Positions 1 to 64,000 are shown, counted from the stretch's first letter. The stretch is 64,000 nt of DNA from an uncultured Alphaproteobacteria bacterium (GCA_902537415.1 CACBBC010000001.1:1-64000); one strand, 5' to 3'. Notes: generated from the letters alone by a model not told the origin. Translations and numbers: made by a program.

Positions 1-875
1 TAGTGGTTTTGCTTTCGCATAATGGGTTCGATGTAGATCAAAAACTTGCCAGAATTATTAGTGGTATAGATGTCATTCTGACAGGCCATACTCATGATGC
101 CATACCACATGCAATAAGATTAAACAATACTCTCTTGTTATCATCGGGGTCTCATGGGAAGTACTTGGGGCGAATAGATTTAAAGGTTAGTAACGGAAAA
201 GTTGTCGATAGCTCATCATCATTAATTCCAGTTTTTTCTGAAATATTAAAGTCAGACCAAGAGATGATAGAGAAGATAAATGAGGTAAGAGCTCCTTTCG
301 AAATGGATTCTCAGAAAGTTATCGGCCGAACGGGATCACTATTGTACAGGAGGGGTAATTTTAATGGAACCTGGGATGATGTGATTTGTGACTCAATAAT
401 TGAACAAAGAGATAGTGAAATTTCATTAAGTCCAGGTTTTCGATGGGGAACGACCCTTTTACCTGACCAACAAATAACTATTGAGGATATTTACAGTCAA
501 ACCGCTATAAACTATCCGGAAGTCTATAGAATTAAAATGACCGGGAAAGCAATCAAAGAATTACTAGAAGATGTTTGCGATAATATTTTTAATCCTGATC
601 CGTTTTTTCAGCAAGGTGGAGATATGGTCAGAGTGGGTGGCATGACATATGAGTGCTACCCAAAAGAAAAGATGGGGCATCGCATAAAAAATTTAAAATT
701 AATACGAAATGGTAAACATATTGAGAAAACCAAAGAGTATATAGTGTCTGGCTGGGGATCCGTAAATGAAAATGTAGAAGGTCCTCCTATATACGATGTA
801 CTAGAAAACTACATCGTTGATAAACAGGAAATAAAACCAGAAAAGCCCTCACCAGTAAGGGTCATTGGAATGTAG
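1..875 (+). CDS. soxB: SoxB thiosulfohydrolase, C-terminal part (5' truncated by window)
   Basis: SoxB is the periplasmic di-manganese enzyme of the Sox complex that hydrolyses sulfate from the cysteine-bound thiosulfonate on SoxYZ. The visible 290 residues begin inside the metallophosphatase domain: SHNG at 5-8 and TGHTHD at 27-32 are metal-ligand motifs of the 5'-nucleotidase/SoxB superfamily. The C-terminal domain has the family blocks RRGNFNGTWDD (about 116-126) and QQGGDMVRVGG (about 204). The N-terminus and its export signal lie before the window. It converges on soxF, so the Sox locus seems split into two transcription units here. The identification is firm; only completeness is unknown. 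Confidence 0.95.
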   Translation, partial: VVLLSHNGFDVDQKLARIISGIDVILTGHTHDAIPHAIRLNNTLLLSSGSHGKYLGRIDLKVSNGKVVDSSSSLIPVFSEILKSDQEMIEKINEVRAPFEMDSQKVIGRTGSLLYRRGNFNGTWDDVICDSIIEQRDSEISLSPGFRWGTTLLPDQQITIEDIYSQTAINYPEVYRIKMTGKAIKELLEDVCDNIFNPDPFFQQGGDMVRVGGMTYECYPKEKMGHRIKNLKLIRNGKHIEKTKEYIVSGWGSVNENVEGPPIYDVLENYIVDKQEIKPEKPSPVRVIGM

Positions 876-877
876 AT

Positions 878-905
878 AGGAAGGCAGTTGAAAGACTGCC
901 TTCCT
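878..905. terminator. Hairpin between convergent soxB and soxF
   Basis: An 11-bp perfect inverted repeat (AGGAAGGCAGT at 878-888, ACTGCCTTCCT at 895-905) with a 6-nt loop sits in the 39-nt gap between two convergent stop codons. No T-tract follows on either strand, so intrinsic termination is uncertain. The position suits a bidirectional terminator or a 3'-end stabilising hairpin. Confidence 0.6.
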
Positions 906-914
906 CAACAAAAA

Positions 915-2183
915 CTATGAGAACATATCGGTAGTTATACCGTTGTACCACCCTATAGACTCTTCGTAGGTTTTCTTACGCTTAGCGTTGCCCTCATCTG
1001 TTTTAGAGACGAACTTATCTACTACTTCGATCTTTTCTTCTCCAGCTTTATAATTCGCTCCAACCTTTATTCCGTCATTAGTTGCTACCAAGGACCAACA
1101 TGTATTTGAGAATTTTGCAGGAAATACTCTGCTATCAGTTAGTTCGCCCCTTATATGATTTGCTGCAACCTTTGCTTGGCTATTCGCAGAGAAACCAGAT
1201 TTTGGCATTGCAGACGCAACTGATGCATCCCCCAGAACGTAAATATTACCATCTGCCTTGGTTTGCATAGATGCAGGAACTATTGGGCTCCAATCTCCAT
1301 CTGTTACACCGGCATTCATTGCTATAGCACCCGCCCTCTGGGCTGGTACCACACAAGCAACGTCCGCTTTAAATGTATCAAGATCAGTCTCAATTTCCAT
1401 TGTTTCCGGGTTTACGTTTTTAATGCCACCGTGAGTATCGTTATCAATCCACTCAACCATTCCAGGATAGTGCTTTTCCCAGCCGGCCATAAATAGACCT
1501 TGTTTAGAAAACTTATTTTTTGGATCTATAACAACAATTTTCGCAGTGGGATTTTTTTCTTTAAGTATATGAGCAACCATAGAAATACGCTCGTAAGGCC
1601 CCGGAGGACATCTGTATGGATTTGGTGGAGGAACCATAGCAAAGGTACCACCCTTAGGCATATTTAAGACTTGATCTCTCAAAACCTTGACTTGAGTTCC
1701 AGACTTCCAAGCATGAGGCATTTTTGTTTGTGCTTCGACCGAGTACCCGTCAATACTGTCATATTTTATATCGATTCCTGGTGATAATACCAACCTATCA
1801 TAACTGACAGTGGCCCCGGAGCCTAATCTCACTTTGCGTGCAGACGAGTCTACAGATATAGCCCAATCATGTACCACATTAACTCCATGATTAGCGCTTA
1901 AATTATCGTATGAATGACCAATTGAATCATAGTCTCGAAAACCCCCTAAATAAAGGTTCGAGTAAAAACATGTGTAATAATGTTTTGATGCTTCAATTAA
2001 AGTCACATCAATCGCGCCTTTCGAGTCTTTTGCAATGTATCTTGCAGCCGTTGCTCCACCTGCACCACCGCCAACAACAACGACCTTAGGTCGAGCTGAT
2101 CCTGTAGAAATAGCAGGCATAGCTAACAAAGATGTTGAAGCAAGAGCAAAAGATACAAAGGAACGTCTAGATAGATTATTCAT
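915..2183 (-). CDS. soxF: Flavocytochrome c sulfide dehydrogenase, flavoprotein subunit
   Basis: This FAD subunit oxidises sulfide in the periplasm and passes electrons to a c-type cytochrome. A twin-arginine signal (RRSF at 6-9, then a hydrophobic stretch) begins the 422-residue protein. A Rossmann FAD motif GGGAGGATAA lies at about 38-47 and a second FAD contact VLGDA at 316-320. Cys192 (in RCPPGPYER) and Cys362 (in NTCWS) match the redox-active cysteine pair of the family. The start has a good ribosome site, GGGAGG, 5 nt upstream. The next gene downstream on the transcript is not soxE, which lies upstream; the pair is transcribed soxE then soxF with a 110-nt gap. Confidence 0.93.
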   Translation of the reverse strand: MNNLSRRSFVSFALASTSLLAMPAISTGSARPKVVVVGGGAGGATAARYIAKDSKGAIDVTLIEASKHYYTCFYSNLYLGGFRDYDSIGHSYDNLSANHGVNVVHDWAISVDSSARKVRLGSGATVSYDRLVLSPGIDIKYDSIDGYSVEAQTKMPHAWKSGTQVKVLRDQVLNMPKGGTFAMVPPPNPYRCPPGPYERISMVAHILKEKNPTAKIVVIDPKNKFSKQGLFMAGWEKHYPGMVEWIDNDTHGGIKNVNPETMEIETDLDTFKADVACVVPAQRAGAIAMNAGVTDGDWSPIVPASMQTKADGNIYVLGDASVASAMPKSGFSANSQAKVAANHIRGELTDSRVFPAKFSNTCWSLVATNDGIKVGANYKAGEEKIEVVDKFVSKTDEGNAKRKKTYEESIGWYNGITTDMFS

Positions 2184-2293
2184 CGTGTCCTCCCTATGTT
2201 ATTTTTTTTAAGTGTAACAGGATTATTATTTTTTTGAAAATAAAATTGAACAAGTGTTAATTGTTTCTTTACATATTTTTGATTAAGGTCAGT

Positions 2294-2614
2294 TTATTTT
2301 TCCAAGCTATTAAAATAAATCGCTAAAGACGCTATTTGCTCTTCGTCTAGAGCACCAGCAACCAATTGCATTACTTCGTTCTCCAGCTCTTTATTTTTAT
2401 ATAATATTAGCTTCTTAGCGATGTATAGGGCTTCAGCACCATTTATGGCAGGAATACCTTCATCAGATGAGTTTCGATGACATGTTAAACATTGTCCTGA
2501 TAAATATTCACCATAATCAAAGTCAGCTCCATCAAGCAACGGTTCTGCTAATAGTCCCCGAAATATCAGCAAACAAGAAATGGCTATAAAAAATTTAAAA
2601 ACAATATTTACCAC
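2294..2614 (-). CDS. soxE: Small cytochrome c, likely FCSD cytochrome subunit
   Basis: This 106-residue protein has an N-terminal signal peptide (hydrophobic residues 5-22), one haem attachment site CLTCH (Cys42, Cys45, His46) and a plausible axial Met82. It lies directly upstream of the FCSD flavoprotein in the same direction, so it is probably the haem subunit receiving electrons from SoxF. It has a single haem, unlike the dihaem FccA of purple sulfur bacteria. The start is a GTG without a well-spaced ribosome site, so the exact N-terminus is uncertain. Confidence 0.8.
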   Translation of the reverse strand: MVNIVFKFFIAISCLLIFRGLLAEPLLDGADFDYGEYLSGQCLTCHRNSSDEGIPAINGAEALYIAKKLILYKNKELENEVMQLVAGALDEEQIASLAIYFNSLEK

Positions 2615-2817
2615 ACAATAAGTTTACTCTCCGAAAAGCAAAATTGTAAATGACTTTTATACCCAGGAACAAAATTTACACATATGGCTATAGATCATCC
2701 TTATGAGCTTACTGGCCAAATATTAGATTGTTTATTTTCTTGGTTTATAATCGGACAGTTGACCTCTTTAAGTGTAAATTATAAAATGATAGATGTTTAG
2801 AAATGACGGAGCCCAAA

Positions 2818-4017
2818 ATGACAAATAAATCAACTGGAAATAAAGTAATAGTAGCGGGAGTTGGAATGATTCCTTTTGCTAAGCCTGGAGCTTCAGAGAC
2901 CTATGATATTATGGGTGCAAAAGCAGCTAAGTTAGCGCTCCGAGACAGTGGTGTAGACTATAAAAATATCCAAAGTGCCTTTGTTGGATATGTATTTGGA
3001 GATTCCACATCCGGTCAGCGGGCTTTGTATCATGTTGGCATGACAGGTATTCCAATTATAAATGTAAACAATAACTGTTCCACAGGTTCCACAGCACTCT
3101 ATTTGGCAAGGCAAGCGATAGAAAGTGGTTCTAGTGATTGTGTTCTGGCTCTGGGCTTTGAGCAAATGCGACCTGGAGCGCTAGGTGACATCTACACTGA
3201 CAGGCCAAGTCCTTTTGGTGAATTTAATGAAACCTGCGAACAGTTAGTAGGGAATGCAGAAATTCCATTAGCGTTACGTTACTTTGGAGGTGCTGGAAAA
3301 TCACATATGGATAAGTATGGTACCACCATGAAAGATTTTGCAAAAATTAGAGCTAAGGCAAGCAGACATGCCGCTAAAAATCCGTTAGCCCTATTCAAAA
3401 AAGAGGTCAGTGAGGAAGAAGTAATGGAGTCTCCAATTATGTGGCCAGGTGTTATGACCAGATTAATGGCTTGCCCACCAACCTGTGGTGGGGCTGCTGC
3501 TGTCTTAGTTTCTCAAAAGTTTGCGAATAAACACAATATCGATTCCAGTGTGAAGATTTTAGCGCAAGCGATGACAACTGATTACGAGTCTACTTTTTCA
3601 GAGAAAGATATGATGCAATTAGTAGGCTACGACATGACTAAGGAGGCGGCAAAAAATGTTTATCAGCAAACTGGGATTGATGTTAAAGATGTGGACGTAG
3701 TGGAACTACACGATTGTTTTGCCCACAATGAGCTTATAACTTATGAAGCTCTTGGCTTATGTGAAGAAGGCGAGGCGCAAAAGTTTGTTCAAGATGGAGA
3801 TAATACTTTCGGGGGCAAGTTTGTCACCAATCCTTCCGGAGGATTACTTTCAAAGGGACATCCATTGGGGGCAACTGGATTAGCTCAGTGTTTTGAGTTG
3901 ACCCAGCAACTTCGTGGGAATTCAGGCGAAAAGCAAGTTGATGGCGCTAAAACAGCTCTACAGCATAATCTAGGCTTGGGCGGGGCGTGTGTAACTACGC
4001 TTTACCAAAGCACATAA
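2818..4017 (+). CDS. SCPx-type thiolase / lipid-transfer thiolase
   Basis: This 399-residue enzyme is a thiolase-superfamily protein closely resembling the thiolase domain of sterol carrier protein X. It would cleave or form 3-oxoacyl-CoA thioesters in lipid or sterol side-chain metabolism. It shows the nucleophile Cys in NNNCSTGS (about residue 87), the ELHDCF block and the C-terminal GHPLGATGLAQ. The VGYVFGDST and MTGIPIINVNNN blocks are characteristic of the SCPx group. An earlier ATG at 2803 lacks a ribosome site, while the ATG at 2818 has GGAG 6 nt upstream, so I chose 2818. No SCP2 domain is fused. It ends 5 nt from the convergent htpG stop. Confidence 0.88.
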   Translation: MTNKSTGNKVIVAGVGMIPFAKPGASETYDIMGAKAAKLALRDSGVDYKNIQSAFVGYVFGDSTSGQRALYHVGMTGIPIINVNNNCSTGSTALYLARQAIESGSSDCVLALGFEQMRPGALGDIYTDRPSPFGEFNETCEQLVGNAEIPLALRYFGGAGKSHMDKYGTTMKDFAKIRAKASRHAAKNPLALFKKEVSEEEVMESPIMWPGVMTRLMACPPTCGGAAAVLVSQKFANKHNIDSSVKILAQAMTTDYESTFSEKDMMQLVGYDMTKEAAKNVYQQTGIDVKDVDVVELHDCFAHNELITYEALGLCEEGEAQKFVQDGDNTFGGKFVTNPSGGLLSKGHPLGATGLAQCFELTQQLRGNSGEKQVDGAKTALQHNLGLGGACVTTLYQST

Positions 4018-4022
4018 TTTGA

Positions 4023-5879
4023 TCAGCTTAGAGCTATACCCAAGAATTTTGACATTCTTTGGTTAAATTTTGCTATGTCGTTAGGGAGCTCTCCTTCCAC
4101 CATCTTTGCCTGATCAAACAGTAGAAAAGAGGCATCATTTAAAGCATCTTTGTCTGTATCCTTAATCTTATTTAGTTTCTTAATAATATTATGGTCAGGA
4201 TTTATCTCTAATATTCTGGGCATACCCTTGAAATCTTTATTTTGGATCTTCATTATTCTTTCCATTTGAACATCCATTCCAGTATCAGGTGCTACTAGAC
4301 AGCATGCGCTGTCAACCAGTTTTGTAGACACTTTAACATCCTGTACGTTTTCACCTAGTATTTCTTTTATTTTTTCGACAAGGCCCTTCATGCCTGCCAG
4401 TGGCTTCTTCTCTTTCTCTTTTTTATCGTCTGAAAAAGCTGTTAGGTCTATATCACCCTTGGTAATTGAAACAAACTTTCGGTCTTGAAATTCGCCTGCC
4501 ATAGATAACCAAAATGTATCGATCGGGTCCGTTAGAAATAGGACGTCAAGCTTCTTTTTCTTGAATACTTCGAGATGCGGACTGCCTTCAGCCATCTCTT
4601 TATTTTCTGCTGCCAAATAGTATATATCTTTCTGTTCAGTGTTCATTTTTTCGATATAGTCTGATAAAAACACGAGCTTGTTCTCATTCATGGACTGGAA
4701 CTTTGATAATTCCAGAAGTTCTGTCTTTAGGTCAAAATCCTCATAAATTCCTTCTTTAAGAACGATGCCAAATTCATTCCAAAAAGATGAATATTTTTCT
4801 TGGTCTTTATCTTTCATCTTTTTCAGTTCGTTAATTACTCTCTTCTTTAATGCCTTAGAGATTTTGTTCAAGGTGACATTATGCTGTAGCATTTCTCTAC
4901 TAACATTGAGATCAACGTCTGAGGTGTCGACTATACCTTTGACGAACCTAAGCCATCTTGGTAGGATGCTTTCAGAGTCATCGGTTATCAGAACTCGGTT
5001 TGAATAAAGTTTTATCTTAGATTTTACATCCATTTGAAATAAATCAAATGGCCTTGAATCCGGTATAAAGAGAAGATTTATGTAGCTTAATGTTCCTTCA
5101 ACCTTGTTATGTAAGGTGAGTAGAGGTTTATTAAATCCAGCACCTATTTGTTTGTAAAATTCTTCATATTGTTCGGCTGAAATATCTTTCTTCTCTCTTG
5201 TCCAAATAGCTGAAGCTTTATTAAGCAATTCAGGTTCATTCTTTCCATCAATAAAGTTTACAGAATACATTAAATGATCCGAATACTTTCGAGTTATAAA
5301 ACCTATCCTTTCTTTATCAAGATATTCCTTTTCGCTCTTTTTTATGTAGAGGGTGATTTCAGTTCCTACCTCTTCTTTATTAGCTTCAGAAATTTCGTAT
5401 CCTGAAATACCATCGGATTCCCACTTGTTAGCTTTTGTTTGCCCAACACCCTTGCTTACAACTTCAACTTTGTCAGCAACCATAAAAGCAGAATAAAAAC
5501 CCACACCAAACTGGCCTATAAGATTAACATCATTATTTTTCTTGTCTTTGCCCGTGTTTTTTTCAAGCTCTGCCAAGAATTCTGTGGTTCCGGATTTGGC
5601 AATGGTCCCTAAAGAATTTTCTAATTCTTCTTTGCTCATACCGACGCCGTTATCTTTTATTATGAGCGTGCTATTTTTTTTATTTGCTTGGATCTCAATT
5701 TTAAGATCGTCTGTCCCAACGTTATCATTTTTGTCGGTCAAAGAAAGAAAACGGCGTTTATCAAGCGCATCACTGCTATTAGATATCAATTCTCTAAGAA
5801 ATATCTCTTTTTCCGAGTAGAGTGAATTAATTACAATGTTTAGAACGCGACCAGTATCTGCTTCAAAAGCCTTTTTCAT
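4023..5879 (-). CDS. htpG: Chaperone HtpG (Hsp90)
   Basis: This is bacterial Hsp90, a dimeric ATP-dependent cytosolic chaperone. The 618 residues match the family length. The N-terminal GHKL ATPase contains the E..N helix FLRELISNSSDALDK (27-41), the DNGVGM motif and the GQFGVGFYSAF lid/glycine motif. The middle domain and the C-terminal dimerisation domain follow. The start ATG has AAGG about 11 nt upstream. It is divergent from aroG and probably monocistronic. Nothing looks truncated. Confidence 0.97.
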   Translation of the reverse strand: MKKAFEADTGRVLNIVINSLYSEKEIFLRELISNSSDALDKRRFLSLTDKNDNVGTDDLKIEIQANKKNSTLIIKDNGVGMSKEELENSLGTIAKSGTTEFLAELEKNTGKDKKNNDVNLIGQFGVGFYSAFMVADKVEVVSKGVGQTKANKWESDGISGYEISEANKEEVGTEITLYIKKSEKEYLDKERIGFITRKYSDHLMYSVNFIDGKNEPELLNKASAIWTREKKDISAEQYEEFYKQIGAGFNKPLLTLHNKVEGTLSYINLLFIPDSRPFDLFQMDVKSKIKLYSNRVLITDDSESILPRWLRFVKGIVDTSDVDLNVSREMLQHNVTLNKISKALKKRVINELKKMKDKDQEKYSSFWNEFGIVLKEGIYEDFDLKTELLELSKFQSMNENKLVFLSDYIEKMNTEQKDIYYLAAENKEMAEGSPHLEVFKKKKLDVLFLTDPIDTFWLSMAGEFQDRKFVSITKGDIDLTAFSDDKKEKEKKPLAGMKGLVEKIKEILGENVQDVKVSTKLVDSACCLVAPDTGMDVQMERIMKIQNKDFKGMPRILEINPDHNIIKKLNKIKDTDKDALNDASFLLFDQAKMVEGELPNDIAKFNQRMSKFLGIALS

Positions 5880-5914
5880 TGAGAAATTTCCTTCATTATT
5901 GAATTCGTTGATCT

Positions 5915-5943
5915 TATTTATGTATTGAATATTCAGTAGTCAA
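5915..5943 (-). promoter_or_regulatory. Possible htpG promoter
   Basis: On the minus strand TTGACT (938-943 of the 5.9-kb region) is followed after 17 nt by TAAATA (5915-5920), about 35 nt before the htpG ATG. The -35 is good and the -10 is weak. No CIRCE element and no clear heat-shock sigma consensus was seen. Confidence 0.3.
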
Positions 5944-6053
5944 TAAGAACACTCGATTTTTTTCGTTTTTTTTAGTATTGTTCCGGTTGTTTTTTAGGCC
6001 CAATAAGTGTAAGACCTACCTTGGCAATTAATTTAAGTCACTAAGGAATGTAA

Positions 6054-7391
6054 ATGGACTGGGATAAAAAAGGTTGGCGTGGGAAACCAAGAGTTCAGAT
6101 GCCTACTTATGGCAATCTAGATGACTTAGCATTCGTCGAGAGTAGTCTTGAAGCATTACCCCCGTTAGTTTTCGCTGGAGAGGTTAGAAATTTACGGGAA
6201 CAGCTTGCTAAAGTAGGCACGGGCGAAGCTTTTTTACTGCAGGGAGGGGATTGCGCCGAGAGCTTTTCAGAATTTTCGGCAAACTTAATAAGAGATACGT
6301 TCAAAGTAATGCTCCAAATGGCCGTTGTGCTTACCTTTGGCTCAAAAAAGCCAGTGGTAAAAATTGGTCGTATGGCAGGGCAGTTTGCGAAGCCTCGGTC
6401 TGCAGACTATGAAACAATAAATGATAAAAAACTACCATCATATCGAGGAGATATTATCAACGATATTGCGCCGGACTTGAAAAGTAGAGAGCCTGATCCG
6501 AAGAGAATGCTTCAAGCATACACACAATCAGCAGCCTCTGTAAATCTATTGAGAGCATTTTCTCAAGGAGGCTTTGCTGATATACGTCAAGTTCATTCTT
6601 GGACCCTAGAGAACACAAGGACAGGAAGCAGATATACGCAGTTTTCAGAACTAGCTGAACGAATTTCTGAAGCTCTTGACTTCATGGAAGCGGCTGGTAT
6701 TTCACCCAATAATACTCAGACGCTTAGAAAAGTCGATTTCTATACAAGCCATGAGGCATTGCTTTTGGAATATGAAGAGGCACTTTGCAGAATTGACAGC
6801 CTCACAGGTAATCCAATTGCTGGTTCAGGCCATATGCTTTGGATCGGGGATAGAACCAGAGATCCAGATGGGGCTCATGTTGACTTTTGTAGCGGTGTAG
6901 AGAATCCAATAGGACTTAAGTGTGGACCAAGTCTATCTAAAGATGATTTGGTGAGACTAGTTCGAAAGCTCAATCCAAAAAATGAAATGGGTAGGCTAAC
7001 TTTAATAACAAGATTTGGTCATAATCAAGTTTTGGATTATCTACCGGGACTGATAAAAACCGTTCAATCAGAAGGGCTGAATGTTGTTTGGTGCTGTGAT
7101 CCCATGCATGGAAACACTGTTAAGTCAACCAGTGGGTTCAAAACCAGACCATTTGATCATGTATTGGCTGAGGTGCAAAATTCGTTCACAGCTCATCGAT
7201 CAGAAGGGACATACCTTGGAGGTGTTCATTTTGAAATGACAGGAAAAGATGTGACCGAGTGTACCGGTGGACTTCAATTAATTGATGATGAAGACCTTTC
7301 CTTGCGGTATCACACTGCATGCGACCCCAGATTGAATGCTTCTCAATCCCTTGAGCTAGCATTTTTAGTAGCGGAACAATTGGAAAAATAA
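6054..7391 (+). CDS. aroG: Class II 3-deoxy-7-phosphoheptulonate (DAHP) synthase
   Basis: This enzyme condenses phosphoenolpyruvate and erythrose 4-phosphate, the first step of the shikimate pathway. The 445-residue length and sequence are of the plant/actinobacterial class II type, not the E. coli AroG/F/H type. The metal-binding Cys is in [11 protein letters not shown] (about 61-71). CDPMHGN supplies the metal His, [12 protein letters not shown] the Glu, and TACDPRLN the Asp. The ATG follows AAGGA closely. serB begins 25 nt downstream on the same strand, so the two amino-acid genes may be cotranscribed. The symbol is borrowed; this class is also called aroH or aroA II. Confidence 0.95.
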
Positions 7392-7416
7392 AACAAGGCG
7401 AATACCCACTTTTGTA

Positions 7417-8277
7417 ATGCAAAATTTTTGTGTAGTAACATCACATAAAGAAATACCAAACTCTGAAATAGCTTTTCTGAAGAACTATTTGAACGCCGAA
7501 AGAGTAGATGTGCTAGGTTCGTGTGGAGTTCAATTTCAAGTTCACCCAGAAAACATCACAAAGGAGCTTGGGCCAGAAAGAAGTAAAAAAATTGACATAA
7601 ATTTCATAACTGAGGATGAACGAAGTGTGTATCTATTAGCTTCTGATATGGATGGAACTATTTTAGAAGAAGAATGCATTGATGAGATTGCTGATCTTGT
7701 TGGAAAAGGGTCCGAAGTTAGAAGCATTACGGCACAAGCAATGCAAGAAGGTTTGAATTTTGAAGAAGCTCTGCAGAAAAGATTAGCTTTACTAAAGGGT
7801 ACGAAATTAGAAGTTTTAGAGCATTGTTTGTCCAAAAAAATCAATGTCAGGCCTGGTGCTTCGGTTCTTTTTAAAACGTTTAAAAAACATTTTGGAAAAA
7901 CCGCTATTCTTTCAGGAGGATTTACTTATTTTGCTGATCATATTCAGAAAAAATTAGGAGCAGATTTCTCCTTTGCAAATGTTTTAGAATATAAAGAGGG
8001 TCGCTTAACTGGAAAAGCATTAGGAACTATAGTAAACGCAGAGAAAAAGCTTGAATTGATGAAACAATTAATTGCTCGGCAAGGAAAAAACAGCTCTAAA
8101 GTTGTGGCGATAGGTGATGGAAACAATGATATAAGAATGATTTCAGAATCTGGAGTGGGTATATCGTTCAAGGGCAGTGATCATCTTAATTTTTCTGCAA
8201 AACATGTGTTAAAGAATTCAGATATATCGGCTATCCTATACTTGCTTGGACTTAGAGAGGAGCAGTTTGTTTATTAA
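7417..8277 (+). CDS. serB: Phosphoserine phosphatase
   Basis: SerB hydrolyses O-phospho-L-serine, the last step of serine synthesis. The HAD-fold catalytic domain has all motifs: DMDGT (about 75-79, nucleophile Asp), SGGF (motif II), a motif III Lys, and GDGNND (motif IV). The first 70 residues form a divergent N-terminal region where other SerB proteins have an ACT-like domain. The 286-residue length is normal for alphaproteobacteria. It is followed by gmk after 24 nt. Confidence 0.93.
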   Translation: MQNFCVVTSHKEIPNSEIAFLKNYLNAERVDVLGSCGVQFQVHPENITKELGPERSKKIDINFITEDERSVYLLASDMDGTILEEECIDEIADLVGKGSEVRSITAQAMQEGLNFEEALQKRLALLKGTKLEVLEHCLSKKINVRPGASVLFKTFKKHFGKTAILSGGFTYFADHIQKKLGADFSFANVLEYKEGRLTGKALGTIVNAEKKLELMKQLIARQGKNSSKVVAIGDGNNDIRMISESGVGISFKGSDHLNFSAKHVLKNSDISAILYLLGLREEQFVY

Positions 8278-8301
8278 ATTTAATTTGTGGAGAAATTGAG
8301 C

Positions 8302-8943
8302 TTGTCGAAAAAAGGCGTACTAGTGATTTTGTCTTCTCCATCGGGAGCAGGTAAGACAAGCATTGCGCGTGCTTTGGTTGAAGAAAATAAAAACTTTTTA
8401 TTTTCCGTTTCGGCTACTACTAGAAAATCTAGGCCAGGTGAAGTAAATGGCAGAGAGTACCACTTTTTAACCGTTAACGAATTCAGAGAAAAAATTAATG
8501 ACGGGCAATTTTTAGAGCATGCGAAAGTTTTCGGAAATTTATATGGAACCCCATTAGAACCTGTAATGGAGTCTATTAATAATGGTAAAGATTTGATTTT
8601 TGATGTTGACTGGCAAGGCGGTAAACAAATTCGCAGTTCATCTCTAAGTAAATTTGTTATTTCTATATTTATTTTACCCCCATCAATCAAAGCGCTACAG
8701 GAGAGGCTCATGAAGCGAGCTCAAGACTCTTCAGAAACTGTAAAAGATAGAATGACAAAATCTATTGGTGAAATAATGCACTGGAAAGAATATGATTATG
8801 TTATTGTAAACAATAATTTTGGGCAAACCCTTCATGAGGTAAAATCGATAATTACATCTGAAAAGTTGCGACGCGTTAGAAATAGCCAAATGGAGAAGTT
8901 TATTGAAACACTTACATACGAATTTAAGGAATTGAAGTCATGA
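8302..8943 (+). CDS. gmk: Guanylate kinase
   Basis: Gmk phosphorylates GMP to GDP. The P-loop SSPSGAGKTS lies near the N-terminus, followed by the GMP-binding block TTRKSRPGE and DVDWQGG. I chose the TTG at 8302 because it gives the family's usual N-terminus (MSKKGVLVILSSPSGAGKT) and has GGAG 9 nt upstream. The frame is also open from a GTG at 8287, which lacks a ribosome site. There is no ATG start. Its stop overlaps the start of the carbonic anhydrase gene (ATGA), indicating translational coupling. Confidence 0.93.
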   Translation: MSKKGVLVILSSPSGAGKTSIARALVEENKNFLFSVSATTRKSRPGEVNGREYHFLTVNEFREKINDGQFLEHAKVFGNLYGTPLEPVMESINNGKDLIFDVDWQGGKQIRSSSLSKFVISIFILPPSIKALQERLMKRAQDSSETVKDRMTKSIGEIMHWKEYDYVIVNNNFGQTLHEVKSIITSEKLRRVRNSQMEKFIETLTYEFKELKS

Positions 8944-9476
8944 CAACTATTTATGAGCTCGGAAATATGAAACCTACGCTGCCAGAAAGTAATGATTTTT
9001 GGATTGCTCCGAGTGCATTTGTTATAGGTAATGTAATAATGAAAGAAGGAACATCTGTTTGGTTTGGAACAACTATAAGAGGGGATAATGAGACAGTGAC
9101 AATAATGGATGGCAGCAATATACAAGAAAACACAATTCTCCATACAGACTTAGGATTCCCGATTGAAATAGGAAAAAACTGCACAATAGGCCATAAAGCA
9201 ATGCTTCATGGATGCATTATTGAAGATAACACTCTTATTGGTATGGGGTCGACAATATTAAATGGTGCTCGAATAGCAAAAAATTGTTTAGTAGGTGCCT
9301 GCTCCCTAGTAACTGAGGGTAAAACGTTCCCAGAAAACTCTCTCATCATGGGAGCCCCAGCAAAGGTTGTAAGGCAACTAACAGAAAAAGAGATTGAGGG
9401 GATCACGAAGTCTGCACAATGGTACCAACAAAACATGAGACGGTTCAACTCAGACATGAAAGCTATTAAATTATAA
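8940..9476 (+). CDS. Gamma-class carbonic anhydrase family protein
   Basis: This 178-residue left-handed beta-helix protein consists of repeated hexapeptides. The zinc histidines are at LHTD and GHKAMLHGC, as in the Cam/YrdA/PaaY family. Such trimers hydrate CO2 or have unknown substrates, so enzyme activity is inferred. It overlaps gmk by 4 nt (ATGA) and ends 16 nt before plsC. Confidence 0.9.
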   Translation: MTTIYELGNMKPTLPESNDFWIAPSAFVIGNVIMKEGTSVWFGTTIRGDNETVTIMDGSNIQENTILHTDLGFPIEIGKNCTIGHKAMLHGCIIEDNTLIGMGSTILNGARIAKNCLVGACSLVTEGKTFPENSLIMGAPAKVVRQLTEKEIEGITKSAQWYQQNMRRFNSDMKAIKL

Positions 9477-9492
9477 GCAATTGGAAAGTTAA

Positions 9493-10269
9493 ATGAGTTC
9501 AATTGCTATATTTAGAGTTTCAATTGTTTTAGCTTTGACAATAACGCTTATGCCTATGTATCTGCTTGGGTTAGCGCTAGATTATTTATTCGGACAAAGG
9601 ATTATTGTTTTGCTTATCAAAAAGTTTTGGTCTAGAGCTGTGATGAAGACAATTGGCATAGAATGGGAGTTAGTAGGGCTAAAGAGCGAGGCTCATGTTT
9701 TTGTCTCCAACCACATTTCATGGATTGATATTTTGGCTATCAATAGCATTCTCGATGTGGTCTTTATTGCAAAAAAAGAGGTTAGATCTTGGCCAGGCTT
9801 GGGGGTCCTTGCAGCTTTAGGGCAAACAATATTTATAGAAAGAAAATCTTTAAATGCACTTTCGCATAAGCGGGCTGTGGAAGAATGTTTAAAAAAAGGC
9901 CAAAGCATATTCTTCTTTCCAGAGGGCACAAGTACCGACGGATCAATCATTAAGCAATTTAAATCATCCCTATTTGAAGTTTGTTATGGTGAAACATTTA
10001 AAGAAAAGATTTTAGCGTCCGTTCAGCCTCTGACAATTATCTACAAGTCACCAATACAAAATGACCCTGGTTTTTATAGTTTTTGGAGAGAAGAGGATAC
10101 AATCTTTGAAAACATAAAAAAAATCATCAAGAAAGTACGCCACGGCAGGGTCCGCTTAGTATTCCATAATCCAATTGAATTCAACACATGCGGTGACCGA
10201 AAGCATTTAAGTTACGCTTGTTACAAAGCGGTTAAGAATGGTTTAGTAAGCTCAGAAAACTCATTTTAG
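9493..10269 (+). CDS. plsC: 1-acyl-sn-glycerol-3-phosphate acyltransferase (PlsC family)
   Basis: This 258-residue membrane-associated protein transfers an acyl group to lysophosphatidate or a related lysolipid. It has an N-terminal membrane segment (about 5-30), the catalytic NHISWID (HX4D) near 73-79 and [10 protein letters not shown] near 140. An OlsA or lyso-ornithine-lipid role is possible, as the family is hard to separate by motif. Its last 9 nt overlap the end of the convergent enolase gene. Confidence 0.88.
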
Positions 10270-11550
10270 GATATCAGTACCAATATACTGAGCATTTTGC
10301 CCAATTTCTTCCTCTATACGTAAAAGTTGATTATATTTTGCCAACCTGTCACTTCTCGATAATGATCCAGTCTTTATTTGAGTGCACCCGGTAGCCACTG
10401 CTAGATCAGCTATAAATGTATCCTCTGTTTCTCCAGATCTGTGAGACATTATACAGGAATAATTATTTTCCTGAGCTAGTGAAATTGTCTCTACAGTTTC
10501 ACTTAATGTGCCTATTTGATTTGGTTTAATCAGGATTGCATTCCCTGCACGTCTTTCTATCCCCTCTCTGAGTCGGATTTTGTTGGTAACAAATAAATCA
10601 TCTCCCACCAATTGTACTTTTGGACTTAGGGCTTCAGTGAGCAGTTCCCACCCTTCCCAATCATCCTCAGCCATTCCATCTTCAATAGAGAAAATAGGAT
10701 ACATCTTGCATAGGCTCTCTAGGTTTGCTGCATTTTCGTCCGCTGATAAAGATTTATTTTCACCCACCAAGTTATATCTGTGATTTTCGTAATATTCTGT
10801 TGATGCACAATCAAGAGCTAAATAAAAATCTTTCTCTAAAATGTATCCACAAGATTTGATTGCCTTCACAATTGCATCTAGGGCTCTCTCAGTACTTTCC
10901 AAAGCTGGAGCAAAACCTCCTTCATCGCCGATATTTGTACTAAATCCATCTGTCTTTAGATTATTTTTAAGTGTTTGAAAAACTTCGCATGACATTTGTA
11001 TGGCCTTACTGAAAGTTTTTGCCCCAATGGGCATAATCATAAACTCTTGAAAATCGATGGTGTTATCCGCGTGACTGCCCCCGTTAATTATATTCATTAA
11101 AGGTACTGGGAGTTTATACTCCTTGACGGATCCTAGGTACTTAAAGAGCGACTGATTTTTTAAAATAGACGCTGCTCTAGCTGTTGCTAGAGAAACTCCC
11201 AACATGGCATTACCACCTAAATTGGACTTATTTGGTGTGCCGTCCAATTGAATTAGCATATCGTCGATTTTCTTTTGGTCTAATGGATCTTGGCCTTTTA
11301 AGTACGGAGTTATTTTTTCATTTATATTTTTAACAGCTGTTCTTACCCCCTTCCCCAAATACCTTGTTGAATTATAATCTCGCAACTCTGAGGCTTCGTG
11401 GCTGCCGGTAGAGGCCCCAGAGGGAACTGAAGCTCTACCAAAAGAACCATCTATCAGAAATACATCAACTTCAATGGTAGGGTGCCCTCTGCTATCAATT
11501 ATCTCACGTGCTATTATTCGATCAATGGTTCTTGTCAATTTTTTTTCCAT
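10261..11550 (-). CDS. eno: Enolase
   Basis: Enolase interconverts 2-phosphoglycerate and phosphoenolpyruvate in glycolysis. The protein is 429 residues and shows [11 protein letters not shown] at the N-terminus, GASTGSHEA, the Mg-binding Asp/Glu in [20 protein letters not shown] and [10 protein letters not shown], and the catalytic Lys in [10 protein letters not shown] and SHRSGETED. The ATG at 11550 overlaps the mur reading frame by 29 nt. A TTG at 11538 preceded by GGA is an alternative start closer to the family N-terminus. Confidence 0.97.
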
Positions 11551-11941
11551 ATAGTTCTAGTTTGTGTCCGATTAGCTTATAGCCTAGCTTCTTAGCTATT
11601 TTCTTTTGTATATGCTCAATTTCTTCATCAATGAACTCTATGACTTTACCAGTATCTAGATCGATTAAATGATCATGATGTTTTCTCACCGCATCTTCGA
11701 ATCTTGATCGACCGTCGTTAAATTCTAATTTTTCAAGAATACCAGCATTCTTTAAAGTTTTAACCGTCCTATACACCGTTGCTATTGATACTTTACTGTC
11801 GATTTTGTTTGCTCTTTCGAATAAAGTTTCAACATCCGGATGATCGTCAGAGTCTTCTAGCACCTTAATGATTAATCGCCTCTGCCCGGTCATTCTGATG
11901 CCAACTTTTTTACATCTTGAAGATATTGTTTCAATTATCAT
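11522..11941 (-). CDS. mur: Fur-family metalloregulator, Mur/alphaproteobacterial Fur type
   Basis: A winged-helix repressor of about 139 residues. The DNA-binding part has RMTGQRRLI and [13 protein letters not shown]; the metal site region is [17 protein letters not shown]. The usual E. coli Fur cysteines in this block are replaced (IDLDTG), as in alphaproteobacterial Mur, which senses manganese or iron. The frame is open to 11980, but the ATG at 11941 gives the family N-terminus and only an 11-nt overlap with mazG. It overlaps eno, so mazG-mur-eno form a tightly packed unit. Whether it is Mur or another Fur subgroup needs a phylogeny. Confidence 0.85.
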
Positions 11942-12773
11942 TTTTTTTGAGCAAGTCTTTAGCATGCTCCCATATTTCATGTAATTTTTTATCCGTCAGA
12001 TGTTTATCAGATATTTTCTCAGCCTTGATTAACTTAATTGACTCACTTATTCTTTTTTTGAATTTTTTGATTGAAACATCTAAGCTTTTCTCCGGGTCTA
12101 CATCAAGTTTTCGCCCCAGATTAACAATAGAAAACAGAACATCTCCAAACTCTTCCTCTATGAAAATTTTCTTATTAGTTTCACAAGCATGCCAAAGTTC
12201 TTTCACTTCTTCGTTTATCTTGCTGAGAACCTCCGATGAATTGGTCCAATCAAAATTTAGTTGTGAGGCTTTTTTTTGAACCTTTGCGGCATGAGCCAGT
12301 GCAGGAAGTGATAGGGGCACGTCTTCAAAAAATTTCTCAGGATCTTTTGTATTATTTTTTTCCAGAGATTTAATTTTTTCCCAATTATCTTTCACTTCCT
12401 TTGTTGAAATACTGCTTCCGTCTCGTTTTTCTTTGTTGAATACATGAGGATGCCTGAAGATCATTTTATCACAAATATCTTGGACTACGTCATCAAAGGT
12501 AAAGCCATAATCTTTCTCAGCTATATGGCAATGAAACGCTATCTGAAATAAAAGATCTCCGAGCTCACTTTTTATTGCGTCCTTTTTGTTCAAAGAAATG
12601 GCGTGCTGAAGTTCGTGCGCTTCTTCGATACAATAATGTGCTATGCTTTTGTTATCTTGCTCAATATCCCAAGGGCACCCAGATATAGGATCTCTCAGTC
12701 TCTCAACTAATGACTCTAGTCTTTGTATTCCAATATTACGGTTGTAGACTTTGTCATTTTTTGGTTTATCCAT
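11931..12773 (-). CDS. mazG: Nucleoside triphosphate pyrophosphohydrolase MazG
   Basis: MazG hydrolyses NTPs/dNTPs to monophosphates and pyrophosphate, a housecleaning function. Two MazG repeats are visible: CPWDIEQDNKSIAHY with EEAHEL and ELGDLLFQIAFH in the first, and FDWTNSSEVL with EEVKEL and EEFGDVLFSIVNL in the second. I start at the ATG at 12773 (280 residues) because the upstream open frame would overlap gpt and is not family-like. AGGA lies 12 nt upstream. Confidence 0.93.
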   Translation of the reverse strand: MDKPKNDKVYNRNIGIQRLESLVERLRDPISGCPWDIEQDNKSIAHYCIEEAHELQHAISLNKKDAIKSELGDLLFQIAFHCHIAEKDYGFTFDDVVQDICDKMIFRHPHVFNKEKRDGSSISTKEVKDNWEKIKSLEKNNTKDPEKFFEDVPLSLPALAHAAKVQKKASQLNFDWTNSSEVLSKINEEVKELWHACETNKKIFIEEEFGDVLFSIVNLGRKLDVDPEKSLDVSIKKFKKRISESIKLIKAEKISDKHLTDKKLHEIWEHAKDLLKKNDN

Positions 12774-12793
12774 GAAAATATTTATCCTGTTAT

Positions 12794-13294
12794 CTACCCT
12801 TCGCCTTTGTAAGGGGCCACATACTGTAGGGCCATGTCCCATGGGAAAAATATCCACGTATCTTGACTGACTTCTGTTATGAAAGTGTCTAGCGAATCTT
12901 TGCCCAATGGTTTAGCATATACGGCTGCGTAGTGTGCTTTTGGATATAAGCTTCTTATGGTGTAAAAGGTTTTTCCCGTATCGACCAAGTCATCAACAAT
13001 AAGTATTCCATCTCCGTTCCCTATATAAACTTCTGCAGGGCTCTTTAGAATTTTAGCTTCAGACTGCACTTGATGGTCATAAGATTTAACGCTAATTGTT
13101 TCCACAACTCTTAAGTCCAGCTCTCTCGCTACAACCATTGCAGGAACCATACCGCCCCTTGTAACAGCTACTACAGCTTTCCAACTACCCTTTTGAGGAG
13201 ATATTTTCTCCAAGCGCCACGCAAGCGCCCTTGAGTCTCTATGGATTTGCTCCCAAGATATATGAAATCCTTTTTCGTGAGGTAACGTTTCCAT
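12794..13294 (-). CDS. gpt: Xanthine-guanine phosphoribosyltransferase
   Basis: This 166-residue type I phosphoribosyltransferase salvages xanthine and guanine. The PRPP loop [13 protein letters not shown] lies at about 97-109, and the start [20 protein letters not shown] matches proteobacterial Gpt. It is packed between fabI (5 nt) and mazG (20 nt) on the same strand, so fabI-gpt-mazG-mur-eno look like one unit. Confidence 0.93.
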
Positions 13295-13299
13295 ATTTT

Positions 13300-14115
13300 T
13301 TACTCTTTTCTGCCGGTAACCACATCTATATCAGGGGCATCTTCCGCCTTCATTCCCACGATATTATATCCGGCATCGACATGCAAATTTTCACCAGTAA
13401 TTCCAGAAGATAGGTCCGATAAAAGAAAAAGCGAAGCGTTCCCCACTTCATCTTGAGTAACATTTCGCCTCAAAGGCGAATTTAATTCATTCCATTTCAT
13501 AATATATCTAAAGTCCCCGATTCCAGAAGCAGCTAATGTCTTTACTGTCCCAGCACTTATCGCGTTTACTCTAATATTTTTTTTACCTAAATCCATCGCC
13601 ATATATCGTACGGATGCTTCTAATGCTGCTTTTGCAACACCCATAACGTTATAATGAGGTAACACTTTCTCAGAGCCGTAGTAGGTCAATGTTATTATTG
13701 AGCCTCCCTGTGTCATTATTTTTTCTGCCTCCTGAGTAACGGCAGTAAAAGAGTATACAGAAATGTCCATTGTGGATAAGAAATTCTGTTTTGACGTATC
13801 TACATATCTTCCTCTCAATTCATTCTTATCTGAAAAACCAATAGCGTGAACCAGGAAGTCGATATCGTTCCATTCATCTTTAATTTTTGCGAACGTTTCT
13901 TTTATCGCGCTCTGATCCGCGACATCACACTCTAAGATGAAACTAGACCCAACACTTTCGGCTAATGGTATTATTCTCTTTTTTAGAGCATCACCTTGAT
14001 AGGTGAAAGCTAATTTTGCCCCCTGGGAGCTGCATGATTTTGCTATACCCCATGCAATCGACCTCTCATTTGCTACGCCCATTATCAAGCCTTTTTTACC
14101 AGATAGCAGACCCAT
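13300..14115 (-). CDS. fabI: Enoyl-[acyl-carrier-protein] reductase (NADH)
   Basis: FabI reduces trans-2-enoyl-ACP in fatty-acid elongation. The 271-residue SDR has the N-terminal NAD motif [13 protein letters not shown] and the FabI-type catalytic block [13 protein letters not shown] (Tyr-x6-Lys). The start has GGGAG about 10 nt upstream. On the minus strand a perfect TATAAT lies at 14150-14155, a likely -10, although no clear -35 precedes it because that stretch is poly-A. Divergent from pdxH. Confidence 0.96.
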
Positions 14116-14214
14116 TTGTTAAATCTCCCTGTGAATCTATTGAAATAAAATTATATAAAGGATAGTGATTTTTTTTTTAAATGCCATAACTGAGATAAAA
14201 AAATTGGGAATAAA

Positions 14215-14826
14215 ATGGAAAGTACGTTTGATGAAAAGTTATTTGCGGGGGAGGAACCTTTTAGGATCTTCCGTAGATGGTTAGAAGAAGCAAGAGAGAC
14301 AGAGATTAATGACCCTGATGCGATTGCGTTAGCTACTGTTGATAAGGAAGGCTTGCCTAACGTGAGAATGGTCTTGCTGCGAATCATTGAGGAAGATGCT
14401 TTTGTTTTTTTCACTAATTACGGTTCGAAAAAAGCGCAAGAAGCTTTGTTAACTAATAAAGTAGCGTTCAATATACATTGGAAGTCATTAAGAAGGCAGA
14501 TAAGAGTTAGAGGTTATGTTGAGAAAGAAGATGGAATAACTGCAGATAAATATTTTTCTGAGAGAGAGGTTGGTTCTCAAACTGCGGCTTGGGCCTCTAA
14601 ACAGAGCGAGACATTAAATGATAGACAGGAGCTCATAGAAAGATGGCAATCTTATAAAGATCAATTTGGGACAAATGTAGGAAGGCCAGATTTTTGGGGA
14701 GGTATACGCATTAAACCAATTCAAATTGAATTTTGGGCTGATGGACAATATAGACTGCATGATAGGTTTCTTTGGGAAAGAGAGCTAGGAGAAAAGTCTT
14801 GGAGTGTTCGTAGGTTGTATCCTTAA
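14215..14826 (+). CDS. pdxH: Pyridoxamine/pyridoxine 5'-phosphate oxidase
   Basis: PdxH makes pyridoxal 5'-phosphate using FMN and oxygen. The 203-residue split-barrel protein shows the FMN block RMVLLR, NIHWKSLRRQIRVRG, SQTAAWASKQS (substrate and FMN contacts) and the C-terminal RLHDRFLWER and RLYP. It stands alone between divergent fabI and the cold-shock gene. Confidence 0.95.
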   Translation: MESTFDEKLFAGEEPFRIFRRWLEEARETEINDPDAIALATVDKEGLPNVRMVLLRIIEEDAFVFFTNYGSKKAQEALLTNKVAFNIHWKSLRRQIRVRGYVEKEDGITADKYFSEREVGSQTAAWASKQSETLNDRQELIERWQSYKDQFGTNVGRPDFWGGIRIKPIQIEFWADGQYRLHDRFLWERELGEKSWSVRRLYP

Positions 14827-14898
14827 TTCTTTTACTGTTTTTTTTTAAAATTTTGTTATACTCTGTTCTGAGTGTGCTTGTAGCGTAGGAGTGGTTGA

Positions 14899-15399
14899 TT
14901 GAGTGTTAAATTGAAGGGAACAGTTAAGTGGTTTGACACTACGAAGGGTTTTGGATTTCTGCTTGCTGATGATGGTAACGGCGACGTCCTTCTGCATGCT
15001 AATGTACTTAGAAATTTTGGAAGAGGGTCGGTCGTTGAAGGTTCATTAGTAGAGTTTGAAGTTCAGGATACCGACAAGGGTAGACAGGTATCAATCATTC
15101 ATAGCTTGAATGTTCCTAATGAGACTAGTGAGGGTTTAGAAGAGAGTGAGGAGTTTGGTATACCAGATGTGTCTGGAGTTGAAATGGTACCAGCGCGTGT
15201 TAAATGGTTTGATAAATCAAAGGGGTTCGGCTTCGCAAATGTTTATAAGTCGCATGAAGACATCTTTCTCCACATGGAGATCCTTAGGCATTTCGGTTTT
15301 TCTGATTTGCAAGCCGGAGAAGCGGTGGTACTGCAAGTAGTTGACGGCCCAAGAGGAAAAATGGCCGGAGCTGTACACTCTTGGGATAATATTTCTTGA
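14899..15399 (+). CDS. Two-domain cold-shock protein
   Basis: This 166-residue protein has two cold-shock domains. The first has VKWFDTTKGFGFL (about 9-21) and the second VKWFDKSKGFGFA (about 100-112), each with RNP1-like aromatics and DVLLH or DIFLH as RNP2. A linker rich in Glu/Ser separates them. Double CSD proteins are common in alphaproteobacteria and bind single-stranded nucleic acid. The start is TTG with a strong AGGAG 7 nt upstream, and no ATG alternative gives the first domain. Confidence 0.93.
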   Translation: MSVKLKGTVKWFDTTKGFGFLLADDGNGDVLLHANVLRNFGRGSVVEGSLVEFEVQDTDKGRQVSIIHSLNVPNETSEGLEESEEFGIPDVSGVEMVPARVKWFDKSKGFGFANVYKSHEDIFLHMEILRHFGFSDLQAGEAVVLQVVDGPRGKMAGAVHSWDNIS

Positions 15400-15459
15400 A
15401 AGATAGCTATTTTTGGTCCAACAATGGTGCACGCAGTTAGCGTGTTTTCCGATGATTCG

Positions 15460-15536
15460 CGGGGCGTGGCGCAGCCTGGTAGCGCGACGGTTTTGGGTAC
15501 CGTAGGTCGTGAGTTCGAATCTCGCCGCCCCGACCA
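15460..15536 (+). tRNA. tRNA-Pro (anticodon UGG)
   Basis: A complete cloverleaf: acceptor CGGGGCG pairs with CGCCCCG, the anticodon stem ACGGT/ACCGT encloses loop TTTGGGT (anticodon TGG), the T arm contains GTTCGAAT, and CCA is encoded at 15534-15536. Confidence 0.97.
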
Positions 15537-15610
15537 CATCCAATGGTGAGAGCAAGTTGATACTTGGCTATAGTCCAGAAAAAACCAACAGCCATTCCCC
15601 AAGAATTGGT

Positions 15611-15653
15611 GTCAACAAAAAAATTTTTCTTTTTTTAAAAAATTTTTGTTGAC
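15611..15653. repeat. AT-rich inverted repeat in the nrdJ leader
   Basis: GTCAACAAAAA at 15611-15621 pairs perfectly with TTTTTGTTGAC at 15643-15653, and the A/T tracts between can extend the pairing. It lies about 150 nt upstream of the nrdJ ATG and 75 nt after tRNA-Pro. It could be an operator, a terminator-like fold after the tRNA, or a bent-DNA promoter element. No NrdR box pair or cobalamin riboswitch was recognisable. Confidence 0.45.
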
Positions 15654-15799
15654 CAGGGGGTGCTTTATCGCGCAAGTTGTATGTCAGGCGTAAAAAACAT
15701 CAAGATGTAGTATGCGAGATAACAACACGACAGTTGTTTCAGAGTTGCTTTGTTGTTTGGTCAAATAACCATTGTAGAAAAAAATTGGGGACGAGCATA

Positions 15800-18700
15800 A
15801 TGAAATTCGAACGAAAAAACACTATTGAAGGCAGAGAAATCTACGAGAACATGGACTTCAAAACGACTGATTCAGAAATCAGAAATCCTGATGGTTCAAT
15901 TGTGTTTAGTGCACAGAATATTGAAATTCCAGATGCTTGGAGTCAAGTTGCCGCTGACGTGTTAGCACAAAAATATTTCAGAAAAGCAGGTGTGCCAAAA
16001 ATACTGAAGAAAGTACATGAGGAAGGAGTGCCGATTTTTCTTCAACGGAGCATCGAGGATACAGGTGCGTTGGAGAAATTAGACCCCGACCAAAGATATT
16101 CTAGTGAAACGACAGCTAGACAGGTTTTCGATCGCTTGGCAGGCGCTTGGGCATATTGGGGCTGGAAGGGAAACTATTTTGACAGTGAAAGAGATGCAAG
16201 AATTTATTATGATGAGATGAGGTATATCCTTGCCAATCAAATGGGAGCACCTAACTCTCCTCAGTGGTTTAACACTGGGTTGCATTGGGCCTATGGGATT
16301 GATGGCCCTAGTCAGGGCCATTTTTATGTTGATTATAAGACACACAAATTAACAATGTCCAAATCTGCATATGAGCACCCCCAGCCCCACGCTTGTTTTA
16401 TTCAGTCAATCCAAGACGACTTGGTGAACGAAGGCGGAATAATGGATCTTTGGAAAAGAGAGGCAAGACTATTTAAGTATGGCTCAGGAACGGGAACGAA
16501 CTTCTCGACATTGAGGGGGAGCGCCGAAGGTTTAACAGGCGGTGGAAAGTCCTCAGGACTGATGTCTTTTTTAAAAATAGGTGACCGATCTGCAGGCGCG
16601 ATAAAATCGGGGGGAACCACAAGGCGAGCCGCAAAAATGGTAATATGCGATGTAGATCACCCTGATATTGAGGAATTTATAAACTGGAAAGTAATCGAAG
16701 AGCAAAAAGTGGCTGCGTTGGTTGCAGGGTCAAAGTTACACGAAAAAATGCTTAATAAGATCTTTGCAGCAGTAGACTCTGAAGGCGTCGATAAAAAAAA
16801 CAGCACAAACCCGAAGTTAAACAAGGAGCTAAAAAAGGCAATTAGAGAAGCACGTCAAAGTATGATACCCGATACTTACATAAACAGGATATTGGAATAT
16901 GCAAGACAAGGATATAAAGAGATATCTTTTCCAACCTATGACACCGATTGGGACTCTGAAGCATATTTGACTGTATCTGGCCAAAACTCAAATAACTCAG
17001 TGAGAGTGACAGACAGATTTTTAAAAGCTGTAAAAGAAAATAAAGATTGGGAACTTTTAAAAAGAACAGATGGTAAAGCTCTTAAAAAGGTCAAAGCACG
17101 AGAACTGTGGGATCAGATATCACACGCAGCGTGGTCCTGTGCGGACCCGGGTATCCAATATCACGATACCATAAATGCATGGCATACTTGCCCAGAAGAT
17201 GGAAATATACGCGCCTCCAATCCATGTTCTGAATATATGTTTCTTGATGATACTGCCTGTAATTTGGCGTCAATTAATCTTCTTAAGTATTTAAAAGAGG
17301 GAAGATTTGATCATGACAGTTTTATGCATTCAGTAGAACTATGGACTCTGAGTTTAGAGATTTCCGTCATGATGGCACAATTTCCCAGCAAGGAGATAGC
17401 AGAGGGATCCTTTGATTATAGAACGCTTGGATTAGGCTATGCTAATCTTGGGGGGTTACTCATGAATATGGGTCTATCATATGACAGTAAAGAGGGCAGG
17501 GCTATCTGCGGAGCAATAACGGCTTTAATGACAGGCACCTCTTATAAAACATCAGCAAAACTTGCTGGAGAGGTCGGATCGTTCAAAAGATTCACAAAAA
17601 ATAAAAAACATATGCTGAGAGTTATAAAAAATCATAAGAGGGCAGCGTTTGGCAAGGATAGCGGCTACGATAAGGTGAACGTCAATCCGGTGCCTCTAGA
17701 TACAAAGAACTGCCCGGACCCAAGTCTCGTTGCTGTTGCTCAAGATGAGTGGACACAAGCATTGTCTCTTGGAGAAAAGTTTGGGTTTAGAAATGCTCAG
17801 GTTTCTGTGATTGCGCCTACTGGAACGATCGGTCTAATAATGGATTGTGATACAACAGGAATTGAGCCTGACTTTGCGCTAGTCAAGTTCAAGAAGCTCG
17901 CAGGAGGCGGATATTTCAAAATAATAAACCAATCGGTTCCCAGCGCGCTAAAAGTACTGGGGTACGACCAGGAAAAAATCGACTCAATAGTCAATTATGC
18001 TGTAGGCAATGGCACTTTAGAAAACTGCCCAAAAATAAACTCGACCTCCTTATTAGGACACGGGTTCTCCTCGAAAGAAATTGAAAAAATTGAAAAAGCT
18101 CTGCCAACTGCTTTTGATATTAAGTTTGTTTTCAATCAATGGACATTGGGGCAAGAGTTTTGCCGAGATACGCTAGGAGTGCCGATGGACAAACTTAATG
18201 ACCCAAGCTTTAGTTTGCTAGCACACCTAGGCTTTAGTAACGAAGATATATCTCAGGCAAATGATTATGTTTGTGGAACAATGACTTTAGAGGGCGCTCC
18301 ATTCCTAGACGAAGCACACCTGCCAGTTTTTGATTGTGCCAACCCTTGTGGAAAGAAAGGGAAACGATATCTTTCAGTGGAGAGCCATATTTATATGATG
18401 GCTGCTGCGCAATCATTCATTTCTGGGGCTATTTCAAAAACAATAAATATGCCCGGCAATTCATCTATTAAGGATTGTAAGGATGCATACGAATTAAGCT
18501 GGTCGCTAGGCGTTAAGGCCAACGCTCTTTACAGAGATGGTTCAAAGCTTTCTCAACCTCTATCATCAGCATTAATTGACGATGAAGCTGATGAGTTAGA
18601 AGAAAATCTGAACCAAGAAGCTAGCGCTCAAAAAGTGTTGGAACAGATTGTTTATAAAGAAATAGTAAAAGGGCGGTCAAAGCTTCCTGAGAGACGGAAG

Positions 18701-19393
18701 GGTTATACACAAAAAGCAGTTGTAGGAGGACATAAAGTTTATCTTCGTACAGGCGAATATGGTGATGGGAAGCTGGGGGAGATATTCATAGACATGCATA
18801 AAGAGGGTGCTGCTTTTCGAGCTATGATGAACAACTTCGCTATCGCAGTCTCAGTGGGGTTACAATACGGTGTACCCCTTGATGAGTTTGTGGAGGCTTT
18901 TACGTTCACTAGATTTGAACCTGCTGGGCTTGTGCAAGGTAATGACACAATTAGAAATGCCACTTCAATTTTGGATTATATTTTTAGAGAGTTAGCTATA
19001 TCTTACTTAGATAGAACAGATTTGGCTCATTCCATACCTGAAGATAACCTCGACACTTTAGGCGAAAAAGTAGAGGCTGGTAGAGCCATTAAAAACGATG
19101 GCATAGGGAAAGCAGAGGGTTCTCTCGAAATGATTAAAGAGCTTTCCAGCTCTGGATATCTAAGAAAAAGATATCCAACAGTGAGAGATAAACCTCAAGA
19201 GAAAGCGGTAACCACAGGCAATTTAACAGGTGCTAATGTAAAAGGATCTCTACAAGTTTCAGATCAAATAACGAAAGCAAAGATGCAAGGATATGAAGGC
19301 GACCCCTGCAATGAATGTGGTAATTTCACGTTGGTGAGAAATGGAACTTGTTTGAAATGCAACACGTGCGGGAGTACCTCTGGCTGCAGCTAA
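15800..19393 (+). CDS. nrdJ: Adenosylcobalamin-dependent (class II) ribonucleotide reductase
   Basis: NrdJ reduces ribonucleotides to deoxyribonucleotides with a radical formed from adenosylcobalamin, so the cell needs vitamin B12 and can make dNTPs with or without oxygen. The protein is 1198 residues. Motifs are NSPQWFNTG, a conserved cysteine in HACFIQS (near 197), [16 protein letters not shown] (near 473, with catalytic Cys and Glu) and APTGTIG. The C-terminal about 27 residues hold a Cys-rich zinc-finger-like/redox motif ([13 protein letters not shown]). I start at the ATG at 15800; the open frame upstream to 15677 is not family-like. It converges on ilvH 5 nt away. Confidence 0.96.
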
Positions 19394-19398
19394 AAACG

Positions 19399-19965
19399 TT
19401 AGCTAGAATTGTCGCCCCTAAGTAATGCAACAATTCCTGTTCTGGCTATTTCTTTAAGACCCAAAGGAGCCATTAGCTCTGCAAATGCATCTATCTTCTC
19501 TGAAGTACCCGTGAGTTCGAACGTAAAGCTTTTCAAAGTGCTGTCAACGACTTTTGCCCTAAACACATCTGCAAGCCTCAAAGACTCTACTCGCTGATTG
19601 CCATTCGCAACAACCTTGAATATTGCAAGCTCTCGTTGAACAGCCTTACCTTTAAGAGTGAGATCTATTACCTCGTGAACAGGAACCATTCTGTTGAGTT
19701 GTGCCTTAATTTGGTTTATTACTTTTGGAGTTCCAGTTGTAACTATCGTAATTCTGGACCTATGTCCATCGGGATCCACCTCCGCAACTGTTAAGCTGTC
19801 AATGTTATAACCTCTGCCAGAAAATAAGCCAATAACCCTTGCTAAAACACCAGATTCGTTATCAACAATAATAGAAAGAGTATGTGCAGCTTCATAGTCA
19901 AGATTAGGATCCCTGAGATTGTAAGCGCTTTGTTTATTTACCCCTTTTTTCAATTTTAAAGACAT
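19399..19965 (-). CDS. ilvH: Acetolactate synthase small (regulatory) subunit
   Basis: The regulatory subunit of acetohydroxyacid synthase, giving valine feedback inhibition of branched-chain amino-acid synthesis. The N-terminal ACT domain (HTLSIIVDNESGVLARVIGLF at about 28-48) is followed by NIDSLTVAEVD and the C-terminal ALS_ss domain. It lies 23 nt after ilvB on the same transcript. Length (188) is slightly above the usual 160-170 owing to an N-terminal extension. Confidence 0.94.
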   Translation of the reverse strand: MSLKLKKGVNKQSAYNLRDPNLDYEAAHTLSIIVDNESGVLARVIGLFSGRGYNIDSLTVAEVDPDGHRSRITIVTTGTPKVINQIKAQLNRMVPVHEVIDLTLKGKAVQRELAIFKVVANGNQRVESLRLADVFRAKVVDSTLKSFTFELTGTSEKIDAFAELMAPLGLKEIARTGIVALLRGDNSS

Positions 19966-19988
19966 TTTCCAAGCTCTTTCCGTATTAG

Positions 19989-21749
19989 TTAGACCAATAC
20001 AGCACCATCATCTGAGATACTGTTTTCTTCCGTTTGTTCCCCAAGAATCATTTCGTTATGGGCTTTACCAGATGGGATCATAGGAAAACAATTTTCATGT
20101 TTTTCGACCAAGCAATCAAATATTACTGGGCCAGGATAGTCAATCATTTCTCTGATATTATCATCTAGCATAGCAGGGTCTTCACATCTTATGCCTTTTA
20201 TCCCATATGCCTCTGCTAGCTTTACGAAATCAGGTAAAGCATCAGACCAGCTGTGAGAATACCGTTCTCCGTGTAATAATTCCTGCCATTGTCTTACCAT
20301 GCCTAGTCTCTCATTATTTAAAATAAACTGCTTTACAGGTAATCGGTATTGTACTGCGGTCCCTAACTCTTGCATGTTCATTAGCCAGCTCGCCTCTCCA
20401 GCGACATTGATTACAAGAGAGTTTGGGTGGGCGATTTGAATACCAATGGATGCTGGAAAACCATACCCCATTGTTCCTAATCCTCCGGACGTCATCCATC
20501 TATTAGGTTCTTCAAATCCCATAAATTGTGCAGCCCACATTTGGTGTTGACCAACCTCAGTCGATACAAATCTATTGTAAGACTTAGTCAGTTCCTCTAA
20601 TCTTTGAACAGCATATTGAGGCTTAATAACACTGGAAGAATTTTCATAGCCAAGTGATTGCACCGCTTTCCAACTTTCTATGGATTTCCACCAAGCGCTT
20701 AATTTTTTCTTATTTACTTTAGAACCTCTTTCTTTCCACCTAGCTATTAGCACGCTTAGTATCTGCGAAACATCCCCAATTAAAGGCGCATCTACAGTTA
20801 TGTTTTTATTTATCGAAGAAGGGTCAATGTCCAAGTGAACCTTATAAGAGTTCGGACTAAAAGCGTCAATTCGTCCTGTTATCCGGTCATCGAAACGAGC
20901 GCCAATACAAAGCATAAAGTCACAGTCGTGCATACACATATTGGCTTCATAAGTCCCATGCATACCTAACATTCCTAACCAGTTTTTCCCTGAAGCAGGA
21001 TAACTCCCAAGCCCCATTAGAGTAGATGTTATTGGGAAATTAGTACCAGCGACCAAATTCCTGAGTGAGTTTACTGCAGATTGACCAGAATTAATAACGC
21101 CGCCTCCACTGTAAATTATAGGTCTCTCTGCTCGTTCTAATCTACTTATTGCTTCATCCAACAAATTGAGATCAATCGAGGACTCTTTTTTAATAAATTT
21201 CTTTTTAATTTCGTTTTTCTTAGTGTAGCAACCAGAAGCAAACTGAACATCTTTTGGAACATCTACCAAAACGGGCCCAGGCCTACCACTACCAGCAACT
21301 TCAAAGGCTTTGTGTATCGTTTCAGCTAGCTTGTTTGTGTCTTTTACAAGCCAATTATGTTTCGTACAGGGTCTAGTGATACCCACGGTATCCGCTTCCT
21401 GAAAGGCGTCATTTCCTATCATAAAAGTAGGCACTTGACCACTTATAACTACTATTGGGACACTGTCCATTAATGCATCTGTAAGCCCCGTGACTGAGTT
21501 TGTTGCGCCAGGTCCAGAGGTGACGAAAACTACACCAATTTTTCCAGTAGATCTTGCATATCCTTCAGCAGCATGAGTAGCGGCTTGCTCGTGTCGAACA
21601 AGAATATGTTTGATTTTCTTTTGCTGAAATAGTTCGTCATAAATTGGCAGAATCGCCCCCCCAGGATACCCAAAGACTGTATCCACACCCTGATCAATCA
21701 AAGCTTTTATCACTATCTCTGCACCAGTAATTTTATTTGCCTGTGTCAT
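19989..21749 (-). CDS. ilvB: Acetolactate synthase large (catalytic) subunit
   Basis: This ThDP enzyme joins two pyruvates to acetolactate, or pyruvate and 2-ketobutyrate to acetohydroxybutyrate. The N-terminal ThDP-contact Glu is in RHEQAATHAAEGYAR (about 51-65). The FAD/middle domain follows, then the ThDP-Mg motif reads VAGEASWLMN with FILNNE about 26 residues later. The usual GDGS is GEAS here, a form I recall in other alphaproteobacterial enzymes. The C-terminal block EKHENCFPMIPSGKAHNEM is typical. 586 residues; transcribed before ilvH. Confidence 0.95.
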   Translation of the reverse strand: MTQANKITGAEIVIKALIDQGVDTVFGYPGGAILPIYDELFQQKKIKHILVRHEQAATHAAEGYARSTGKIGVVFVTSGPGATNSVTGLTDALMDSVPIVVISGQVPTFMIGNDAFQEADTVGITRPCTKHNWLVKDTNKLAETIHKAFEVAGSGRPGPVLVDVPKDVQFASGCYTKKNEIKKKFIKKESSIDLNLLDEAISRLERAERPIIYSGGGVINSGQSAVNSLRNLVAGTNFPITSTLMGLGSYPASGKNWLGMLGMHGTYEANMCMHDCDFMLCIGARFDDRITGRIDAFSPNSYKVHLDIDPSSINKNITVDAPLIGDVSQILSVLIARWKERGSKVNKKKLSAWWKSIESWKAVQSLGYENSSSVIKPQYAVQRLEELTKSYNRFVSTEVGQHQMWAAQFMGFEEPNRWMTSGGLGTMGYGFPASIGIQIAHPNSLVINVAGEASWLMNMQELGTAVQYRLPVKQFILNNERLGMVRQWQELLHGERYSHSWSDALPDFVKLAEAYGIKGIRCEDPAMLDDNIREMIDYPGPVIFDCLVEKHENCFPMIPSGKAHNEMILGEQTEENSISDDGAVLV

Positions 21750-21933
21750 ATTAAAGTCTCTTTGATTAAAAAACGTTGTTTAGACTATGACTGTAAGGCA
21801 ATCGTTCTTTTTTTTAAAGAGTTTATTTAAATTTTGATTTTGAGCCTATCTAAAGTACGAAAGTACTACTGCCTTGCTTAAAGGTTGTAAAGGGTGGGTT
21901 TTAATGTGTTTGAATTTTATATTTTTTATGTGC

Positions 21934-21962
21934 TTGATATTGACAAGTAACTAGGCTATATA
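21934..21962 (+). promoter_or_regulatory. Likely sigma-70-type promoter of the TRAP operon
   Basis: TTGATA at 21934-21939 is followed after 17 nt by TATATA at 21957-21962, about 55 nt before the dctP ATG. Spacing is optimal and both hexamers are close to consensus. An overlapping TTGACA at 21940-21945 is only 11 nt from the same -10 and was not used. Confidence 0.55.
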
Positions 21963-21980
21963 AGGAGGTTATTTATGTAG
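21962..21980 (+). promoter_or_regulatory. Start-stop minimal ORF with strong ribosome site in the dctP leader
   Basis: AAGGAGG at 21962-21968 is followed after 6 nt by ATG at 21975 and immediately by TAG at 21978. The only codon would be the start itself. The leader then continues 36 nt to dctP, which has its own GGAGG. If the promoter at 21934-21962 is used, transcription would start at about 21969 and the ribosome site would be partly lost, so function requires a start site further upstream. Confidence 0.3.
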
Positions 21981-22016
21981 TTGAATAGTATTTAAATAAA
22001 CTTAGTTGGAGGAAAT

Positions 22017-23114
22017 ATGAAACGACGTGATTTTATTACAAAGGCAGGTATTGGAACTGCCGCAGTAGCTGGAGCAGCACTAGCAGCACCAGCTGTAGCT
22101 CAAGAGAGAAAAGTGCTGACATGTGTATCAAGTTGGCCAAGGGACTTTCCAGGTCTAGGAACTTCTGCTCAAAGGTTAATGGAAAGAATAACGCAGCTTT
22201 CAGAAGGTCGGATTACCATGGAGTATTTTGCTTCTGGAGAAAAAGTGGGTGGTCTTGATGTTTTTGATGAAGTAGCCTCTGGTAACTCATCATGCTACAT
22301 CTCGGCTGACTATTATTTTACGGGGAAACACCCAGGTTTCGCTTACTGGACATCGGTTCCCTTCGGCATGACTTGTCCTGAGTGGTGTGCATGGGTAAAA
22401 TTTGGCGGTGGCCAGGCTCTGTGGGACGAAGTGTCCGGAGAGTTTGGTCTTAAGGCCATCACTTGTGGTTCAACAGGTACGCAGGCCGGCGGATGGTTCA
22501 ACAAAGAAATCAACAGTGCTGATGACCTTAAGGGTCTAAAAATGCGTATCCCAGGGTTAGGTGGACAAGTTATATCTAAACTTGGTGGCACAACCGTTAC
22601 ACTTCCAGGCGGTCAAATTTACGAGAACCTTGTATCTGGTTCAATAGATGCGACCGAGTGGGTTGGTCCATACAATGATTACTTCATGAAGTTTTATGAA
22701 GCCGCGAAATTCTACTACACTGGTGGAATGCATGAACCAGGTGGAGGTCTTTCTTTTGCATTCAACGCGAGCCTTTGGGGTAGCATGACAGAGTGGGAAA
22801 AGGCCATTATAACCGCTGCTGCCTTTGAAGAACAGGCTGCTCAGTATGAAGAAGGTATAGCTAAGAATGGTGAGTATCTTGGCAAACTCGTTAATGAGCA
22901 GGGCGTAGTAGTGAAAGCCTTTAGTGATGAGGTTTGGGACTCTTTTGGTGATGCCTCTGCTGAGGTCTATGAAGAAGTGAGAGATCACAGCGCGTTGGCT
23001 AAAAAGATTGATGACGCTTTCCAAAAGGCTCTTAGGGAAATTGGTGGTACAATGGCGCAGTTTGAAGGTACTTTTGTTAACCAAAGAAACAGAGTGTTGG
23101 GCATAGAAGCTTAA
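22017..23114 (+). CDS. dctP: TRAP transporter substrate-binding protein, TakP-like
   Basis: The periplasmic receptor of a tripartite ATP-independent transporter. It has a twin-arginine signal (KRRDFI at 2-7) ending near AVAQ, so it is probably exported folded. The mature protein resembles TakP/2-oxoacid-type DctP: SSWPRDFPG, GTQAGGWFNKEI, LKMRIPGLGG and ATEWVGPYND carry the family's ligand-site Arg and Trp/Glu region. The TakP similarity suggests a 2-oxo or other monocarboxylate, possibly via a bound cation, but the ligand is unproven. GGAGG lies 5 nt before the ATG. Confidence 0.92.
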   Translation: MKRRDFITKAGIGTAAVAGAALAAPAVAQERKVLTCVSSWPRDFPGLGTSAQRLMERITQLSEGRITMEYFASGEKVGGLDVFDEVASGNSSCYISADYYFTGKHPGFAYWTSVPFGMTCPEWCAWVKFGGGQALWDEVSGEFGLKAITCGSTGTQAGGWFNKEINSADDLKGLKMRIPGLGGQVISKLGGTTVTLPGGQIYENLVSGSIDATEWVGPYNDYFMKFYEAAKFYYTGGMHEPGGGLSFAFNASLWGSMTEWEKAIITAAAFEEQAAQYEEGIAKNGEYLGKLVNEQGVVVKAFSDEVWDSFGDASAEVYEEVRDHSALAKKIDDAFQKALREIGGTMAQFEGTFVNQRNRVLGIEA

Positions 23115-23127
23115 GACGTATTATTGT

Positions 23128-23156
23128 TGGTTGGCGCGCTTTGTGCTCGCCAACCA
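23128..23156 (+). other. Intercistronic hairpin between dctP and dctQ
   Basis: TGGTTGGCG at 23128-23136 pairs perfectly with CGCCAACCA at 23148-23156 around an 11-nt loop. No U-tract follows, so it is more likely an mRNA-stabilising or partial attenuator element. This would favour more binding protein than permease, a common arrangement in solute-receptor operons. Confidence 0.6.
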
Positions 23157-23172
23157 CAAAACGGAATAATTT

Positions 23173-24159
23173 ATGACTGATAGTGCTATGAACGGACAAG
23201 CAGTAGATAGGGTATGGAAGAGATACCTAGGATGGACTACTGTTTCTTTGTTGGTTGCATTCTTAATTAACAACTTTCTTAACATCTATTTTGGTTTTGA
23301 GAGATTATCATCCTTGTTCACAGGATTTAGCTACACCGGTAGCATCACCTTATTTATCTATATTGCTTTCATTGCATTGGGAATGTGGTATGTAAATAGT
23401 TCAGTCAACGAGAGTTACAGAGACCAAGCAAGAAAATTGCATGGTTTTAATGTATACTTTTTGAGAGGATGCTTCTTTGCAGTTTTATTCATAGGTTGTA
23501 TCGATTTTTTACTAGCTTTGTTGAGATCTATAGATGTGTTAAAATTGCTTGTTGGTGAAACCACGTCCAGAGCATTGGGGCTCGGAAATGTCGTAGGTCC
23601 TTATATACACGTTCCTCTGATAGTTTTAGGTTTTATCGTCGCTAACTTCTCAAAGACATTGGGATGGACGTGGTTGGCCCTCTTAATTGTATTCGCTGAG
23701 CTTGTGATCGTTATCTCTAGGTATCTTTTTTCGTACGAACAGTCTTTTATGGCAGATTTAGTCAGATACTGGTATGCGGCACTATTTTTATTCGCGTCTG
23801 CCTATACTTTATACGATGAGGGTCATGTTAGAGTGGACGTAGTATATGCAGGTCTTAGTGAAAAAGTAAAAGCATATGTGAATGCGTGGGGTTCATACAT
23901 ACTGGGCGTTGTGACTATGGTTGTAATTGTACTTATTGGATTTAACGGAAAGACATCAATTATAAATTCCCCCTTATTAGTGTTCGAGATTACGAACCAA
24001 GGCATAAACGGAATGTTTATAAAATATCAGATGGCCATGTTTTTAGGAATATTCGGTGTTACAATGATGGTACAATTTATAGTCCAATTTTTTGACAGCA
24101 TTGCTGACATAAATGGAGAACCAGGGAAACGCGACACATCAATACAGTTAGGTCACTAG
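23173..24159 (+). CDS. dctQ: TRAP transporter small permease subunit, N-terminally extended
   Basis: The small membrane subunit that helps dock the binding protein. The last half carries the usual four-helix DctQ core, with SYEQSFMADLVRYW and the conserved LYDEGHVRVDV block near 214-224. At 328 residues it is well over the typical 160-200. The first about 150 residues add three or four more hydrophobic helices (near 19-40, 55-76, 95-117, 145-160). This extended form fits the TakP-type subfamily. Its TAG stop touches the dctM ATG. Confidence 0.85.
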   Translation: MTDSAMNGQAVDRVWKRYLGWTTVSLLVAFLINNFLNIYFGFERLSSLFTGFSYTGSITLFIYIAFIALGMWYVNSSVNESYRDQARKLHGFNVYFLRGCFFAVLFIGCIDFLLALLRSIDVLKLLVGETTSRALGLGNVVGPYIHVPLIVLGFIVANFSKTLGWTWLALLIVFAELVIVISRYLFSYEQSFMADLVRYWYAALFLFASAYTLYDEGHVRVDVVYAGLSEKVKAYVNAWGSYILGVVTMVVIVLIGFNGKTSIINSPLLVFEITNQGINGMFIKYQMAMFLGIFGVTMMVQFIVQFFDSIADINGEPGKRDTSIQLGH

Positions 24160-26820
24160 ATGGAACTATTTTTTCTGGCCGTTTTATTTTTAACCATGGC
24201 TTTTGCGTTAGGATCTGGCTATCCAGTGGCATTTTCACTGCCGGGGGCGGCAATTTTTTCTATAGTATTGGCTGCTTTATTTGGTTATTTGATTGAGAGC
24301 GACTCAGCTGCTTATTTCCATAGCGGTAGTCCCTACCAATGGCTGTCAGCAGGAGTTACCAATCTGAGGTTCGTCTATTGGGATGTGGAAAGAGATACTT
24401 TGATTGCGATTCCCTTATTTATATTTATGGGAATAATGCTTCAAAAGTCTAAGATCGCGGAAGATTTATTGGTTACAATGGCTAATCTCTTTGGCCCAGT
24501 GCCAGGAGGGCTAGGGATATCTGTTGTATTTGTTGGAGCTCTATTAGCTGCTACAACAGGGATTGTGGGAGCAACAGTCGTAGCGATGGGCTTAATTTCT
24601 CTGCCTGTTATGTTACGCAACAAGTACTCTCCAGCACTTGCTACTGGAACAATTGCGGCATCCGGAACGTTAGGACAGATCATCCCACCTTCAATTGTAC
24701 TCATAATTTTAGCTGATCAACTTGGGTCTGCAGCAGATCAAGCGAGCTCAATACGAAAGTCCTTACATAAAGAGGCGACAGGAGACCTTTCAATGCCTTC
24801 GGTGATGGATGTTACCTCGACGAGTGCCGGGGAAATGTTTTTAGGTGCATTTGTGCCTGGAGTTGTTTTGGTGTTGTTATATATGGTATTTATTCTTATT
24901 CTAGCGCTGTTCTTCCCGCGTTTGGCCCCATCCGTTCCATATAACGGAAAAATGGATGCTAGCTTCTGGTTTAGGGTTGGCTTTATTTTAATACCACCAC
25001 TTACACTTATTGTCTTAGTGTTGGGATCGATCATTACTGGAATCGCAACTGTTAATCAGGCTGGAGCGATCGGCGCGGCAGGTGCTCTAGTGATGGCCGG
25101 TTATAGGTTAAACCCAAAACAAGATTACACTGCATATTTGCCTGCTATTATTTTGTTGATTTCTATTCTAATAATGGCATTTGCCCTATCTAACTTTGAT
25201 ATGAATATTTTACTCATTCAGGATGGAAGAGATTTGACGGGAATATTCATCGGTATTATAGGAGCTACTTCGTTTATTATATCGCTTGTCTGGAGTTCTC
25301 TCAGGCTCTATAAGATCGAGGGTACTTTGAATGACGTAATGTTAGAGACAGCAAAAACCACCTCACTCGTATTTATTATTCTTTTGGGAGCTGCCGTTCT
25401 TACGGCCGCCTTCAGAGCATTTGGGGGAGAGGACCTTGTGCGCGAATTCCTGAACTCATTGCCAGGAGGATTTTGGGCGAAATTTATAATTGTTATGGCT
25501 GTTATTTTTATTCTAGGGTTCTTCCTCGATTTTATTGAAATTGCTGTTGTCGTGGTTCCCATAGTTGCTCCTATACTATTGGCTGATCCATCTGCTAATA
25601 TAACGGCTGTATGGCTTGGCGTGATGATAGGTCTAAATATACAAACATCGTTTCTTACACCACCCTTTGGGTTTGCGCTATTTTACTTGAGAGGAGTAGC
25701 GCCCGCTATTGTCAAAACAGTACAAATGTATAAAGGCGTTGTGCCATTTATAATGCTCCAGCTACTAGCACTTTTTATAGTTGGCTATTATCCTGCACTC
25801 GTAAATTATCTTCCAAATAGAACTAGTTTCTTATCGGAAAACTCTCCACCTCCCAAAAACCCACGGCTCCAATATTGTATTGAGCAATATAGCGCAAATG
25901 TTCTTTTTTCTGATGACAACTTTGTACAAGGTGCGGTTAGAGAACTTAGTGTGGTTGATATGAGCATGCTACCAAAAAAAGTAAAGGCTAACTTGACTAA
26001 TGCTGTGGGAGATGCTGAACTCGCTTTAGCTTCGCTAAAAAACGCTATAGAACAAGAAAGTATAATTGAAAAGGAAGCAATAGAATATCGACCAATTTTG
26101 AATAAGGTTAGAAGATTGGAAAGCCGAATAAATCAAAAAAAACGTGAAATAAAGGAGCTGGAGAAGGAACAAGTCCTTCAAAAAACTTTAAAAAATGATG
26201 GTGCAGTAGAAGATATCGCGAGTGAGATAAAAGAAGTTCAAAAAGAGATTGATGAAATAGATCAACAGAAGCCAGAGAATTGGGATCAGATCTATGAAGA
26301 ATTCAAAAGCCTAATGAAAGAGGAGCAGAAGCAAAGAAACATGTATAGGCGAGCAGGCGAAAACTCTTTCAAGGCCGTCAAAGAACTATCATTAGTTCTT
26401 GCTTCAAATAAGGAAATATCTCAATTGGAGGCGGAGTATAAAACAATCCTTCAAAAAAGTGCTGACTTACCCAAGGAGGAAAGAATAAAAATATTTAATG
26501 ATTTTTCAAAGAAAGTGAGCCAGGTAAACGGAACAAGCGATTTTAAAAGTAAGTTATCAAAAGCGATAAGAGAGTTAAAGAAAAAGAATGTTAAGGAAGA
26601 AAAAGTAAATAAGAATCTTGATGCTGCTTTAACAGTCATAACTGATCTTAACGATTGGGTAAGTGCATCTAAAGCACCTCTCGAAGAAAGTCTGAATACA
26701 TACCTACAGAAGACAAGGGGATCTTTAGGTATAAGAGCCCAGGATAGATTTGACGAAGATCTAGCGCTATATCTAGCCCGTTGTAATGCCAACCACAGAG
26801 ATTTGTCACTTAATTTTTAG
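24160..26820 (+). CDS. dctM: TRAP transporter large permease with long C-terminal coiled-coil extension
   Basis: The ion-coupled membrane subunit. Residues 1 to about 548 are a multi-helix DctM domain, with the family patterns GIVGATVVAMGLISLPVML, GTLGQIIPPS and QTSFLTPPFG. A further stretch near 200-290 separates the two halves. After about 549 the membrane part ends and a hydrophilic tail of some 335 residues follows, rich in Lys/Glu with heptad-like runs (about 640-720 and 760-830). I know no standard TRAP domain there. ATG directly follows the dctQ stop. The DctM assignment is firm; the tail's function is unknown. Confidence 0.9.
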   Translation: MELFFLAVLFLTMAFALGSGYPVAFSLPGAAIFSIVLAALFGYLIESDSAAYFHSGSPYQWLSAGVTNLRFVYWDVERDTLIAIPLFIFMGIMLQKSKIAEDLLVTMANLFGPVPGGLGISVVFVGALLAATTGIVGATVVAMGLISLPVMLRNKYSPALATGTIAASGTLGQIIPPSIVLIILADQLGSAADQASSIRKSLHKEATGDLSMPSVMDVTSTSAGEMFLGAFVPGVVLVLLYMVFILILALFFPRLAPSVPYNGKMDASFWFRVGFILIPPLTLIVLVLGSIITGIATVNQAGAIGAAGALVMAGYRLNPKQDYTAYLPAIILLISILIMAFALSNFDMNILLIQDGRDLTGIFIGIIGATSFIISLVWSSLRLYKIEGTLNDVMLETAKTTSLVFIILLGAAVLTAAFRAFGGEDLVREFLNSLPGGFWAKFIIVMAVIFILGFFLDFIEIAVVVVPIVAPILLADPSANITAVWLGVMIGLNIQTSFLTPPFGFALFYLRGVAPAIVKTVQMYKGVVPFIMLQLLALFIVGYYPALVNYLPNRTSFLSENSPPPKNPRLQYCIEQYSANVLFSDDNFVQGAVRELSVVDMSMLPKKVKANLTNAVGDAELALASLKNAIEQESIIEKEAIEYRPILNKVRRLESRINQKKREIKELEKEQVLQKTLKNDGAVEDIASEIKEVQKEIDEIDQQKPENWDQIYEEFKSLMKEEQKQRNMYRRAGENSFKAVKELSLVLASNKEISQLEAEYKTILQKSADLPKEERIKIFNDFSKKVSQVNGTSDFKSKLSKAIRELKKKNVKEEKVNKNLDAALTVITDLNDWVSASKAPLEESLNTYLQKTRGSLGIRAQDRFDEDLALYLARCNANHRDLSLNF

Positions 26821-26825
26821 ATCCA

Positions 26826-27632
26826 CTATTCTTCAGATGGTAGATAGATTGGCATACTATGTTTCTGCTTATCGAGTTTGTTGGTATTAATGTTAGTGAT
26901 TTTAGATTTGCTTGCACAGAGCCATTTGTTGTTTGTAAAGACTTCAAGAGGACTAAAGCGTTTTTTATAGTCCATTTTAGAACTACCTTTAACCCAATAA
27001 CCTAGGTAAACATATTGAAGGTTCATCTCTAGCGCCAAGTTATTATGATCTAAAATCATATAAGTACCAAGGCTTTTCTCCTTAAAATCTGGGTTAAATA
27101 CTGAATAAACCATAGAGATACCATCATCCAAAATATCAACTAATGAAAAACTAATAAGTTCTAACTCTCCATTTTTTTTCACATAATATTCAATCAACTT
27201 GGATTCAACATTTGTTTCTTCAATCATTGCTGTGAAGTCGTCCGCATCCATATCTGACATTCCCCCATTGGGATGTCTTGCGGTTATATATTGTTTGAAA
27301 AGTTCAAATTGGGCATCGGTTGCCAGTGGGGGATTTACAACTCTTACAATATCTGAGTTTTTTGACATAATTCTCTTTTGTGACTTTGAAGGTTTGAACT
27401 CTCTACTTGAAATTCTTGCTGACATACAAGCTGTACAGTTTGCACAAGATGGCCTATACAATACATTTTGTGATCTCCTAAAGCCCTGTTTTGATAAAGA
27501 ATTATTAAGGCGCTTAGAGTTAATTCCATATAAGGCTGTAAAGAGCTTTCTTTCGACCTGATTATCTAAATAAGGACAATCTTGTGGAGCGGTAACATAA
27601 AATTGTGGATTTTGAGGCAGAGTGTGTCGCAT
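26826..27632 (-). CDS. bpt: Aspartate/glutamate leucyltransferase (bacterial ATE/Bpt)
   Basis: This aminoacyl-tRNA-protein transferase adds Leu from Leu-tRNA to N-terminal Asp or Glu, marking proteins for the N-degron pathway. The 268 residues show CPYL near the N-terminus, [15 protein letters not shown] with the conserved cysteines, and the C-terminal GNAT-like core with [19 protein letters not shown] start at the ATG at 27632; the frame is open to 27752 but would overlap metA and is not family-like. AAGG lies about 14 nt upstream. It ends 5 nt from dctM. Confidence 0.92.
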
Positions 27633-27658
27633 AGCTAAGAATAACCTTAAATATATGG

Positions 27659-28579
27659 CTATTTCAAGCCAATCTTTTCTATCTCGAAAGGAGTTGTCTG
27701 ATATATCTCGTTTATCCAATTGCCGTATAAAAGATGCGCATGACTGCGCCACCTATTTATCGGATCTTTTTTCGGATCATCATTAGGGAAATAGTTTTTG
27801 GGAACCTGAAATTTTTTTTCAGTATCTTTATCTCTCAAATATTCATCATTAAGAGTATTGCTATCATACTCCAAGTGATTAAGTAAAAATAAAAAGTTTT
27901 TTTCCCTATCTTCTATGAGACAAGGACCAACTTCATCAGATTCCAGAAGTATTTCTAGATTTTTTTTCTCAACTATTTCATCTCTAGATATTTCTGTCCA
28001 GCGACTCACAGGCACAATCAAATCGTCTGAAAAGCCTCTTAAAAAATGCGAGTTGACTTTTCTGTTCTTATGCCGAAATAGTCCTAAGGCTTTTCTTTGG
28101 AGCATCAGTTTTTCTATATTGTAATAATAATTAAGCATAGCCATCGCTCCCCAACAAACACCAAATACAGAGTGTACAGACTCATTTGCCCAATCTAAAA
28201 TATCTTTCAATTCTCCCCAATAATCGACTGCTTCAAATGGAAGGTGCTCTATTGGTGCGCCTGTAATAATTAGTCCGTCATATTTGTTATTACGCACATT
28301 ATCAAAAGTCTTATAAAAATTTTCAAGGTGCTCTTTAGAAGTATTTTTTGAAACATGAGATGATACTCTTAATAAGGTAAACTCTATTTGAAGAGGCGTT
28401 GCTCCGATAAGTCGCGCAAACTGAGTCTCCGTTTTTATTTTTTCTGGCATTAAGTTAAGTAATATTATCTGTAGAGGACGAATATCTTGCTTTTCAGCTA
28501 ATTGACTAGACATTACCATAACACCTTCGTTTTGAAGAATATCGAAGGCTGGTAAATTTTTAGGAATTTTTATCGGCAT
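27659..28579 (-). CDS. metA: Homoserine O-acetyltransferase (MetA family)
   Basis: This enzyme acylates homoserine in methionine synthesis. The 306 residues align with MetA without gaps: nucleophile Cys142 in [10 protein letters not shown], and NHLEYD with catalytic His and Glu near 233-237. Residue 111 is Glu ([10 protein letters not shown]), the residue reported to select acetyl-CoA; E. coli has Gly there and uses succinyl-CoA. I therefore call it an acetyltransferase from that one-residue rule. It follows the P-loop gene by 10 nt, so the two are likely cotranscribed. Confidence 0.9.
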
Positions 28580-28589
28580 TATTGGCTCT

Positions 28590-29372
28590 TTATTTTACTC
28601 TGATTTTGCTCTCTATAGCCCCTATTAAATCGGCGGCACATTTTACTTCACGTAGTTGCTCGAAATTTAATGATATACCCCAATTTTTAGAGATTGTATC
28701 GAATATAGCTTTTCTTCTTTTAATAAGTGCTTTAAATCCATAAATCATGAAGTCGTCAGGATTTATTTCATCACAAGTAGTCGAAGTATCATCTCTAAAA
28801 CTTTTCCATAGAGAGTGTAAGAAATTTTCTTCATAATACATGGGTTTAGGTTTGGCCAAAAATCTGTCAATTAATACTTGATACATAGTGTCTGGTGCTT
28901 CAAGACAGATTATAAGAAAGTTTTTGGACAACGATGATAGTATTTTATCATTTTCGTCTTGAGGATTTACCAGTTCACAAATAGAACCGGATGTATCACA
29001 CATAAAGTGCGACAACTTTGGCGAGCGTTCTACCAGTGAACTTGCATTGAGCGTTGCCTTAATTTCTGCATTGCGATGAAGTTGCTGACGTCTTAAATAC
29101 TCTGAAAATAATATTCCCCCCTTTGACCGAGAGCCAGGTTTGCCAAGAAAATTAGATAGATTTGTTAGATTACCTATTTCGAACCCATCAAGTAAGTGTT
29201 TATGCTGGTTTTTAAAAAGGAGCTTACCTATCTCATAATCCACTGAATAGTGTGACCAGCTGTCTCTATTCACCAATTTACGAGAGATAAATGTCTTCCC
29301 CAGTCCAGACATACCAAGCAATGCAAAACGCTTGAACTGGAATCCAGAGGTTTCATTAGCAATTATTTTCAT
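28590..29372 (-). CDS. P-loop ATPase/kinase-like protein of unknown function
   Basis: A 260-residue protein with a Walker A motif GMSGLGKT at 19-26 close to the start, a typical kinase or shikimate-kinase-like layout, then [16 protein letters not shown] (possible Walker B, DTSG) and an RRK basic patch near the end. It resembles small-molecule kinases more than transport ATPases. The substrate is unknown. The 10-nt spacing to metA suggests a link to methionine or homoserine metabolism, an inference from context only. Confidence 0.6.
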
Positions 29373-29405
29373 GTGACTTCAAGAATAACAATTACGTCTG
29401 ATATA

Positions 29406-29909
29406 TCATGTACTATTGGCTTTAGCTAGCGCATTTTGAATTTTATCTCGTAGCTCAAGGCGTTCATCTGGACTCAAAAATGCTCCTAATTCAATATGTC
29501 TCCCCTTTCCGGCCAAGGTTAAGTAATTTTTTAATTGTCGATTGTTAGTGTCGAGATGTACCTTAGTCCAATAGGGATTACATTCCCAAGTCAATTGCTG
29601 TTTATTTTTTTCTTGGTGCACTACTATTATTTTATTTTTTGAAATTAAGATTTCTTCAAAAGTATTGCCTTGTTGAAAATTCTTTTGAAGCAGTGTTAGA
29701 AAAATATAGAATGTCAATCCCGAAAATATTGTCAGTGTCACCCCTATTGGACTTCCAATAAAAGGTAGTATTGGTAGCAAAAAGCCGAATGCTATTACGC
29801 AAAAAACCACCTTGGTTCCATTTGAATCTAGAGATCTGTTTGGAGCCAATCTCACTCTCAGAAATGTAGGGTCTTTCCTATCTCCCAAAGTATCCAGTAC
29901 TCTCAGCAT
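29406..29909 (-). CDS. DUF2244 membrane protein
   Basis: A 167-residue protein with two adjacent transmembrane helices (about 33-51 and 56-72) and a soluble C-terminal domain, matching DUF2244. Members are often near cytochrome oxidase genes in alphaproteobacteria, and this one follows ctaD by 14 nt. A role in oxidase assembly is plausible but unproven. Confidence 0.8.
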   Translation of the reverse strand: MLRVLDTLGDRKDPTFLRVRLAPNRSLDSNGTKVVFCVIAFGFLLPILPFIGSPIGVTLTIFSGLTFYIFLTLLQKNFQQGNTFEEILISKNKIIVVHQEKNKQQLTWECNPYWTKVHLDTNNRQLKNYLTLAGKGRHIELGAFLSPDERLELRDKIQNALAKANST

Positions 29910-29923
29910 TACAATAAAGTAAA

Positions 29924-31570
29924 TTAGTGACTGGTTGACTTAGACTCCCACATTTCTTTTGTAGGTAATATTTCAAAGGTATGCTCTGGTGGTGGGTTCG
30001 GCAAAGTCCACTCTAACGTATCAGCATGTTTCCCCCAGTATGCTTCTTCTGTTATACGTCTGCCCCACATTAGTGTGTAGAAGATTATTCCAAAGAAAAA
30101 TATAAAAGATGCAAAAGATATGAAGGCCCCAATCGATGATACATAGTTCCATAATGCAAACTGCTCAGGGTAATCTATATATCGTCTTGGCATGCCTTGC
30201 CTCCCAAGAAAATGTTGTGGGAAAAAAGTGATGTTGGATCCAATGAACATAGTCCAAAAGTGTAGTTTCCCTGCCCATTCTGGATACTGACGGCCGGACA
30301 TTTTGCCGATCCAGTAATATATTCCTGCGAAGATACAAAATACGGCGCCTAGAGACATAACATAGTGAAAGTGAGCTACAACATAATACGTATCATGATA
30401 TGCTCTATCGATCCCTGCTTGGCTTAAAACTATACCTGTCACCCCGCCTACAGTGAAAAGAAATAGAAATCCTACTGACCATAACATAGGTGTTTTAAAC
30501 TCAACCGATCCTCCCCACATTGTGGCGATCCATGAAAAAATCTTTATCCCGGTAGGAACCGCTATAACCATCGTTGCTAACATAAAATACGCTTGTTGTG
30601 TAACTGACATGCCTACTGTGTACATATGATGTGCCCAAACAACAAAACCTAACGCACCAATTGCTATCATCGCATAGACCATTGGTAAATATCCAAATAC
30701 TGGCTTCTTTGAAAATGTTGAAATAACATGGCTTACAATTCCAAAGCCTGGGATAACAATCATATAAACCTCTGGATGGCCAAAAAACCAAAGTAAGTGT
30801 TGATAAAGCACAGGGTCGCCACCCCCAGCAGGATCGAAAAATGTAGTACCAAAATTTCTATCAGTCAAAAGCATCGTAATTGCACCAGCCAGTACAGGTA
30901 AAGAAAGTAGTATAAGAAAGGCTGTGACCACAATTGACCAAGGGAAAAGAGGTGTTTTGTGTAGAGTCATACCTGGGGCACGCATGTTTAAAAACGTTGT
31001 GATCATGTTTATAGCACTCAGTATTGATGAGGCTCCAGATAGATGTATGGCAAAAATAGCTAGATCCATGGACATACCTTGTTCAGAAGTTGATAAAGGA
31101 GCGTATAGCACCCATCCCACACCTGATCCCAATTGACCGTTTCCTCCTGGCGCTAATAAGCTACATACAGCGAGCGATGATCCTGCGACGTACAACCAAT
31201 ATGATAAATTATTCATTCTTGGGAATGCCATGTCAGGTGCACCAATCATTAACGGCATAAAATAGTTACCAAAACCACCAAAAAGGGCTGGAATGACGAC
31301 AAAAAACATCATTAACACACCGTGCCCAGTTATTAAAACATTCCACATATGCCCATTCGGTTCACCATCGGCATTGGTCATGTATTGGACTCCCGGCTCC
31401 ATAAGCTCTAATCTCATATAAACGGTAAATGCCACTGCAACAAAACCCAAAAGAGCTGCGGTAAATATATATAGGATGCCTATATCCTTATGATTTGTTG
31501 ACATAAACCAACGAGTGAAGAAATTTTTCTTTTCGTGTTCGTGTGAGATTTGATCTGTAACATCAACCAT
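29924..31570 (-). CDS. ctaD: Cytochrome c oxidase subunit I (aa3 type)
   Basis: The haem-copper catalytic subunit of the terminal oxidase. The 548 residues with 12 helices show the CuB/Tyr motif [10 protein letters not shown], the CuB His pair in AHHMYTVG, the haem ligands in [11 protein letters not shown], the K-channel Lys in PTGIKIFSW and a D-channel region with [12 protein letters not shown]. These match type A1 oxidases. A GGGGGC stretch precedes the ATG by about 10 nt. Subunits II and III are not adjacent: lipB lies upstream and DUF2244 downstream, so subunit I is apart from its usual partners. Confidence 0.97.
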
Positions 31571-31687
31571 TAAAAGAAGCCCCCTTGCATACTGACAGTA
31601 AATTGATTAATCCATTTATATATAGTACATACAAATTAATTTTTCCACCCCAAATTTAGAGACCGTTCGACGCACGTAAGAGATTTC

Positions 31688-32341
31688 TCATTTTGTAAAA
31701 ATTGTTGAAAAAGTTTGCTTAAATATTTTATCTACATTGGCCATATTTATTTTAATTCCTAATTCATGCAAAGAAGTAACGCCCTTCCCAGATATACCGC
31801 AAGGATTAATGTCAGTGAAAAAATTAAGGTTAGGATTTACGTTTAATGCTAAGCCATGGAATGTGACCCATTTCTTTACCCTTAGTCCGAGTGCCGCTAT
31901 TTTTTTATCATAAGTTCCATCTAGATTAACACGACCAGGATCCTTAACCCAAACCCCAACCATTCCAGGTATTCTATAACCTAAAATGCCTAGATCTCTT
32001 AGGACCAAAATAAGCCATTCTTCAATGTTCCATACTAATTGTTTTATGTCTCTTTTCCCATTTCTCAAATCGAGCATCAGATAGACAATGCGTTGACCAG
32101 GACCGTGATAGGTTGTCTGCCCACCTCTTTTTGTTTGATAAATTGGAATATTGACCTTGTTCTTAAAGTTGCTCGTTTTTGCAGACGTACCGAGTGTGAA
32201 AACGTTGTTATGCTCTAAAAACCAGATAAGCTCTGTTTTTTGGTTTGAAATAATATCTTCAACACGTGAAGACATTGTCTCCTCCGCAATTTTGTAATCT
32301 ACGAGATTTTTCTCGTGCCTCCATTCTATCATCTGTGCCAT
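31688..32341 (-). CDS. lipB: Lipoyl(octanoyl) transferase
   Basis: LipB moves octanoate from ACP to lipoyl domains of pyruvate and 2-oxoglutarate dehydrogenases. The 217 residues carry RGGQTTYHGPGQ (about 70-82), KIAALGLRVKKWVTFHG with the catalytic Lys, and INPCGISGKGVTSL with the acyl-carrying Cys. The length is normal. It is divergent from tRNA-Leu with 70 nt between. Confidence 0.95.
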   Translation of the reverse strand: MAQMIEWRHEKNLVDYKIAEETMSSRVEDIISNQKTELIWFLEHNNVFTLGTSAKTSNFKNKVNIPIYQTKRGGQTTYHGPGQRIVYLMLDLRNGKRDIKQLVWNIEEWLILVLRDLGILGYRIPGMVGVWVKDPGRVNLDGTYDKKIAALGLRVKKWVTFHGLALNVNPNLNFFTDINPCGISGKGVTSLHELGIKINMANVDKIFKQTFSTIFTK

Positions 32342-32411
32342 TAATATAATCGTATTGCTTTTTCTGGGAAAATATCATATCTAACTTCAGATTGAAAATG
32401 GTATTAAAAAC

Positions 32412-32498
32412 GCGGCTGTGGCGGAATCGGTAGACGCGCAGCGTTGAGGTCGCTGTGGGGTAAAACCCGTGGAAGTTCAAGTCTTCTCAGCCGCACCA
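32412..32498 (+). tRNA. tRNA-Leu (anticodon GAG)
   Basis: Acceptor GCGGCTG pairs with CAGCCGC, the anticodon stem CAGCG/CGCTG holds loop TTGAGGT (anticodon GAG), there is a long variable arm (TGGGGTAAAACCCGT), a T arm GGAAG/CTTCT with TTCAAGT, and an encoded CCA at 32496-32498. Confidence 0.97.
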
Positions 32499-32811
32499 TA
32501 ATCTGGATCTCATTTGCCCTAAATCACTCATTTATATGAATTTATTATGGTTATGCAATCGGGTATGAAACAAAATTAGAAACAATTAAGGCTCTCTAAA
32601 TCTTAGATAGGAAACATTTACTGCGCTATTATTTTATCAATGAGATATACGACAGTAGTGTTTTTTTTATTTAAAACTTTTTAATTTTTAGTTAATAAAC
32701 ATGTTTATTTAGCTTTTAAGGCTTCTTATTCTAGGAAAATCATAGGTTTGTTGGAAACAGTTAAGTAATTTTACTCATTTGAGAATGAGATGCTAAGTCA
32801 GTTGGAGAAAA
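32499..32811. other. Intergenic region with operator-like palindrome
   Basis: These 313 nt hold no credible gene. A perfect 16-bp palindrome AATAAACATGTTTATT lies at 32694-32709, about 105 nt before the serine hydrolase ATG, a plausible operator. A 6-bp hairpin (CTCATT-TGAG-AATGAG at 32774-32789) lies just upstream of the hydrolase ribosome site (GGAGA). No -35/-10 pair is convincing. Confidence 0.4.
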
Positions 32812-33900
32812 ATGAAACAGAAAAGTAGTGCAAGTAGCCTAGGTTTTGATGAAGTAAAGCTTTTTAAAGCAATAGAATTTTCAAAAAAAAACGAGTCAAA
32901 AATGGATCGTGATATCGAAAAAGCTCTTAGGGATGGTCATTTTCATGAACCATGGCCAATCAGCAAAACTATAGGGCCGGTAAAAAAAAGAAAAGGTAAC
33001 TCTGGAGCGATATTACGGGGACATGAAGTTGTTCAAGTTTGGGGCGATGTTGAATATGTTGATATGGCATTTAGTATAAGTAAGAGTTTTCTTTCCCTAT
33101 GCGCTGGAATTGCTTTTAAACAAAATATTATAAGCGATTTCCATGCTCCCATATCGGATACGATTGAAATGAGAATTTTTGAAACAGCACAAAATAGAAA
33201 AATCACATGGTCCCAAATGTTACAACTTACGAGTGAGTGGGAGGGAGAGCTCTGGGGGAAGCCAGATTGGATCGATCATAATCGTAATTTAAATGATCCT
33301 CAGAAAAACAGATTAGAAAAAGGAAAAAAAAGAAGTTTAAACTCACCAGGAACGTTTTGGGAATATAATGATGTACGAGTTAATGTCCTCTCATATGCTC
33401 TTATGTTGGCGTTTGGGCGCTCACTCCCTGATGTCTTACGAGAGCACATAATGGTTCCGATAGGAGCAAGTAATACCTGGAAATGGCATGGATATGAGAA
33501 TTCATGGGAAGAGGTTAATAGCAAGCGATTACAATCTGTTTCCGGAGGAGCTCATTGGGGTGGTGGGTTATGGATAAGCACTCTTGATCTTGCGCGTATC
33601 GGCCAATTAATGATTAACCAAGGACTTTGGGACGGTAAGGAAGTTATTCCGAAAAAATGGGTCAAAATGAGTACCAAACCATGTGAGTTAGCGTTAAATT
33701 ATGGTTATATGTGGTGGCTCAATGATAAAAAAACTGGGATGTTTCCTGGCGCACCGACTAGTGCATTTACGGCGATGGGAGTGGGTACACAAATTTTGTA
33801 CATAGACCCCGAAAATGATTTAGTAATCGTTAACAGGTGGATTGAAGAAGATAAGGTAGCAAAATTTGTGATGCTGATACTAGATAGTATCGTTTTTTAA
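32812..33900 (+). CDS. Beta-lactamase-fold serine hydrolase
   Basis: A 362-residue protein of the beta-lactamase/EstB-type (family VIII) superfamily. SISKSF supplies the SxxK nucleophile and base (about 86-91), YND supplies the second motif Tyr (near 183), and HWGGG (near 244) stands in place of the KTG box. No signal peptide is visible, so it is probably cytoplasmic and an esterase or peptidase-like enzyme rather than a beta-lactamase. GGAG lies 6 nt before the ATG. The substrate is unknown. Confidence 0.8.
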   Translation: MKQKSSASSLGFDEVKLFKAIEFSKKNESKMDRDIEKALRDGHFHEPWPISKTIGPVKKRKGNSGAILRGHEVVQVWGDVEYVDMAFSISKSFLSLCAGIAFKQNIISDFHAPISDTIEMRIFETAQNRKITWSQMLQLTSEWEGELWGKPDWIDHNRNLNDPQKNRLEKGKKRSLNSPGTFWEYNDVRVNVLSYALMLAFGRSLPDVLREHIMVPIGASNTWKWHGYENSWEEVNSKRLQSVSGGAHWGGGLWISTLDLARIGQLMINQGLWDGKEVIPKKWVKMSTKPCELALNYGYMWWLNDKKTGMFPGAPTSAFTAMGVGTQILYIDPENDLVIVNRWIEEDKVAKFVMLILDSIVF

Positions 33901-34055
33901 AATCAATAAATTTCTCAGACAAATTTATCTTCAAAAAGACATTTGTATCAAAAGATGTAAATTTGCCACATTTTCAAAAATATATTTACGTTATATTTTA
34001 GTACCTTATTTGGCAAACATTAAGCAAAAAGGCAAGACTGGTCTTCTATAGGTCG

Positions 34056-34994
34056 TTAGTTTATGCCTACCATCGAATTTGCTGCTTTGAAAAGTTTTTC
34101 GCACAATAAATCATCATAAACTTGGCTGTTTGGACTTTTCATAGGCCATCCACCCTTTCTGCTTTCTTTATCTTTATAAATTCCGACCTGACTATAAAAA
34201 CAGCCACTTTTATTGGCTACACTATCGTCAAGTAAGCAATGTAGGGTGGTTTGCGACCCAATTGTTGGATTAGTCATGCCAGCCATTGATAAAAAGGGTT
34301 TAAGTAAAACATTTTGAAAAAATACTGGTAATGTGTGTTTTATCAAAGGAGTTTGAACCCATCCGGGATGAATGCTCACAGAGGTTATATTTGAACCTTT
34401 TAATAACCTTGCTTGATACCTTGAGTAAAGAACCTGTGCTAATTTTGATTGATTATAGGCATCCCAACCAAAATATTTTTTCTTTTCAAAATTAAGGTCA
34501 GCTATATCTATCGAGCCCTTCTCATGAAGAACACTAGATGTATGCACAATCCTTGATGCCTTAGCGTTTTTTAATTTTGGTAGTAGTAATTCAGTTAATA
34601 AGAAATGGCCTAAAAAATTAACTCCAAACTGTAACTCAAATCCATCTTTAGTTCTTCTGTGAGGAGTGTTCATTACTGCTGCATTATTCACAAGTCCATC
34701 AAGGCGCGAGAATTTTTTATTAAAAACTTTGATGAAATCTCTTACAGAATCAAGTGAGTCCAATTCAAGTAGAAAATTGTGGATATTTTTATTGGAAGTT
34801 TCTTCAATTATCTCAACACCAATTTTTCTCGCAAGCTCAACATTTCGTGAAGCACAAATTATAGTAGCTGATTGCCTTGCCAGTTGCTTTACAGTTGCTA
34901 GGCCTATTCCTGACGTTGTCCCTGTTACAATATAAATTCTTCCAGAGAGATCTTTTTGAAGAGTCTCTTTTGAGCAAATAAGTTCGTTAGTCAT
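34056..34994 (-). CDS. Short-chain dehydrogenase, retinol dehydrogenase-like
   Basis: A 312-residue NAD(P)-dependent SDR. The cofactor motif TGTTSGIG is at about 19-26, NNAAV at about 105-109, and the catalytic YNQSK (Tyr-x3-Lys) near 179-183. It resembles the retinol dehydrogenase/WW-oxidoreductase group. The substrate cannot be read from sequence. An AAGG-like site precedes the start. It lies next to the small-gene array. Confidence 0.85.
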   Translation of the reverse strand: MTNELICSKETLQKDLSGRIYIVTGTTSGIGLATVKQLARQSATIICASRNVELARKIGVEIIEETSNKNIHNFLLELDSLDSVRDFIKVFNKKFSRLDGLVNNAAVMNTPHRRTKDGFELQFGVNFLGHFLLTELLLPKLKNAKASRIVHTSSVLHEKGSIDIADLNFEKKKYFGWDAYNQSKLAQVLYSRYQARLLKGSNITSVSIHPGWVQTPLIKHTLPVFFQNVLLKPFLSMAGMTNPTIGSQTTLHCLLDDSVANKSGCFYSQVGIYKDKESRKGGWPMKSPNSQVYDDLLCEKLFKAANSMVGIN

Positions 34995-35126
34995 AAAGTT
35001 CCTTAAACATCGTATGAATTAAATTCAGTCTCTTCTTTGAACTTTTTAAATGTTATTGCCAATAAACATCTGCTACATACTCCAAGAACATATCACCAGT
35101 AAACTCCATATTTCCTATACCTCACT

Positions 35127-35297
35127 CTAGCAAGAATTAAACAAGTAGATTATTAAAGCACCTAATTGCATCGCTATTATTAATAACAAGGGTATTACGA
35201 TAAAGATTAAGTAAGTACCTAGTCTATCTAATCTCTTCTCCACATTGTGAGAGTATATATCTATAATCTCGACAGCTTTTTCAGTAGCCACTTCCAT
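35127..35297 (-). CDS. Small single-helix membrane protein (56 aa)
   Basis: A 56-residue ORF too short for most tracks: an amphipathic, charged N-terminal half (EKAVEIIDIY, VEKRLDRL) and one transmembrane helix at about 29-52 ending in Cys56. It overlaps the upstream lipoprotein ORF by 17 nt, and its ATG sits directly on a GGTGGAG, suggesting coupling. The function is unknown. I infer it is real from the membrane-protein-like composition and the arrangement with its neighbours. Confidence 0.45.
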   Translation of the reverse strand: MEVATEKAVEIIDIYSHNVEKRLDRLGTYLIFIVIPLLLIIAMQLGALIIYLFNSC

Positions 35298-35373
35298 CTC
35301 CACCATTGCATGCTGACAAAAATAGAAAAGCCACTATTAAGGCTCCGGTTAACTTATATTTAATGTACTCCAT
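35281..35373 (-). CDS. Tiny lipoprotein-like peptide (30 aa)
   Basis: A 30-codon ORF with a perfect lipoprotein signal: Lys-rich start, hydrophobic core, lipobox LSAC ending at Cys22, then a mature tail of nine residues (CNGGDGSGY). A very good ribosome site AGGAG lies 5 nt before the ATG. Such a short mature part recalls entericidin-type peptides by size only. It overlaps the 56-aa membrane protein gene. Confidence 0.5.
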   Translation of the reverse strand: MEYIKYKLTGALIVAFLFLSACNGGDGSGY

Positions 35374-35401
35374 TAGATCTCCTGAGAATTCTTGTGTAAA
35401 T

Positions 35402-35677
35402 TTAGCTACCGTTTAATTTATCTTTAACGGTTAGAAAGACAAAAACAGCTAAAAATACCCTGATAAATAAAACAGCACTTAGTTCATCAATGCTAGGATA
35501 CAGATTAAGGTAAAGATAACCATCTTTTATAATTATCCAATAAAGATCAAAATATCCCTCGTATTTTGTGTAACCAACTACTTGGGAAACTAATCCAAAG
35601 GAAATAGCAATCCAAAGATTATAATAAAATGCCTTCCCAAATATATTTTTCAAAACAGTTGCTAATCGGCTTGCCAT
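35402..35677 (-). CDS. Small membrane protein (91 aa), unknown
   Basis: A hydrophobic 91-residue protein with likely helices near 16-36 and 68-86 and a Tyr-rich middle. I start at the ATG at 35677, which has AAGG 6 nt upstream, rather than the open frame to 35698. It overlaps the preceding 82-aa gene by 16 nt, suggesting coupling. The family is not recognised. Confidence 0.5.
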   Translation of the reverse strand: MASRLATVLKNIFGKAFYYNLWIAISFGLVSQVVGYTKYEGYFDLYWIIIKDGYLYLNLYPSIDELSAVLFIRVFLAVFVFLTVKDKLNGS

Positions 35678-35910
35678 CTGAAACCTTCTTCTATACAAAA
35701 CAAACGCCCAAATTTACACTTTCTATCACTTCGGCAAACCTTTTCATGCTTACTATTTTCCCAACATTTGGTTGTAACAGCAGAACCATACTTATCGATA
35801 AATCGGTCCCATGTGTCTCCAATCGACAAAAGTACAATCGAAGGTAATATAAATGCAACGAATATTATTGTTACGAATGCTATGCCGAAGCCTTCATTAT
35901 TTTCTTCCAT
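35662..35910 (-). CDS. Small membrane-anchored Cys-rich protein (82 aa), unknown
   Basis: This 82-residue protein starts with an acidic N-terminus, one transmembrane helix (about 9-29), then a charged exposed domain with four cysteines (TKCWEN, KVCRSD, RKCKFG, LFCIEE) that could form two disulfides. AGGG lies 6 nt before the ATG. The family is not recognised. First gene of a run of four overlapping or closely spaced small genes. Confidence 0.5.
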   Translation of the reverse strand: MEENNEGFGIAFVTIIFVAFILPSIVLLSIGDTWDRFIDKYGSAVTTKCWENSKHEKVCRSDRKCKFGRLFCIEEGFRWQAD

Positions 35911-36366
35911 CTGAAACCCTTTTTTATTTACATATGAGGGATCTAGTTCGTTTAACTATTTGTCAAAGGATTGGAGTTATCTTATTCATAAAAAATACCC
36001 TATCTGAAGTACTCTTCAATGACCCGCTACCTTTACACTTCTTACTGACATAATAAGGAGAGATAGACAAAATTGGCGATACATTCTTACCGAAATATTG
36101 CGATGTTAATACTTCAGCAAAAAATTTCTTTGCAACAATGAGGCTCACTAATCGAAACGACTTAGAGACACTTTTTCGAGACTAACTTAAAACAAAAGTA
36201 AAGCTAAGGAAAGGTCACTTCACCTATCAAGTAAAAATTAATTTTCATAATTAACGGAGTAAAAAGCGTCGTATTACTGTATGCGTTTGCAATCTGTTAG
36301 TATTTATTAATAAGATAACAAGTAATTATAAGTAATTATATTATCAATTGAATAAGGTTAAAAAAA
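35911..36366. other. Intergenic region, no supported gene
   Basis: In these 456 nt I see no credible gene. A 61-codon frame at 35963-36148 on the minus strand starts with GTG, lacks a ribosome site and is not protein-like. The last 80 nt are very AT-rich and contain an imperfect repeat of AAGTAATTATA just before the next gene. Confidence 0.4.
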
Positions 36367-36690
36367 ATGAAACTCAAACATTTCATTGCGACCCATACAT
36401 TTCATTCAGACAAAGTTAAAAAGGAATATTTGAAGTTTGTTAAGCATCGAAAAAAAAATGCTGAGTGGTTTGAAAATGTACCAAAGAGGGAGAATGCGCA
36501 ACTACACCAATTGTTTATTGGAAAAGCAGATTTTTTCTTTTGCCACTGGTACGCTGAAAGCGAGAGTGCGATTATTGAGGCATTATCTGAAGCAGGAGCC
36601 GATCAATATATTATAACAATGGCTACTGAGGTAGGCGTGCCAAAAATTGATTTAGATAAAATGACTGTTTTGATGGGAAAAATTAAATAA
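36367..36690 (+). CDS. Conserved-looking small protein, possible ferredoxin-like fold
   Basis: A 107-residue soluble protein that I do not recognise. It alternates strand-like and helix-like stretches (FIATHTF, then a basic helix, HQLFIGKADFFFCHWYA, then SESAIIEALSEAG), a layout like dimeric alpha/beta barrel or DUF4242-type proteins. AAGG lies about 9 nt before the ATG. Paralogue-like small barrels occur at 37.5, 38.3 and 53.6 kb. Confidence 0.55.
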   Translation: MKLKHFIATHTFHSDKVKKEYLKFVKHRKKNAEWFENVPKRENAQLHQLFIGKADFFFCHWYAESESAIIEALSEAGADQYIITMATEVGVPKIDLDKMTVLMGKIK

Positions 36691-36719
36691 TGTCTTTCGT
36701 CCAATTCATACAGGTCAAA

Positions 36720-36762
36720 GCTAAAGACACTCGAACTCCCAAAAAACTGATTTCCAATCAGC
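36720..36762 (-). other. Degenerate tRNA-Ser-like 3' fragment
   Basis: On the minus strand GCTGA-TTGGAAA-TCAGT forms an anticodon arm with loop TTGGAAA (anticodon GGA, serine). It is followed by GGGAGTTCGAGTGTC, which resembles a T arm with a broken stem. No D arm or acceptor is present. It may be a decayed tRNA end left by an integration event, or chance similarity. Confidence 0.3.
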
Positions 36763-36854
36763 TTGTTTAGTAAATATGATTATTTGTGTGACATATGAAG
36801 CACATCGGGTAGCTCGTGTTATTAAGACCTTTACTAAAGGATTTCACTAAGTTC

Positions 36855-37289
36855 ATGGATTCAAAAACACTAATGAAAACTTATTTGATAGAGGTTGGTC
36901 AAAAAGGCCGATTAGATTTAATTAAGACTATTGCGCAACCAGATATGATTGATGAAGCAAATAGAGCGTTTGGTGGGCCTGTTGGGCGAGACGGGCTTAT
37001 AGCTCACGTTAAGACGTTTCGTAGTCAGATAGCGGAGTTAAATCTTGAGATAAAACAGATAGTAGGAAATGAAAATGAAGTGATGGCACATTGGTTTTTT
37101 ACTGGGATACATAAGGGGCCCTGGTTAAGGCGTGAGCCAACAGGGAAAGAAGTTTCAGCGGATGTATTTAGCTTTTTTACACTGAAAGACGGACTGATCA
37201 GTTACTATCGTCTTTGGCTACATGCTATGATTGATGGGCCAGTAATTTTCGATTCATCTTGCTCATGCATAGAAAAAAAACAAGTTTAA
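36855..37289 (+). CDS. SnoaL-like / ester-cyclase-type protein
   Basis: A protein of about 144 residues with the cone-shaped alpha+beta barrel pattern of the SnoaL/NTF2-like superfamily: an N-terminal helix pair, FGGPVGRDGLIAHVKTFRSQ, then EIKQIVGNENEVMAHWFFTGIH and a final sheet with VSADVFSFFTLKDGLI. The ATG at 36855 gives the family-like start; the open frame goes back to a GTG at 36816. The C-terminal tail has two close cysteines (SCSC). Substrate unknown. Confidence 0.65.
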   Translation: MDSKTLMKTYLIEVGQKGRLDLIKTIAQPDMIDEANRAFGGPVGRDGLIAHVKTFRSQIAELNLEIKQIVGNENEVMAHWFFTGIHKGPWLRREPTGKEVSADVFSFFTLKDGLISYYRLWLHAMIDGPVIFDSSCSCIEKKQV

Positions 37290-37475
37290 AGGTATTAGAT
37301 ATATTTTTTCTAACTTATTTTTAATATTGAATCACTAAAAATGCTCGCTAAATCGCTATTTGATCATATTTCTAGTGCTATCCCTTTCGGTACCAGCTTT
37401 GGGAATACGATACTGGCCAACCCTACCAACAACTATAATGCGAAATTATTCCTGTCACTTGATTAGATAACCATA

Positions 37476-37769
37476 CTAATTTTTCATCTTACCATATTCA
37501 TAAAGGATTTCTCCATCAAAGGTAATTACCTCAACTTTAAAGTCGTACTTTTTACGCCATTCATTTGCCCTTCTTAATATCTCTTGAGCGCCTTCTTCGG
37601 TTTCAACGACAGAAAAATATAGTAGTGAGGTTGTACTTGCTCTTACGTACGTCGCTTCAAGAAGACCACATTCATTCAGAGAACTTGCAAACTCTTTATG
37701 AAGAGCAAAATATTTATCGAAATCTTCTTCCGAAAAAAAATTTATAATATTGGTTCTAGCTACAGCCAT
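37476..37769 (-). CDS. Small dimeric alpha/beta barrel-like protein
   Basis: A 97-residue soluble protein, unnamed. Its start (RTNIINFFSEEDFDKYF) resembles that of the 38271-38573 gene (KTTIINTFSSEDECEMF), and both look like antibiotic-biosynthesis-monooxygenase (ABM)-type barrels: a strand, a helix, two strands and a C-terminal helix. The two are likely paralogues. No catalytic residue can be assigned. Confidence 0.5.
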   Translation of the reverse strand: MAVARTNIINFFSEEDFDKYFALHKEFASSLNECGLLEATYVRASTTSLLYFSVVETEEGAQEILRRANEWRKKYDFKVEVITFDGEILYEYGKMKN

Positions 37770-37807
37770 TTTTACTATTTATGTAGGAAATTTGTTTCAT
37801 TTAATTC

Positions 37808-38149
37808 CTAGATGCGATCTACCTTCTCCAAATCACGAACGCTGACAACATCTCTCCAAACTTTATTATCTTTCCATAATTGCACATTGGTAGTCTCCCA
37901 TTTTTTACCTCCGTGCTCTATCAACAAATCCCTCCAAGCCAATAGATCTTTGTTTTCAATTATTAGTTCAAGCTTTTCAAAAGTTAAACCGTCCTCAAAT
38001 CTTTTTTTTATAAACGAGACCATCTCATCTTTCGAAATCAATGTAGTTTCTCTAAGATATAAATATTCATCATGTAAAATATCCTGAAGTCCCTCAAAGT
38101 CTTTATTCTCAATCAGGCTTTTAATTGTGTTCCATTTGTTCATTAGCAC
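37808..38149 (-). CDS. SnoaL/DUF4440-like small protein
   Basis: A 113-residue protein resembling NTF2-like proteins: helical start (NKWNTIKSLIENKDFEGLQDIL), then HDEYLYLRETTLISKDEMVSF, and strand-rich rest with TTNVQLWKDNKVWRDVVS. The second ATG (residue 3) is an equally good start. It lies between two ABM-like paralogues on the same strand. Function unknown. Confidence 0.5.
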   Translation of the reverse strand: MLMNKWNTIKSLIENKDFEGLQDILHDEYLYLRETTLISKDEMVSFIKKRFEDGLTFEKLELIIENKDLLAWRDLLIEHGGKKWETTNVQLWKDNKVWRDVVSVRDLEKVDRI

Positions 38150-38270
38150 CTCTAAATTCCTTTTTCACACTCATAATAAATTTTATTTATTAGCTCCCCA
38201 AAAGTTATTTTGTTAAAATTTTTATTTTTATTTATTACATATTCATTAATACCTATTTCCGCAGTAGCTT

Positions 38271-38573
38271 TTACCTTCCTAGTGATAGAACTTGGTCAAC
38301 CTCCCAATTATACGTGATTGTTTTTGGTGCTAGTCGATCTCTAAAAGGTACGATAATTTGCTCTCCTATTTTCATAATAACTTTTTGGTCTGCCTTTTGT
38401 TTAAAGCTCCAGAGTGCCAACATTCTATTAGGCATATCAATATCTTTAACGATTTCCAGAGTGCTCTCAGGAACTGAGTCTTTATATTTTGGCCACTGCT
38501 GTTTTAATACCATAATGAACATTTCACATTCATCTTCCGAAGAAAAAGTATTTATTATTGTTGTTTTGAACAT
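38271..38573 (-). CDS. Small dimeric alpha/beta barrel-like protein (paralogue)
   Basis: A 100-residue protein with the same N-terminal pattern as the gene at 37476-37769 (see KTTIINTFSSEDE), a short helix, then LEIVKDIDMPNRMLALWSF as a strand pair. It also resembles the barrel gene at 53570-53902. Function unknown. Confidence 0.5.
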   Translation of the reverse strand: MFKTTIINTFSSEDECEMFIMVLKQQWPKYKDSVPESTLEIVKDIDMPNRMLALWSFKQKADQKVIMKIGEQIIVPFRDRLAPKTITYNWEVDQVLSLGR

Positions 38574-38673
38574 ATTTTATTTAACTACTATATGGTATTA
38601 CTTTCAACGGTGAAAATTATTAAAAATAGCGCAACTAATGCTGAAAGATTTAATCTCAAAAAAACTATACTTA

Positions 38674-38928
38674 TCAATTGCTGCGAGTTGGATAGCAATA
38701 GTACCGGTGGTCGCCAAGTACTTCATCCGAATTCTGAAAATTCTCTAAGACCTCCCCATTGTTTTTTATATAGAACCGCGGGTCTTTTTTAAGCTCATAT
38801 GCTTGTCTCATACATTCATTTTTAGATAAGTTATTTTGTATGATATGAGACTGAAAATTCGCATTTGGCGTAATCCCAACGTTCGGGGTAAGGTTTATAA
38901 TTAATATAAGTGAATACCAAACAGTCAT
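38674..38928 (-). CDS. Small exported protein, unknown
   Basis: The ATG at 38928 has GGAG 6 nt upstream, better than the earlier in-frame starts up to 38964. The 84-residue protein begins with a hydrophobic signal-like segment (about 3-14) and continues as a soluble domain with two cysteines (NECMRQ, YYCYP) and a conserved-looking RQAYELKKDPRFY stretch. Probably periplasmic; family not recognised. Confidence 0.5.
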   Translation of the reverse strand: MTVWYSLILIINLTPNVGITPNANFQSHIIQNNLSKNECMRQAYELKKDPRFYIKNNGEVLENFQNSDEVLGDHRYYCYPTRSN

Positions 38929-38987
38929 AGAGGTCTCCATTGTGTTATTTGCTTTGAAAAGCATTAGCTGAAAGCATAGAAATTACT

Positions 38988-39677
38988 TTAAATTTCGTTT
39001 TTTAACCATACCTTTAAGGCCGATATAGTTTGAAGTTCGACAACTCTCTCTAAATCAAAAGTACTTTCAACTTCCTCATTTTTCCATGTAAATTTATGAG
39101 GAATGTAAATTCCCGTTCCCCCAATATTTCTAACAGGTAGAACGTCAGATTTTAATGAGTTTCCAACCATTAAAAAGTCCTGTGGTGAAATATTATACTT
39201 TTCCAAAATTTCCAAATATGTTTGCTCATCTTTCTCTGAGACAATTTCTGTTGAGCTAAAGTATTTCAAAAGCCCAGATCTTTCTACTTTTCTCCGCTGA
39301 TCAAGTAAATCTCCTTTTGTTATCATTATAAGCATATAGTGCTCTGAAAGATGTCTAAGTGTTTCTTCAACTTCAGGTAAAAGCTGTATATTCTGGGCAA
39401 GCATATCTTTTCCGATATTTATTATTTTATCTATATTCTGGAAATTAGGCTGGTTATTGGAGAATCGTACTGACGCTTCTAATAATGAAAGTATAAACCC
39501 TTTTATTCCATAGCCATAAAACTTAATATTTTCCTTTTCAATTTGAAGTATCAATTCTTCAGGATCTTTGATATGGGGATGTAATTCGATAAACTTCATC
39601 TGTGCTTGGTGAAAAAATACTTCATTTTCCCAAAGGGTATCATCGGCGTCGAAACCTATCATTTGTTTATTGCTCAT
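38988..39677 (-). CDS. HAD-superfamily hydrolase
   Basis: A 229-residue haloacid dehalogenase-fold phosphatase. Motif I is FDADDTLWE (8-16), motif II ITKGD (near 118), and motif IV MVGNSLKSDV (near 171). A helical cap lies between motifs I and II. Probably a small-molecule phosphatase; substrate unknown. Three nt separate it from the GNAT gene stop, so the two are cotranscribed. Confidence 0.82.
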   Translation of the reverse strand: MSNKQMIGFDADDTLWENEVFFHQAQMKFIELHPHIKDPEELILQIEKENIKFYGYGIKGFILSLLEASVRFSNNQPNFQNIDKIINIGKDMLAQNIQLLPEVEETLRHLSEHYMLIMITKGDLLDQRRKVERSGLLKYFSSTEIVSEKDEQTYLEILEKYNISPQDFLMVGNSLKSDVLPVRNIGGTGIYIPHKFTWKNEEVESTFDLERVVELQTISALKVWLKNEI

Positions 39678-39680
39678 TAT

Positions 39681-40121
39681 TTACTTTTCAATCCACTCGA
39701 ATTGTAATTCTGGTATGCCATACGAAACGCGGTCTTTTCTATTTTTCAACTGAAATCCTTCTCTTTTATAAAACTTGTGTGCCGAATTATTAAATTCATG
39801 ATTCCACAGATCTAAATATTTGTGGTCAGATTTTATTCGGTCGAGAAGTATCTTCCCAATGCCTTCGCCTCTTTTGTTAACATACAATGCAGAAATTTGT
39901 AATAAGTCAGGATTATAAGAAATATACCCATTAATTGGCTGACCAATTACCCACACTTCTCTCAGTGGAATTGTATTTCTAATCATTTCGGTAAGCTTGT
40001 GTTTGTCAAAAAGGCGCGGCATCTCTACCGTTCTTTCAATCCAGTCATCAACTATTAATGCACATGCTGATGCATCATCAATAGTTGCTCGCCTTAATGT
40101 GTAAATTTCATTGGGCATCAT
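39681..40121 (-). CDS. GNAT-family N-acetyltransferase
   Basis: This 146-residue protein shows the GNAT acetyl-CoA site in LYVNKRGEGIGKILLDRI (motif A, about 75-92) and the terminal FYKREGFQLKNRKD (motif B). It is transcribed just before the HAD hydrolase. The acyl acceptor is unknown. Confidence 0.8.
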   Translation of the reverse strand: MMPNEIYTLRRATIDDASACALIVDDWIERTVEMPRLFDKHKLTEMIRNTIPLREVWVIGQPINGYISYNPDLLQISALYVNKRGEGIGKILLDRIKSDHKYLDLWNHEFNNSAHKFYKREGFQLKNRKDRVSYGIPELQFEWIEK

Positions 40122-40253
40122 TACTCTATTTTTCTAACAGTAAGCATATTCGATAGTAATTAAATTGCGTTGTTTTACAATTGTATTAAAAAATAGAAAA
40201 TTCTTGCCAAGTCCGATAAATAAATAGATAACTCATTTAAATCCAATACTTTT

Positions 40254-40790
40254 TTGGAGGGCTGTGAAATTATTTACTTTTCATTGAAGAGATACATTTT
40301 TTGGTTTTTTCTAGCTGCCTTTCCAGTGTGTCTTATACCAGCAAATGCTGCTGAGTTTGAATTAAAGGGAATAACAGTTAGCAATCCACACTTAGTAGTT
40401 TTTGGAAAAAATGCTAAATCAGGGGCGGGCTATTTGGTTATTTCAAATAAAAATTCTGATCCTGTAATTTTAAAAAAAGTTACAGCTGATTTTGGAAACG
40501 CTATGTTGCATAAGACCGATGTCGATAAAAAAGGTGTCGCTAAAATGAAGCACTTAAAAAGTATAGCAGTTCCAGGAAATGGTTTATTGAAACTTGAGCC
40601 TGGGAGAACCCACATTATGTTTGTGAATATTTCAATTGAGTTTGATGAGAGTAGTAAATATCCTGTAACCTTATTTTTTGAGGAGCAGGGGTCATTAGAT
40701 GTTGATCTTAAACTTAAAAGTGCAAAGAAAAGCCAAAAGGTGCACAAACACAAACATGGACACGGTCATAGTCATAAGCACGATCACTGA
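40254..40790 (+). CDS. PCu(A)C-type periplasmic copper chaperone with His-rich tail
   Basis: PCu(A)C proteins carry Cu(I) to cytochrome oxidase. A signal peptide precedes ANAAEFEL, then comes the cupredoxin-like domain with copper ligands around ML-HKTDVDKKGVAKMKHL (His and Met) and HIMFVNI. A C-terminal tail is rich in His/Lys (HKHKHGHGHSHKH), a possible extra metal store. The start is unclear: TTG at 40254 has no ribosome site; GGAGG at 40256-40260 best serves an ATT at 40269; TTG at 40284 gives the cleanest signal peptide. There is no in-frame ATG before the signal peptide. Confidence 0.8.
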   Translation: MEGCEIIYFSLKRYIFWFFLAAFPVCLIPANAAEFELKGITVSNPHLVVFGKNAKSGAGYLVISNKNSDPVILKKVTADFGNAMLHKTDVDKKGVAKMKHLKSIAVPGNGLLKLEPGRTHIMFVNISIEFDESSKYPVTLFFEEQGSLDVDLKLKSAKKSQKVHKHKHGHGHSHKHDH

Positions 40791-40829
40791 CTAGCTATGT
40801 TCATTTATTTTTAAGAGCGGGTTTAAATA

Positions 40830-41582
40830 TTGGAAATAAATCTAATATTTCTATTTACTGTAGTGCCTGCAATTATTTTATTTGGCATTGCAAAATCGGG
40901 TCTTGGCGGGTCTGTCTCGTTGATATCCATACCTCTGATGACTTTTATGATGCCATTAAATCAGGCTCTGGCAATTCTTTTACCTATACTGATTTTTTCC
41001 GACTTCATTTCAGCCTTTAGATTTCGTAAGGAATTTGATCTCAATACGCTAAAGTTGATGGTTCCCTTTGCTGCGATTGGAGCAATTATTGGGGCATCTA
41101 CGTTCTCATTTTTTTCTGAGGATTATCTCAAATTTATCTTAGGGATAATGGGTTTTTTATTCGCGTTTCATTATTTTTTATTAAAAAAAGATGCTCATAA
41201 ACCGGCAAAAGAAAATTTCTTAAAAGGGGCTATTTGTTCTTCTGTTGCTGGGTTCACCTCTTTCTGTGCTCACTCCGGAGGTACTCCGACTAGCATATAT
41301 TTGCTCCCATTAAGATTACGAAAAGAGATTTATGTTGGAACCAGAATAATGTTTTTTACCTGCATAAATTTGGTTAAGCTTCCTTTTTATATTCATCTAT
41401 CAATGGTCAATTCTACTTCTTTAGTTCATTCTCTAGCGCTCTTACCCTTATCTGTATTAGGTATATTTATTGGGTATAGGCTTTTAAAGGTGATAAAAGA
41501 AAGCATCTTTTATAATGCTATATATACTTTGATTTTAGTAGCAAGCTCCAAATTAATAATTGATTTCTTTTATGCTCTTTAA
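40830..41582 (+). CDS. TauE/SafE-family membrane exporter
   Basis: A 250-residue protein with about eight transmembrane helices and the family pattern GLGGSVSLISIPLM (near 23-36) plus CAHSGGTPTSIYLLPLRL as the second repeat. TauE/SafE proteins move sulfite, sulfonates or other organic anions. Start is TTG; no strong ribosome site. It lies 40 nt after the copper chaperone on the same strand. The sox genes elsewhere in the window make sulfite a possible substrate, by inference only. Confidence 0.82.
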   Translation: MEINLIFLFTVVPAIILFGIAKSGLGGSVSLISIPLMTFMMPLNQALAILLPILIFSDFISAFRFRKEFDLNTLKLMVPFAAIGAIIGASTFSFFSEDYLKFILGIMGFLFAFHYFLLKKDAHKPAKENFLKGAICSSVAGFTSFCAHSGGTPTSIYLLPLRLRKEIYVGTRIMFFTCINLVKLPFYIHLSMVNSTSLVHSLALLPLSVLGIFIGYRLLKVIKESIFYNAIYTLILVASSKLIIDFFYAL

Positions 41583-41735
41583 ATTAAATTACAAAAAATT
41601 ACCACTTGTGGGATTGTCCATGGTTAGCCTAAACCACGGGACTTAATAAATATAGAAATATAGATTTTGCTGAACAATGTTCTTCCATTAAACTGAAAAT
41701 TAATTTTAATCAATAAAAGAAAAGAGTGGGATCAA

Positions 41736-42590
41736 ATGGTGGACTTTGTTTCCCTTTTAGGAGTAAAAGGTGGCCCGGCGATAAGACCGGGGTCGAATAT
41801 GCCTAGCTCTACTTTAATTCACATCAACGGAAAAAATTTGTTAGTAGATACAGGTTTAGGGGTCTCAAGATCTATATGTGACCAGGGCGTTGAACTTCAT
41901 GAAATAGACGCTATTTTCATTACGCATATGCACTCAGATCATTACCTCGAGCTTGGACCTTTAATTCACACAGCATGGGTATCAGGCCGCTTAAAACCTA
42001 TACCTATCTATGGTCCTAAACGGCTAAAGCATTACTGGAGAGCTTTTCTTGAGTCAATGGTTGATGATATTGCGCTAAGAATAGAGGATGAGGGACGAAT
42101 TGATTTAGAGAAACTACCGGCATTTTATAGTTTTGAAGATAGACAGTCCTTATCATTATTCAATATCAATATCCGAGTTATGCGCAATCTGCATCCCCCG
42201 ATACGGGATAGTTTTGCACTTCGTTTTGAGTGTGAACATTATTCAATTGTGTTGTCTGGTGACACAGCTTACATGCCAGAGATGATAGATTTTGCCAATC
42301 AAGCCGATCTCCTAATACACGAGGTCATGTTATCGGAAGGAATTGAACTAATAATGACTCGTCTAGGGCATGAAGATCCTAAGCTTAAAAACCATCTCCT
42401 GCAAAGCCATACGCTAGCAGAGAATGTAGGATTAATAGCCAAGTGCGCTAAAGTAAAATGCTTAGCTTTAAATCATTTTGTTCCCGATGGATTTGCAGAG
42501 TTTAATGATGAAGATTGGTTCCAGGCTGTTAGAAGGCATTGGTCTGGAAAGATTATCCTTGGCAGAGATGGAACTAGAATTCCTTTATAA
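41736..42590 (+). CDS. MBL-fold hydrolase (RNase Z/arylsulfatase-like)
   Basis: A 284-residue metallo-beta-lactamase-fold protein. HMHSDH (68-73) is the metal motif, NLHPPIR and SGDTAYMPE (GDT box) follow, and ALNHFVPD supplies the last His. The overall form resembles RNase Z-like and beta-lactamase-like phosphodiesterases, but the substrate is unknown. GGAT lies 9 nt before the ATG. Confidence 0.82.
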   Translation: MVDFVSLLGVKGGPAIRPGSNMPSSTLIHINGKNLLVDTGLGVSRSICDQGVELHEIDAIFITHMHSDHYLELGPLIHTAWVSGRLKPIPIYGPKRLKHYWRAFLESMVDDIALRIEDEGRIDLEKLPAFYSFEDRQSLSLFNINIRVMRNLHPPIRDSFALRFECEHYSIVLSGDTAYMPEMIDFANQADLLIHEVMLSEGIELIMTRLGHEDPKLKNHLLQSHTLAENVGLIAKCAKVKCLALNHFVPDGFAEFNDEDWFQAVRRHWSGKIILGRDGTRIPL

Positions 42591-42621
42591 AACTTCTCAA
42601 TATGTCACGCGCTGGATAGGG

Positions 42622-42975
42622 CTAGTAAGACCAAACTTTCTTGATATTTCTAATATTAAATCCAGACACGTTAGCAAAATGTTTAGTTGCTATTGACCTT
42701 GCCTCATTTAAGGAGCAAGCTTCTACAATCCATATGCTATTTTCATTAACAATTTTTCCATTACAAACCGAATTGATACTATAAACAATTTCATACTCCG
42801 CTTTCCAATGCGAGATGTTTTTCTTGCTAAAAGTGCATTCAACTATTGTTTTAAAGGAGAATTCCTCTTGTAAGCGTTTTGTAGACACTAAGACCCAATT
42901 TTTTTTTGCCATTGAGTTCAGAGCATTACTAAAGTATGGTTCCTCTTCGTAAAGGATAAGCTTTTTCGTCTTCAA
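42622..42975 (-). CDS. Small protein, DUF4494-like C-terminal half
   Basis: A 117-residue soluble protein I do not firmly recognise. Its second half (WIVEACSLNEARSIATKHF then NIRNIKKVWSY) is reminiscent of DUF4494, where an EA-rich helix follows a strand pair. The first half has a strand-helix-strand layout (KLILYEEEPYF, NWVLVSTKRL). Convergent with the MBL gene. Confidence 0.45.
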   Translation of the reverse strand: MKTKKLILYEEEPYFSNALNSMAKKNWVLVSTKRLQEEFSFKTIVECTFSKKNISHWKAEYEIVYSINSVCNGKIVNENSIWIVEACSLNEARSIATKHFANVSGFNIRNIKKVWSY

Positions 42976-43194
42976 TAGGATCTTCCGAAAATTTTGTACC
43001 TCTGATAAATAGCGCTCTTTAGTAATTTTGCAAAAGTTTTATTTCTTATTAAAAGAGAAAAAAGTTCTAACTTCATTAAGAAATTCCGCAAGTAATCTCA
43101 CACAGAAATGAAAAACAACTGAACTAGCCAAAGAATTTCAGGATAATAACCTCTGAACAAGGGAAAACTTGTAGGAGTGATAAATATACGTTAC

Positions 43195-43656
43195 ATGAAA
43201 AATACTGAACAACAATTTGTAGATAATATGATGAAAAAGAAGGTTTATATCGCAGGACCACTATTCAATGATCATGAGAGAAATTTTTTAGAAGCCATAG
43301 CACTCTGTCTTGAAAAAGAAGGCTTCAAATGTTTTCTCCCACATCGAGATTTAACGGGTGTAGAACAGTCTGAATTAAAGACAACATCTATGACTCAGAA
43401 GACCAAGGACAAAATATTTGTTGCAGATTTAACCGCTCTTAGAGAGTCGGATCTAACAGTTGCATTAATAACGGGTTGGGACATAGACTCAGGGACTTCT
43501 GCCGAAATAGGGTATACGTTTGCACAGGGAAAACCGATTATTGGCATTGACGCTTCGGAGAGAAGATTTAGAAATTTATTTGTAGAGGGAATGATTACCG
43601 AAAAGGTCCAACATATCAGTGCTATCATTCCGGCAATTAAAAGAACATTTTCTTAA
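43195..43656 (+). CDS. Nucleoside 2-deoxyribosyltransferase-like protein
   Basis: A protein of about 153 residues with KVYIAGPLFNDHERNFLEAI near its start, FLPHRD, and DSGTSAEIGYTFAQGKPIIG, the family pattern in which the Glu of the AEIGY block acts as nucleophile. Such enzymes exchange bases between deoxynucleosides or cleave deoxynucleotides. Start choice: the open frame begins at a GTG (43177) lying inside AGGAG, so I use the ATG at 43195. A later ATG pair at 43228-43233 is also possible. Confidence 0.8.
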   Translation: MKNTEQQFVDNMMKKKVYIAGPLFNDHERNFLEAIALCLEKEGFKCFLPHRDLTGVEQSELKTTSMTQKTKDKIFVADLTALRESDLTVALITGWDIDSGTSAEIGYTFAQGKPIIGIDASERRFRNLFVEGMITEKVQHISAIIPAIKRTFS

Positions 43657-43664
43657 ATAGTTCA

Positions 43665-44366
43665 TTAGATATGTCTTGTAACACCTCCATCAACCCTTAT
43701 ACTTTGCCCGGTTATATAGCTGCTGTCATCTGAAAGTAAGAAAGCAGCCGTTTTTGCCTGCTCCTCTGCTCTAGCGAACCTTTTGAATACAGACATTTGA
43801 GATAGTTTTTCTGGCAAATCCAGACTGTCTGTAAATCCGGGTAATAAGCAATTCATTCTAATATTTTCTGGCCCATACCGATCAGAGTAAAGTTTGGTGT
43901 AGGACGATACGCCTACTCTATAAACGCTTGATGTCGGAAACATTAAGCTAGGCTCAAACACTGAAAATGTTGTTATGTTTACGATTGAGCCACCTCCTTG
44001 AGATTGCATAATAGGGGTTATTAATTTAGATAACCGGATTACAGGCATTAGCACCATTTCATTAGCTTTTTTCCAATCATCCTCTGATATTTCTAGAAGA
44101 TCGCCCTTAGGTGGGCCACCTACATGAATTAAAAGGCTATCTATTCTACCAAATTTCTCCATAGTAAATTTTATAAGGTTATCGGTATCTCTAGAGTTTT
44201 CGGCCCTGCCACGATATGCTATGCCGTTAAGCTCATCAGCGAGGTTTTCACAATTATCTGATGGAGACATCAATGAAAGCCTGTAGTTTCTTTTTTTCAT
44301 TTCACGTGCAATCGCCGCGCCCATTCCCTTGCCTCCACCAACAACAACACAAACTTGATTGGTCAT
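43665..44366 (-). CDS. SDR-family protein with altered catalytic motif
   Basis: A 233-residue Rossmann-fold SDR with the cofactor motif GGGKGMG (10-16) and C-terminal TGQSIRVDGG typical of classical SDRs. The catalytic Tyr-x3-Lys is not intact: Tyr149 of SSVYRVG is followed at +4 by Val153 rather than Lys, and the only nearby Lys is in YTKLY. I have seen the same altered pattern in other alphaproteobacterial SDRs. It may bind NAD(P) without typical dehydrogenase activity. AGGAGC lies 6 nt before the ATG. Confidence 0.78.
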   Translation of the reverse strand: MTNQVCVVVGGGKGMGAAIAREMKKRNYRLSLMSPSDNCENLADELNGIAYRGRAENSRDTDNLIKFTMEKFGRIDSLLIHVGGPPKGDLLEISEDDWKKANEMVLMPVIRLSKLITPIMQSQGGGSIVNITTFSVFEPSLMFPTSSVYRVGVSSYTKLYSDRYGPENIRMNCLLPGFTDSLDLPEKLSQMSVFKRFARAEEQAKTAAFLLSDDSSYITGQSIRVDGGVTRHI

Positions 44367-44563
44367 GATAAGCTCCTAATTTAATTTATGCTTGTTAGCT
44401 TAATGGAAATAGTTAATAAAAAGAATATTATAATTAAGAAGATATTCATAAATGATAGCTATCTAATTTCTGAATTAAAAAGTTTAGTAAGAGGGTTCAA
44501 CATATTATATATTTTCTTAACAGCAATGATGTTAACGCTGCTTTATGTTTTTAGGGTTTCTGA

Positions 44564-45466
44564 ATGATAACTTGGATTACACATCCTGAATATGATATTC
44601 CATTGCCTCCGGGCCATAGATTTACCTCAACAAAGTTTTCAGATCTCTTCGAATTATTAAAAAAGTCTGAATTTATGGAATCTGCGACTATTCTAGTACC
44701 GGAAAAGGCAAATGCAGAACAAGTTGCCATCGCTCATTGTAACGAATATGTTGATAAGATAGCGAACGGTTTATTAGATGAAACAGAACAAAGAAGGTTA
44801 GGGTTACGTTGGAGTCCAGTATTGGCAAAGAGATCCTTTCTTGCTGTAAATGGATCCTTATTAGCTGCAAGATCTGCTTTGCAATACGGCGTTTCATGCC
44901 ATTTGGCAGGGGGCACTCATCACTCTCATTTTGATTTTGGGTCAGGGTTTTGTGTCTTTAATGATCTAGCTTTTACTGCATTAACCTTGACTAAAACAAA
45001 AGAAGTAAAAAATATTCTGATATTCGATTGTGATGTACATCAAGGAGACGGGACAGCTAGAATATTAGAGAATAATGATAGAACATTCACGTGTTCAATA
45101 CATTCTTCAAAAAACTTTCCTTATAGAAAGGCTAATAGTAATCTTGATATCGGTTTGGAGGATAACATGTCTTGGTTTGGTTATAAAAAGCACTTGCTGG
45201 AGGGATTGAATAAATGCATAGAACGATTCTCTCCAGATTTGGTCCTATATGTAGCAGGAGTGGACATACATGCTAACGATAAGCTGGGTAGGTTGAGTAT
45301 CGATGATGAAGGTCTTTTTGAGAGAGAGATGACGGTATTGAACTTTTTTAAGAAAAGGGATATTCCTATCGCAACAGTGATGGGAGGTGGATACTCCGAT
45401 GACAATCGTGAGCTTGCTAATCGTCATGCAACTGTAGTCAAAGCTGCGCATCAGATTTGGGCATAG
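44564..45466 (+). CDS. Histone deacetylase-family (acetylpolyamine/AcuC-like) amidohydrolase
   Basis: A 300-residue zinc hydrolase of the arginase/deacetylase fold. GGTHHSHFDFGSGFCVFNDL holds the catalytic His pair and metal-site loop, DCDVHQGDGTA the zinc Asp and His, and YVAGVDIHANDKLG the last zinc Asp. The motif spelling resembles the class IV-type bacterial group. Substrates may be acetylpolyamines or acetyl-lysine; unproven. AGGG lies 7 nt before the ATG. Confidence 0.88.
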   Translation: MITWITHPEYDIPLPPGHRFTSTKFSDLFELLKKSEFMESATILVPEKANAEQVAIAHCNEYVDKIANGLLDETEQRRLGLRWSPVLAKRSFLAVNGSLLAARSALQYGVSCHLAGGTHHSHFDFGSGFCVFNDLAFTALTLTKTKEVKNILIFDCDVHQGDGTARILENNDRTFTCSIHSSKNFPYRKANSNLDIGLEDNMSWFGYKKHLLEGLNKCIERFSPDLVLYVAGVDIHANDKLGRLSIDDEGLFEREMTVLNFFKKRDIPIATVMGGGYSDDNRELANRHATVVKAAHQIWA

Positions 45467-45491
45467 GCATAGAGAGGGGCCGTCTTTACAC

Positions 45492-45587
45492 ATGGAACTA
45501 ATGGATATCATTATGTTGATTAAGGTATCTTTGATTTTTGGCTTTGTGACTTATTTGTATTGGTCATCAAGAAATATAAAAAAGTAA
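45492..45587 (+). CDS. Possible 31-aa single-helix membrane peptide
   Basis: An ORF of 31 codons with one predicted helix (about 4-25, LIKVSLIFGFVTYLYW) and a basic C-terminus (SSRNIKK), as in small inner-membrane peptides such as oxidase accessory subunits. There is no good ribosome site; the GAGAGGGG lies about 16 nt away. It follows the deacetylase stop by 25 nt. Confidence 0.25.
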   Translation: MELMDIIMLIKVSLIFGFVTYLYWSSRNIKK

Positions 45588-45903
45588 TTTTGTCACAGTA
45601 CTGCAAACACTATTTGACAACTTTTTTTTCCATGCCATACTTCTAGAACTCAAGGAAGCCATCCCTAAAATGTTTGCCAGTTGGGGGAGGGCTCTTGTGT
45701 CTTTATCACTAAGAAACAAGAATAATAAATGGGATGGTTTTCTTTGAGAAAAATGGGCCAACATTAGAGTGTTAGCCCAATTAGGGGAGGATAAATTCAC
45801 GCTGTGAATATCTTTACCCTACATAAAAACAAAGATAGTTCAAGCATAACGTGACGTTAACGTAAACAGAAACTGAACTCTTTGAATTAGGCTTACGATA
45901 AAA
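45588..45903. other. Intergenic region with a start-less reading frame
   Basis: These 316 nt hold no intact gene. On the plus strand from 45580 a frame of about 54 codons reads protein-like (TLFDNFFFHAILLELKEAIP and then WGRALVSLSLRN) but has no normal start codon. An imperfect hairpin (TGGGCcAACA / TGTTaGCCCA) lies at 45754-45779, and a 10-bp palindrome ACGTTAACGT at about 45853-45862. Confidence 0.35.
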
Positions 45904-46557
45904 TCAAATTGAGTGAAAAAATTTAGGTTGTATGATTTTAAATTTTTCTAAGTCTTTGCCTGTATCCAAGTCATCCTTAAGACTATCTACTGGAGCTATT
46001 ATTGATCTTATGGAAATCTTTTTTGCTTCCTTTTGATGTTCATAAAATGAATTTGGACCAAATTTAAAATTTAATCTTGTTGGCAGAGATAAGAACAAAG
46101 CGTTAGTACCAAAATCAGTCGAAGGACATATTACCATGGAGTCTTTTGATTTTTTTCCCATCTCCAAAATTTTTTTTATATCCTCAGTTTCCGGATCAAT
46201 TATATCACCTGGAAGTATAAGACTTGAATCATAAAGGTTTTCTGAAGACCAGCATATACCTTTGTTTACAGCTGAGTTTAATCCATTTAAGTTTTGTTCT
46301 TTAAGAACGTGTACATGAAAATTCTTTGATATTTTTTCTACCTCCTCACACGGGGTTATCACCAGTATATCGGAAAAGATAAGAGGAAATTGATTTTTCA
46401 ATGATTTAAGCTTTTTCAAAAGTTGCGTGAACAAAAGTTTAATAAGTTTTTCTCTCTTGTTTGGAGAAAGTAAATTGGATAACCGTGTTTTACCTTCGTT
46501 TAGTGATCTCATTGGAATTAAGATTGAGGTTTTACTTTTCTGATATCCTAAGTTCAT
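45904..46557 (-). CDS. cofC: 2-phospho-L-lactate (or PEP) guanylyltransferase, F420 synthesis
   Basis: CofC/FbiD activates 2-phospholactate or phosphoenolpyruvate with GTP, giving the side-chain donor for F420. The 217 residues have the nucleotidyltransferase start ILIPMRSLNEGKTRL (13-27), LILPGDI, and the signature DFGTNALFLS with FKFGPNSFYEHQ. It is the last gene of cofG-cofH-cofC, 16 nt after cofH. The GDI block fits the family metal site. Whether the donor is 2-phospholactate or PEP cannot be told. Confidence 0.9.
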   Translation of the reverse strand: MNLGYQKSKTSILIPMRSLNEGKTRLSNLLSPNKREKLIKLLFTQLLKKLKSLKNQFPLIFSDILVITPCEEVEKISKNFHVHVLKEQNLNGLNSAVNKGICWSSENLYDSSLILPGDIIDPETEDIKKILEMGKKSKDSMVICPSTDFGTNALFLSLPTRLNFKFGPNSFYEHQKEAKKISIRSIIAPVDSLKDDLDTGKDLEKFKIIQPKFFHSI

Positions 46558-46573
46558 GCAAATAGAGCCTCGA

Positions 46574-47812
46574 TCAATTTAAAAAACTAAGTGGGTTAGA
46601 CCCATTTCTTGATACTAATGGATCGTGACCAACTACTGTAACCGCTGGGTCATAGGTTTTAAGTTTTCTATATAACGTGTCTCTCTTAATTGGTATCTTT
46701 GAAGCTGACCTAATTATCTCAACCATTTCCGTCTCTGTAATTTCTTGCCCGTTTTTTGATCCCGCTGCTCGCGAAATACTTTCATTCATCAAAGTGCCAC
46801 CTAAGTCGTTAACGCCCATAGATAGTAGATTTCTTGCTTTCTCAGCTCCCAATTTCGTCCAAGACACCTGTATATTATCTATAAATCCATGCAAGACAAT
46901 TCGAGCAACAGCATGCATAAGCTCTATTTCATTATCAGTTGCACCTGCTCGTACAAGTGATGGGCTTTCCAGATACAGCGGTGAGTCATAATGGACAAAA
47001 GATAATGGAACAAATTCTGTAAAACCTCCAGTCTCAACTTGAATGCGACGAAGAATATCTAGATGCACAGCCCATTCTTTAGGAGAATCTATATGCCCGT
47101 ACATTATTGTAGCTGTAGATGGAATGCCTGAGAGGTGCGCAGTCTTAATGATTTCAATCCATTGATTGGCAGTTAACTTATTCTTTGTCAGCTTTTTTCG
47201 GATTTTTGTATCAAGAATTTCAGCTGCTGTACCTGGCATTGAGCCTAATCCACACTCTTTTAAATCTTCAAGAAAATCTGCATAGCTCATTCTACTCTTC
47301 TTTGCACCATACCAAATCTCAAAAGGTGAAAATGCATGAATATGCATTTTAGGCAGCACTTTCTTTATAGCAATTAGGATATCTCGATAATAAGTACCAG
47401 GAAGTTTTGGGTGAAGCCCCCCTTGTATGCAAACTTCAGTGGCTCCTCTTTTTGAAGCCTCCTTGGCTCTTCTCACTACTTCATCCAAATTCAACCATTC
47501 AGCACTGAGGTCGTTTGCTCTCTTTGCAAACCCACAGAATTTGCATCCCATGTAACATACATTGGTAAAATTAATGTTCCTATTAATTACAAAGGTGACG
47601 TTATTACCGTTTACCTTTTTTTGTAAAAAATCAGCAAAATTCAAAACAACTTGCTTATCTATGCCTTTTGTTAAGAACAGCTTCTCGATATCATTTAAAG
47701 AGGGTTGTTTGTTTTTTAGACAATTTTCCAATATTAAACGAGTCTCTATTGAAGCGTCTGAAAGAGTATCTTCAATACGCTTTGAGTGACAAATTATTTG
47801 CAAATCTTTCAT
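46574..47812 (-). CDS. cofH: FO synthase subunit 2, radical SAM transferase
   Basis: CofH joins a tyrosine-derived hydroxybenzyl radical to 5-amino-6-ribitylaminouracil, the first radical step of the deazaflavin FO. The 412 residues have the radical SAM cluster motif CYMGCKFC (Cx3Cx2C, near 87-94), the substrate region GGLHP and the CofH-type C-terminal half. It overlaps cofG by 4 nt (ATGA), so the two subunits are translationally coupled, as expected for the FO synthase pair. Confidence 0.95.
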   Translation of the reverse strand: MKDLQIICHSKRIEDTLSDASIETRLILENCLKNKQPSLNDIEKLFLTKGIDKQVVLNFADFLQKKVNGNNVTFVINRNINFTNVCYMGCKFCGFAKRANDLSAEWLNLDEVVRRAKEASKRGATEVCIQGGLHPKLPGTYYRDILIAIKKVLPKMHIHAFSPFEIWYGAKKSRMSYADFLEDLKECGLGSMPGTAAEILDTKIRKKLTKNKLTANQWIEIIKTAHLSGIPSTATIMYGHIDSPKEWAVHLDILRRIQVETGGFTEFVPLSFVHYDSPLYLESPSLVRAGATDNEIELMHAVARIVLHGFIDNIQVSWTKLGAEKARNLLSMGVNDLGGTLMNESISRAAGSKNGQEITETEMVEIIRSASKIPIKRDTLYRKLKTYDPAVTVVGHDPLVSRNGSNPLSFLN

Positions 47813-48987
47813 ATTGTTTCTAATTCCTTTAGCTTATTGTCAGGATGAAGGTAAGCAGAATGTTTTGACATATGGCTTCTAATAGTGGTGGATAAGAAAT
47901 TTTGTGTATTAAATTTTGAATAAACAGTAAGACGTTCCATTAGACGAAATCCTATTTCATTCATCATGGTCTCTAGCGAATTAATATTAGGCCAAGGGTG
48001 TTGAGGGTTGATAAAGTCTCGAGTAACTGGAGAAATCCCACCCCAATCATTTATTCCTGCATATACATACTCTAAGTGCTTTTTCTCTAAATTTGGGGGT
48101 GCTTGTATGCTGATGGTAGGATTTAAAATAACTCTGGCCAAAGCAATAGTTTGTAGCATTTCTTCTAATTTGGGCTCTGGGTGCTTTGACATTTGGATGT
48201 TAGGTTTCGTTTGGAAATTTTGGATAATTACCTCTTGAATATGTCCATACCTGTTATTGATTTTTTCTATCAATAGAAGAGCCTCAATCCTTTCTTCAAG
48301 GGTTTCCCCTATGCCTATAAGAATACCTGTGGTAAACGGCACCTGACAATAACCAGCCGAAATTAAAGTTCTTATTCTTTGGATTGGAACTTTATCGGGA
48401 CATGCATAATGAGGACCTCCTTTTTGGGTTAATCTTTTACTGGTGGTTTCAAGCATCATTCCCATTGATGCACATACATTTTTAAGCTTCACAATTTCAT
48501 ACTCGTTGAGTGTTCCTGCATTTACATGAGGCAAAAGTGATGTTTTTTCTATCACCAATTTACACATGTCAGTTAGATAGTCTGTCATTGCTTCATAGCC
48601 CAGAGCTTCTAGGGCACGCTTTGGTTTGGCATACCTTTTTTCAGGTTTTTCTCCTAAACTAAATAACAACTCCTTACACCCCTTGTTCTCTCCTTCGCGA
48701 GCAGATAACAGAACCTCTTGGGGGGACATTATTTTCGCATCTGGATCATCTGGATGTTTTACAAAAGTGCAGTAACTGCAAGTGTCTCTGCACATATTTG
48801 TTAAGGGGACAAAAATTTTTCTGGAATAACTAATTACATTACCCCAATGTTTGTCTCGCTTGCTCGATGCGGCATCTATAAGTTTTTCTAAAGAACCATT
48901 AAGGACCATATGTCCGTAGTAGGTAACTTCATCCTTATCTATTTTCCACAATTCTCTGTCGTTAAGATGAGTTGACAGACCCGTCAT
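47809..48987 (-). CDS. cofG: FO synthase subunit 1, radical SAM enzyme
   Basis: CofG closes the 7,8-didemethyl-8-hydroxy-5-deazariboflavin (FO) ring from the CofH product. The radical SAM motif is CRDTCSYC near residue 66 and the C-terminal LeuB-like ISPVTRDFINPQHPWPN is CofG-specific. I start at the ATG at 48987 (392 residues), which has GGGGGGA 4 nt upstream; the open frame starts four codons earlier at a TTG. Together cofG, cofH and cofC cover FO formation and side-chain activation; cofD and cofE are not in this window. Confidence 0.95.
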   Translation of the reverse strand: MTGLSTHLNDRELWKIDKDEVTYYGHMVLNGSLEKLIDAASSKRDKHWGNVISYSRKIFVPLTNMCRDTCSYCTFVKHPDDPDAKIMSPQEVLLSAREGENKGCKELLFSLGEKPEKRYAKPKRALEALGYEAMTDYLTDMCKLVIEKTSLLPHVNAGTLNEYEIVKLKNVCASMGMMLETTSKRLTQKGGPHYACPDKVPIQRIRTLISAGYCQVPFTTGILIGIGETLEERIEALLLIEKINNRYGHIQEVIIQNFQTKPNIQMSKHPEPKLEEMLQTIALARVILNPTISIQAPPNLEKKHLEYVYAGINDWGGISPVTRDFINPQHPWPNINSLETMMNEIGFRLMERLTVYSKFNTQNFLSTTIRSHMSKHSAYLHPDNKLKELETI

Positions 48988-49086
48988 TTTTCCCCCCAAA
49001 ATATAAACTAAATTATGACACGGTTGATCACAAAGGGCAATAATATAACAATTTACATCGATTAAACAAAAGTCTAAATTTAACCT

Positions 49087-49683
49087 TCAGTACAGCTCTT
49101 TTTTATACTGTGCTAATATCTTTTGCTCATCCTTGATTTCGCAATCAATACCGGTCTGATCCTCTATCATTTCAAAAAGTGTTGGTATTGGGCGTCTTCC
49201 AGGCCACTTTACCGGATCCCATAAGCCTCCTCTTAACATTGATTTTCCGCAGTGTAAGTGGGCTTGCGTAACTTTCACCCGCAGAACTGTTTTGGGAACA
49301 TTAGTTTTTAATCTGTGTCTTTCTCTAGTAACCATATCTTCACTTATTGAAGCTTTGCCCTGCACCCTCAATGTTTCGTTTACGCTGGGGATTAAAAACA
49401 AAAGAGAAATAAAATTATTTCTCACAATATTTAATAATCCATCTATGCGGTTGTTGCCCGGCCTATCTGGAATTTCCAAAATATGGTCACCTATAACCTT
49501 TACAAAACCATAGGGATCTCCCTTTGGCGATAGGTCAATGCTTTGATCATTTAGTGTTCCAATAATAACGAAGGATGAGTTCTCAATAAAACTTACACAG
49601 TGTTTATCTAATTTATCCAAAATTTTAGCTGCAGCTTTTTCTTTAGCCGGGCCGTAAATCTCTCTCAATCTTTTCTCATCCAT
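49087..49683 (-). CDS. PPOX/split-barrel flavoprotein, MSMEG_1061-like family
   Basis: A split beta-barrel protein of about 198 residues. It has SFVIIGTLNDQSIDLSPKGDP, DRPGNNRIDGLLNI (flavin phosphate contact) and HCGKSMLRGGLWDP, which fit the MSMEG_1061 family of FMN-dependent PPOX-type flavoproteins related to pyridoxamine phosphate oxidase and to F420-dependent oxidoreductases. It lies 100 nt upstream of cofG on the same strand, so use of the deazaflavin cofactor is a reasonable inference. The ATG at 49683 has GGTGG 5 nt upstream; the frame also opens at 49695. Confidence 0.82.
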   Translation of the reverse strand: MDEKRLREIYGPAKEKAAAKILDKLDKHCVSFIENSSFVIIGTLNDQSIDLSPKGDPYGFVKVIGDHILEIPDRPGNNRIDGLLNIVRNNFISLLFLIPSVNETLRVQGKASISEDMVTRERHRLKTNVPKTVLRVKVTQAHLHCGKSMLRGGLWDPVKWPGRRPIPTLFEMIEDQTGIDCEIKDEQKILAQYKKELY

Positions 49684-49786
49684 CACTTCCACCATTTTTT
49701 ATTAAATTTGTACAACATCTCTTTCACATCTAACGGTTAATTGGTAACAAACTAAAAATGCAAAATAATTTATATGAATTGTTTAG

Positions 49787-51619
49787 TTACTCAGCAGCCT
49801 GTTCAGTTGTGATAAAACCTCCAGACTGTTTATCCCAGTATTGTCTATATAAGCCATTAATCTTCAAAAGTTTTTTATGTGTACCTTCTTCAACTATCTG
49901 TCCATCTGAAAGAACAATTATTCTATCCATTTTCGCCAAGGTAGATAAGCGGTGTGCAATAGCTAAAACAGTTTTATTCTCCATGACTAACTCAAGAGCA
50001 TTTTGTATAGAGTTCTCAACTTCGCTATCCAAGGCACTAGTAGCCTCATCCAAAACAAGAACAGGAGAGTCTTTTAAAATTGCTCGTGCAAGTGCAATTC
50101 TTTGTCTTTGGCCTCCTGATAGCTTAACACCTTGTTCGCCCAAATGAGCATCATAACCTTTTCTTCCCCTGTAATCCTCTAGATCTTGAATGAACTCATG
50201 AGCCTCAGCTTGCCTGCTCGCTCTAATTAGGTCTTTTTCTGTTGCGTTGGGATTTCCATACATGATGTTGTCATGTGCAGACCTATTAAAAAGAGCGGTT
50301 TCTTGAGTCACCATTGCTATTTGCTTTCTCAAACTTGACTGAGTTATGTCGTTTATATTGATAGAATCAATTGAGACGGCTCCCTTTTGCGGTTCATAGA
50401 GCCTTAGTAAGAGTGATACTAACGTAGATTTACCAGCTCCAGAAGCTCCCACAAGACCAATTTTTTCTCCTGCTTCAATAGACAAAGAAATATTATTTAC
50501 AGCAGCTAAATTTTGGCCATAGGTAAAGCTAACATTTTTAAATTCTATTGAGCCTCTTGATACCAAAAGGTCTGGTGCATTATCTTTATCACCTAATTTA
50601 TATGACGTAGACAAAGTTTTAACTCCATCTTCAACCTCTCCTAGGTTTGCGTATAACGTCATCAGAGTAAAACTTACCCATCCAGTCATTTGTGATAGTC
50701 TTAATGATATTGCCCCTGCAGCAGCAATATCTCCTGCTGAAACATTACCTACGCTCCAATAATAAAGGCTCCCACCAACTAACATTATCGGCAAGACTCC
50801 TGAGAGACCGTTTAAACAAAACCTGAACCAGGCAGCAATTACACCATAATGGATAGAAAAGTCTCTGAAATTATCCATCGCGTCAATTGCTGCATCATCT
50901 TCTTTCTTATCATGAGCAAATAACTTTACTGTCTTTATATTGGTAACCGTATCGACAATTTGTCCAGTCACTAATGCTCTTGCGCCAGCTTTCTCACGTG
51001 ATCTTTTTCTAATCTTGGGCATGAAATATCGAATAAGAAAAATATATCCAACCAACCACGAGAATAGGGCTATTGAAAGTGTTATGTTCACAGTTGTAAG
51101 CATAAGAGCCGCGCCTACCACTGAAGCCAAAGCTAACAGGATAGTATGAATTATTTCTATCACTACGTCTGTTGCGGCTCGAGCAGTTTGCATTTCTTTT
51201 TGTGCAATCCTTCCAGCGAAGTCATTTTCAAAAAAGGTAACAGACTGACCGAGAGTCCATCGATGGAGCCTTGATAAAATTAAATTGAATATGCTCGGTG
51301 ACACGATGACGGTTTGTGTATATGAAAAAGCCCCAAATATTATTGGTCTAATTACTAAAAAAAACAGCAAACCTGATGCCAAAAGTAAGATCTGGTTACT
51401 TATTAGGTTGTTGGATGAAGAAGCTAACGCGGTATCTATAACCAGTCCTAAAAGTACTACAGCAGATACCTCAATAAAACCAGTCAAAATTGAAATAATA
51501 CCGGATAAAAATAATACGGGAAAACTCCCTCTTAGAGCCCAGTGGAAAAAACTCAGAGTATTAGAAGGAGGAGGTCCCTCAGCTTTTTGTTTATGATTGA
51601 TCCAGTTAGCTGGATTCAT
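49787..51619 (-). CDS. ABC exporter (half-transporter with fused ATPase)
   Basis: A 610-residue half-transporter that would dimerise in the inner membrane. Six transmembrane helices (about 30-330) precede the ATPase: Walker A GASGAGKST (near 392-400), signature LSGGQRQRIALARAIL, Walker B VLVLDEATS and the switch His in IAHRLS. It resembles MsbA-type multidrug/lipid exporters. The substrate is unknown. It lies between the PPOX gene and a VOC gene on the same strand. Confidence 0.88.
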   Translation of the reverse strand: MNPANWINHKQKAEGPPPSNTLSFFHWALRGSFPVLFLSGIISILTGFIEVSAVVLLGLVIDTALASSSNNLISNQILLLASGLLFFLVIRPIIFGAFSYTQTVIVSPSIFNLILSRLHRWTLGQSVTFFENDFAGRIAQKEMQTARAATDVVIEIIHTILLALASVVGAALMLTTVNITLSIALFSWLVGYIFLIRYFMPKIRKRSREKAGARALVTGQIVDTVTNIKTVKLFAHDKKEDDAAIDAMDNFRDFSIHYGVIAAWFRFCLNGLSGVLPIMLVGGSLYYWSVGNVSAGDIAAAGAISLRLSQMTGWVSFTLMTLYANLGEVEDGVKTLSTSYKLGDKDNAPDLLVSRGSIEFKNVSFTYGQNLAAVNNISLSIEAGEKIGLVGASGAGKSTLVSLLLRLYEPQKGAVSIDSININDITQSSLRKQIAMVTQETALFNRSAHDNIMYGNPNATEKDLIRASRQAEAHEFIQDLEDYRGRKGYDAHLGEQGVKLSGGQRQRIALARAILKDSPVLVLDEATSALDSEVENSIQNALELVMENKTVLAIAHRLSTLAKMDRIIVLSDGQIVEEGTHKKLLKINGLYRQYWDKQSGGFITTEQAAE

Positions 51620-51665
51620 TTCCTGAGCCTTAATATCTTAGAATTTTTCCTGAAATGAGAGCGTA

Positions 51666-52214
51666 TCATGAATTACCTCTCTTACTTAGACTTATGAGGG
51701 AATTTGAAATATCTTGATCCTCTATATTTTTTGCTCCCCTAGCTAGTCGGAGTTTATACGCGTTTTCCAGAACCTGTCCATAAGTATAACCGAGAGGGGG
51801 TTCAAATTTATAACTTGCTAATTCAATCAATAAACCTAAAGGGTCTCTGAAGTATATGGAGTCCATAAATCCTCTATCTTTTATACCGGAACTACCGATA
51901 CCCCTTTCTTTCAATTTTTTCTCTGCAATCCTTATGGTACTTTGACTTACCCAGAACGCTACATGGTGTACAGACCCTACAGAGGTGTCCAATGGCTCTT
52001 GTTTTCCTATTCGCGATTCGTTAGTAAAAATGGTCACTGTTCGGCCATCACCACAATCAAAGTATAAGTGGTTTTCAGTTTCATCATCTAGGTTGGGCTG
52101 CTCAAAAATAAGCTTCATCCCCAAAACATCTTGCCAAAAACCAATAGAAGTTTTTCTATCGGCGCCATTTAAAGTAATGTGGTGGATTCCTTGGGATTGT
52201 AATATTGCTTGCAT
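51666..52214 (-). CDS. VOC-family (glyoxalase/dioxygenase-like) protein
   Basis: A 182-residue vicinal-oxygen-chelate protein. The metal His sits in GIHHITL (near 10-16), a second in VHHVAFWV (near 82-89), and the Glu in LLIELASYKFEPP (near 132). It resembles ring-cleaving dioxygenase or glyoxalase proteins. The C-terminal about 45 residues extend beyond the core. It lies upstream of the ABC exporter by 46 nt, so the two may be cotranscribed. Confidence 0.8.
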   Translation of the reverse strand: MQAILQSQGIHHITLNGADRKTSIGFWQDVLGMKLIFEQPNLDDETENHLYFDCGDGRTVTIFTNESRIGKQEPLDTSVGSVHHVAFWVSQSTIRIAEKKLKERGIGSSGIKDRGFMDSIYFRDPLGLLIELASYKFEPPLGYTYGQVLENAYKLRLARGAKNIEDQDISNSLISLSKRGNS

Positions 52215-52349
52215 CTATTTTTCCTTCTGAGAAAATAATTTAATTTGTCTAAAAATCAAGTTTTGCTTGAGATATACTGTCTGACCACTACCATATATTA
52301 GTGTAAAGTCATATTTTACTTTTTTAAACATTCTGGGAGCTTTTAATCA

Positions 52350-52802
52350 ATGAAACATCAGGGAGGCTGTCACTGTAAACAATTTAGTTTTAAAACTGAC
52401 GTTGACCCAATGTTAGTCGTTCAGTGTAACTGCAAAAGTTGTAGACGTCTCACGGGCTCAATAAATATTGGGTGTCTTTATGCGGATACAGAAGTCGATT
52501 TTCAAGGTGAAACAAATGTCTATGAATTTGCAGGAGGCAGTGGATTTATCAACAAAGCTTATTTTTGCTTAACATGCAATGTACGTGTTTACAATATGCC
52601 CGCTCCCGAAGTAATGGAAGGCATGGTAAGCATTCCACTTGGATGCTTCAATAATACAAATGAATTAGCGCCAAAAGTTGAAATTTGGAGTGAGGAAAAG
52701 CTGCCTTTCTTATCAAAATCGGAGTGTATTTTAGAAGCCTTTGAGGGTAATGGAATACCTGAGAGGTTGAATGCTCTACTTTCTAGCCTTGAAAGTCGCT
52801 GA
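52350..52802 (+). CDS. GFA-family zinc protein
   Basis: A 150-residue glutathione-dependent formaldehyde-activating (GFA/CENP-V) family protein. The zinc cysteines are visible as GGCHCKQF (6-13), CNCKSCRR (26-33) and CLTCN (about 75-79). Role unknown beyond the family link to glutathione S-conjugates. The ATG follows GGGAGC. Convergent with the MORN-type gene. Confidence 0.85.
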   Translation: MKHQGGCHCKQFSFKTDVDPMLVVQCNCKSCRRLTGSINIGCLYADTEVDFQGETNVYEFAGGSGFINKAYFCLTCNVRVYNMPAPEVMEGMVSIPLGCFNNTNELAPKVEIWSEEKLPFLSKSECILEAFEGNGIPERLNALLSSLESR

Positions 52803-52829
52803 GGATTTTTCATTTTTAAAAGGCTTACG

Positions 52830-53396
52830 TCAAGTACTATCTGCATCGGTGGAATCAAAGATTTTCAACCCATTTTTCCATATTTCTGTTTTTTCAATAT
52901 CTCCAAGAATTGTATAGTACGTCCAAGTGCCAGTTTTTTTTCCAAGTTTGTATTGACCTTTTTTATAGAGCCAACCATCATATGGATCTATAAAAACCCA
53001 TGGACCATCCAACTTACCATCCTTATAAGTTGCCTTTATGTAAAGCTGACCACCACTACCATACTGCTCTTTTGTGCCATTTAATATTCCAAGGGTAAAA
53101 AACTCAACCTCTTTAATTTTTCCATTCTCATGATAATATTCCCAAAGACCATCCTTCTTACCATTTTTAATTTGTCCAGTTTCTTTGAGGTGACCATTGG
53201 GCCAATAAACCTCAATTTTTCCATTGAAGGGGGTATTTGAGAATTTTTCGAAAAATTGGTTTTTTCTTTCGACCAAACTATCCCACGTTTTCGACTCAGA
53301 AAGGCATATATTTGCGGGTAAAATCATAAGCATGCAAAAAAAAACCGCAGTGAGAGTAATTAATTTTATATCTAATTTTCTGTCAATTTGAGGCAT
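52830..53396 (-). CDS. MORN/YwqK-repeat exported protein
   Basis: A 188-residue protein with an N-terminal signal segment (about 15-32) and at least four MORN/YwqK-like repeats of the form G-x-W-x-x-Y-x-x-x-G (VYWPNGHLKETGQIKNGKKDG, LWEYYHENGKIKE and similar). The order of repeats and the signal match the 58867-59469 protein, so the two are paralogues. Probably periplasmic or membrane-bound; the partner is unknown. Confidence 0.75.
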   Translation of the reverse strand: MPQIDRKLDIKLITLTAVFFCMLMILPANICLSESKTWDSLVERKNQFFEKFSNTPFNGKIEVYWPNGHLKETGQIKNGKKDGLWEYYHENGKIKEVEFFTLGILNGTKEQYGSGGQLYIKATYKDGKLDGPWVFIDPYDGWLYKKGQYKLGKKTGTWTYYTILGDIEKTEIWKNGLKIFDSTDADST

Positions 53397-53569
53397 ACTT
53401 TGTCTATTTTGAGCACTTACATTTTTCTATTAAACCAAGGTTGTTATAAAAGATAGTGTGCTAACGAAGCGTATCAAATGAAATTAATTCTAACACCTAC
53501 TAATTAAATTTGTTAAAATTTAGTGGTCTTACTATTGTCTTTTCCTGTTATTCCTAAGATAATCTTATA

Positions 53570-53902
53570 ATGTCAGATGTTTTCACTAGTGTAGTTTTGG
53601 TTACCTTTCCCTCAGAGGTCCAGTATGATAATTGGCTCATGAAATTTAGAACTTTCTATAACAAGAAAGCTATGGGGTTTCTTCGTGAAAATGGACAAAT
53701 TTCACAACGTGCTACTAGGGTCCAGGGTGATGATGTAATTAGAATAACAATTATATGGACGTACAGAGATTATGATGCATATGAAAAATGCCAAAAATTT
53801 CATAGTCAGTGGGGAAAAGTAGGAGGACAGTTTATTGCAAAAGCTTCTGGGTATAGGGGGTACGAAGTTTGGAGTGATTTAGACGTTACGTCTCCAGAAT
53901 AA
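53570..53902 (+). CDS. Small alpha/beta barrel-like protein
   Basis: A 110-residue protein: TSVVLVTFPSEVQYDNWLM resembles the N-termini of the small barrel genes at 37476 and 38271, followed by a helix and a strand pair (RITIIWTYRDYDAYEKC). It may belong to the same dimeric alpha/beta barrel group. It overlaps the convergent P450 gene by 17 nt. Function unknown. Confidence 0.5.
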   Translation: MSDVFTSVVLVTFPSEVQYDNWLMKFRTFYNKKAMGFLRENGQISQRATRVQGDDVIRITIIWTYRDYDAYEKCQKFHSQWGKVGGQFIAKASGYRGYEVWSDLDVTSPE

Positions 53903-55112
53903 TTGGAAGGCTTGCCAGCGATCTCATTGCATTATTTGGTTTCCAGGTGGCTACACCACTGGGCTTTATTATTTTTACAAGTTCTGTTAACGAGCTTACG
54001 AGAGCTGTTATCTCAGCTCTTGCCAAGGTTTGGCCTACACAATTGTGAACACCTACACCAAGAGCCAAGTGGCCTATAGTTCTTCGGGTAACGTCATATT
54101 TAAAGGGGTTTTCCCATACTTCAGGATCAGTATTTGCTGAGCCTAAAACACAAAGTATTTTTGTTCCCTCTTCTATAGTTACACCAGATACTTCCGTATC
54201 TATAGCAGATGTACGGCAAAAAGCCTTAACAGGGCTTGTTAATCGTAAAGATTCTTCTACTGCATTACCTACTAATAATTTATTATCTTTTACTAATTGA
54301 AACTGTTCTGGATTATCTGTAAAACACCATAATAAATTTCCAATTGCACTCACCGTGGTATCAATGCCTGCAGATAATAACGATCTCACTAACATTCCCG
54401 CTAACTGATCCTCTTCTGATTTTTCTGCAGTGCTACGATAAATATCTTTTGCAAGGCCATCTCCGTCAATATTTTCTTCAAGGCATTGCTTATTTATTTT
54501 TTCAAGGACGGAAAGTCCTTTAGCCATTGCATCTTTACGAAACTCGTTATCAGGCCCAAGGGCATTGAAAACCATAGCCCCGTAGCCTAACAACGTTTCC
54601 TTATCGATCTTTTTTAAGCCTACAGCTTCCGGGAATACCCTAGTTGGAAACATCTCAGCTAAATCAGAGATACCATCTATCTCTTTTTTTTGTAATAATT
54701 CACTTATCAATTTGTCAGCACTTTTTTTAAAAAAATCTTTAAGTTGAGATATTTTATTTGGTGACAGCGCTCGAGTTAGAAAACGCCTATTTTTTGTGTG
54801 CTCAGGCGGATCAACTTCTAATACCATAGATGGAGGTCTCCATGGCTTCTCCAGCTTGAAATCTTGGATTCCCACCCCTCTGGAAGAAACAAACCTTTTG
54901 TGGTCCGAGAAGACTTCCTTTGTTTCCTTATACCGCCCGCACGCTAGCATTTTATATTTATTAAGGTAGACAAAAGGCCCTCTTTCACGCAGGGCGCTAA
55001 AAAATGGTTCTGGATTTAGTAATACTTCCTTTGAATACGGATCAATATCCCATGCTGTAACATTTTGAGGAACCGCGATTGCTTTATGCCCTTGAAAAAG
55101 CTCCATGGACAA
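53886..55112 (-). CDS. Cytochrome P450 (first of two)
   Basis: A soluble 408-residue bacterial P450 monooxygenase. The I-helix oxygen-activation region is AGIDTTVSAIG (near 247), the K-helix ExxR is EESLR (near 290), and the haem ligand Cys358 lies in ALGVGVHNCVGQ, where the usual FGxG Phe is Leu. A redox partner is not adjacent. The substrate is unknown. Its C-terminus overlaps the small barrel gene; the next gene upstream is a DUF4177-like gene. Confidence 0.92.
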   Translation of the reverse strand: MSMELFQGHKAIAVPQNVTAWDIDPYSKEVLLNPEPFFSALRERGPFVYLNKYKMLACGRYKETKEVFSDHKRFVSSRGVGIQDFKLEKPWRPPSMVLEVDPPEHTKNRRFLTRALSPNKISQLKDFFKKSADKLISELLQKKEIDGISDLAEMFPTRVFPEAVGLKKIDKETLLGYGAMVFNALGPDNEFRKDAMAKGLSVLEKINKQCLEENIDGDGLAKDIYRSTAEKSEEDQLAGMLVRSLLSAGIDTTVSAIGNLLWCFTDNPEQFQLVKDNKLLVGNAVEESLRLTSPVKAFCRTSAIDTEVSGVTIEEGTKILCVLGSANTDPEVWENPFKYDVTRRTIGHLALGVGVHNCVGQTLARAEITALVSSLTELVKIIKPSGVATWKPNNAMRSLASLPIILET

Positions 55113-55156
55113 ATTATCAGCCTATACAATAACTAAATCAACTTCTTTTTATCTTA

Positions 55157-55381
55157 TTATTCTTTAGGACGCTTAAACACATATTCGGTCAAAGCTCTTC
55201 CTCCACCAACGCGACTAGCACTTACTAATTCCCAACCTTGGTCACCATATTTATTCAAAGAGGGTGCAAAATTTCCTTGTCGCAATTGATCGGCATATAA
55301 TTCATCATCTTTTGCCAGATCCTGTAAGCTTTTCAAGCTTCTTACGTTCTCGACCAATACTAGGTATTCCCATTTTATCAT
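55157..55381 (-). CDS. DUF4177-like small protein
   Basis: A 74-residue protein with the DUF4177 pattern: WEYLVLVEN, then LNKYGDQGWELVSASRVGGG and EYVFKRP. Cytosolic and of unknown role. It lies 45 nt upstream of the P450 gene on the same strand. Confidence 0.6.
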   Translation of the reverse strand: MIKWEYLVLVENVRSLKSLQDLAKDDELYADQLRQGNFAPSLNKYGDQGWELVSASRVGGGRALTEYVFKRPKE

Positions 55382-55470
55382 TTATTAGCTCCATCTAATC
55401 ATATATTAGTAACGACCTAATTACCCCACTTTGTAGAGTGATGAAAACATCATTGATTATTGGTTTAAGC

Positions 55471-55869
55471 CTAGTGGAAGTTTTCCCGAACACTTTTTGA
55501 CATTAGCATAGTGAGTACTACCCCCTGCATAATAAAAAATAGAGGGGAAATAATGTAAAAAGTAAAGATGTAAAAATAATCTTGTTTAATTTGCATTGGA
55601 TTAAAGAGCTCGCTTATAAATCCTAGAAAAACAAAAAGTAGGACCAACGGTATATAGGTCAATCTACCTAAATTTTTTAGCTTTATAAGAAAAAATGCAT
55701 TAAACATGTAAATAATGGAAAAAACCAGGAATAAAATATTTCCAACATCGGTAACATACTCTCCGCTTCCGCTTGTATGCATTACAGTAGAATTATAACC
55801 ACCCCATAAAACTATCAGTAAGAATAGGAGCAATTTCACTAAGACCGCTTTCATAAAATCATTTTTCAT
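55471..55869 (-). CDS. Small membrane protein of unknown function
   Basis: A 132-residue protein with about four transmembrane helices (near 8-26, 42-64, 69-88, 100-123). Between helices 1 and 2 is a short loop with HTSGSGEY. The family is not recognised. It is 9 nt from the DCC gene stop, so the two are cotranscribed. Confidence 0.55.
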   Translation of the reverse strand: MKNDFMKAVLVKLLLFLLIVLWGGYNSTVMHTSGSGEYVTDVGNILFLVFSIIYMFNAFFLIKLKNLGRLTYIPLVLLFVFLGFISELFNPMQIKQDYFYIFTFYIISPLFFIMQGVVLTMLMSKSVRENFH

Positions 55870-55878
55870 TGATGTGTT

Positions 55879-56238
55879 TTAAATGGACATTTGGCAATGC
55901 GCTGATCGCGAAAACTTCCAATCAGCAAATTTATTATAAACTAAGGTAAGTATAGATCGCACCCCAGGGACTGCACATATTAACGCTAATAGACGCCACC
56001 TGGGAAGTTTTCTCCAAATAGCTATAAAAGCATCAACTCCAATATATATAGTTCCTGTTTGGTCAGAAACATGCAACCTTCTTAGCGCATCTCTCTGAGA
56101 CACATTGATCTTCTTCAGATGCTGTGGCTCATTTGCTATGTCACACCAAATAAAAGTTGTGGGAGGGCTGATCTTCATATAGTGACCTATTTCCCTGCTG
56201 CAAAGACCACACTTTCCATCATAAAATACTGTAATCAT
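55879..56238 (-). CDS. DCC-family thiol-disulfide oxidoreductase (DUF393)
   Basis: A 119-residue protein starting FYDGKCGLCSREIGHY, the DCC/CxxC motif of DUF393 (YuxK) proteins, with GVDAFIAIWRKLPRW and a C-terminal basic patch. The family is thought to be thioredoxin-like. I start at the ATG at 56238, which has AGGAG 7 nt upstream; the open frame to 56298 is not family-like. Confidence 0.85.
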   Translation of the reverse strand: MITVFYDGKCGLCSREIGHYMKISPPTTFIWCDIANEPQHLKKINVSQRDALRRLHVSDQTGTIYIGVDAFIAIWRKLPRWRLLALICAVPGVRSILTLVYNKFADWKFSRSAHCQMSI

Positions 56239-56344
56239 GAATTTCTCCTGACGATGAAATAGGGTAAGATTTATGAACGTCAATAGATCGTTTATCATTT
56301 AATTTATGGAAAGCAAACTTAGCCATATCCTTACCACTAATCAT

Positions 56345-57094
56345 TTATTCAACTAGTAGAAAGTCTACCCCGCCCAAATGAATATTATTGTTTATTAAAA
56401 CCCCTCTACTTGCCGCTCTTTTTTCTATTTCCAACCTTTTTCCTGTATGAATTTGAAAGGCTGATATATGTTCAGATTGTGACTGAGTATTTATAACAAA
56501 GTTTATACTTGATCCTGATAAATCGATCGAAGTTCCATCTGCTGCTCTTTTCCTACCTAGGGCTCTTTCCCAATTGCATAATAAATTATTTGGATCTGGA
56601 CTGCAGATGTTAACGCCAGAAAAGTGACTCACCAGCGATTTATTTATGTCTTTCTCCCATTCCCTTCCAGCCCAGAGCCAAGAAGAAGCAGGCTTCATAT
56701 TATCGATCGACAAAATAGCGCCTCCAACTTCTTTTGGATGCAGATGAAGCGCTTGTCCATGAATACCGTCAGTCTTACGATTTTCGTGCCAAACAATATC
56801 CAATTCTAAAGTTTTTAGCCTTTTTCGTTCTTTATCTAAATCTAGTGAGTCAACAATAACCATGTAGCCTCCGTCACCGTCTCTTTTTTTGAGAAAGCGC
56901 TCCGCCGCTGTATTATCTTTTACAGGAGTCACTAGCTCTAAAAATGTATCTCCCAGAGGAATAAGAACATTTTTTAGGCCAAATATAATTAACTCTGGGT
57001 CACTGAATGTTCTTCTAAGTTCGAAAAGGTCACAAATGCTATCCGCTAGTGGGTCTATTTCGCTTGTAGCAATGACCAATTGTCTTAATCGCAT
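56345..57094 (-). CDS. VOC-like glyoxalase protein (DUF-type, two halves)
   Basis: A protein of about 249 residues beginning RLRQLVIATSEIDPLADSI, then NVLIPLGDTFLELVTPVKD, which fits the glyoxalase-like VOC group (glyoxalase_3/4 type) with two tandem halves, the second starting near HFSGVNICSPDPNNL. A metal His is not obvious, so it may not be catalytic. I start at the ATG at 57094; the longer frame to 57172 has a poor start context. Confidence 0.65.
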   Translation of the reverse strand: MRLRQLVIATSEIDPLADSICDLFELRRTFSDPELIIFGLKNVLIPLGDTFLELVTPVKDNTAAERFLKKRDGDGGYMVIVDSLDLDKERKRLKTLELDIVWHENRKTDGIHGQALHLHPKEVGGAILSIDNMKPASSWLWAGREWEKDINKSLVSHFSGVNICSPDPNNLLCNWERALGRKRAADGTSIDLSGSSINFVINTQSQSEHISAFQIHTGKRLEIEKRAASRGVLINNNIHLGGVDFLLVE

Positions 57095-57218
57095 ATTAAA
57101 ATCCAAAAAAAATTTATTACAAAATAGAGTACAAAATAAAAGTTCAGCTATAAAGTGATTTAACAGATACACTTAAGTTTGATACGGTTTTTTAGATCAG
57201 AAAAAATAAACTTATATT

Positions 57219-57434
57219 ATGAAAATGCAAAACCTAAATCAGATTAGCTTTCTAGATTGGTGGATACTTATCCCTTTAAGCATAGTTATGTATTTAGTTT
57301 TTCACATATTTGCTTATTTCTTTTTAAATGTTCTCAATCACAAGCTTAACGCGAAAGCCAAAGTAGCAGTTCAGTTTATTGGCTATACGATTATTATTAC
57401 TCTGATGTTACTTTCATTACTGTCGTTTTTCTAA
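57219..57434 (+). CDS. Small membrane protein (71 aa)
   Basis: A 71-residue protein with two transmembrane helices (about 14-37 and 49-70) and a short basic loop. No family is recognised. Its stop codon abuts the stop of the convergent 67-aa gene with no gap. Confidence 0.5.
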   Translation: MKMQNLNQISFLDWWILIPLSIVMYLVFHIFAYFFLNVLNHKLNAKAKVAVQFIGYTIIITLMLLSLLSFF

Positions 57435-57638
57435 TTACCAATTATATTCAATGCCCAGTGTACCTTCAGCATTTGTATACAAAATAGAATTTTTTTGGTA
57501 TCGTGTCGATCCAAGGGTTCGCGAAACAAATCCTTTGTGGTTATAAAAACGAGCAGCAACCTTTGTACTTTCCTCCCTAACTAGGCTGTAGGGGGACGCG
57601 GCCTTTTTTAGTACAGGATATATATTTAGAAAACGCAT
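57435..57638 (-). CDS. Small protein translationally coupled to the P450
   Basis: A 67-residue frame whose ATG overlaps the P450 stop (TGATG at 57636-57640). The C-terminal half (GSTRYQKNSILYTNAEGTLGIEYNW) is strand-like. There is no ribosome site of its own, so expression would depend on coupling. I see no family. Confidence 0.4.
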   Translation of the reverse strand: MRFLNIYPVLKKAASPYSLVREESTKVAARFYNHKGFVSRTLGSTRYQKNSILYTNAEGTLGIEYNW

Positions 57639-58843
57639 CAAAAGGAAGAAATCTCAATTTGCATCTCTTTTATTTCTCTGAATCGAATGCGATTAGCAAC
57701 CTCTGGTTCTTTTAAAAGATTTATTTCTCTAAATGAGGACATTAGGCTTTGAAACGCAACTTTTGCCTCTACACGAGCAAGATTAATTCCCGCACAGATA
57801 TGAATACCTAGTCCAAAAGATAAATGTCTATTTGGCGATCTCGATATATCGAAGGTTTCCGGCTTAAAAAATTGCAAAGGGTCTCGGTTTGCTCCAGCAA
57901 TAATCATGTGAACTGATGTTCCCTTCGGAATTACTACATCTCCTAGCTTTGTTTTTTCCGAACATCGCCGATTATTAATTTGAATTGGTGGTTGGAACCG
58001 CAAAATTTCTTCAATGGCTGTATCAATTCTTCTGGGTTCTTTTTGCAACAATTTATATTGATCCTTATGATTAATAAGCTCATTCAAGCCATGGGATAGC
58101 ATATTTGTTGAAGTTTCATGTCCCGCATTCAGCATAAAAATGCATTGATGAAGCAATTCCGTCTCAGACAATTCCAGACCTTCAGCTTCAATCAAAAGTG
58201 AAAGAACTTCGTTAGCTTTGTTAATTTTTTTGTGAGTTTTTCGAAATTTTATTTGATCCTTTAGATATTGCTTGAAGTTTATAACAGCAGTTGAACCCTC
58301 ATCGAATTGTTTATGTGTAAGTTTTGGTTCCAAAGCTCCAAGTATCTTGTGTGCCCAATCTCTTATCAAATGCCGATCCTCGCTTGGCACCCCCAAAACG
58401 CTACAAACAACATCTACCGGCAGTCGAAAAGAAAAATCCGAAACAAAATCAAACTTTTTTTTCGCGTGCATCATGATTAAGTAACCATCTACTAATCTGT
58501 TAATATTCCTCTCTAAACCAAGAATTGATTTGGGAGTAAAAGCCTGCTGAAAAATTTTTCGTATTCTTGTGTGATCCGGTGGATCAACAAAAACGACTGA
58601 GGTTGTATGGTGTTCAAAAAGGGGTGATGAACCAAATTTTTCCGCAAATTCGGTTCTTTTGTCAGAGCTCCAAACTTTAAAATTTCGATAGACTCCTACA
58701 AGATCTTTGTACCTTGTTAAAATATAAGACCCATCAGAGTTTTTATGAATAGGTGATTTGTCTCGGAGTAGATTATAGTACTTATAAACGTTGTTAATAA
58801 AGTCGCTTGGAGGGTTGTAAAGGTCAAAAGATTCGATGCTCAT
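57638..58843 (-). CDS. Cytochrome P450 (second of two)
   Basis: A 401-residue P450 resembling the CYP107/CYP family of bacterial hydroxylases. The I-helix has AGHETSTNM (near 240), ExxR is in AIEEILR, and the haem Cys (about 350) is in SFGLGIHICAGINLAR. It differs clearly from the other P450 in this window. The ATG at 58843 is chosen over the TTG at 58870. The MORN-type gene immediately upstream ends at 58867, and a small gene overlaps downstream, so the three form an apparent unit. Confidence 0.92.
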   Translation of the reverse strand: MSIESFDLYNPPSDFINNVYKYYNLLRDKSPIHKNSDGSYILTRYKDLVGVYRNFKVWSSDKRTEFAEKFGSSPLFEHHTTSVVFVDPPDHTRIRKIFQQAFTPKSILGLERNINRLVDGYLIMMHAKKKFDFVSDFSFRLPVDVVCSVLGVPSEDRHLIRDWAHKILGALEPKLTHKQFDEGSTAVINFKQYLKDQIKFRKTHKKINKANEVLSLLIEAEGLELSETELLHQCIFMLNAGHETSTNMLSHGLNELINHKDQYKLLQKEPRRIDTAIEEILRFQPPIQINNRRCSEKTKLGDVVIPKGTSVHMIIAGANRDPLQFFKPETFDISRSPNRHLSFGLGIHICAGINLARVEAKVAFQSLMSSFREINLLKEPEVANRIRFREIKEMQIEISSF

Positions 58844-58866
58844 ATACTCAAGTTTATAAGATGATT

Positions 58867-59469
58867 TCAATTAATTGTAGTAATAATCCATTTTCCATTC
58901 TGATAAGACTCGGTTTGGACTACAGTCCCATGCACGTCAAACTTTTCCCATAAACCGTCTTTATGACCGCCGATAAAGAATTGTTTCTCCTTAATATTTG
59001 CATTTAAAAAATAATATAGCCATGGTCCGTCCTTCTTTCCGTTAGCAAACTGACCCTCAGATTTCTTTATTCCACTTAAATAATATTCGATCCAGTTCCC
59101 TACTTTTTTCCCGTCCAACAAATCTCCAACAATTTTCAGTTGACCGTTGGGGTGATAGGACTCAATGTGTCCAGAAAAAGGAATATTAGAAAACTTTCTG
59201 TAAAAAGTATCGTCTCTTTTGACAATTTCATCGATCTGAATTGAAACTTTTTTCTCAGAAGGCACTCCAGCCTTTGGAGAAATTTTTTCATCTTGTGTTT
59301 CACCACTGTCATCTGGTTTATCCTGGATATAACTGTCTAATTGACCAAAAACCCAATCTACAAAACTGTTAGTAAGTGTTTGAAAAAAAAATCCAGGTTC
59401 AGCCACACTAACCCTAGGGTTGAGGAAACTGAAAAAAAGTATAAAAAATAAAAGGCTATATGTTTTCAT
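58867..59469 (-). CDS. MORN/YwqK-repeat exported protein (paralogue)
   Basis: A 200-residue protein with an N-terminal signal segment (about 5-22), a Lys/Asp-rich linker, then MORN/YwqK-like repeats (SYHPNGQLKIVGDLLDGKKVG, NWIEYYLSGIKKSEGQF, PWLYYFLNANIKE and others). It is paralogous to the 52830-53396 protein; both lie near a P450. Probably periplasmic. Role unknown. Confidence 0.75.
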   Translation of the reverse strand: MKTYSLLFFILFFSFLNPRVSVAEPGFFFQTLTNSFVDWVFGQLDSYIQDKPDDSGETQDEKISPKAGVPSEKKVSIQIDEIVKRDDTFYRKFSNIPFSGHIESYHPNGQLKIVGDLLDGKKVGNWIEYYLSGIKKSEGQFANGKKDGPWLYYFLNANIKEKQFFIGGHKDGLWEKFDVHGTVVQTESYQNGKWIITTIN

Positions 59470-59537
59470 TTCAAGATAATGAGAGAAACATTGTTAAATT
59501 GCAATTAATACTATGTTTGTCAAATGCCTAGCTAAAA

Positions 59538-61208
59538 TTATATTCTGTTGATAGCGCTTATCACAGCCTTGATTGGGGCTAGAGTAATGGACGTATCAAT
59601 CCCCACACCAAACACACTTCTACCATTTTCATCTGGAACTTTGATTTCTATGTAAGCAGCTGCTTCGGCAGTAGATCCAGAGCTTCTTGTATTTTGGCCA
59701 AAATCATTAAGCATAAAGTTTAGCTTGAAAGTATCTCTGATAGCATTTACAAAAGCGCTTATAGGACCATTGCCTGTGGAGGAAATTTTTATTTTATCCC
59801 CATTGTTATCTATGGTCGCTTCGACAAATTCGGCGTTATTGTCTTTTGAAATTTTCTTACTTTTAAATTTGATAAGAGAAAACTTACCTTTTCCTAAAAA
59901 TTCTTGCTCAAAGATATGCCAAATCATATCTGGAGTAATTTCCTTGCCCGTCTTATCAGCGATATTCTGAACTGCCTCACTAAATTGAATTTGAGCTCCT
60001 CTAGGTAGATTAATATTATGCTCTTGTTCTAATAACCAAGCAGAGCCTGCTTTTCCTGACTGGGAATTTACCCTAATGATTGCCTCATAAGTTCTACCAA
60101 TATCGCTGGGATCAATAGGCAAATATGGAACTTCCCAATGAGGTTCATTCGATTTTGAAATTGCTTCCATCCCCTTTCTAATCGCGTCCTGATGACTTCC
60201 CGAAAAGGCAGTATGTACTAAAAGGCCTGCGTAAGGGTGCCGTTGATGTACGGGTAGTTGATTACAAAACTCCGCCGTTTCAATAAGATTGTTGATATCA
60301 GAAAAATCCAGCTCTGGATTAATACCTTGGGTAAACATGTTTAGTCCTAAGGTCACTATATCTACATTTCCTGTTCGCTCCCCATTTCCAAAAAGTGTTC
60401 CTTCAACTCTATCGGCTCCCGCCATTAAACCAAGCTCAGTTGCAGCAACTCCGGTTCCTCTATCGTTATGTGGATGTAACGATAATATAACCCTATCTCT
60501 ATCTGTGAAATTATTGCTCATCCATTCAATCTGGTCAGCGTAAATATTAGGGGTAGACATCTCTACCGTTGCTGGCAAATTAATTATTACTTTGTTTTGT
60601 TTTGATGCCTCCCAGCAATCTAATACAGTCTCACAAACATCGAGTGCGTAATCTAGTTCAGTTCCTGTGAAACTTTCTGGAGAATATTGAAGGGTCAGTG
60701 CAGTATCCGGCAAATGCTTTAATCTCTCAAACACCATTGCCGCACCATCTTGTGCAATTTTCTTAACTCCCTTTTTATCTTGTTTGAAAACAACCTTACG
60801 CTGTAAAGTCGATACTGAGTTATAAAGATGTAAAATTGCCGACTTGCAACCCTCTAAAGCTTCAAAGGTCTTATCAATTAGGTGTTCTCTAGCTTGTGTA
60901 AGCACCTGTACCGTTACATCATCTGGTATAAGTTTATTATCTATTAGGTGTCGACAAAATTGAAAGTCGGTGTCAGAAGCAGACGGGAACCCGATCTCAA
61001 TCTCCTTAAAGCCCATAGAGACTAACGTTTTGAACATCCTAAGCTTGCGAGATGTATCCATTGGTTCTACCAAGGCTTGGTTTCCATCTCTTAGGTCAAC
61101 ACTGCACCAAATTGGAGGTCTTTTGATAGCTTTACTCGGCCAAGTTCGTTTATCCAAAGATATTGGGACTGATGGCTTATATTTTATGTGCTTATCGTTA
61201 ACGTCCAT
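59538..61208 (-). CDS. leuA: 2-isopropylmalate synthase, LeuA type 2
   Basis: LeuA condenses acetyl-CoA with 2-oxoisovalerate in leucine synthesis. The 556 residues match the longer type 2 group. The catalytic domain starts with WCSVDLRDGNQAL (34-46), has the metal HPHNDRGTG (near 243) and GNGERTGN. The C-terminal allosteric domain with FGQNTRSSGSTAEAAAY follows from about 430. A solid identification. Confidence 0.96.
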   Translation of the reverse strand: MDVNDKHIKYKPSVPISLDKRTWPSKAIKRPPIWCSVDLRDGNQALVEPMDTSRKLRMFKTLVSMGFKEIEIGFPSASDTDFQFCRHLIDNKLIPDDVTVQVLTQAREHLIDKTFEALEGCKSAILHLYNSVSTLQRKVVFKQDKKGVKKIAQDGAAMVFERLKHLPDTALTLQYSPESFTGTELDYALDVCETVLDCWEASKQNKVIINLPATVEMSTPNIYADQIEWMSNNFTDRDRVILSLHPHNDRGTGVAATELGLMAGADRVEGTLFGNGERTGNVDIVTLGLNMFTQGINPELDFSDINNLIETAEFCNQLPVHQRHPYAGLLVHTAFSGSHQDAIRKGMEAISKSNEPHWEVPYLPIDPSDIGRTYEAIIRVNSQSGKAGSAWLLEQEHNINLPRGAQIQFSEAVQNIADKTGKEITPDMIWHIFEQEFLGKGKFSLIKFKSKKISKDNNAEFVEATIDNNGDKIKISSTGNGPISAFVNAIRDTFKLNFMLNDFGQNTRSSGSTAEAAAYIEIKVPDENGRSVFGVGIDTSITLAPIKAVISAINRI

Positions 61209-61288
61209 AACTTAAAGTTACAGCAAAAAAGAATGCAATACAGCATTTTTCAACGAAAGACATAATAAAAAATAAAATTTTTCCAATT

Positions 61289-62509
61289 TTACTTTTCAAA
61301 AAATTTGTATATTGGGAACCGTACTAAGGCTACAATTAAGAAAAACAAACCCACTAGTAATCCTTCGATTGCCATAATGTTAGAAATCTCTTCAGTTGTG
61401 AAGAAAGTTGACATTAAATAAATGTTTAACGAACCGAGTGCGCCACAGCCAATAGCAATTGTAAGCAAACTGAAAGTTGAGGAACGAAGCTCTGGAGTGG
61501 AATTAAGGTAAATTATCGTACTTTGTAATGCCGAATAACAAGCCGTAGCCATTCCAAAAATCAATATAGACAAAGAATACATGTAAATCGAGTTACTTGA
61601 CGCGGATAGAGATATACATAGCAAAATAATTCCAAGGAAGGTTATAAAGCTAATTAATTTTTTATTGATCGCAATAACTGTTATAGCAGTGCCTCCTATT
61701 AGAGCTCCAATTCCTTCCAAGGATGTGAACATTCCTATATATAACTCGTTTGGATTAAATTTTTCAATAAGCAATAGACTTATCAGTGCGATGAATGGGA
61801 GGGCAAAAATATTGAAAACGAAAGTTAGAGATATTACGGATAACAAATTGACATCATCTCTTGTCTGTCCAATAACTTTTAGAAGCGACTGAGTATAGCT
61901 ATTTGTATTAGTTGTTAAAGCATCTTCTTTTTGGGTAGAGACTAAAAAAACCGAGAGGGCATAGAGAAGAAATAGAAAAAAAACACCTGCATTCAGATCA
62001 AAATAGGTCAAAAAAATACCACCAAATAAAGGTCCCAATATTCTTGTCGCGTGACTAGATAAAACATCTAAAGAAACACCGGCGGAAATTAAATCGTCGG
62101 GAAGGGCATCAGCAAGCATAGGCCTTCGAAATGAAAAATCAATACTCCATAGTGCGCCACTCACAGTCGATAGTAGCCCCAATAAAAAAACATTTATATT
62201 TTGGCCTGTTTGTGAGTAGACAAAAACAAGCAATGAGCATAAAGAACAGATTAAACTTGCACCTAAAACAACTTTCTTTTTTACTACAAATGCGCCAGCA
62301 AAACTAAATGTTACCCCAGTTGCTGCAACACCTAGCAACCTGAGCATTATTAAAAGTGCTGCTATTGAAGCGTTCCCGGTGAGTTTCCATGCAATTACTG
62401 AAAATAAGAATACTTCGAACCATCGGGCAACACTTGTAAGGAAACCTGCTAGAAATAAAATTGTAAAGGCCTTAGTTCGCCAAATCTCAAATAGAACACC
62501 AATATTCAT
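61289..62509 (-). CDS. MFS transporter
   Basis: A 406-residue major facilitator with 12 helices and a start RTKAFTILFLAGFLTSVARWFEVF of the MFS_3/DUF894 type. An exporter is likely. Substrate unknown. Ends 15 nt after the cytosine deaminase stop on the same strand, and so is cotranscribed downstream of it. Confidence 0.82.
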   Translation of the reverse strand: MNIGVLFEIWRTKAFTILFLAGFLTSVARWFEVFLFSVIAWKLTGNASIAALLIMLRLLGVAATGVTFSFAGAFVVKKKVVLGASLICSLCSLLVFVYSQTGQNINVFLLGLLSTVSGALWSIDFSFRRPMLADALPDDLISAGVSLDVLSSHATRILGPLFGGIFLTYFDLNAGVFFLFLLYALSVFLVSTQKEDALTTNTNSYTQSLLKVIGQTRDDVNLLSVISLTFVFNIFALPFIALISLLLIEKFNPNELYIGMFTSLEGIGALIGGTAITVIAINKKLISFITFLGIILLCISLSASSNSIYMYSLSILIFGMATACYSALQSTIIYLNSTPELRSSTFSLLTIAIGCGALGSLNIYLMSTFFTTEEISNIMAIEGLLVGLFFLIVALVRFPIYKFFEK

Positions 62510-62524
62510 TGAACAAAAAGGAGA

Positions 62525-63799
62525 TTAGCCTTTAAAAAGCAAATCTTCGCTCTCTGTGTTTGAGCCTAAGTTTAGTTTACAGTGTACTGGACTGGTAGAG
62601 CTGATAACTTTTCCACGTCTAACAACAAATAGCCTTGCTGGCTTAAGTCTTATGGCCTCTATGGGGTCTTTACATTGCAAAACTACCAAATCTCCATTTG
62701 ATCCCTTATTTATACCATAATTATCTAAATGAAGTATGGAGGCAGCATGGACCGTCACTGCATTGAAGCATGATTTCATCTCATCAATGCCAGTCATATG
62801 ACAGCAGTGTAAAGCCATGTGTGCAACCTCGAGCATATCATGAGAGCCTAGTGGATACCAAGGATCCATAACGCAATCATGTCCAAATGCGACCTTAAGG
62901 CCTGCATTGAGTTGCTCTGGTATTCTAGTTAAGCCTCTTCTCTTAGGGTAACTATCTTGCCTTCCTTGTATAGTTATATTAATTAAGGGATTAGCTATAA
63001 TGTTTAGATCAGCCTCAACGAGCAACGAGATAAGTTTTGTGAAATAGTAATTATCTATTGAATGCATAGAGGTCAGGTGAGAACCCGCTACACGTCCCTT
63101 TAGACCAAGTCTGGTAGTTTCAAATGCAAGCTTCTCAACATGCCTTGACATAGGGTCATCTGTTTCATCACAATGCAAATCTGTAAGAAGTCCGCGCTTT
63201 TCGGCAATCTCACACAGTATACGAATGGACTCATGACCCTCCTCCATTGTTCTCTCAAAGTGAGGGATTCCACCAACAACATCAACTCCCATATCGAGCG
63301 CTGTATTCAAATTGTCCAAACAATTGGCTCTGAGTAATCCGTCTTGTGGAAAAGCAACCAGCTGTATATCAATAAAATCTTTCATTGTTTCTCTGACATC
63401 TAGGAGTGCTTCAACGCCCACAAGGTTTTGTCCAGAGACATCGACATGACTTCGAATTGCCAAGGTTCCTCTAGCTATCGCCCACTTGCAAAACTTCAAG
63501 GCTCTCTCCTTTATAGCATCAGCAGTGAGATTTGGTTTCAATTCTCCCCACAATTTGATGCCTTCAAGTAAAGTACCACTTTTATTCACGCGGGGAAGAC
63601 CATAGCTTAGTGTTGCATCCATATGAAAGTGACTGTCAACAAATGGGGGAGTAACAAAGTGAAAATCGGCGTCTATGATGGGAATATTATCTGCTTTAAT
63701 TTTTGAAGCTATGTCTTTAATAACCCCTTCCTTAATTAAAATGTCTTGAGGGTCTTTGTTTTTTGATAATAAGCAGTTTTTTACTAATAAATCAGTCAT
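62525..63799 (-). CDS. codA: Cytosine deaminase-like amidohydrolase
   Basis: A 424-residue metal-dependent amidohydrolase closely resembling E. coli CodA. The metal motif is SHFHMD (His57, His59), followed by LHCDETDD with catalytic Glu, AGSHLTSMHS, NPLINITIQGR, YPKRRGLTR and FGHDCVMDPWYPLG with the metal Asp. The residue after that Asp is Cys, where E. coli CodA has Asp, so the exact substrate (cytosine, isoguanine, creatinine-like) is open. The ATG at 63799 has GGAGG 6 nt upstream; the frame opens earlier but is not family-like. Probably transcribed after the ABC permease. Confidence 0.88.
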   Translation of the reverse strand: MTDLLVKNCLLSKNKDPQDILIKEGVIKDIASKIKADNIPIIDADFHFVTPPFVDSHFHMDATLSYGLPRVNKSGTLLEGIKLWGELKPNLTADAIKERALKFCKWAIARGTLAIRSHVDVSGQNLVGVEALLDVRETMKDFIDIQLVAFPQDGLLRANCLDNLNTALDMGVDVVGGIPHFERTMEEGHESIRILCEIAEKRGLLTDLHCDETDDPMSRHVEKLAFETTRLGLKGRVAGSHLTSMHSIDNYYFTKLISLLVEADLNIIANPLINITIQGRQDSYPKRRGLTRIPEQLNAGLKVAFGHDCVMDPWYPLGSHDMLEVAHMALHCCHMTGIDEMKSCFNAVTVHAASILHLDNYGINKGSNGDLVVLQCKDPIEAIRLKPARLFVVRRGKVISSTSPVHCKLNLGSNTESEDLLFKG

Positions 63800-63815
63800 G
63801 TAATTCCTCCCTGTT

Positions 63816-64000
63816 TTAATGTCTTTCACCACGTCGGAATGGGATCAAGAGTGCCTTTGGATACCTTGTTCTTTTGGCTGCAATTACCATTGCAACAATA
63901 CTCAACAAAAAAGGAAGCATTAGAAAAAATTGATAAGGAATAACAGCTCCGGCCAGTTGTTGAGCTCTAACTTGATAAGCATCCAGTCCAGCAAAAAGAA
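63816..64000 (-). CDS. Nucleoside/simple-sugar ABC transporter permease, C-terminal end
   Basis: The 61 visible codons end in AAKRTRYPKALLIPFRRGE and start inside a hydrophobic helix (FFLMLPFLLSIVAMVIAA). This matches the C-terminus of NupQ/YufQ-type permeases for nucleosides or simple sugars, including GLDAYQVRAQ and PYQ before the last helix. It is cut off by the window edge. It lies 16 nt upstream of the deaminase start on the same strand, so uptake and deamination of a pyrimidine or related base are plausibly coupled. Confidence 0.85.
   Translation of the reverse strand, partial: LFAGLDAYQVRAQQLAGAVIPYQFFLMLPFLLSIVAMVIAAKRTRYPKALLIPFRRGERH

Follow-up and report, generated by a model that had tools for sequence, protein, structure and literature searches.

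Gene context links an F420 biosynthesis operon of marine alphaproteobacteria to reductive pyrimidine catabolism as a likely substitute for PreTA

The analysed window is a 64,000-nucleotide stretch of DNA from an uncultured alphaproteobacterium, and spans positions 1-64000 of a contig of 134,892 bases, which belongs to a genome of 1.61 Mb that is 65% complete. Three biosynthesis genes for F420, a rare cofactor, are located on its minus strand. cofG (47809..48999; 396 aa, TTG start) codes for subunit 1 of FO synthase, a radical SAM protein scoring 454 bits with TIGR03550 (cut-off 213). cofH (46574..47812; 412 aa) codes for subunit 2, also a radical SAM protein, which scores 484 bits with TIGR03551 (cut-off 374) and carries the CofH_C domain PF19288. 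cofC (45904..46557; 217 aa) codes for the guanylyltransferase that activates the F420 linker (TIGR03552, 129 bits, cut-off 105). Gene identities were assigned using NCBIfam equivalog models with curated cut-offs. The cofG and cofH genes overlap by 4 nt, and a gap of 16 nt separates cofH from cofC. The CxxxCxxC motif of radical SAM proteins is seen in both translations, as CRDTCSYC in CofG and CYMGCKFC in CofH. With the equivalog cut-offs passed and the motif present, CofG and CofH meet the criteria for FO synthase. A menaquinone (MqnC/E) identity for the radical SAM genes was rejected on scores, CofH reaching 323 bits with the MqnC model against a cut-off of 428. An earlier note, made from the sequence alone, had described a cofG-cofH-cofC operon here; its positions, strand, overlap, gap and motifs all held.

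A terminator-like hairpin of 10 pairs followed by a T run (45754..45779, minus strand) is present 3' of cofC. It could mark the end of the operon, but the evidence is weak, as such sites are no more numerous in the region than in shuffled sequences. On the other side of the cluster, upstream of cofG and on the same strand, lies a gene for a PPOX-type FMN flavoprotein of the MSMEG_1061 type (49087..49695; TIGR04025, 210 bits, cut-off 170). The distance to cofG is 87 nt here and about 6 kb, with intervening genes, in three relatives. The PPOX gene was not found in the other cof operons among the fetched loci of the LLM oxidoreductase described below. That this protein belongs to the pathway, or supplies the missing dehydro-F420-0 reductase, was rejected due to its absence from other cof operons and its loose linkage within the genus. 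The PPOX flavoprotein thus probably stands outside the F420 pathway as a loose neighbour only; the family and upstream location given in the earlier note held, while a conserved partnership with the cof genes failed.

The remaining pathway genes were found on the same contig beyond the end of the window. These are cofD (contig 89596-90537; 263 bits, cut-off 257), cofE (contig 88721-89500; 259 aa, 226 bits, cut-off 181), npdG/fno for the NADPH:F420 reductase Fno (contig 88056-88724; 172 bits, cut-off 150) and the gene for an F420-type LLM oxidoreductase (contig 87039-88040; TIGR03842, F420_CPS_4043, 504 bits, cut-off 295). All four are co-directional and about 40 kb from cofGHC, and cofE and fno overlap by 4 nt. 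The C-terminal domain of FbiB is absent from CofE, which is a stand-alone ligase. As cofC, cofD and cofE all score above the equivalog cut-offs, the gene criterion for an F420 producer is met. Gene identities and completeness of the pathway are shown at the level of sequence. The earlier note had placed cofD and cofE outside the window, which is correct (both lie at about 88.7-90.5 kb), and had proposed a genome search for cofD, cofE and an F420-dependent oxidoreductase, all of which were found. It had named the lack of cofD in the genome as a refutation, and this is not the case; its claim that an alphaproteobacterium has a true F420 pathway held on the equivalog scores and on the remaining pathway genes of the contig. 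Whether the product is FO, F420-0 or full F420 had been left open. Since cofD, cofE, fno and LLM are on the same contig, full F420 is predicted, an inference from sequence alone without detection of F420 in cells.

CofC was compared with 2PL, 3PG and PEP enzymes whose structures are known, and aligned about equally weakly to each. Its substrate loop, GLNSAV, is nearer to the loops of 2PL/PEP enzymes (LNEAL, LNTAI) than to that of the 3PG enzyme (GMANAC). Because of this, classical F420 rather than the 3PG-F420 of Paraburkholderia rhizoxinica (PMC8498797) is suggested, with low confidence, as the specificity is only inferred.

The structure model of LLM (mean pLDDT 84.9) is closest to Mer, the F420-dependent methylene-tetrahydromethanopterin reductase, in its structure with F420 (TM 0.82). 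Mer also ranks first in a sequence profile search with LLM. The nearest structures are those of F420 enzymes, and FMN monooxygenases score lower. With the Mer family model, LLM scored 116 bits, below the cut-off of 349. Catalysis by Mer uses Glu6 as the acid, and its pterin site is lined by Asp96 and residue 178 (PMC11094777). Among 42 LLMs compared, Asp97 (equivalent to Mer Asp96) and Gln173 (aligned to residue 178) are invariant. Position 6 is occupied by Cys (26 sequences) or Thr (16), so that the Mer criterion of a catalytic glutamate is unmet. Cys6 as the catalytic acid of LLM was rejected on account of the Thr found in 16/42. LLM thus resembles Mer in sequence, fold and the shared Asp, and differs from it in the absence of Glu6 from all 42 sequences. 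LLM is not Mer, yet the residues facing a pyrimidine-like ring appear to be kept, an observation that is no more than suggestive.

The genes following LLM point to a pathway for its use. In the genome carrying the window the order is cofD-cofE-fno-LLM-EamA-carbamoylase-dihydropyrimidinase-ABC, the last being an NMT1-type transporter. In related Rhodobacteraceae the order is PreT-PreA-EamA-carbamoylase-dihydropyrimidinase-ABC; one such locus (L095) reads PreT, PreA, EamA, RutR-like regulator, carbamoylase, dihydropyrimidinase, ATPase, two permeases and binding protein. The dihydropyrimidinase of the window's genome scored 591 bits with TIGR02033 (cut-off 393) and the amidase (carbamoylase) 393 bits with TIGR01879 (cut-off 204), and the criterion for a reductive pyrimidine pathway, a dihydropyrimidinase with an amidase of the hydantoinase/carbamoylase family, is met. 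In the PreA loci of relatives fetched first (n=16), carbamoylase and/or dihydropyrimidinase were seen in 15 and the same ABC transporter in 13, mostly in one order. The arrangement shares the transporter, dihydropyrimidinase, carbamoylase and gene order of reductive pyrimidine catabolism by PreTA/PydA, with RutR-family regulators in several loci. It differs in having Fno and an F420-type LLM for PreT-PreA, with F420-making genes alongside.

PreA above the cut-off was not found in the window's genome, which is 65% complete. In 121 relatives, LLM was detected in 17 and PreA in 53, and no genome had both above the cut-off. Where a dihydropyrimidinase was present (71 relatives), LLM accompanied it in 16, PreA in 51 and neither in 4. 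The Fisher p value for this exclusion (1.5e-12) is overstated, as kinship is ignored and a single genus contributes 15 of the 17 LLM genomes. Independent support comes from LLM genomes of many families and from trees. PreA is missing from 41 of 42 LLM genomes drawn from many families, or from 40 of 41 distinct ones, since two entries (G001 and G121) are apparently the same genome; RutA was outside this comparison. The exception is Ruegeria atlantica (G130), which has both LLM and PreA. On the carbamoylase tree the LLM/PreA label changes 7 times, with at least 5 changes forced by starred branches, and on the dihydropyrimidinase tree 9 times, with at least 6 so forced. The trees of the ABC ATPase and the binding protein have weaker support and at least 2 forced label changes each. 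All of these are quick trees. Gene order, mutual exclusion with PreTA and repeated interchange are thus shown. Because of the repeated exchange in front of the same genes, LLM and PreA, which are unrelated, most likely carry out the same step, although this is inferred from gene context.

In the window's genus, LLM was above the cut-off in 15/22 genomes and a CofH match was obtained in 18/22, about as many as completeness would allow if the genes were universal. Presence and absence within the genus were excluded as evidence, as completeness is 62-77% in the 7 LLM-negative genomes, 5 of which retain cofH. Within the clade, a further 12 genomes of marine alphaproteobacteria (L011-L022), most of them with single-cell-style sample names, carry LLM at 97-100% identity. 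Contamination or a binning artefact was rejected, since numerous separate genomes within the clade have the same cluster. In public genomes the order cofG-cofH-cofD-cofC-cofE-fno-LLM is found in 31 of 60 LLM loci (counted from the locus table), and cofE, fno and LLM are together in 44/60, several of the remaining loci being cut by contig ends. Dihydropyrimidinase and/or carbamoylase were present in the fetched DNA of 42/60. The operon is found in alphaproteobacteria (SAR116, Pseudovibrio, Cohaesibacter, Rhodobacteraceae) and gammaproteobacteria (Vibrio, Marinomonas, Marinobacterium, Alteromonas), and the seven-gene form is also carried on plasmids of Paracoccus alcaliphilus and Leisingera. Plasmid carriage is consistent with horizontal transfer.

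Other genes of nucleobase metabolism were seen beside LLM. On the Leisingera plasmid, genes for an NCS1 nucleobase symporter, dihydropyrimidinase, carbamoylase, an AptA-type aminotransferase and an NAD(P) transhydrogenase run divergently to the F420 operon; LLM is followed by a RutR-family regulator. The transhydrogenase would fit an NADPH demand for feeding Fno. NCS1 symporters are present at the Marinomonas, Vibrio and Marinobacterium LLM loci, RutR-family regulators at those of Marinomonas and a member of Pseudomonadales, and a regulator with the same Pfam domains in Pseudovibrio. Since no RutR match reached the RutR equivalog cut-offs, only the term RutR-family is used. At the Alteromonas locus AptA, an aminotransferase of the beta-alanine type, occurs with a methylmalonate-semialdehyde-type dehydrogenase. 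No Rfam families were found in the pyrimidine cluster.

We propose that LLM and Fno replace PreTA and reduce uracil and thymine with F420H2. This reading is likely, with a probability of roughly 0.72, and no biochemical evidence exists for any of its steps. CofH and CofG would make FO, CofC and CofD would attach a phospholactyl-type linker, and CofE would add glutamates. Fno would use NADPH to generate F420H2, with which LLM would reduce the 5,6 double bond of uracil or thymine. The adjacent dihydropyrimidinase would open the reduced ring, and carbamoylase would release the beta-amino acid, ammonia and CO2. In this way Fno and LLM would together stand in for PreTA, a dihydropyrimidine dehydrogenase that depends on NAD(P)H. 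The reaction, substrate, cofactor and direction of LLM are inferred from gene context only. A bolder reading, slightly less probable but still clearly more likely than not, is that a horizontally mobile operon making its own F420 runs an F420H2-dependent uracil/thymine reductase, has been repeatedly exchanged with PreTA in marine alpha- and gammaproteobacteria, and is the main reason for F420 there. A further correction to the earlier note is that the likely use of F420 in pyrimidine catabolism is to be sought outside the window.

The alternative that survives best is that LLM is F420H2-dependent and acts in the same route on hydantoin, hydroxymethylpyrimidine or a modified base instead of uracil/thymine. 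Hydantoins are likewise opened by TIGR02033 dihydropyrimidinases, and the transporter has an NMT1/THI5-like binding protein. Members of this Pfam family bind thiamine-type pyrimidines. However, PreTA in relatives is accompanied by the same binding protein, dihydropyrimidinase and carbamoylase, and the presence of NCS1 symporters, RutR-family regulators and AptA/semialdehyde dehydrogenase agrees with breakdown of uracil/thymine. Another ring substrate is thus unlikely.

Less probable still is a general redox or stress role for the F420 genes, hitch-hiking beside pyrimidine genes, with LLM charging F420 or being unrelated. What F420 does in alphaproteobacteria is unknown (PMC8498797), and the genome has a second LLM (C8:19440-20354). 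Against this stand the precise replacement of PreTA in a conserved order, the mutual exclusion, the repeated interchange and the linkage in distant lineages; for charging F420, Fno is already present. Slightly less probable again is the use of FMN instead of F420 by LLM, as in a RutA-like oxygenase. Both cofactors occur among LLM enzymes, and CofH was undetected in four Chloroflexota LLM genomes, where CofE is present. However, LLM always adjoins fno and cofE in the proteobacterial operon, CofH was detected in every proteobacterial LLM genome tested (one match being partial and frameshifted), and F420 enzymes are the nearest structures.

In a 2025 paper an F420-dependent LLM-family protein, located beside a hydantoinase, was suggested as yanthine reductase, taking the place of a Pyd-type ring reductase, in reductive purine (uric acid) breakdown of Chloroflexota (PMC12507026). 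The same function for the proteobacterial LLM would be supported by the shared enzyme class, the hydantoinase-type partner and the Chloroflexota LLMs of 53-60% identity that adjoin a dihydropyrimidinase homologue, but it is very unlikely, as SsnA, which marks the purine pathway of the uricolytic clusters, was above the cut-off in 4/4 Chloroflexota LLM genomes and in 0/37 proteobacterial ones.

Uracil/thymine reduction by LLM with F420H2 is thus retained as the preferred reading. According to a 2021 review, why proteobacteria make F420 is unanswered, and experimental work on F420-dependent enzymes is lacking for the newly recognised producers (PMC8498797). The present proposal offers a specific enzyme, substrate and pathway for F420 use in proteobacteria. 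If true, bacteria of the open ocean would have an additional, F420-dependent route for nucleobase catabolism, and TIGR03842, a family so far named without being characterised, would gain a function. No paper linking F420 with TIGR03842, CPS_4043 or the reduction of pyrimidines was found in the literature searched; most subscription papers were outside it and novelty is unproven. The F420 genes themselves belong to a known type. What appears new is their coupling to pyrimidine catabolism as a PreTA substitute, for which gene context gives good support, without bench evidence.

In the window's clade, cofGHC lie 36-48 kb from the remaining genes wherever both are on one contig, and in two genomes of the same genus (G009 and G021) all seven genes are together. 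Both splitting of the operon and gain of another cofGHC are compatible with this separation, with little to choose between them. Trees of the radical SAM proteins had been proposed in the earlier note, and one was made for CofH. The window-type CofH forms a separate clade within stand-alone CofH, away from FbiC-type fusions, and is apart from the contiguous-operon CofH of G009. One sequence (L132) is labelled a fusion in this tree by a crude rule, and its record annotates two genes. The activities encoded, CofG/H, CofC, CofD, CofE and Fno, are those of reviewed proteobacterial F420 pathways (PMC8498797), whereas cofG and cofH are separate genes here and an FbiC fusion is given in the review.

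A second LLM oxidoreductase is encoded elsewhere in the window's genome, at G000:C8:19440-20354 (locus L006, on contig C8), with an enoyl-CoA hydratase gene on one side and an aldehyde dehydrogenase gene on the other. The protein fell under all the F420 LLM subfamily cut-offs shown, and its cofactor is therefore unknown.

In three Chloroflexota genomes (G151, G152, to which locus L066 belongs, and G161), a CofE-type ligase is encoded about 1 kb from the uricolytic marker SsnA. Despite the presence of this ligase, no CofH match was obtained at E 1e-60 in any of the three, and the source of FO there remains unexplained.

Fusions of cofG and cofH of the FbiC type were seen in other alphaproteobacteria (L074-type loci, L050, L052 and L093), and the order of the cof cluster differs in these loci. 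At L050 and L052, a TIGR03842 LLM gene lies divergent from the fusion-bearing cluster. In locus L139 of G021, a single-cell genome of the window's genus, CofH is split across two frames, which is likely to be a sequencing error.

In a subclade of the same genus, the gene for a second PPOX-fold protein, which is unnamed, lies divergent from cofG along with genes for an FAD monooxygenase and a DUF3500 protein (L134, 12541-15432; L144, 4878-7769); these could possibly be further F420-linked genes. Near the cof genes of the window, a cytochrome P450 is encoded at 53886-55112, and a second P450-like match is present a few kb beyond it.
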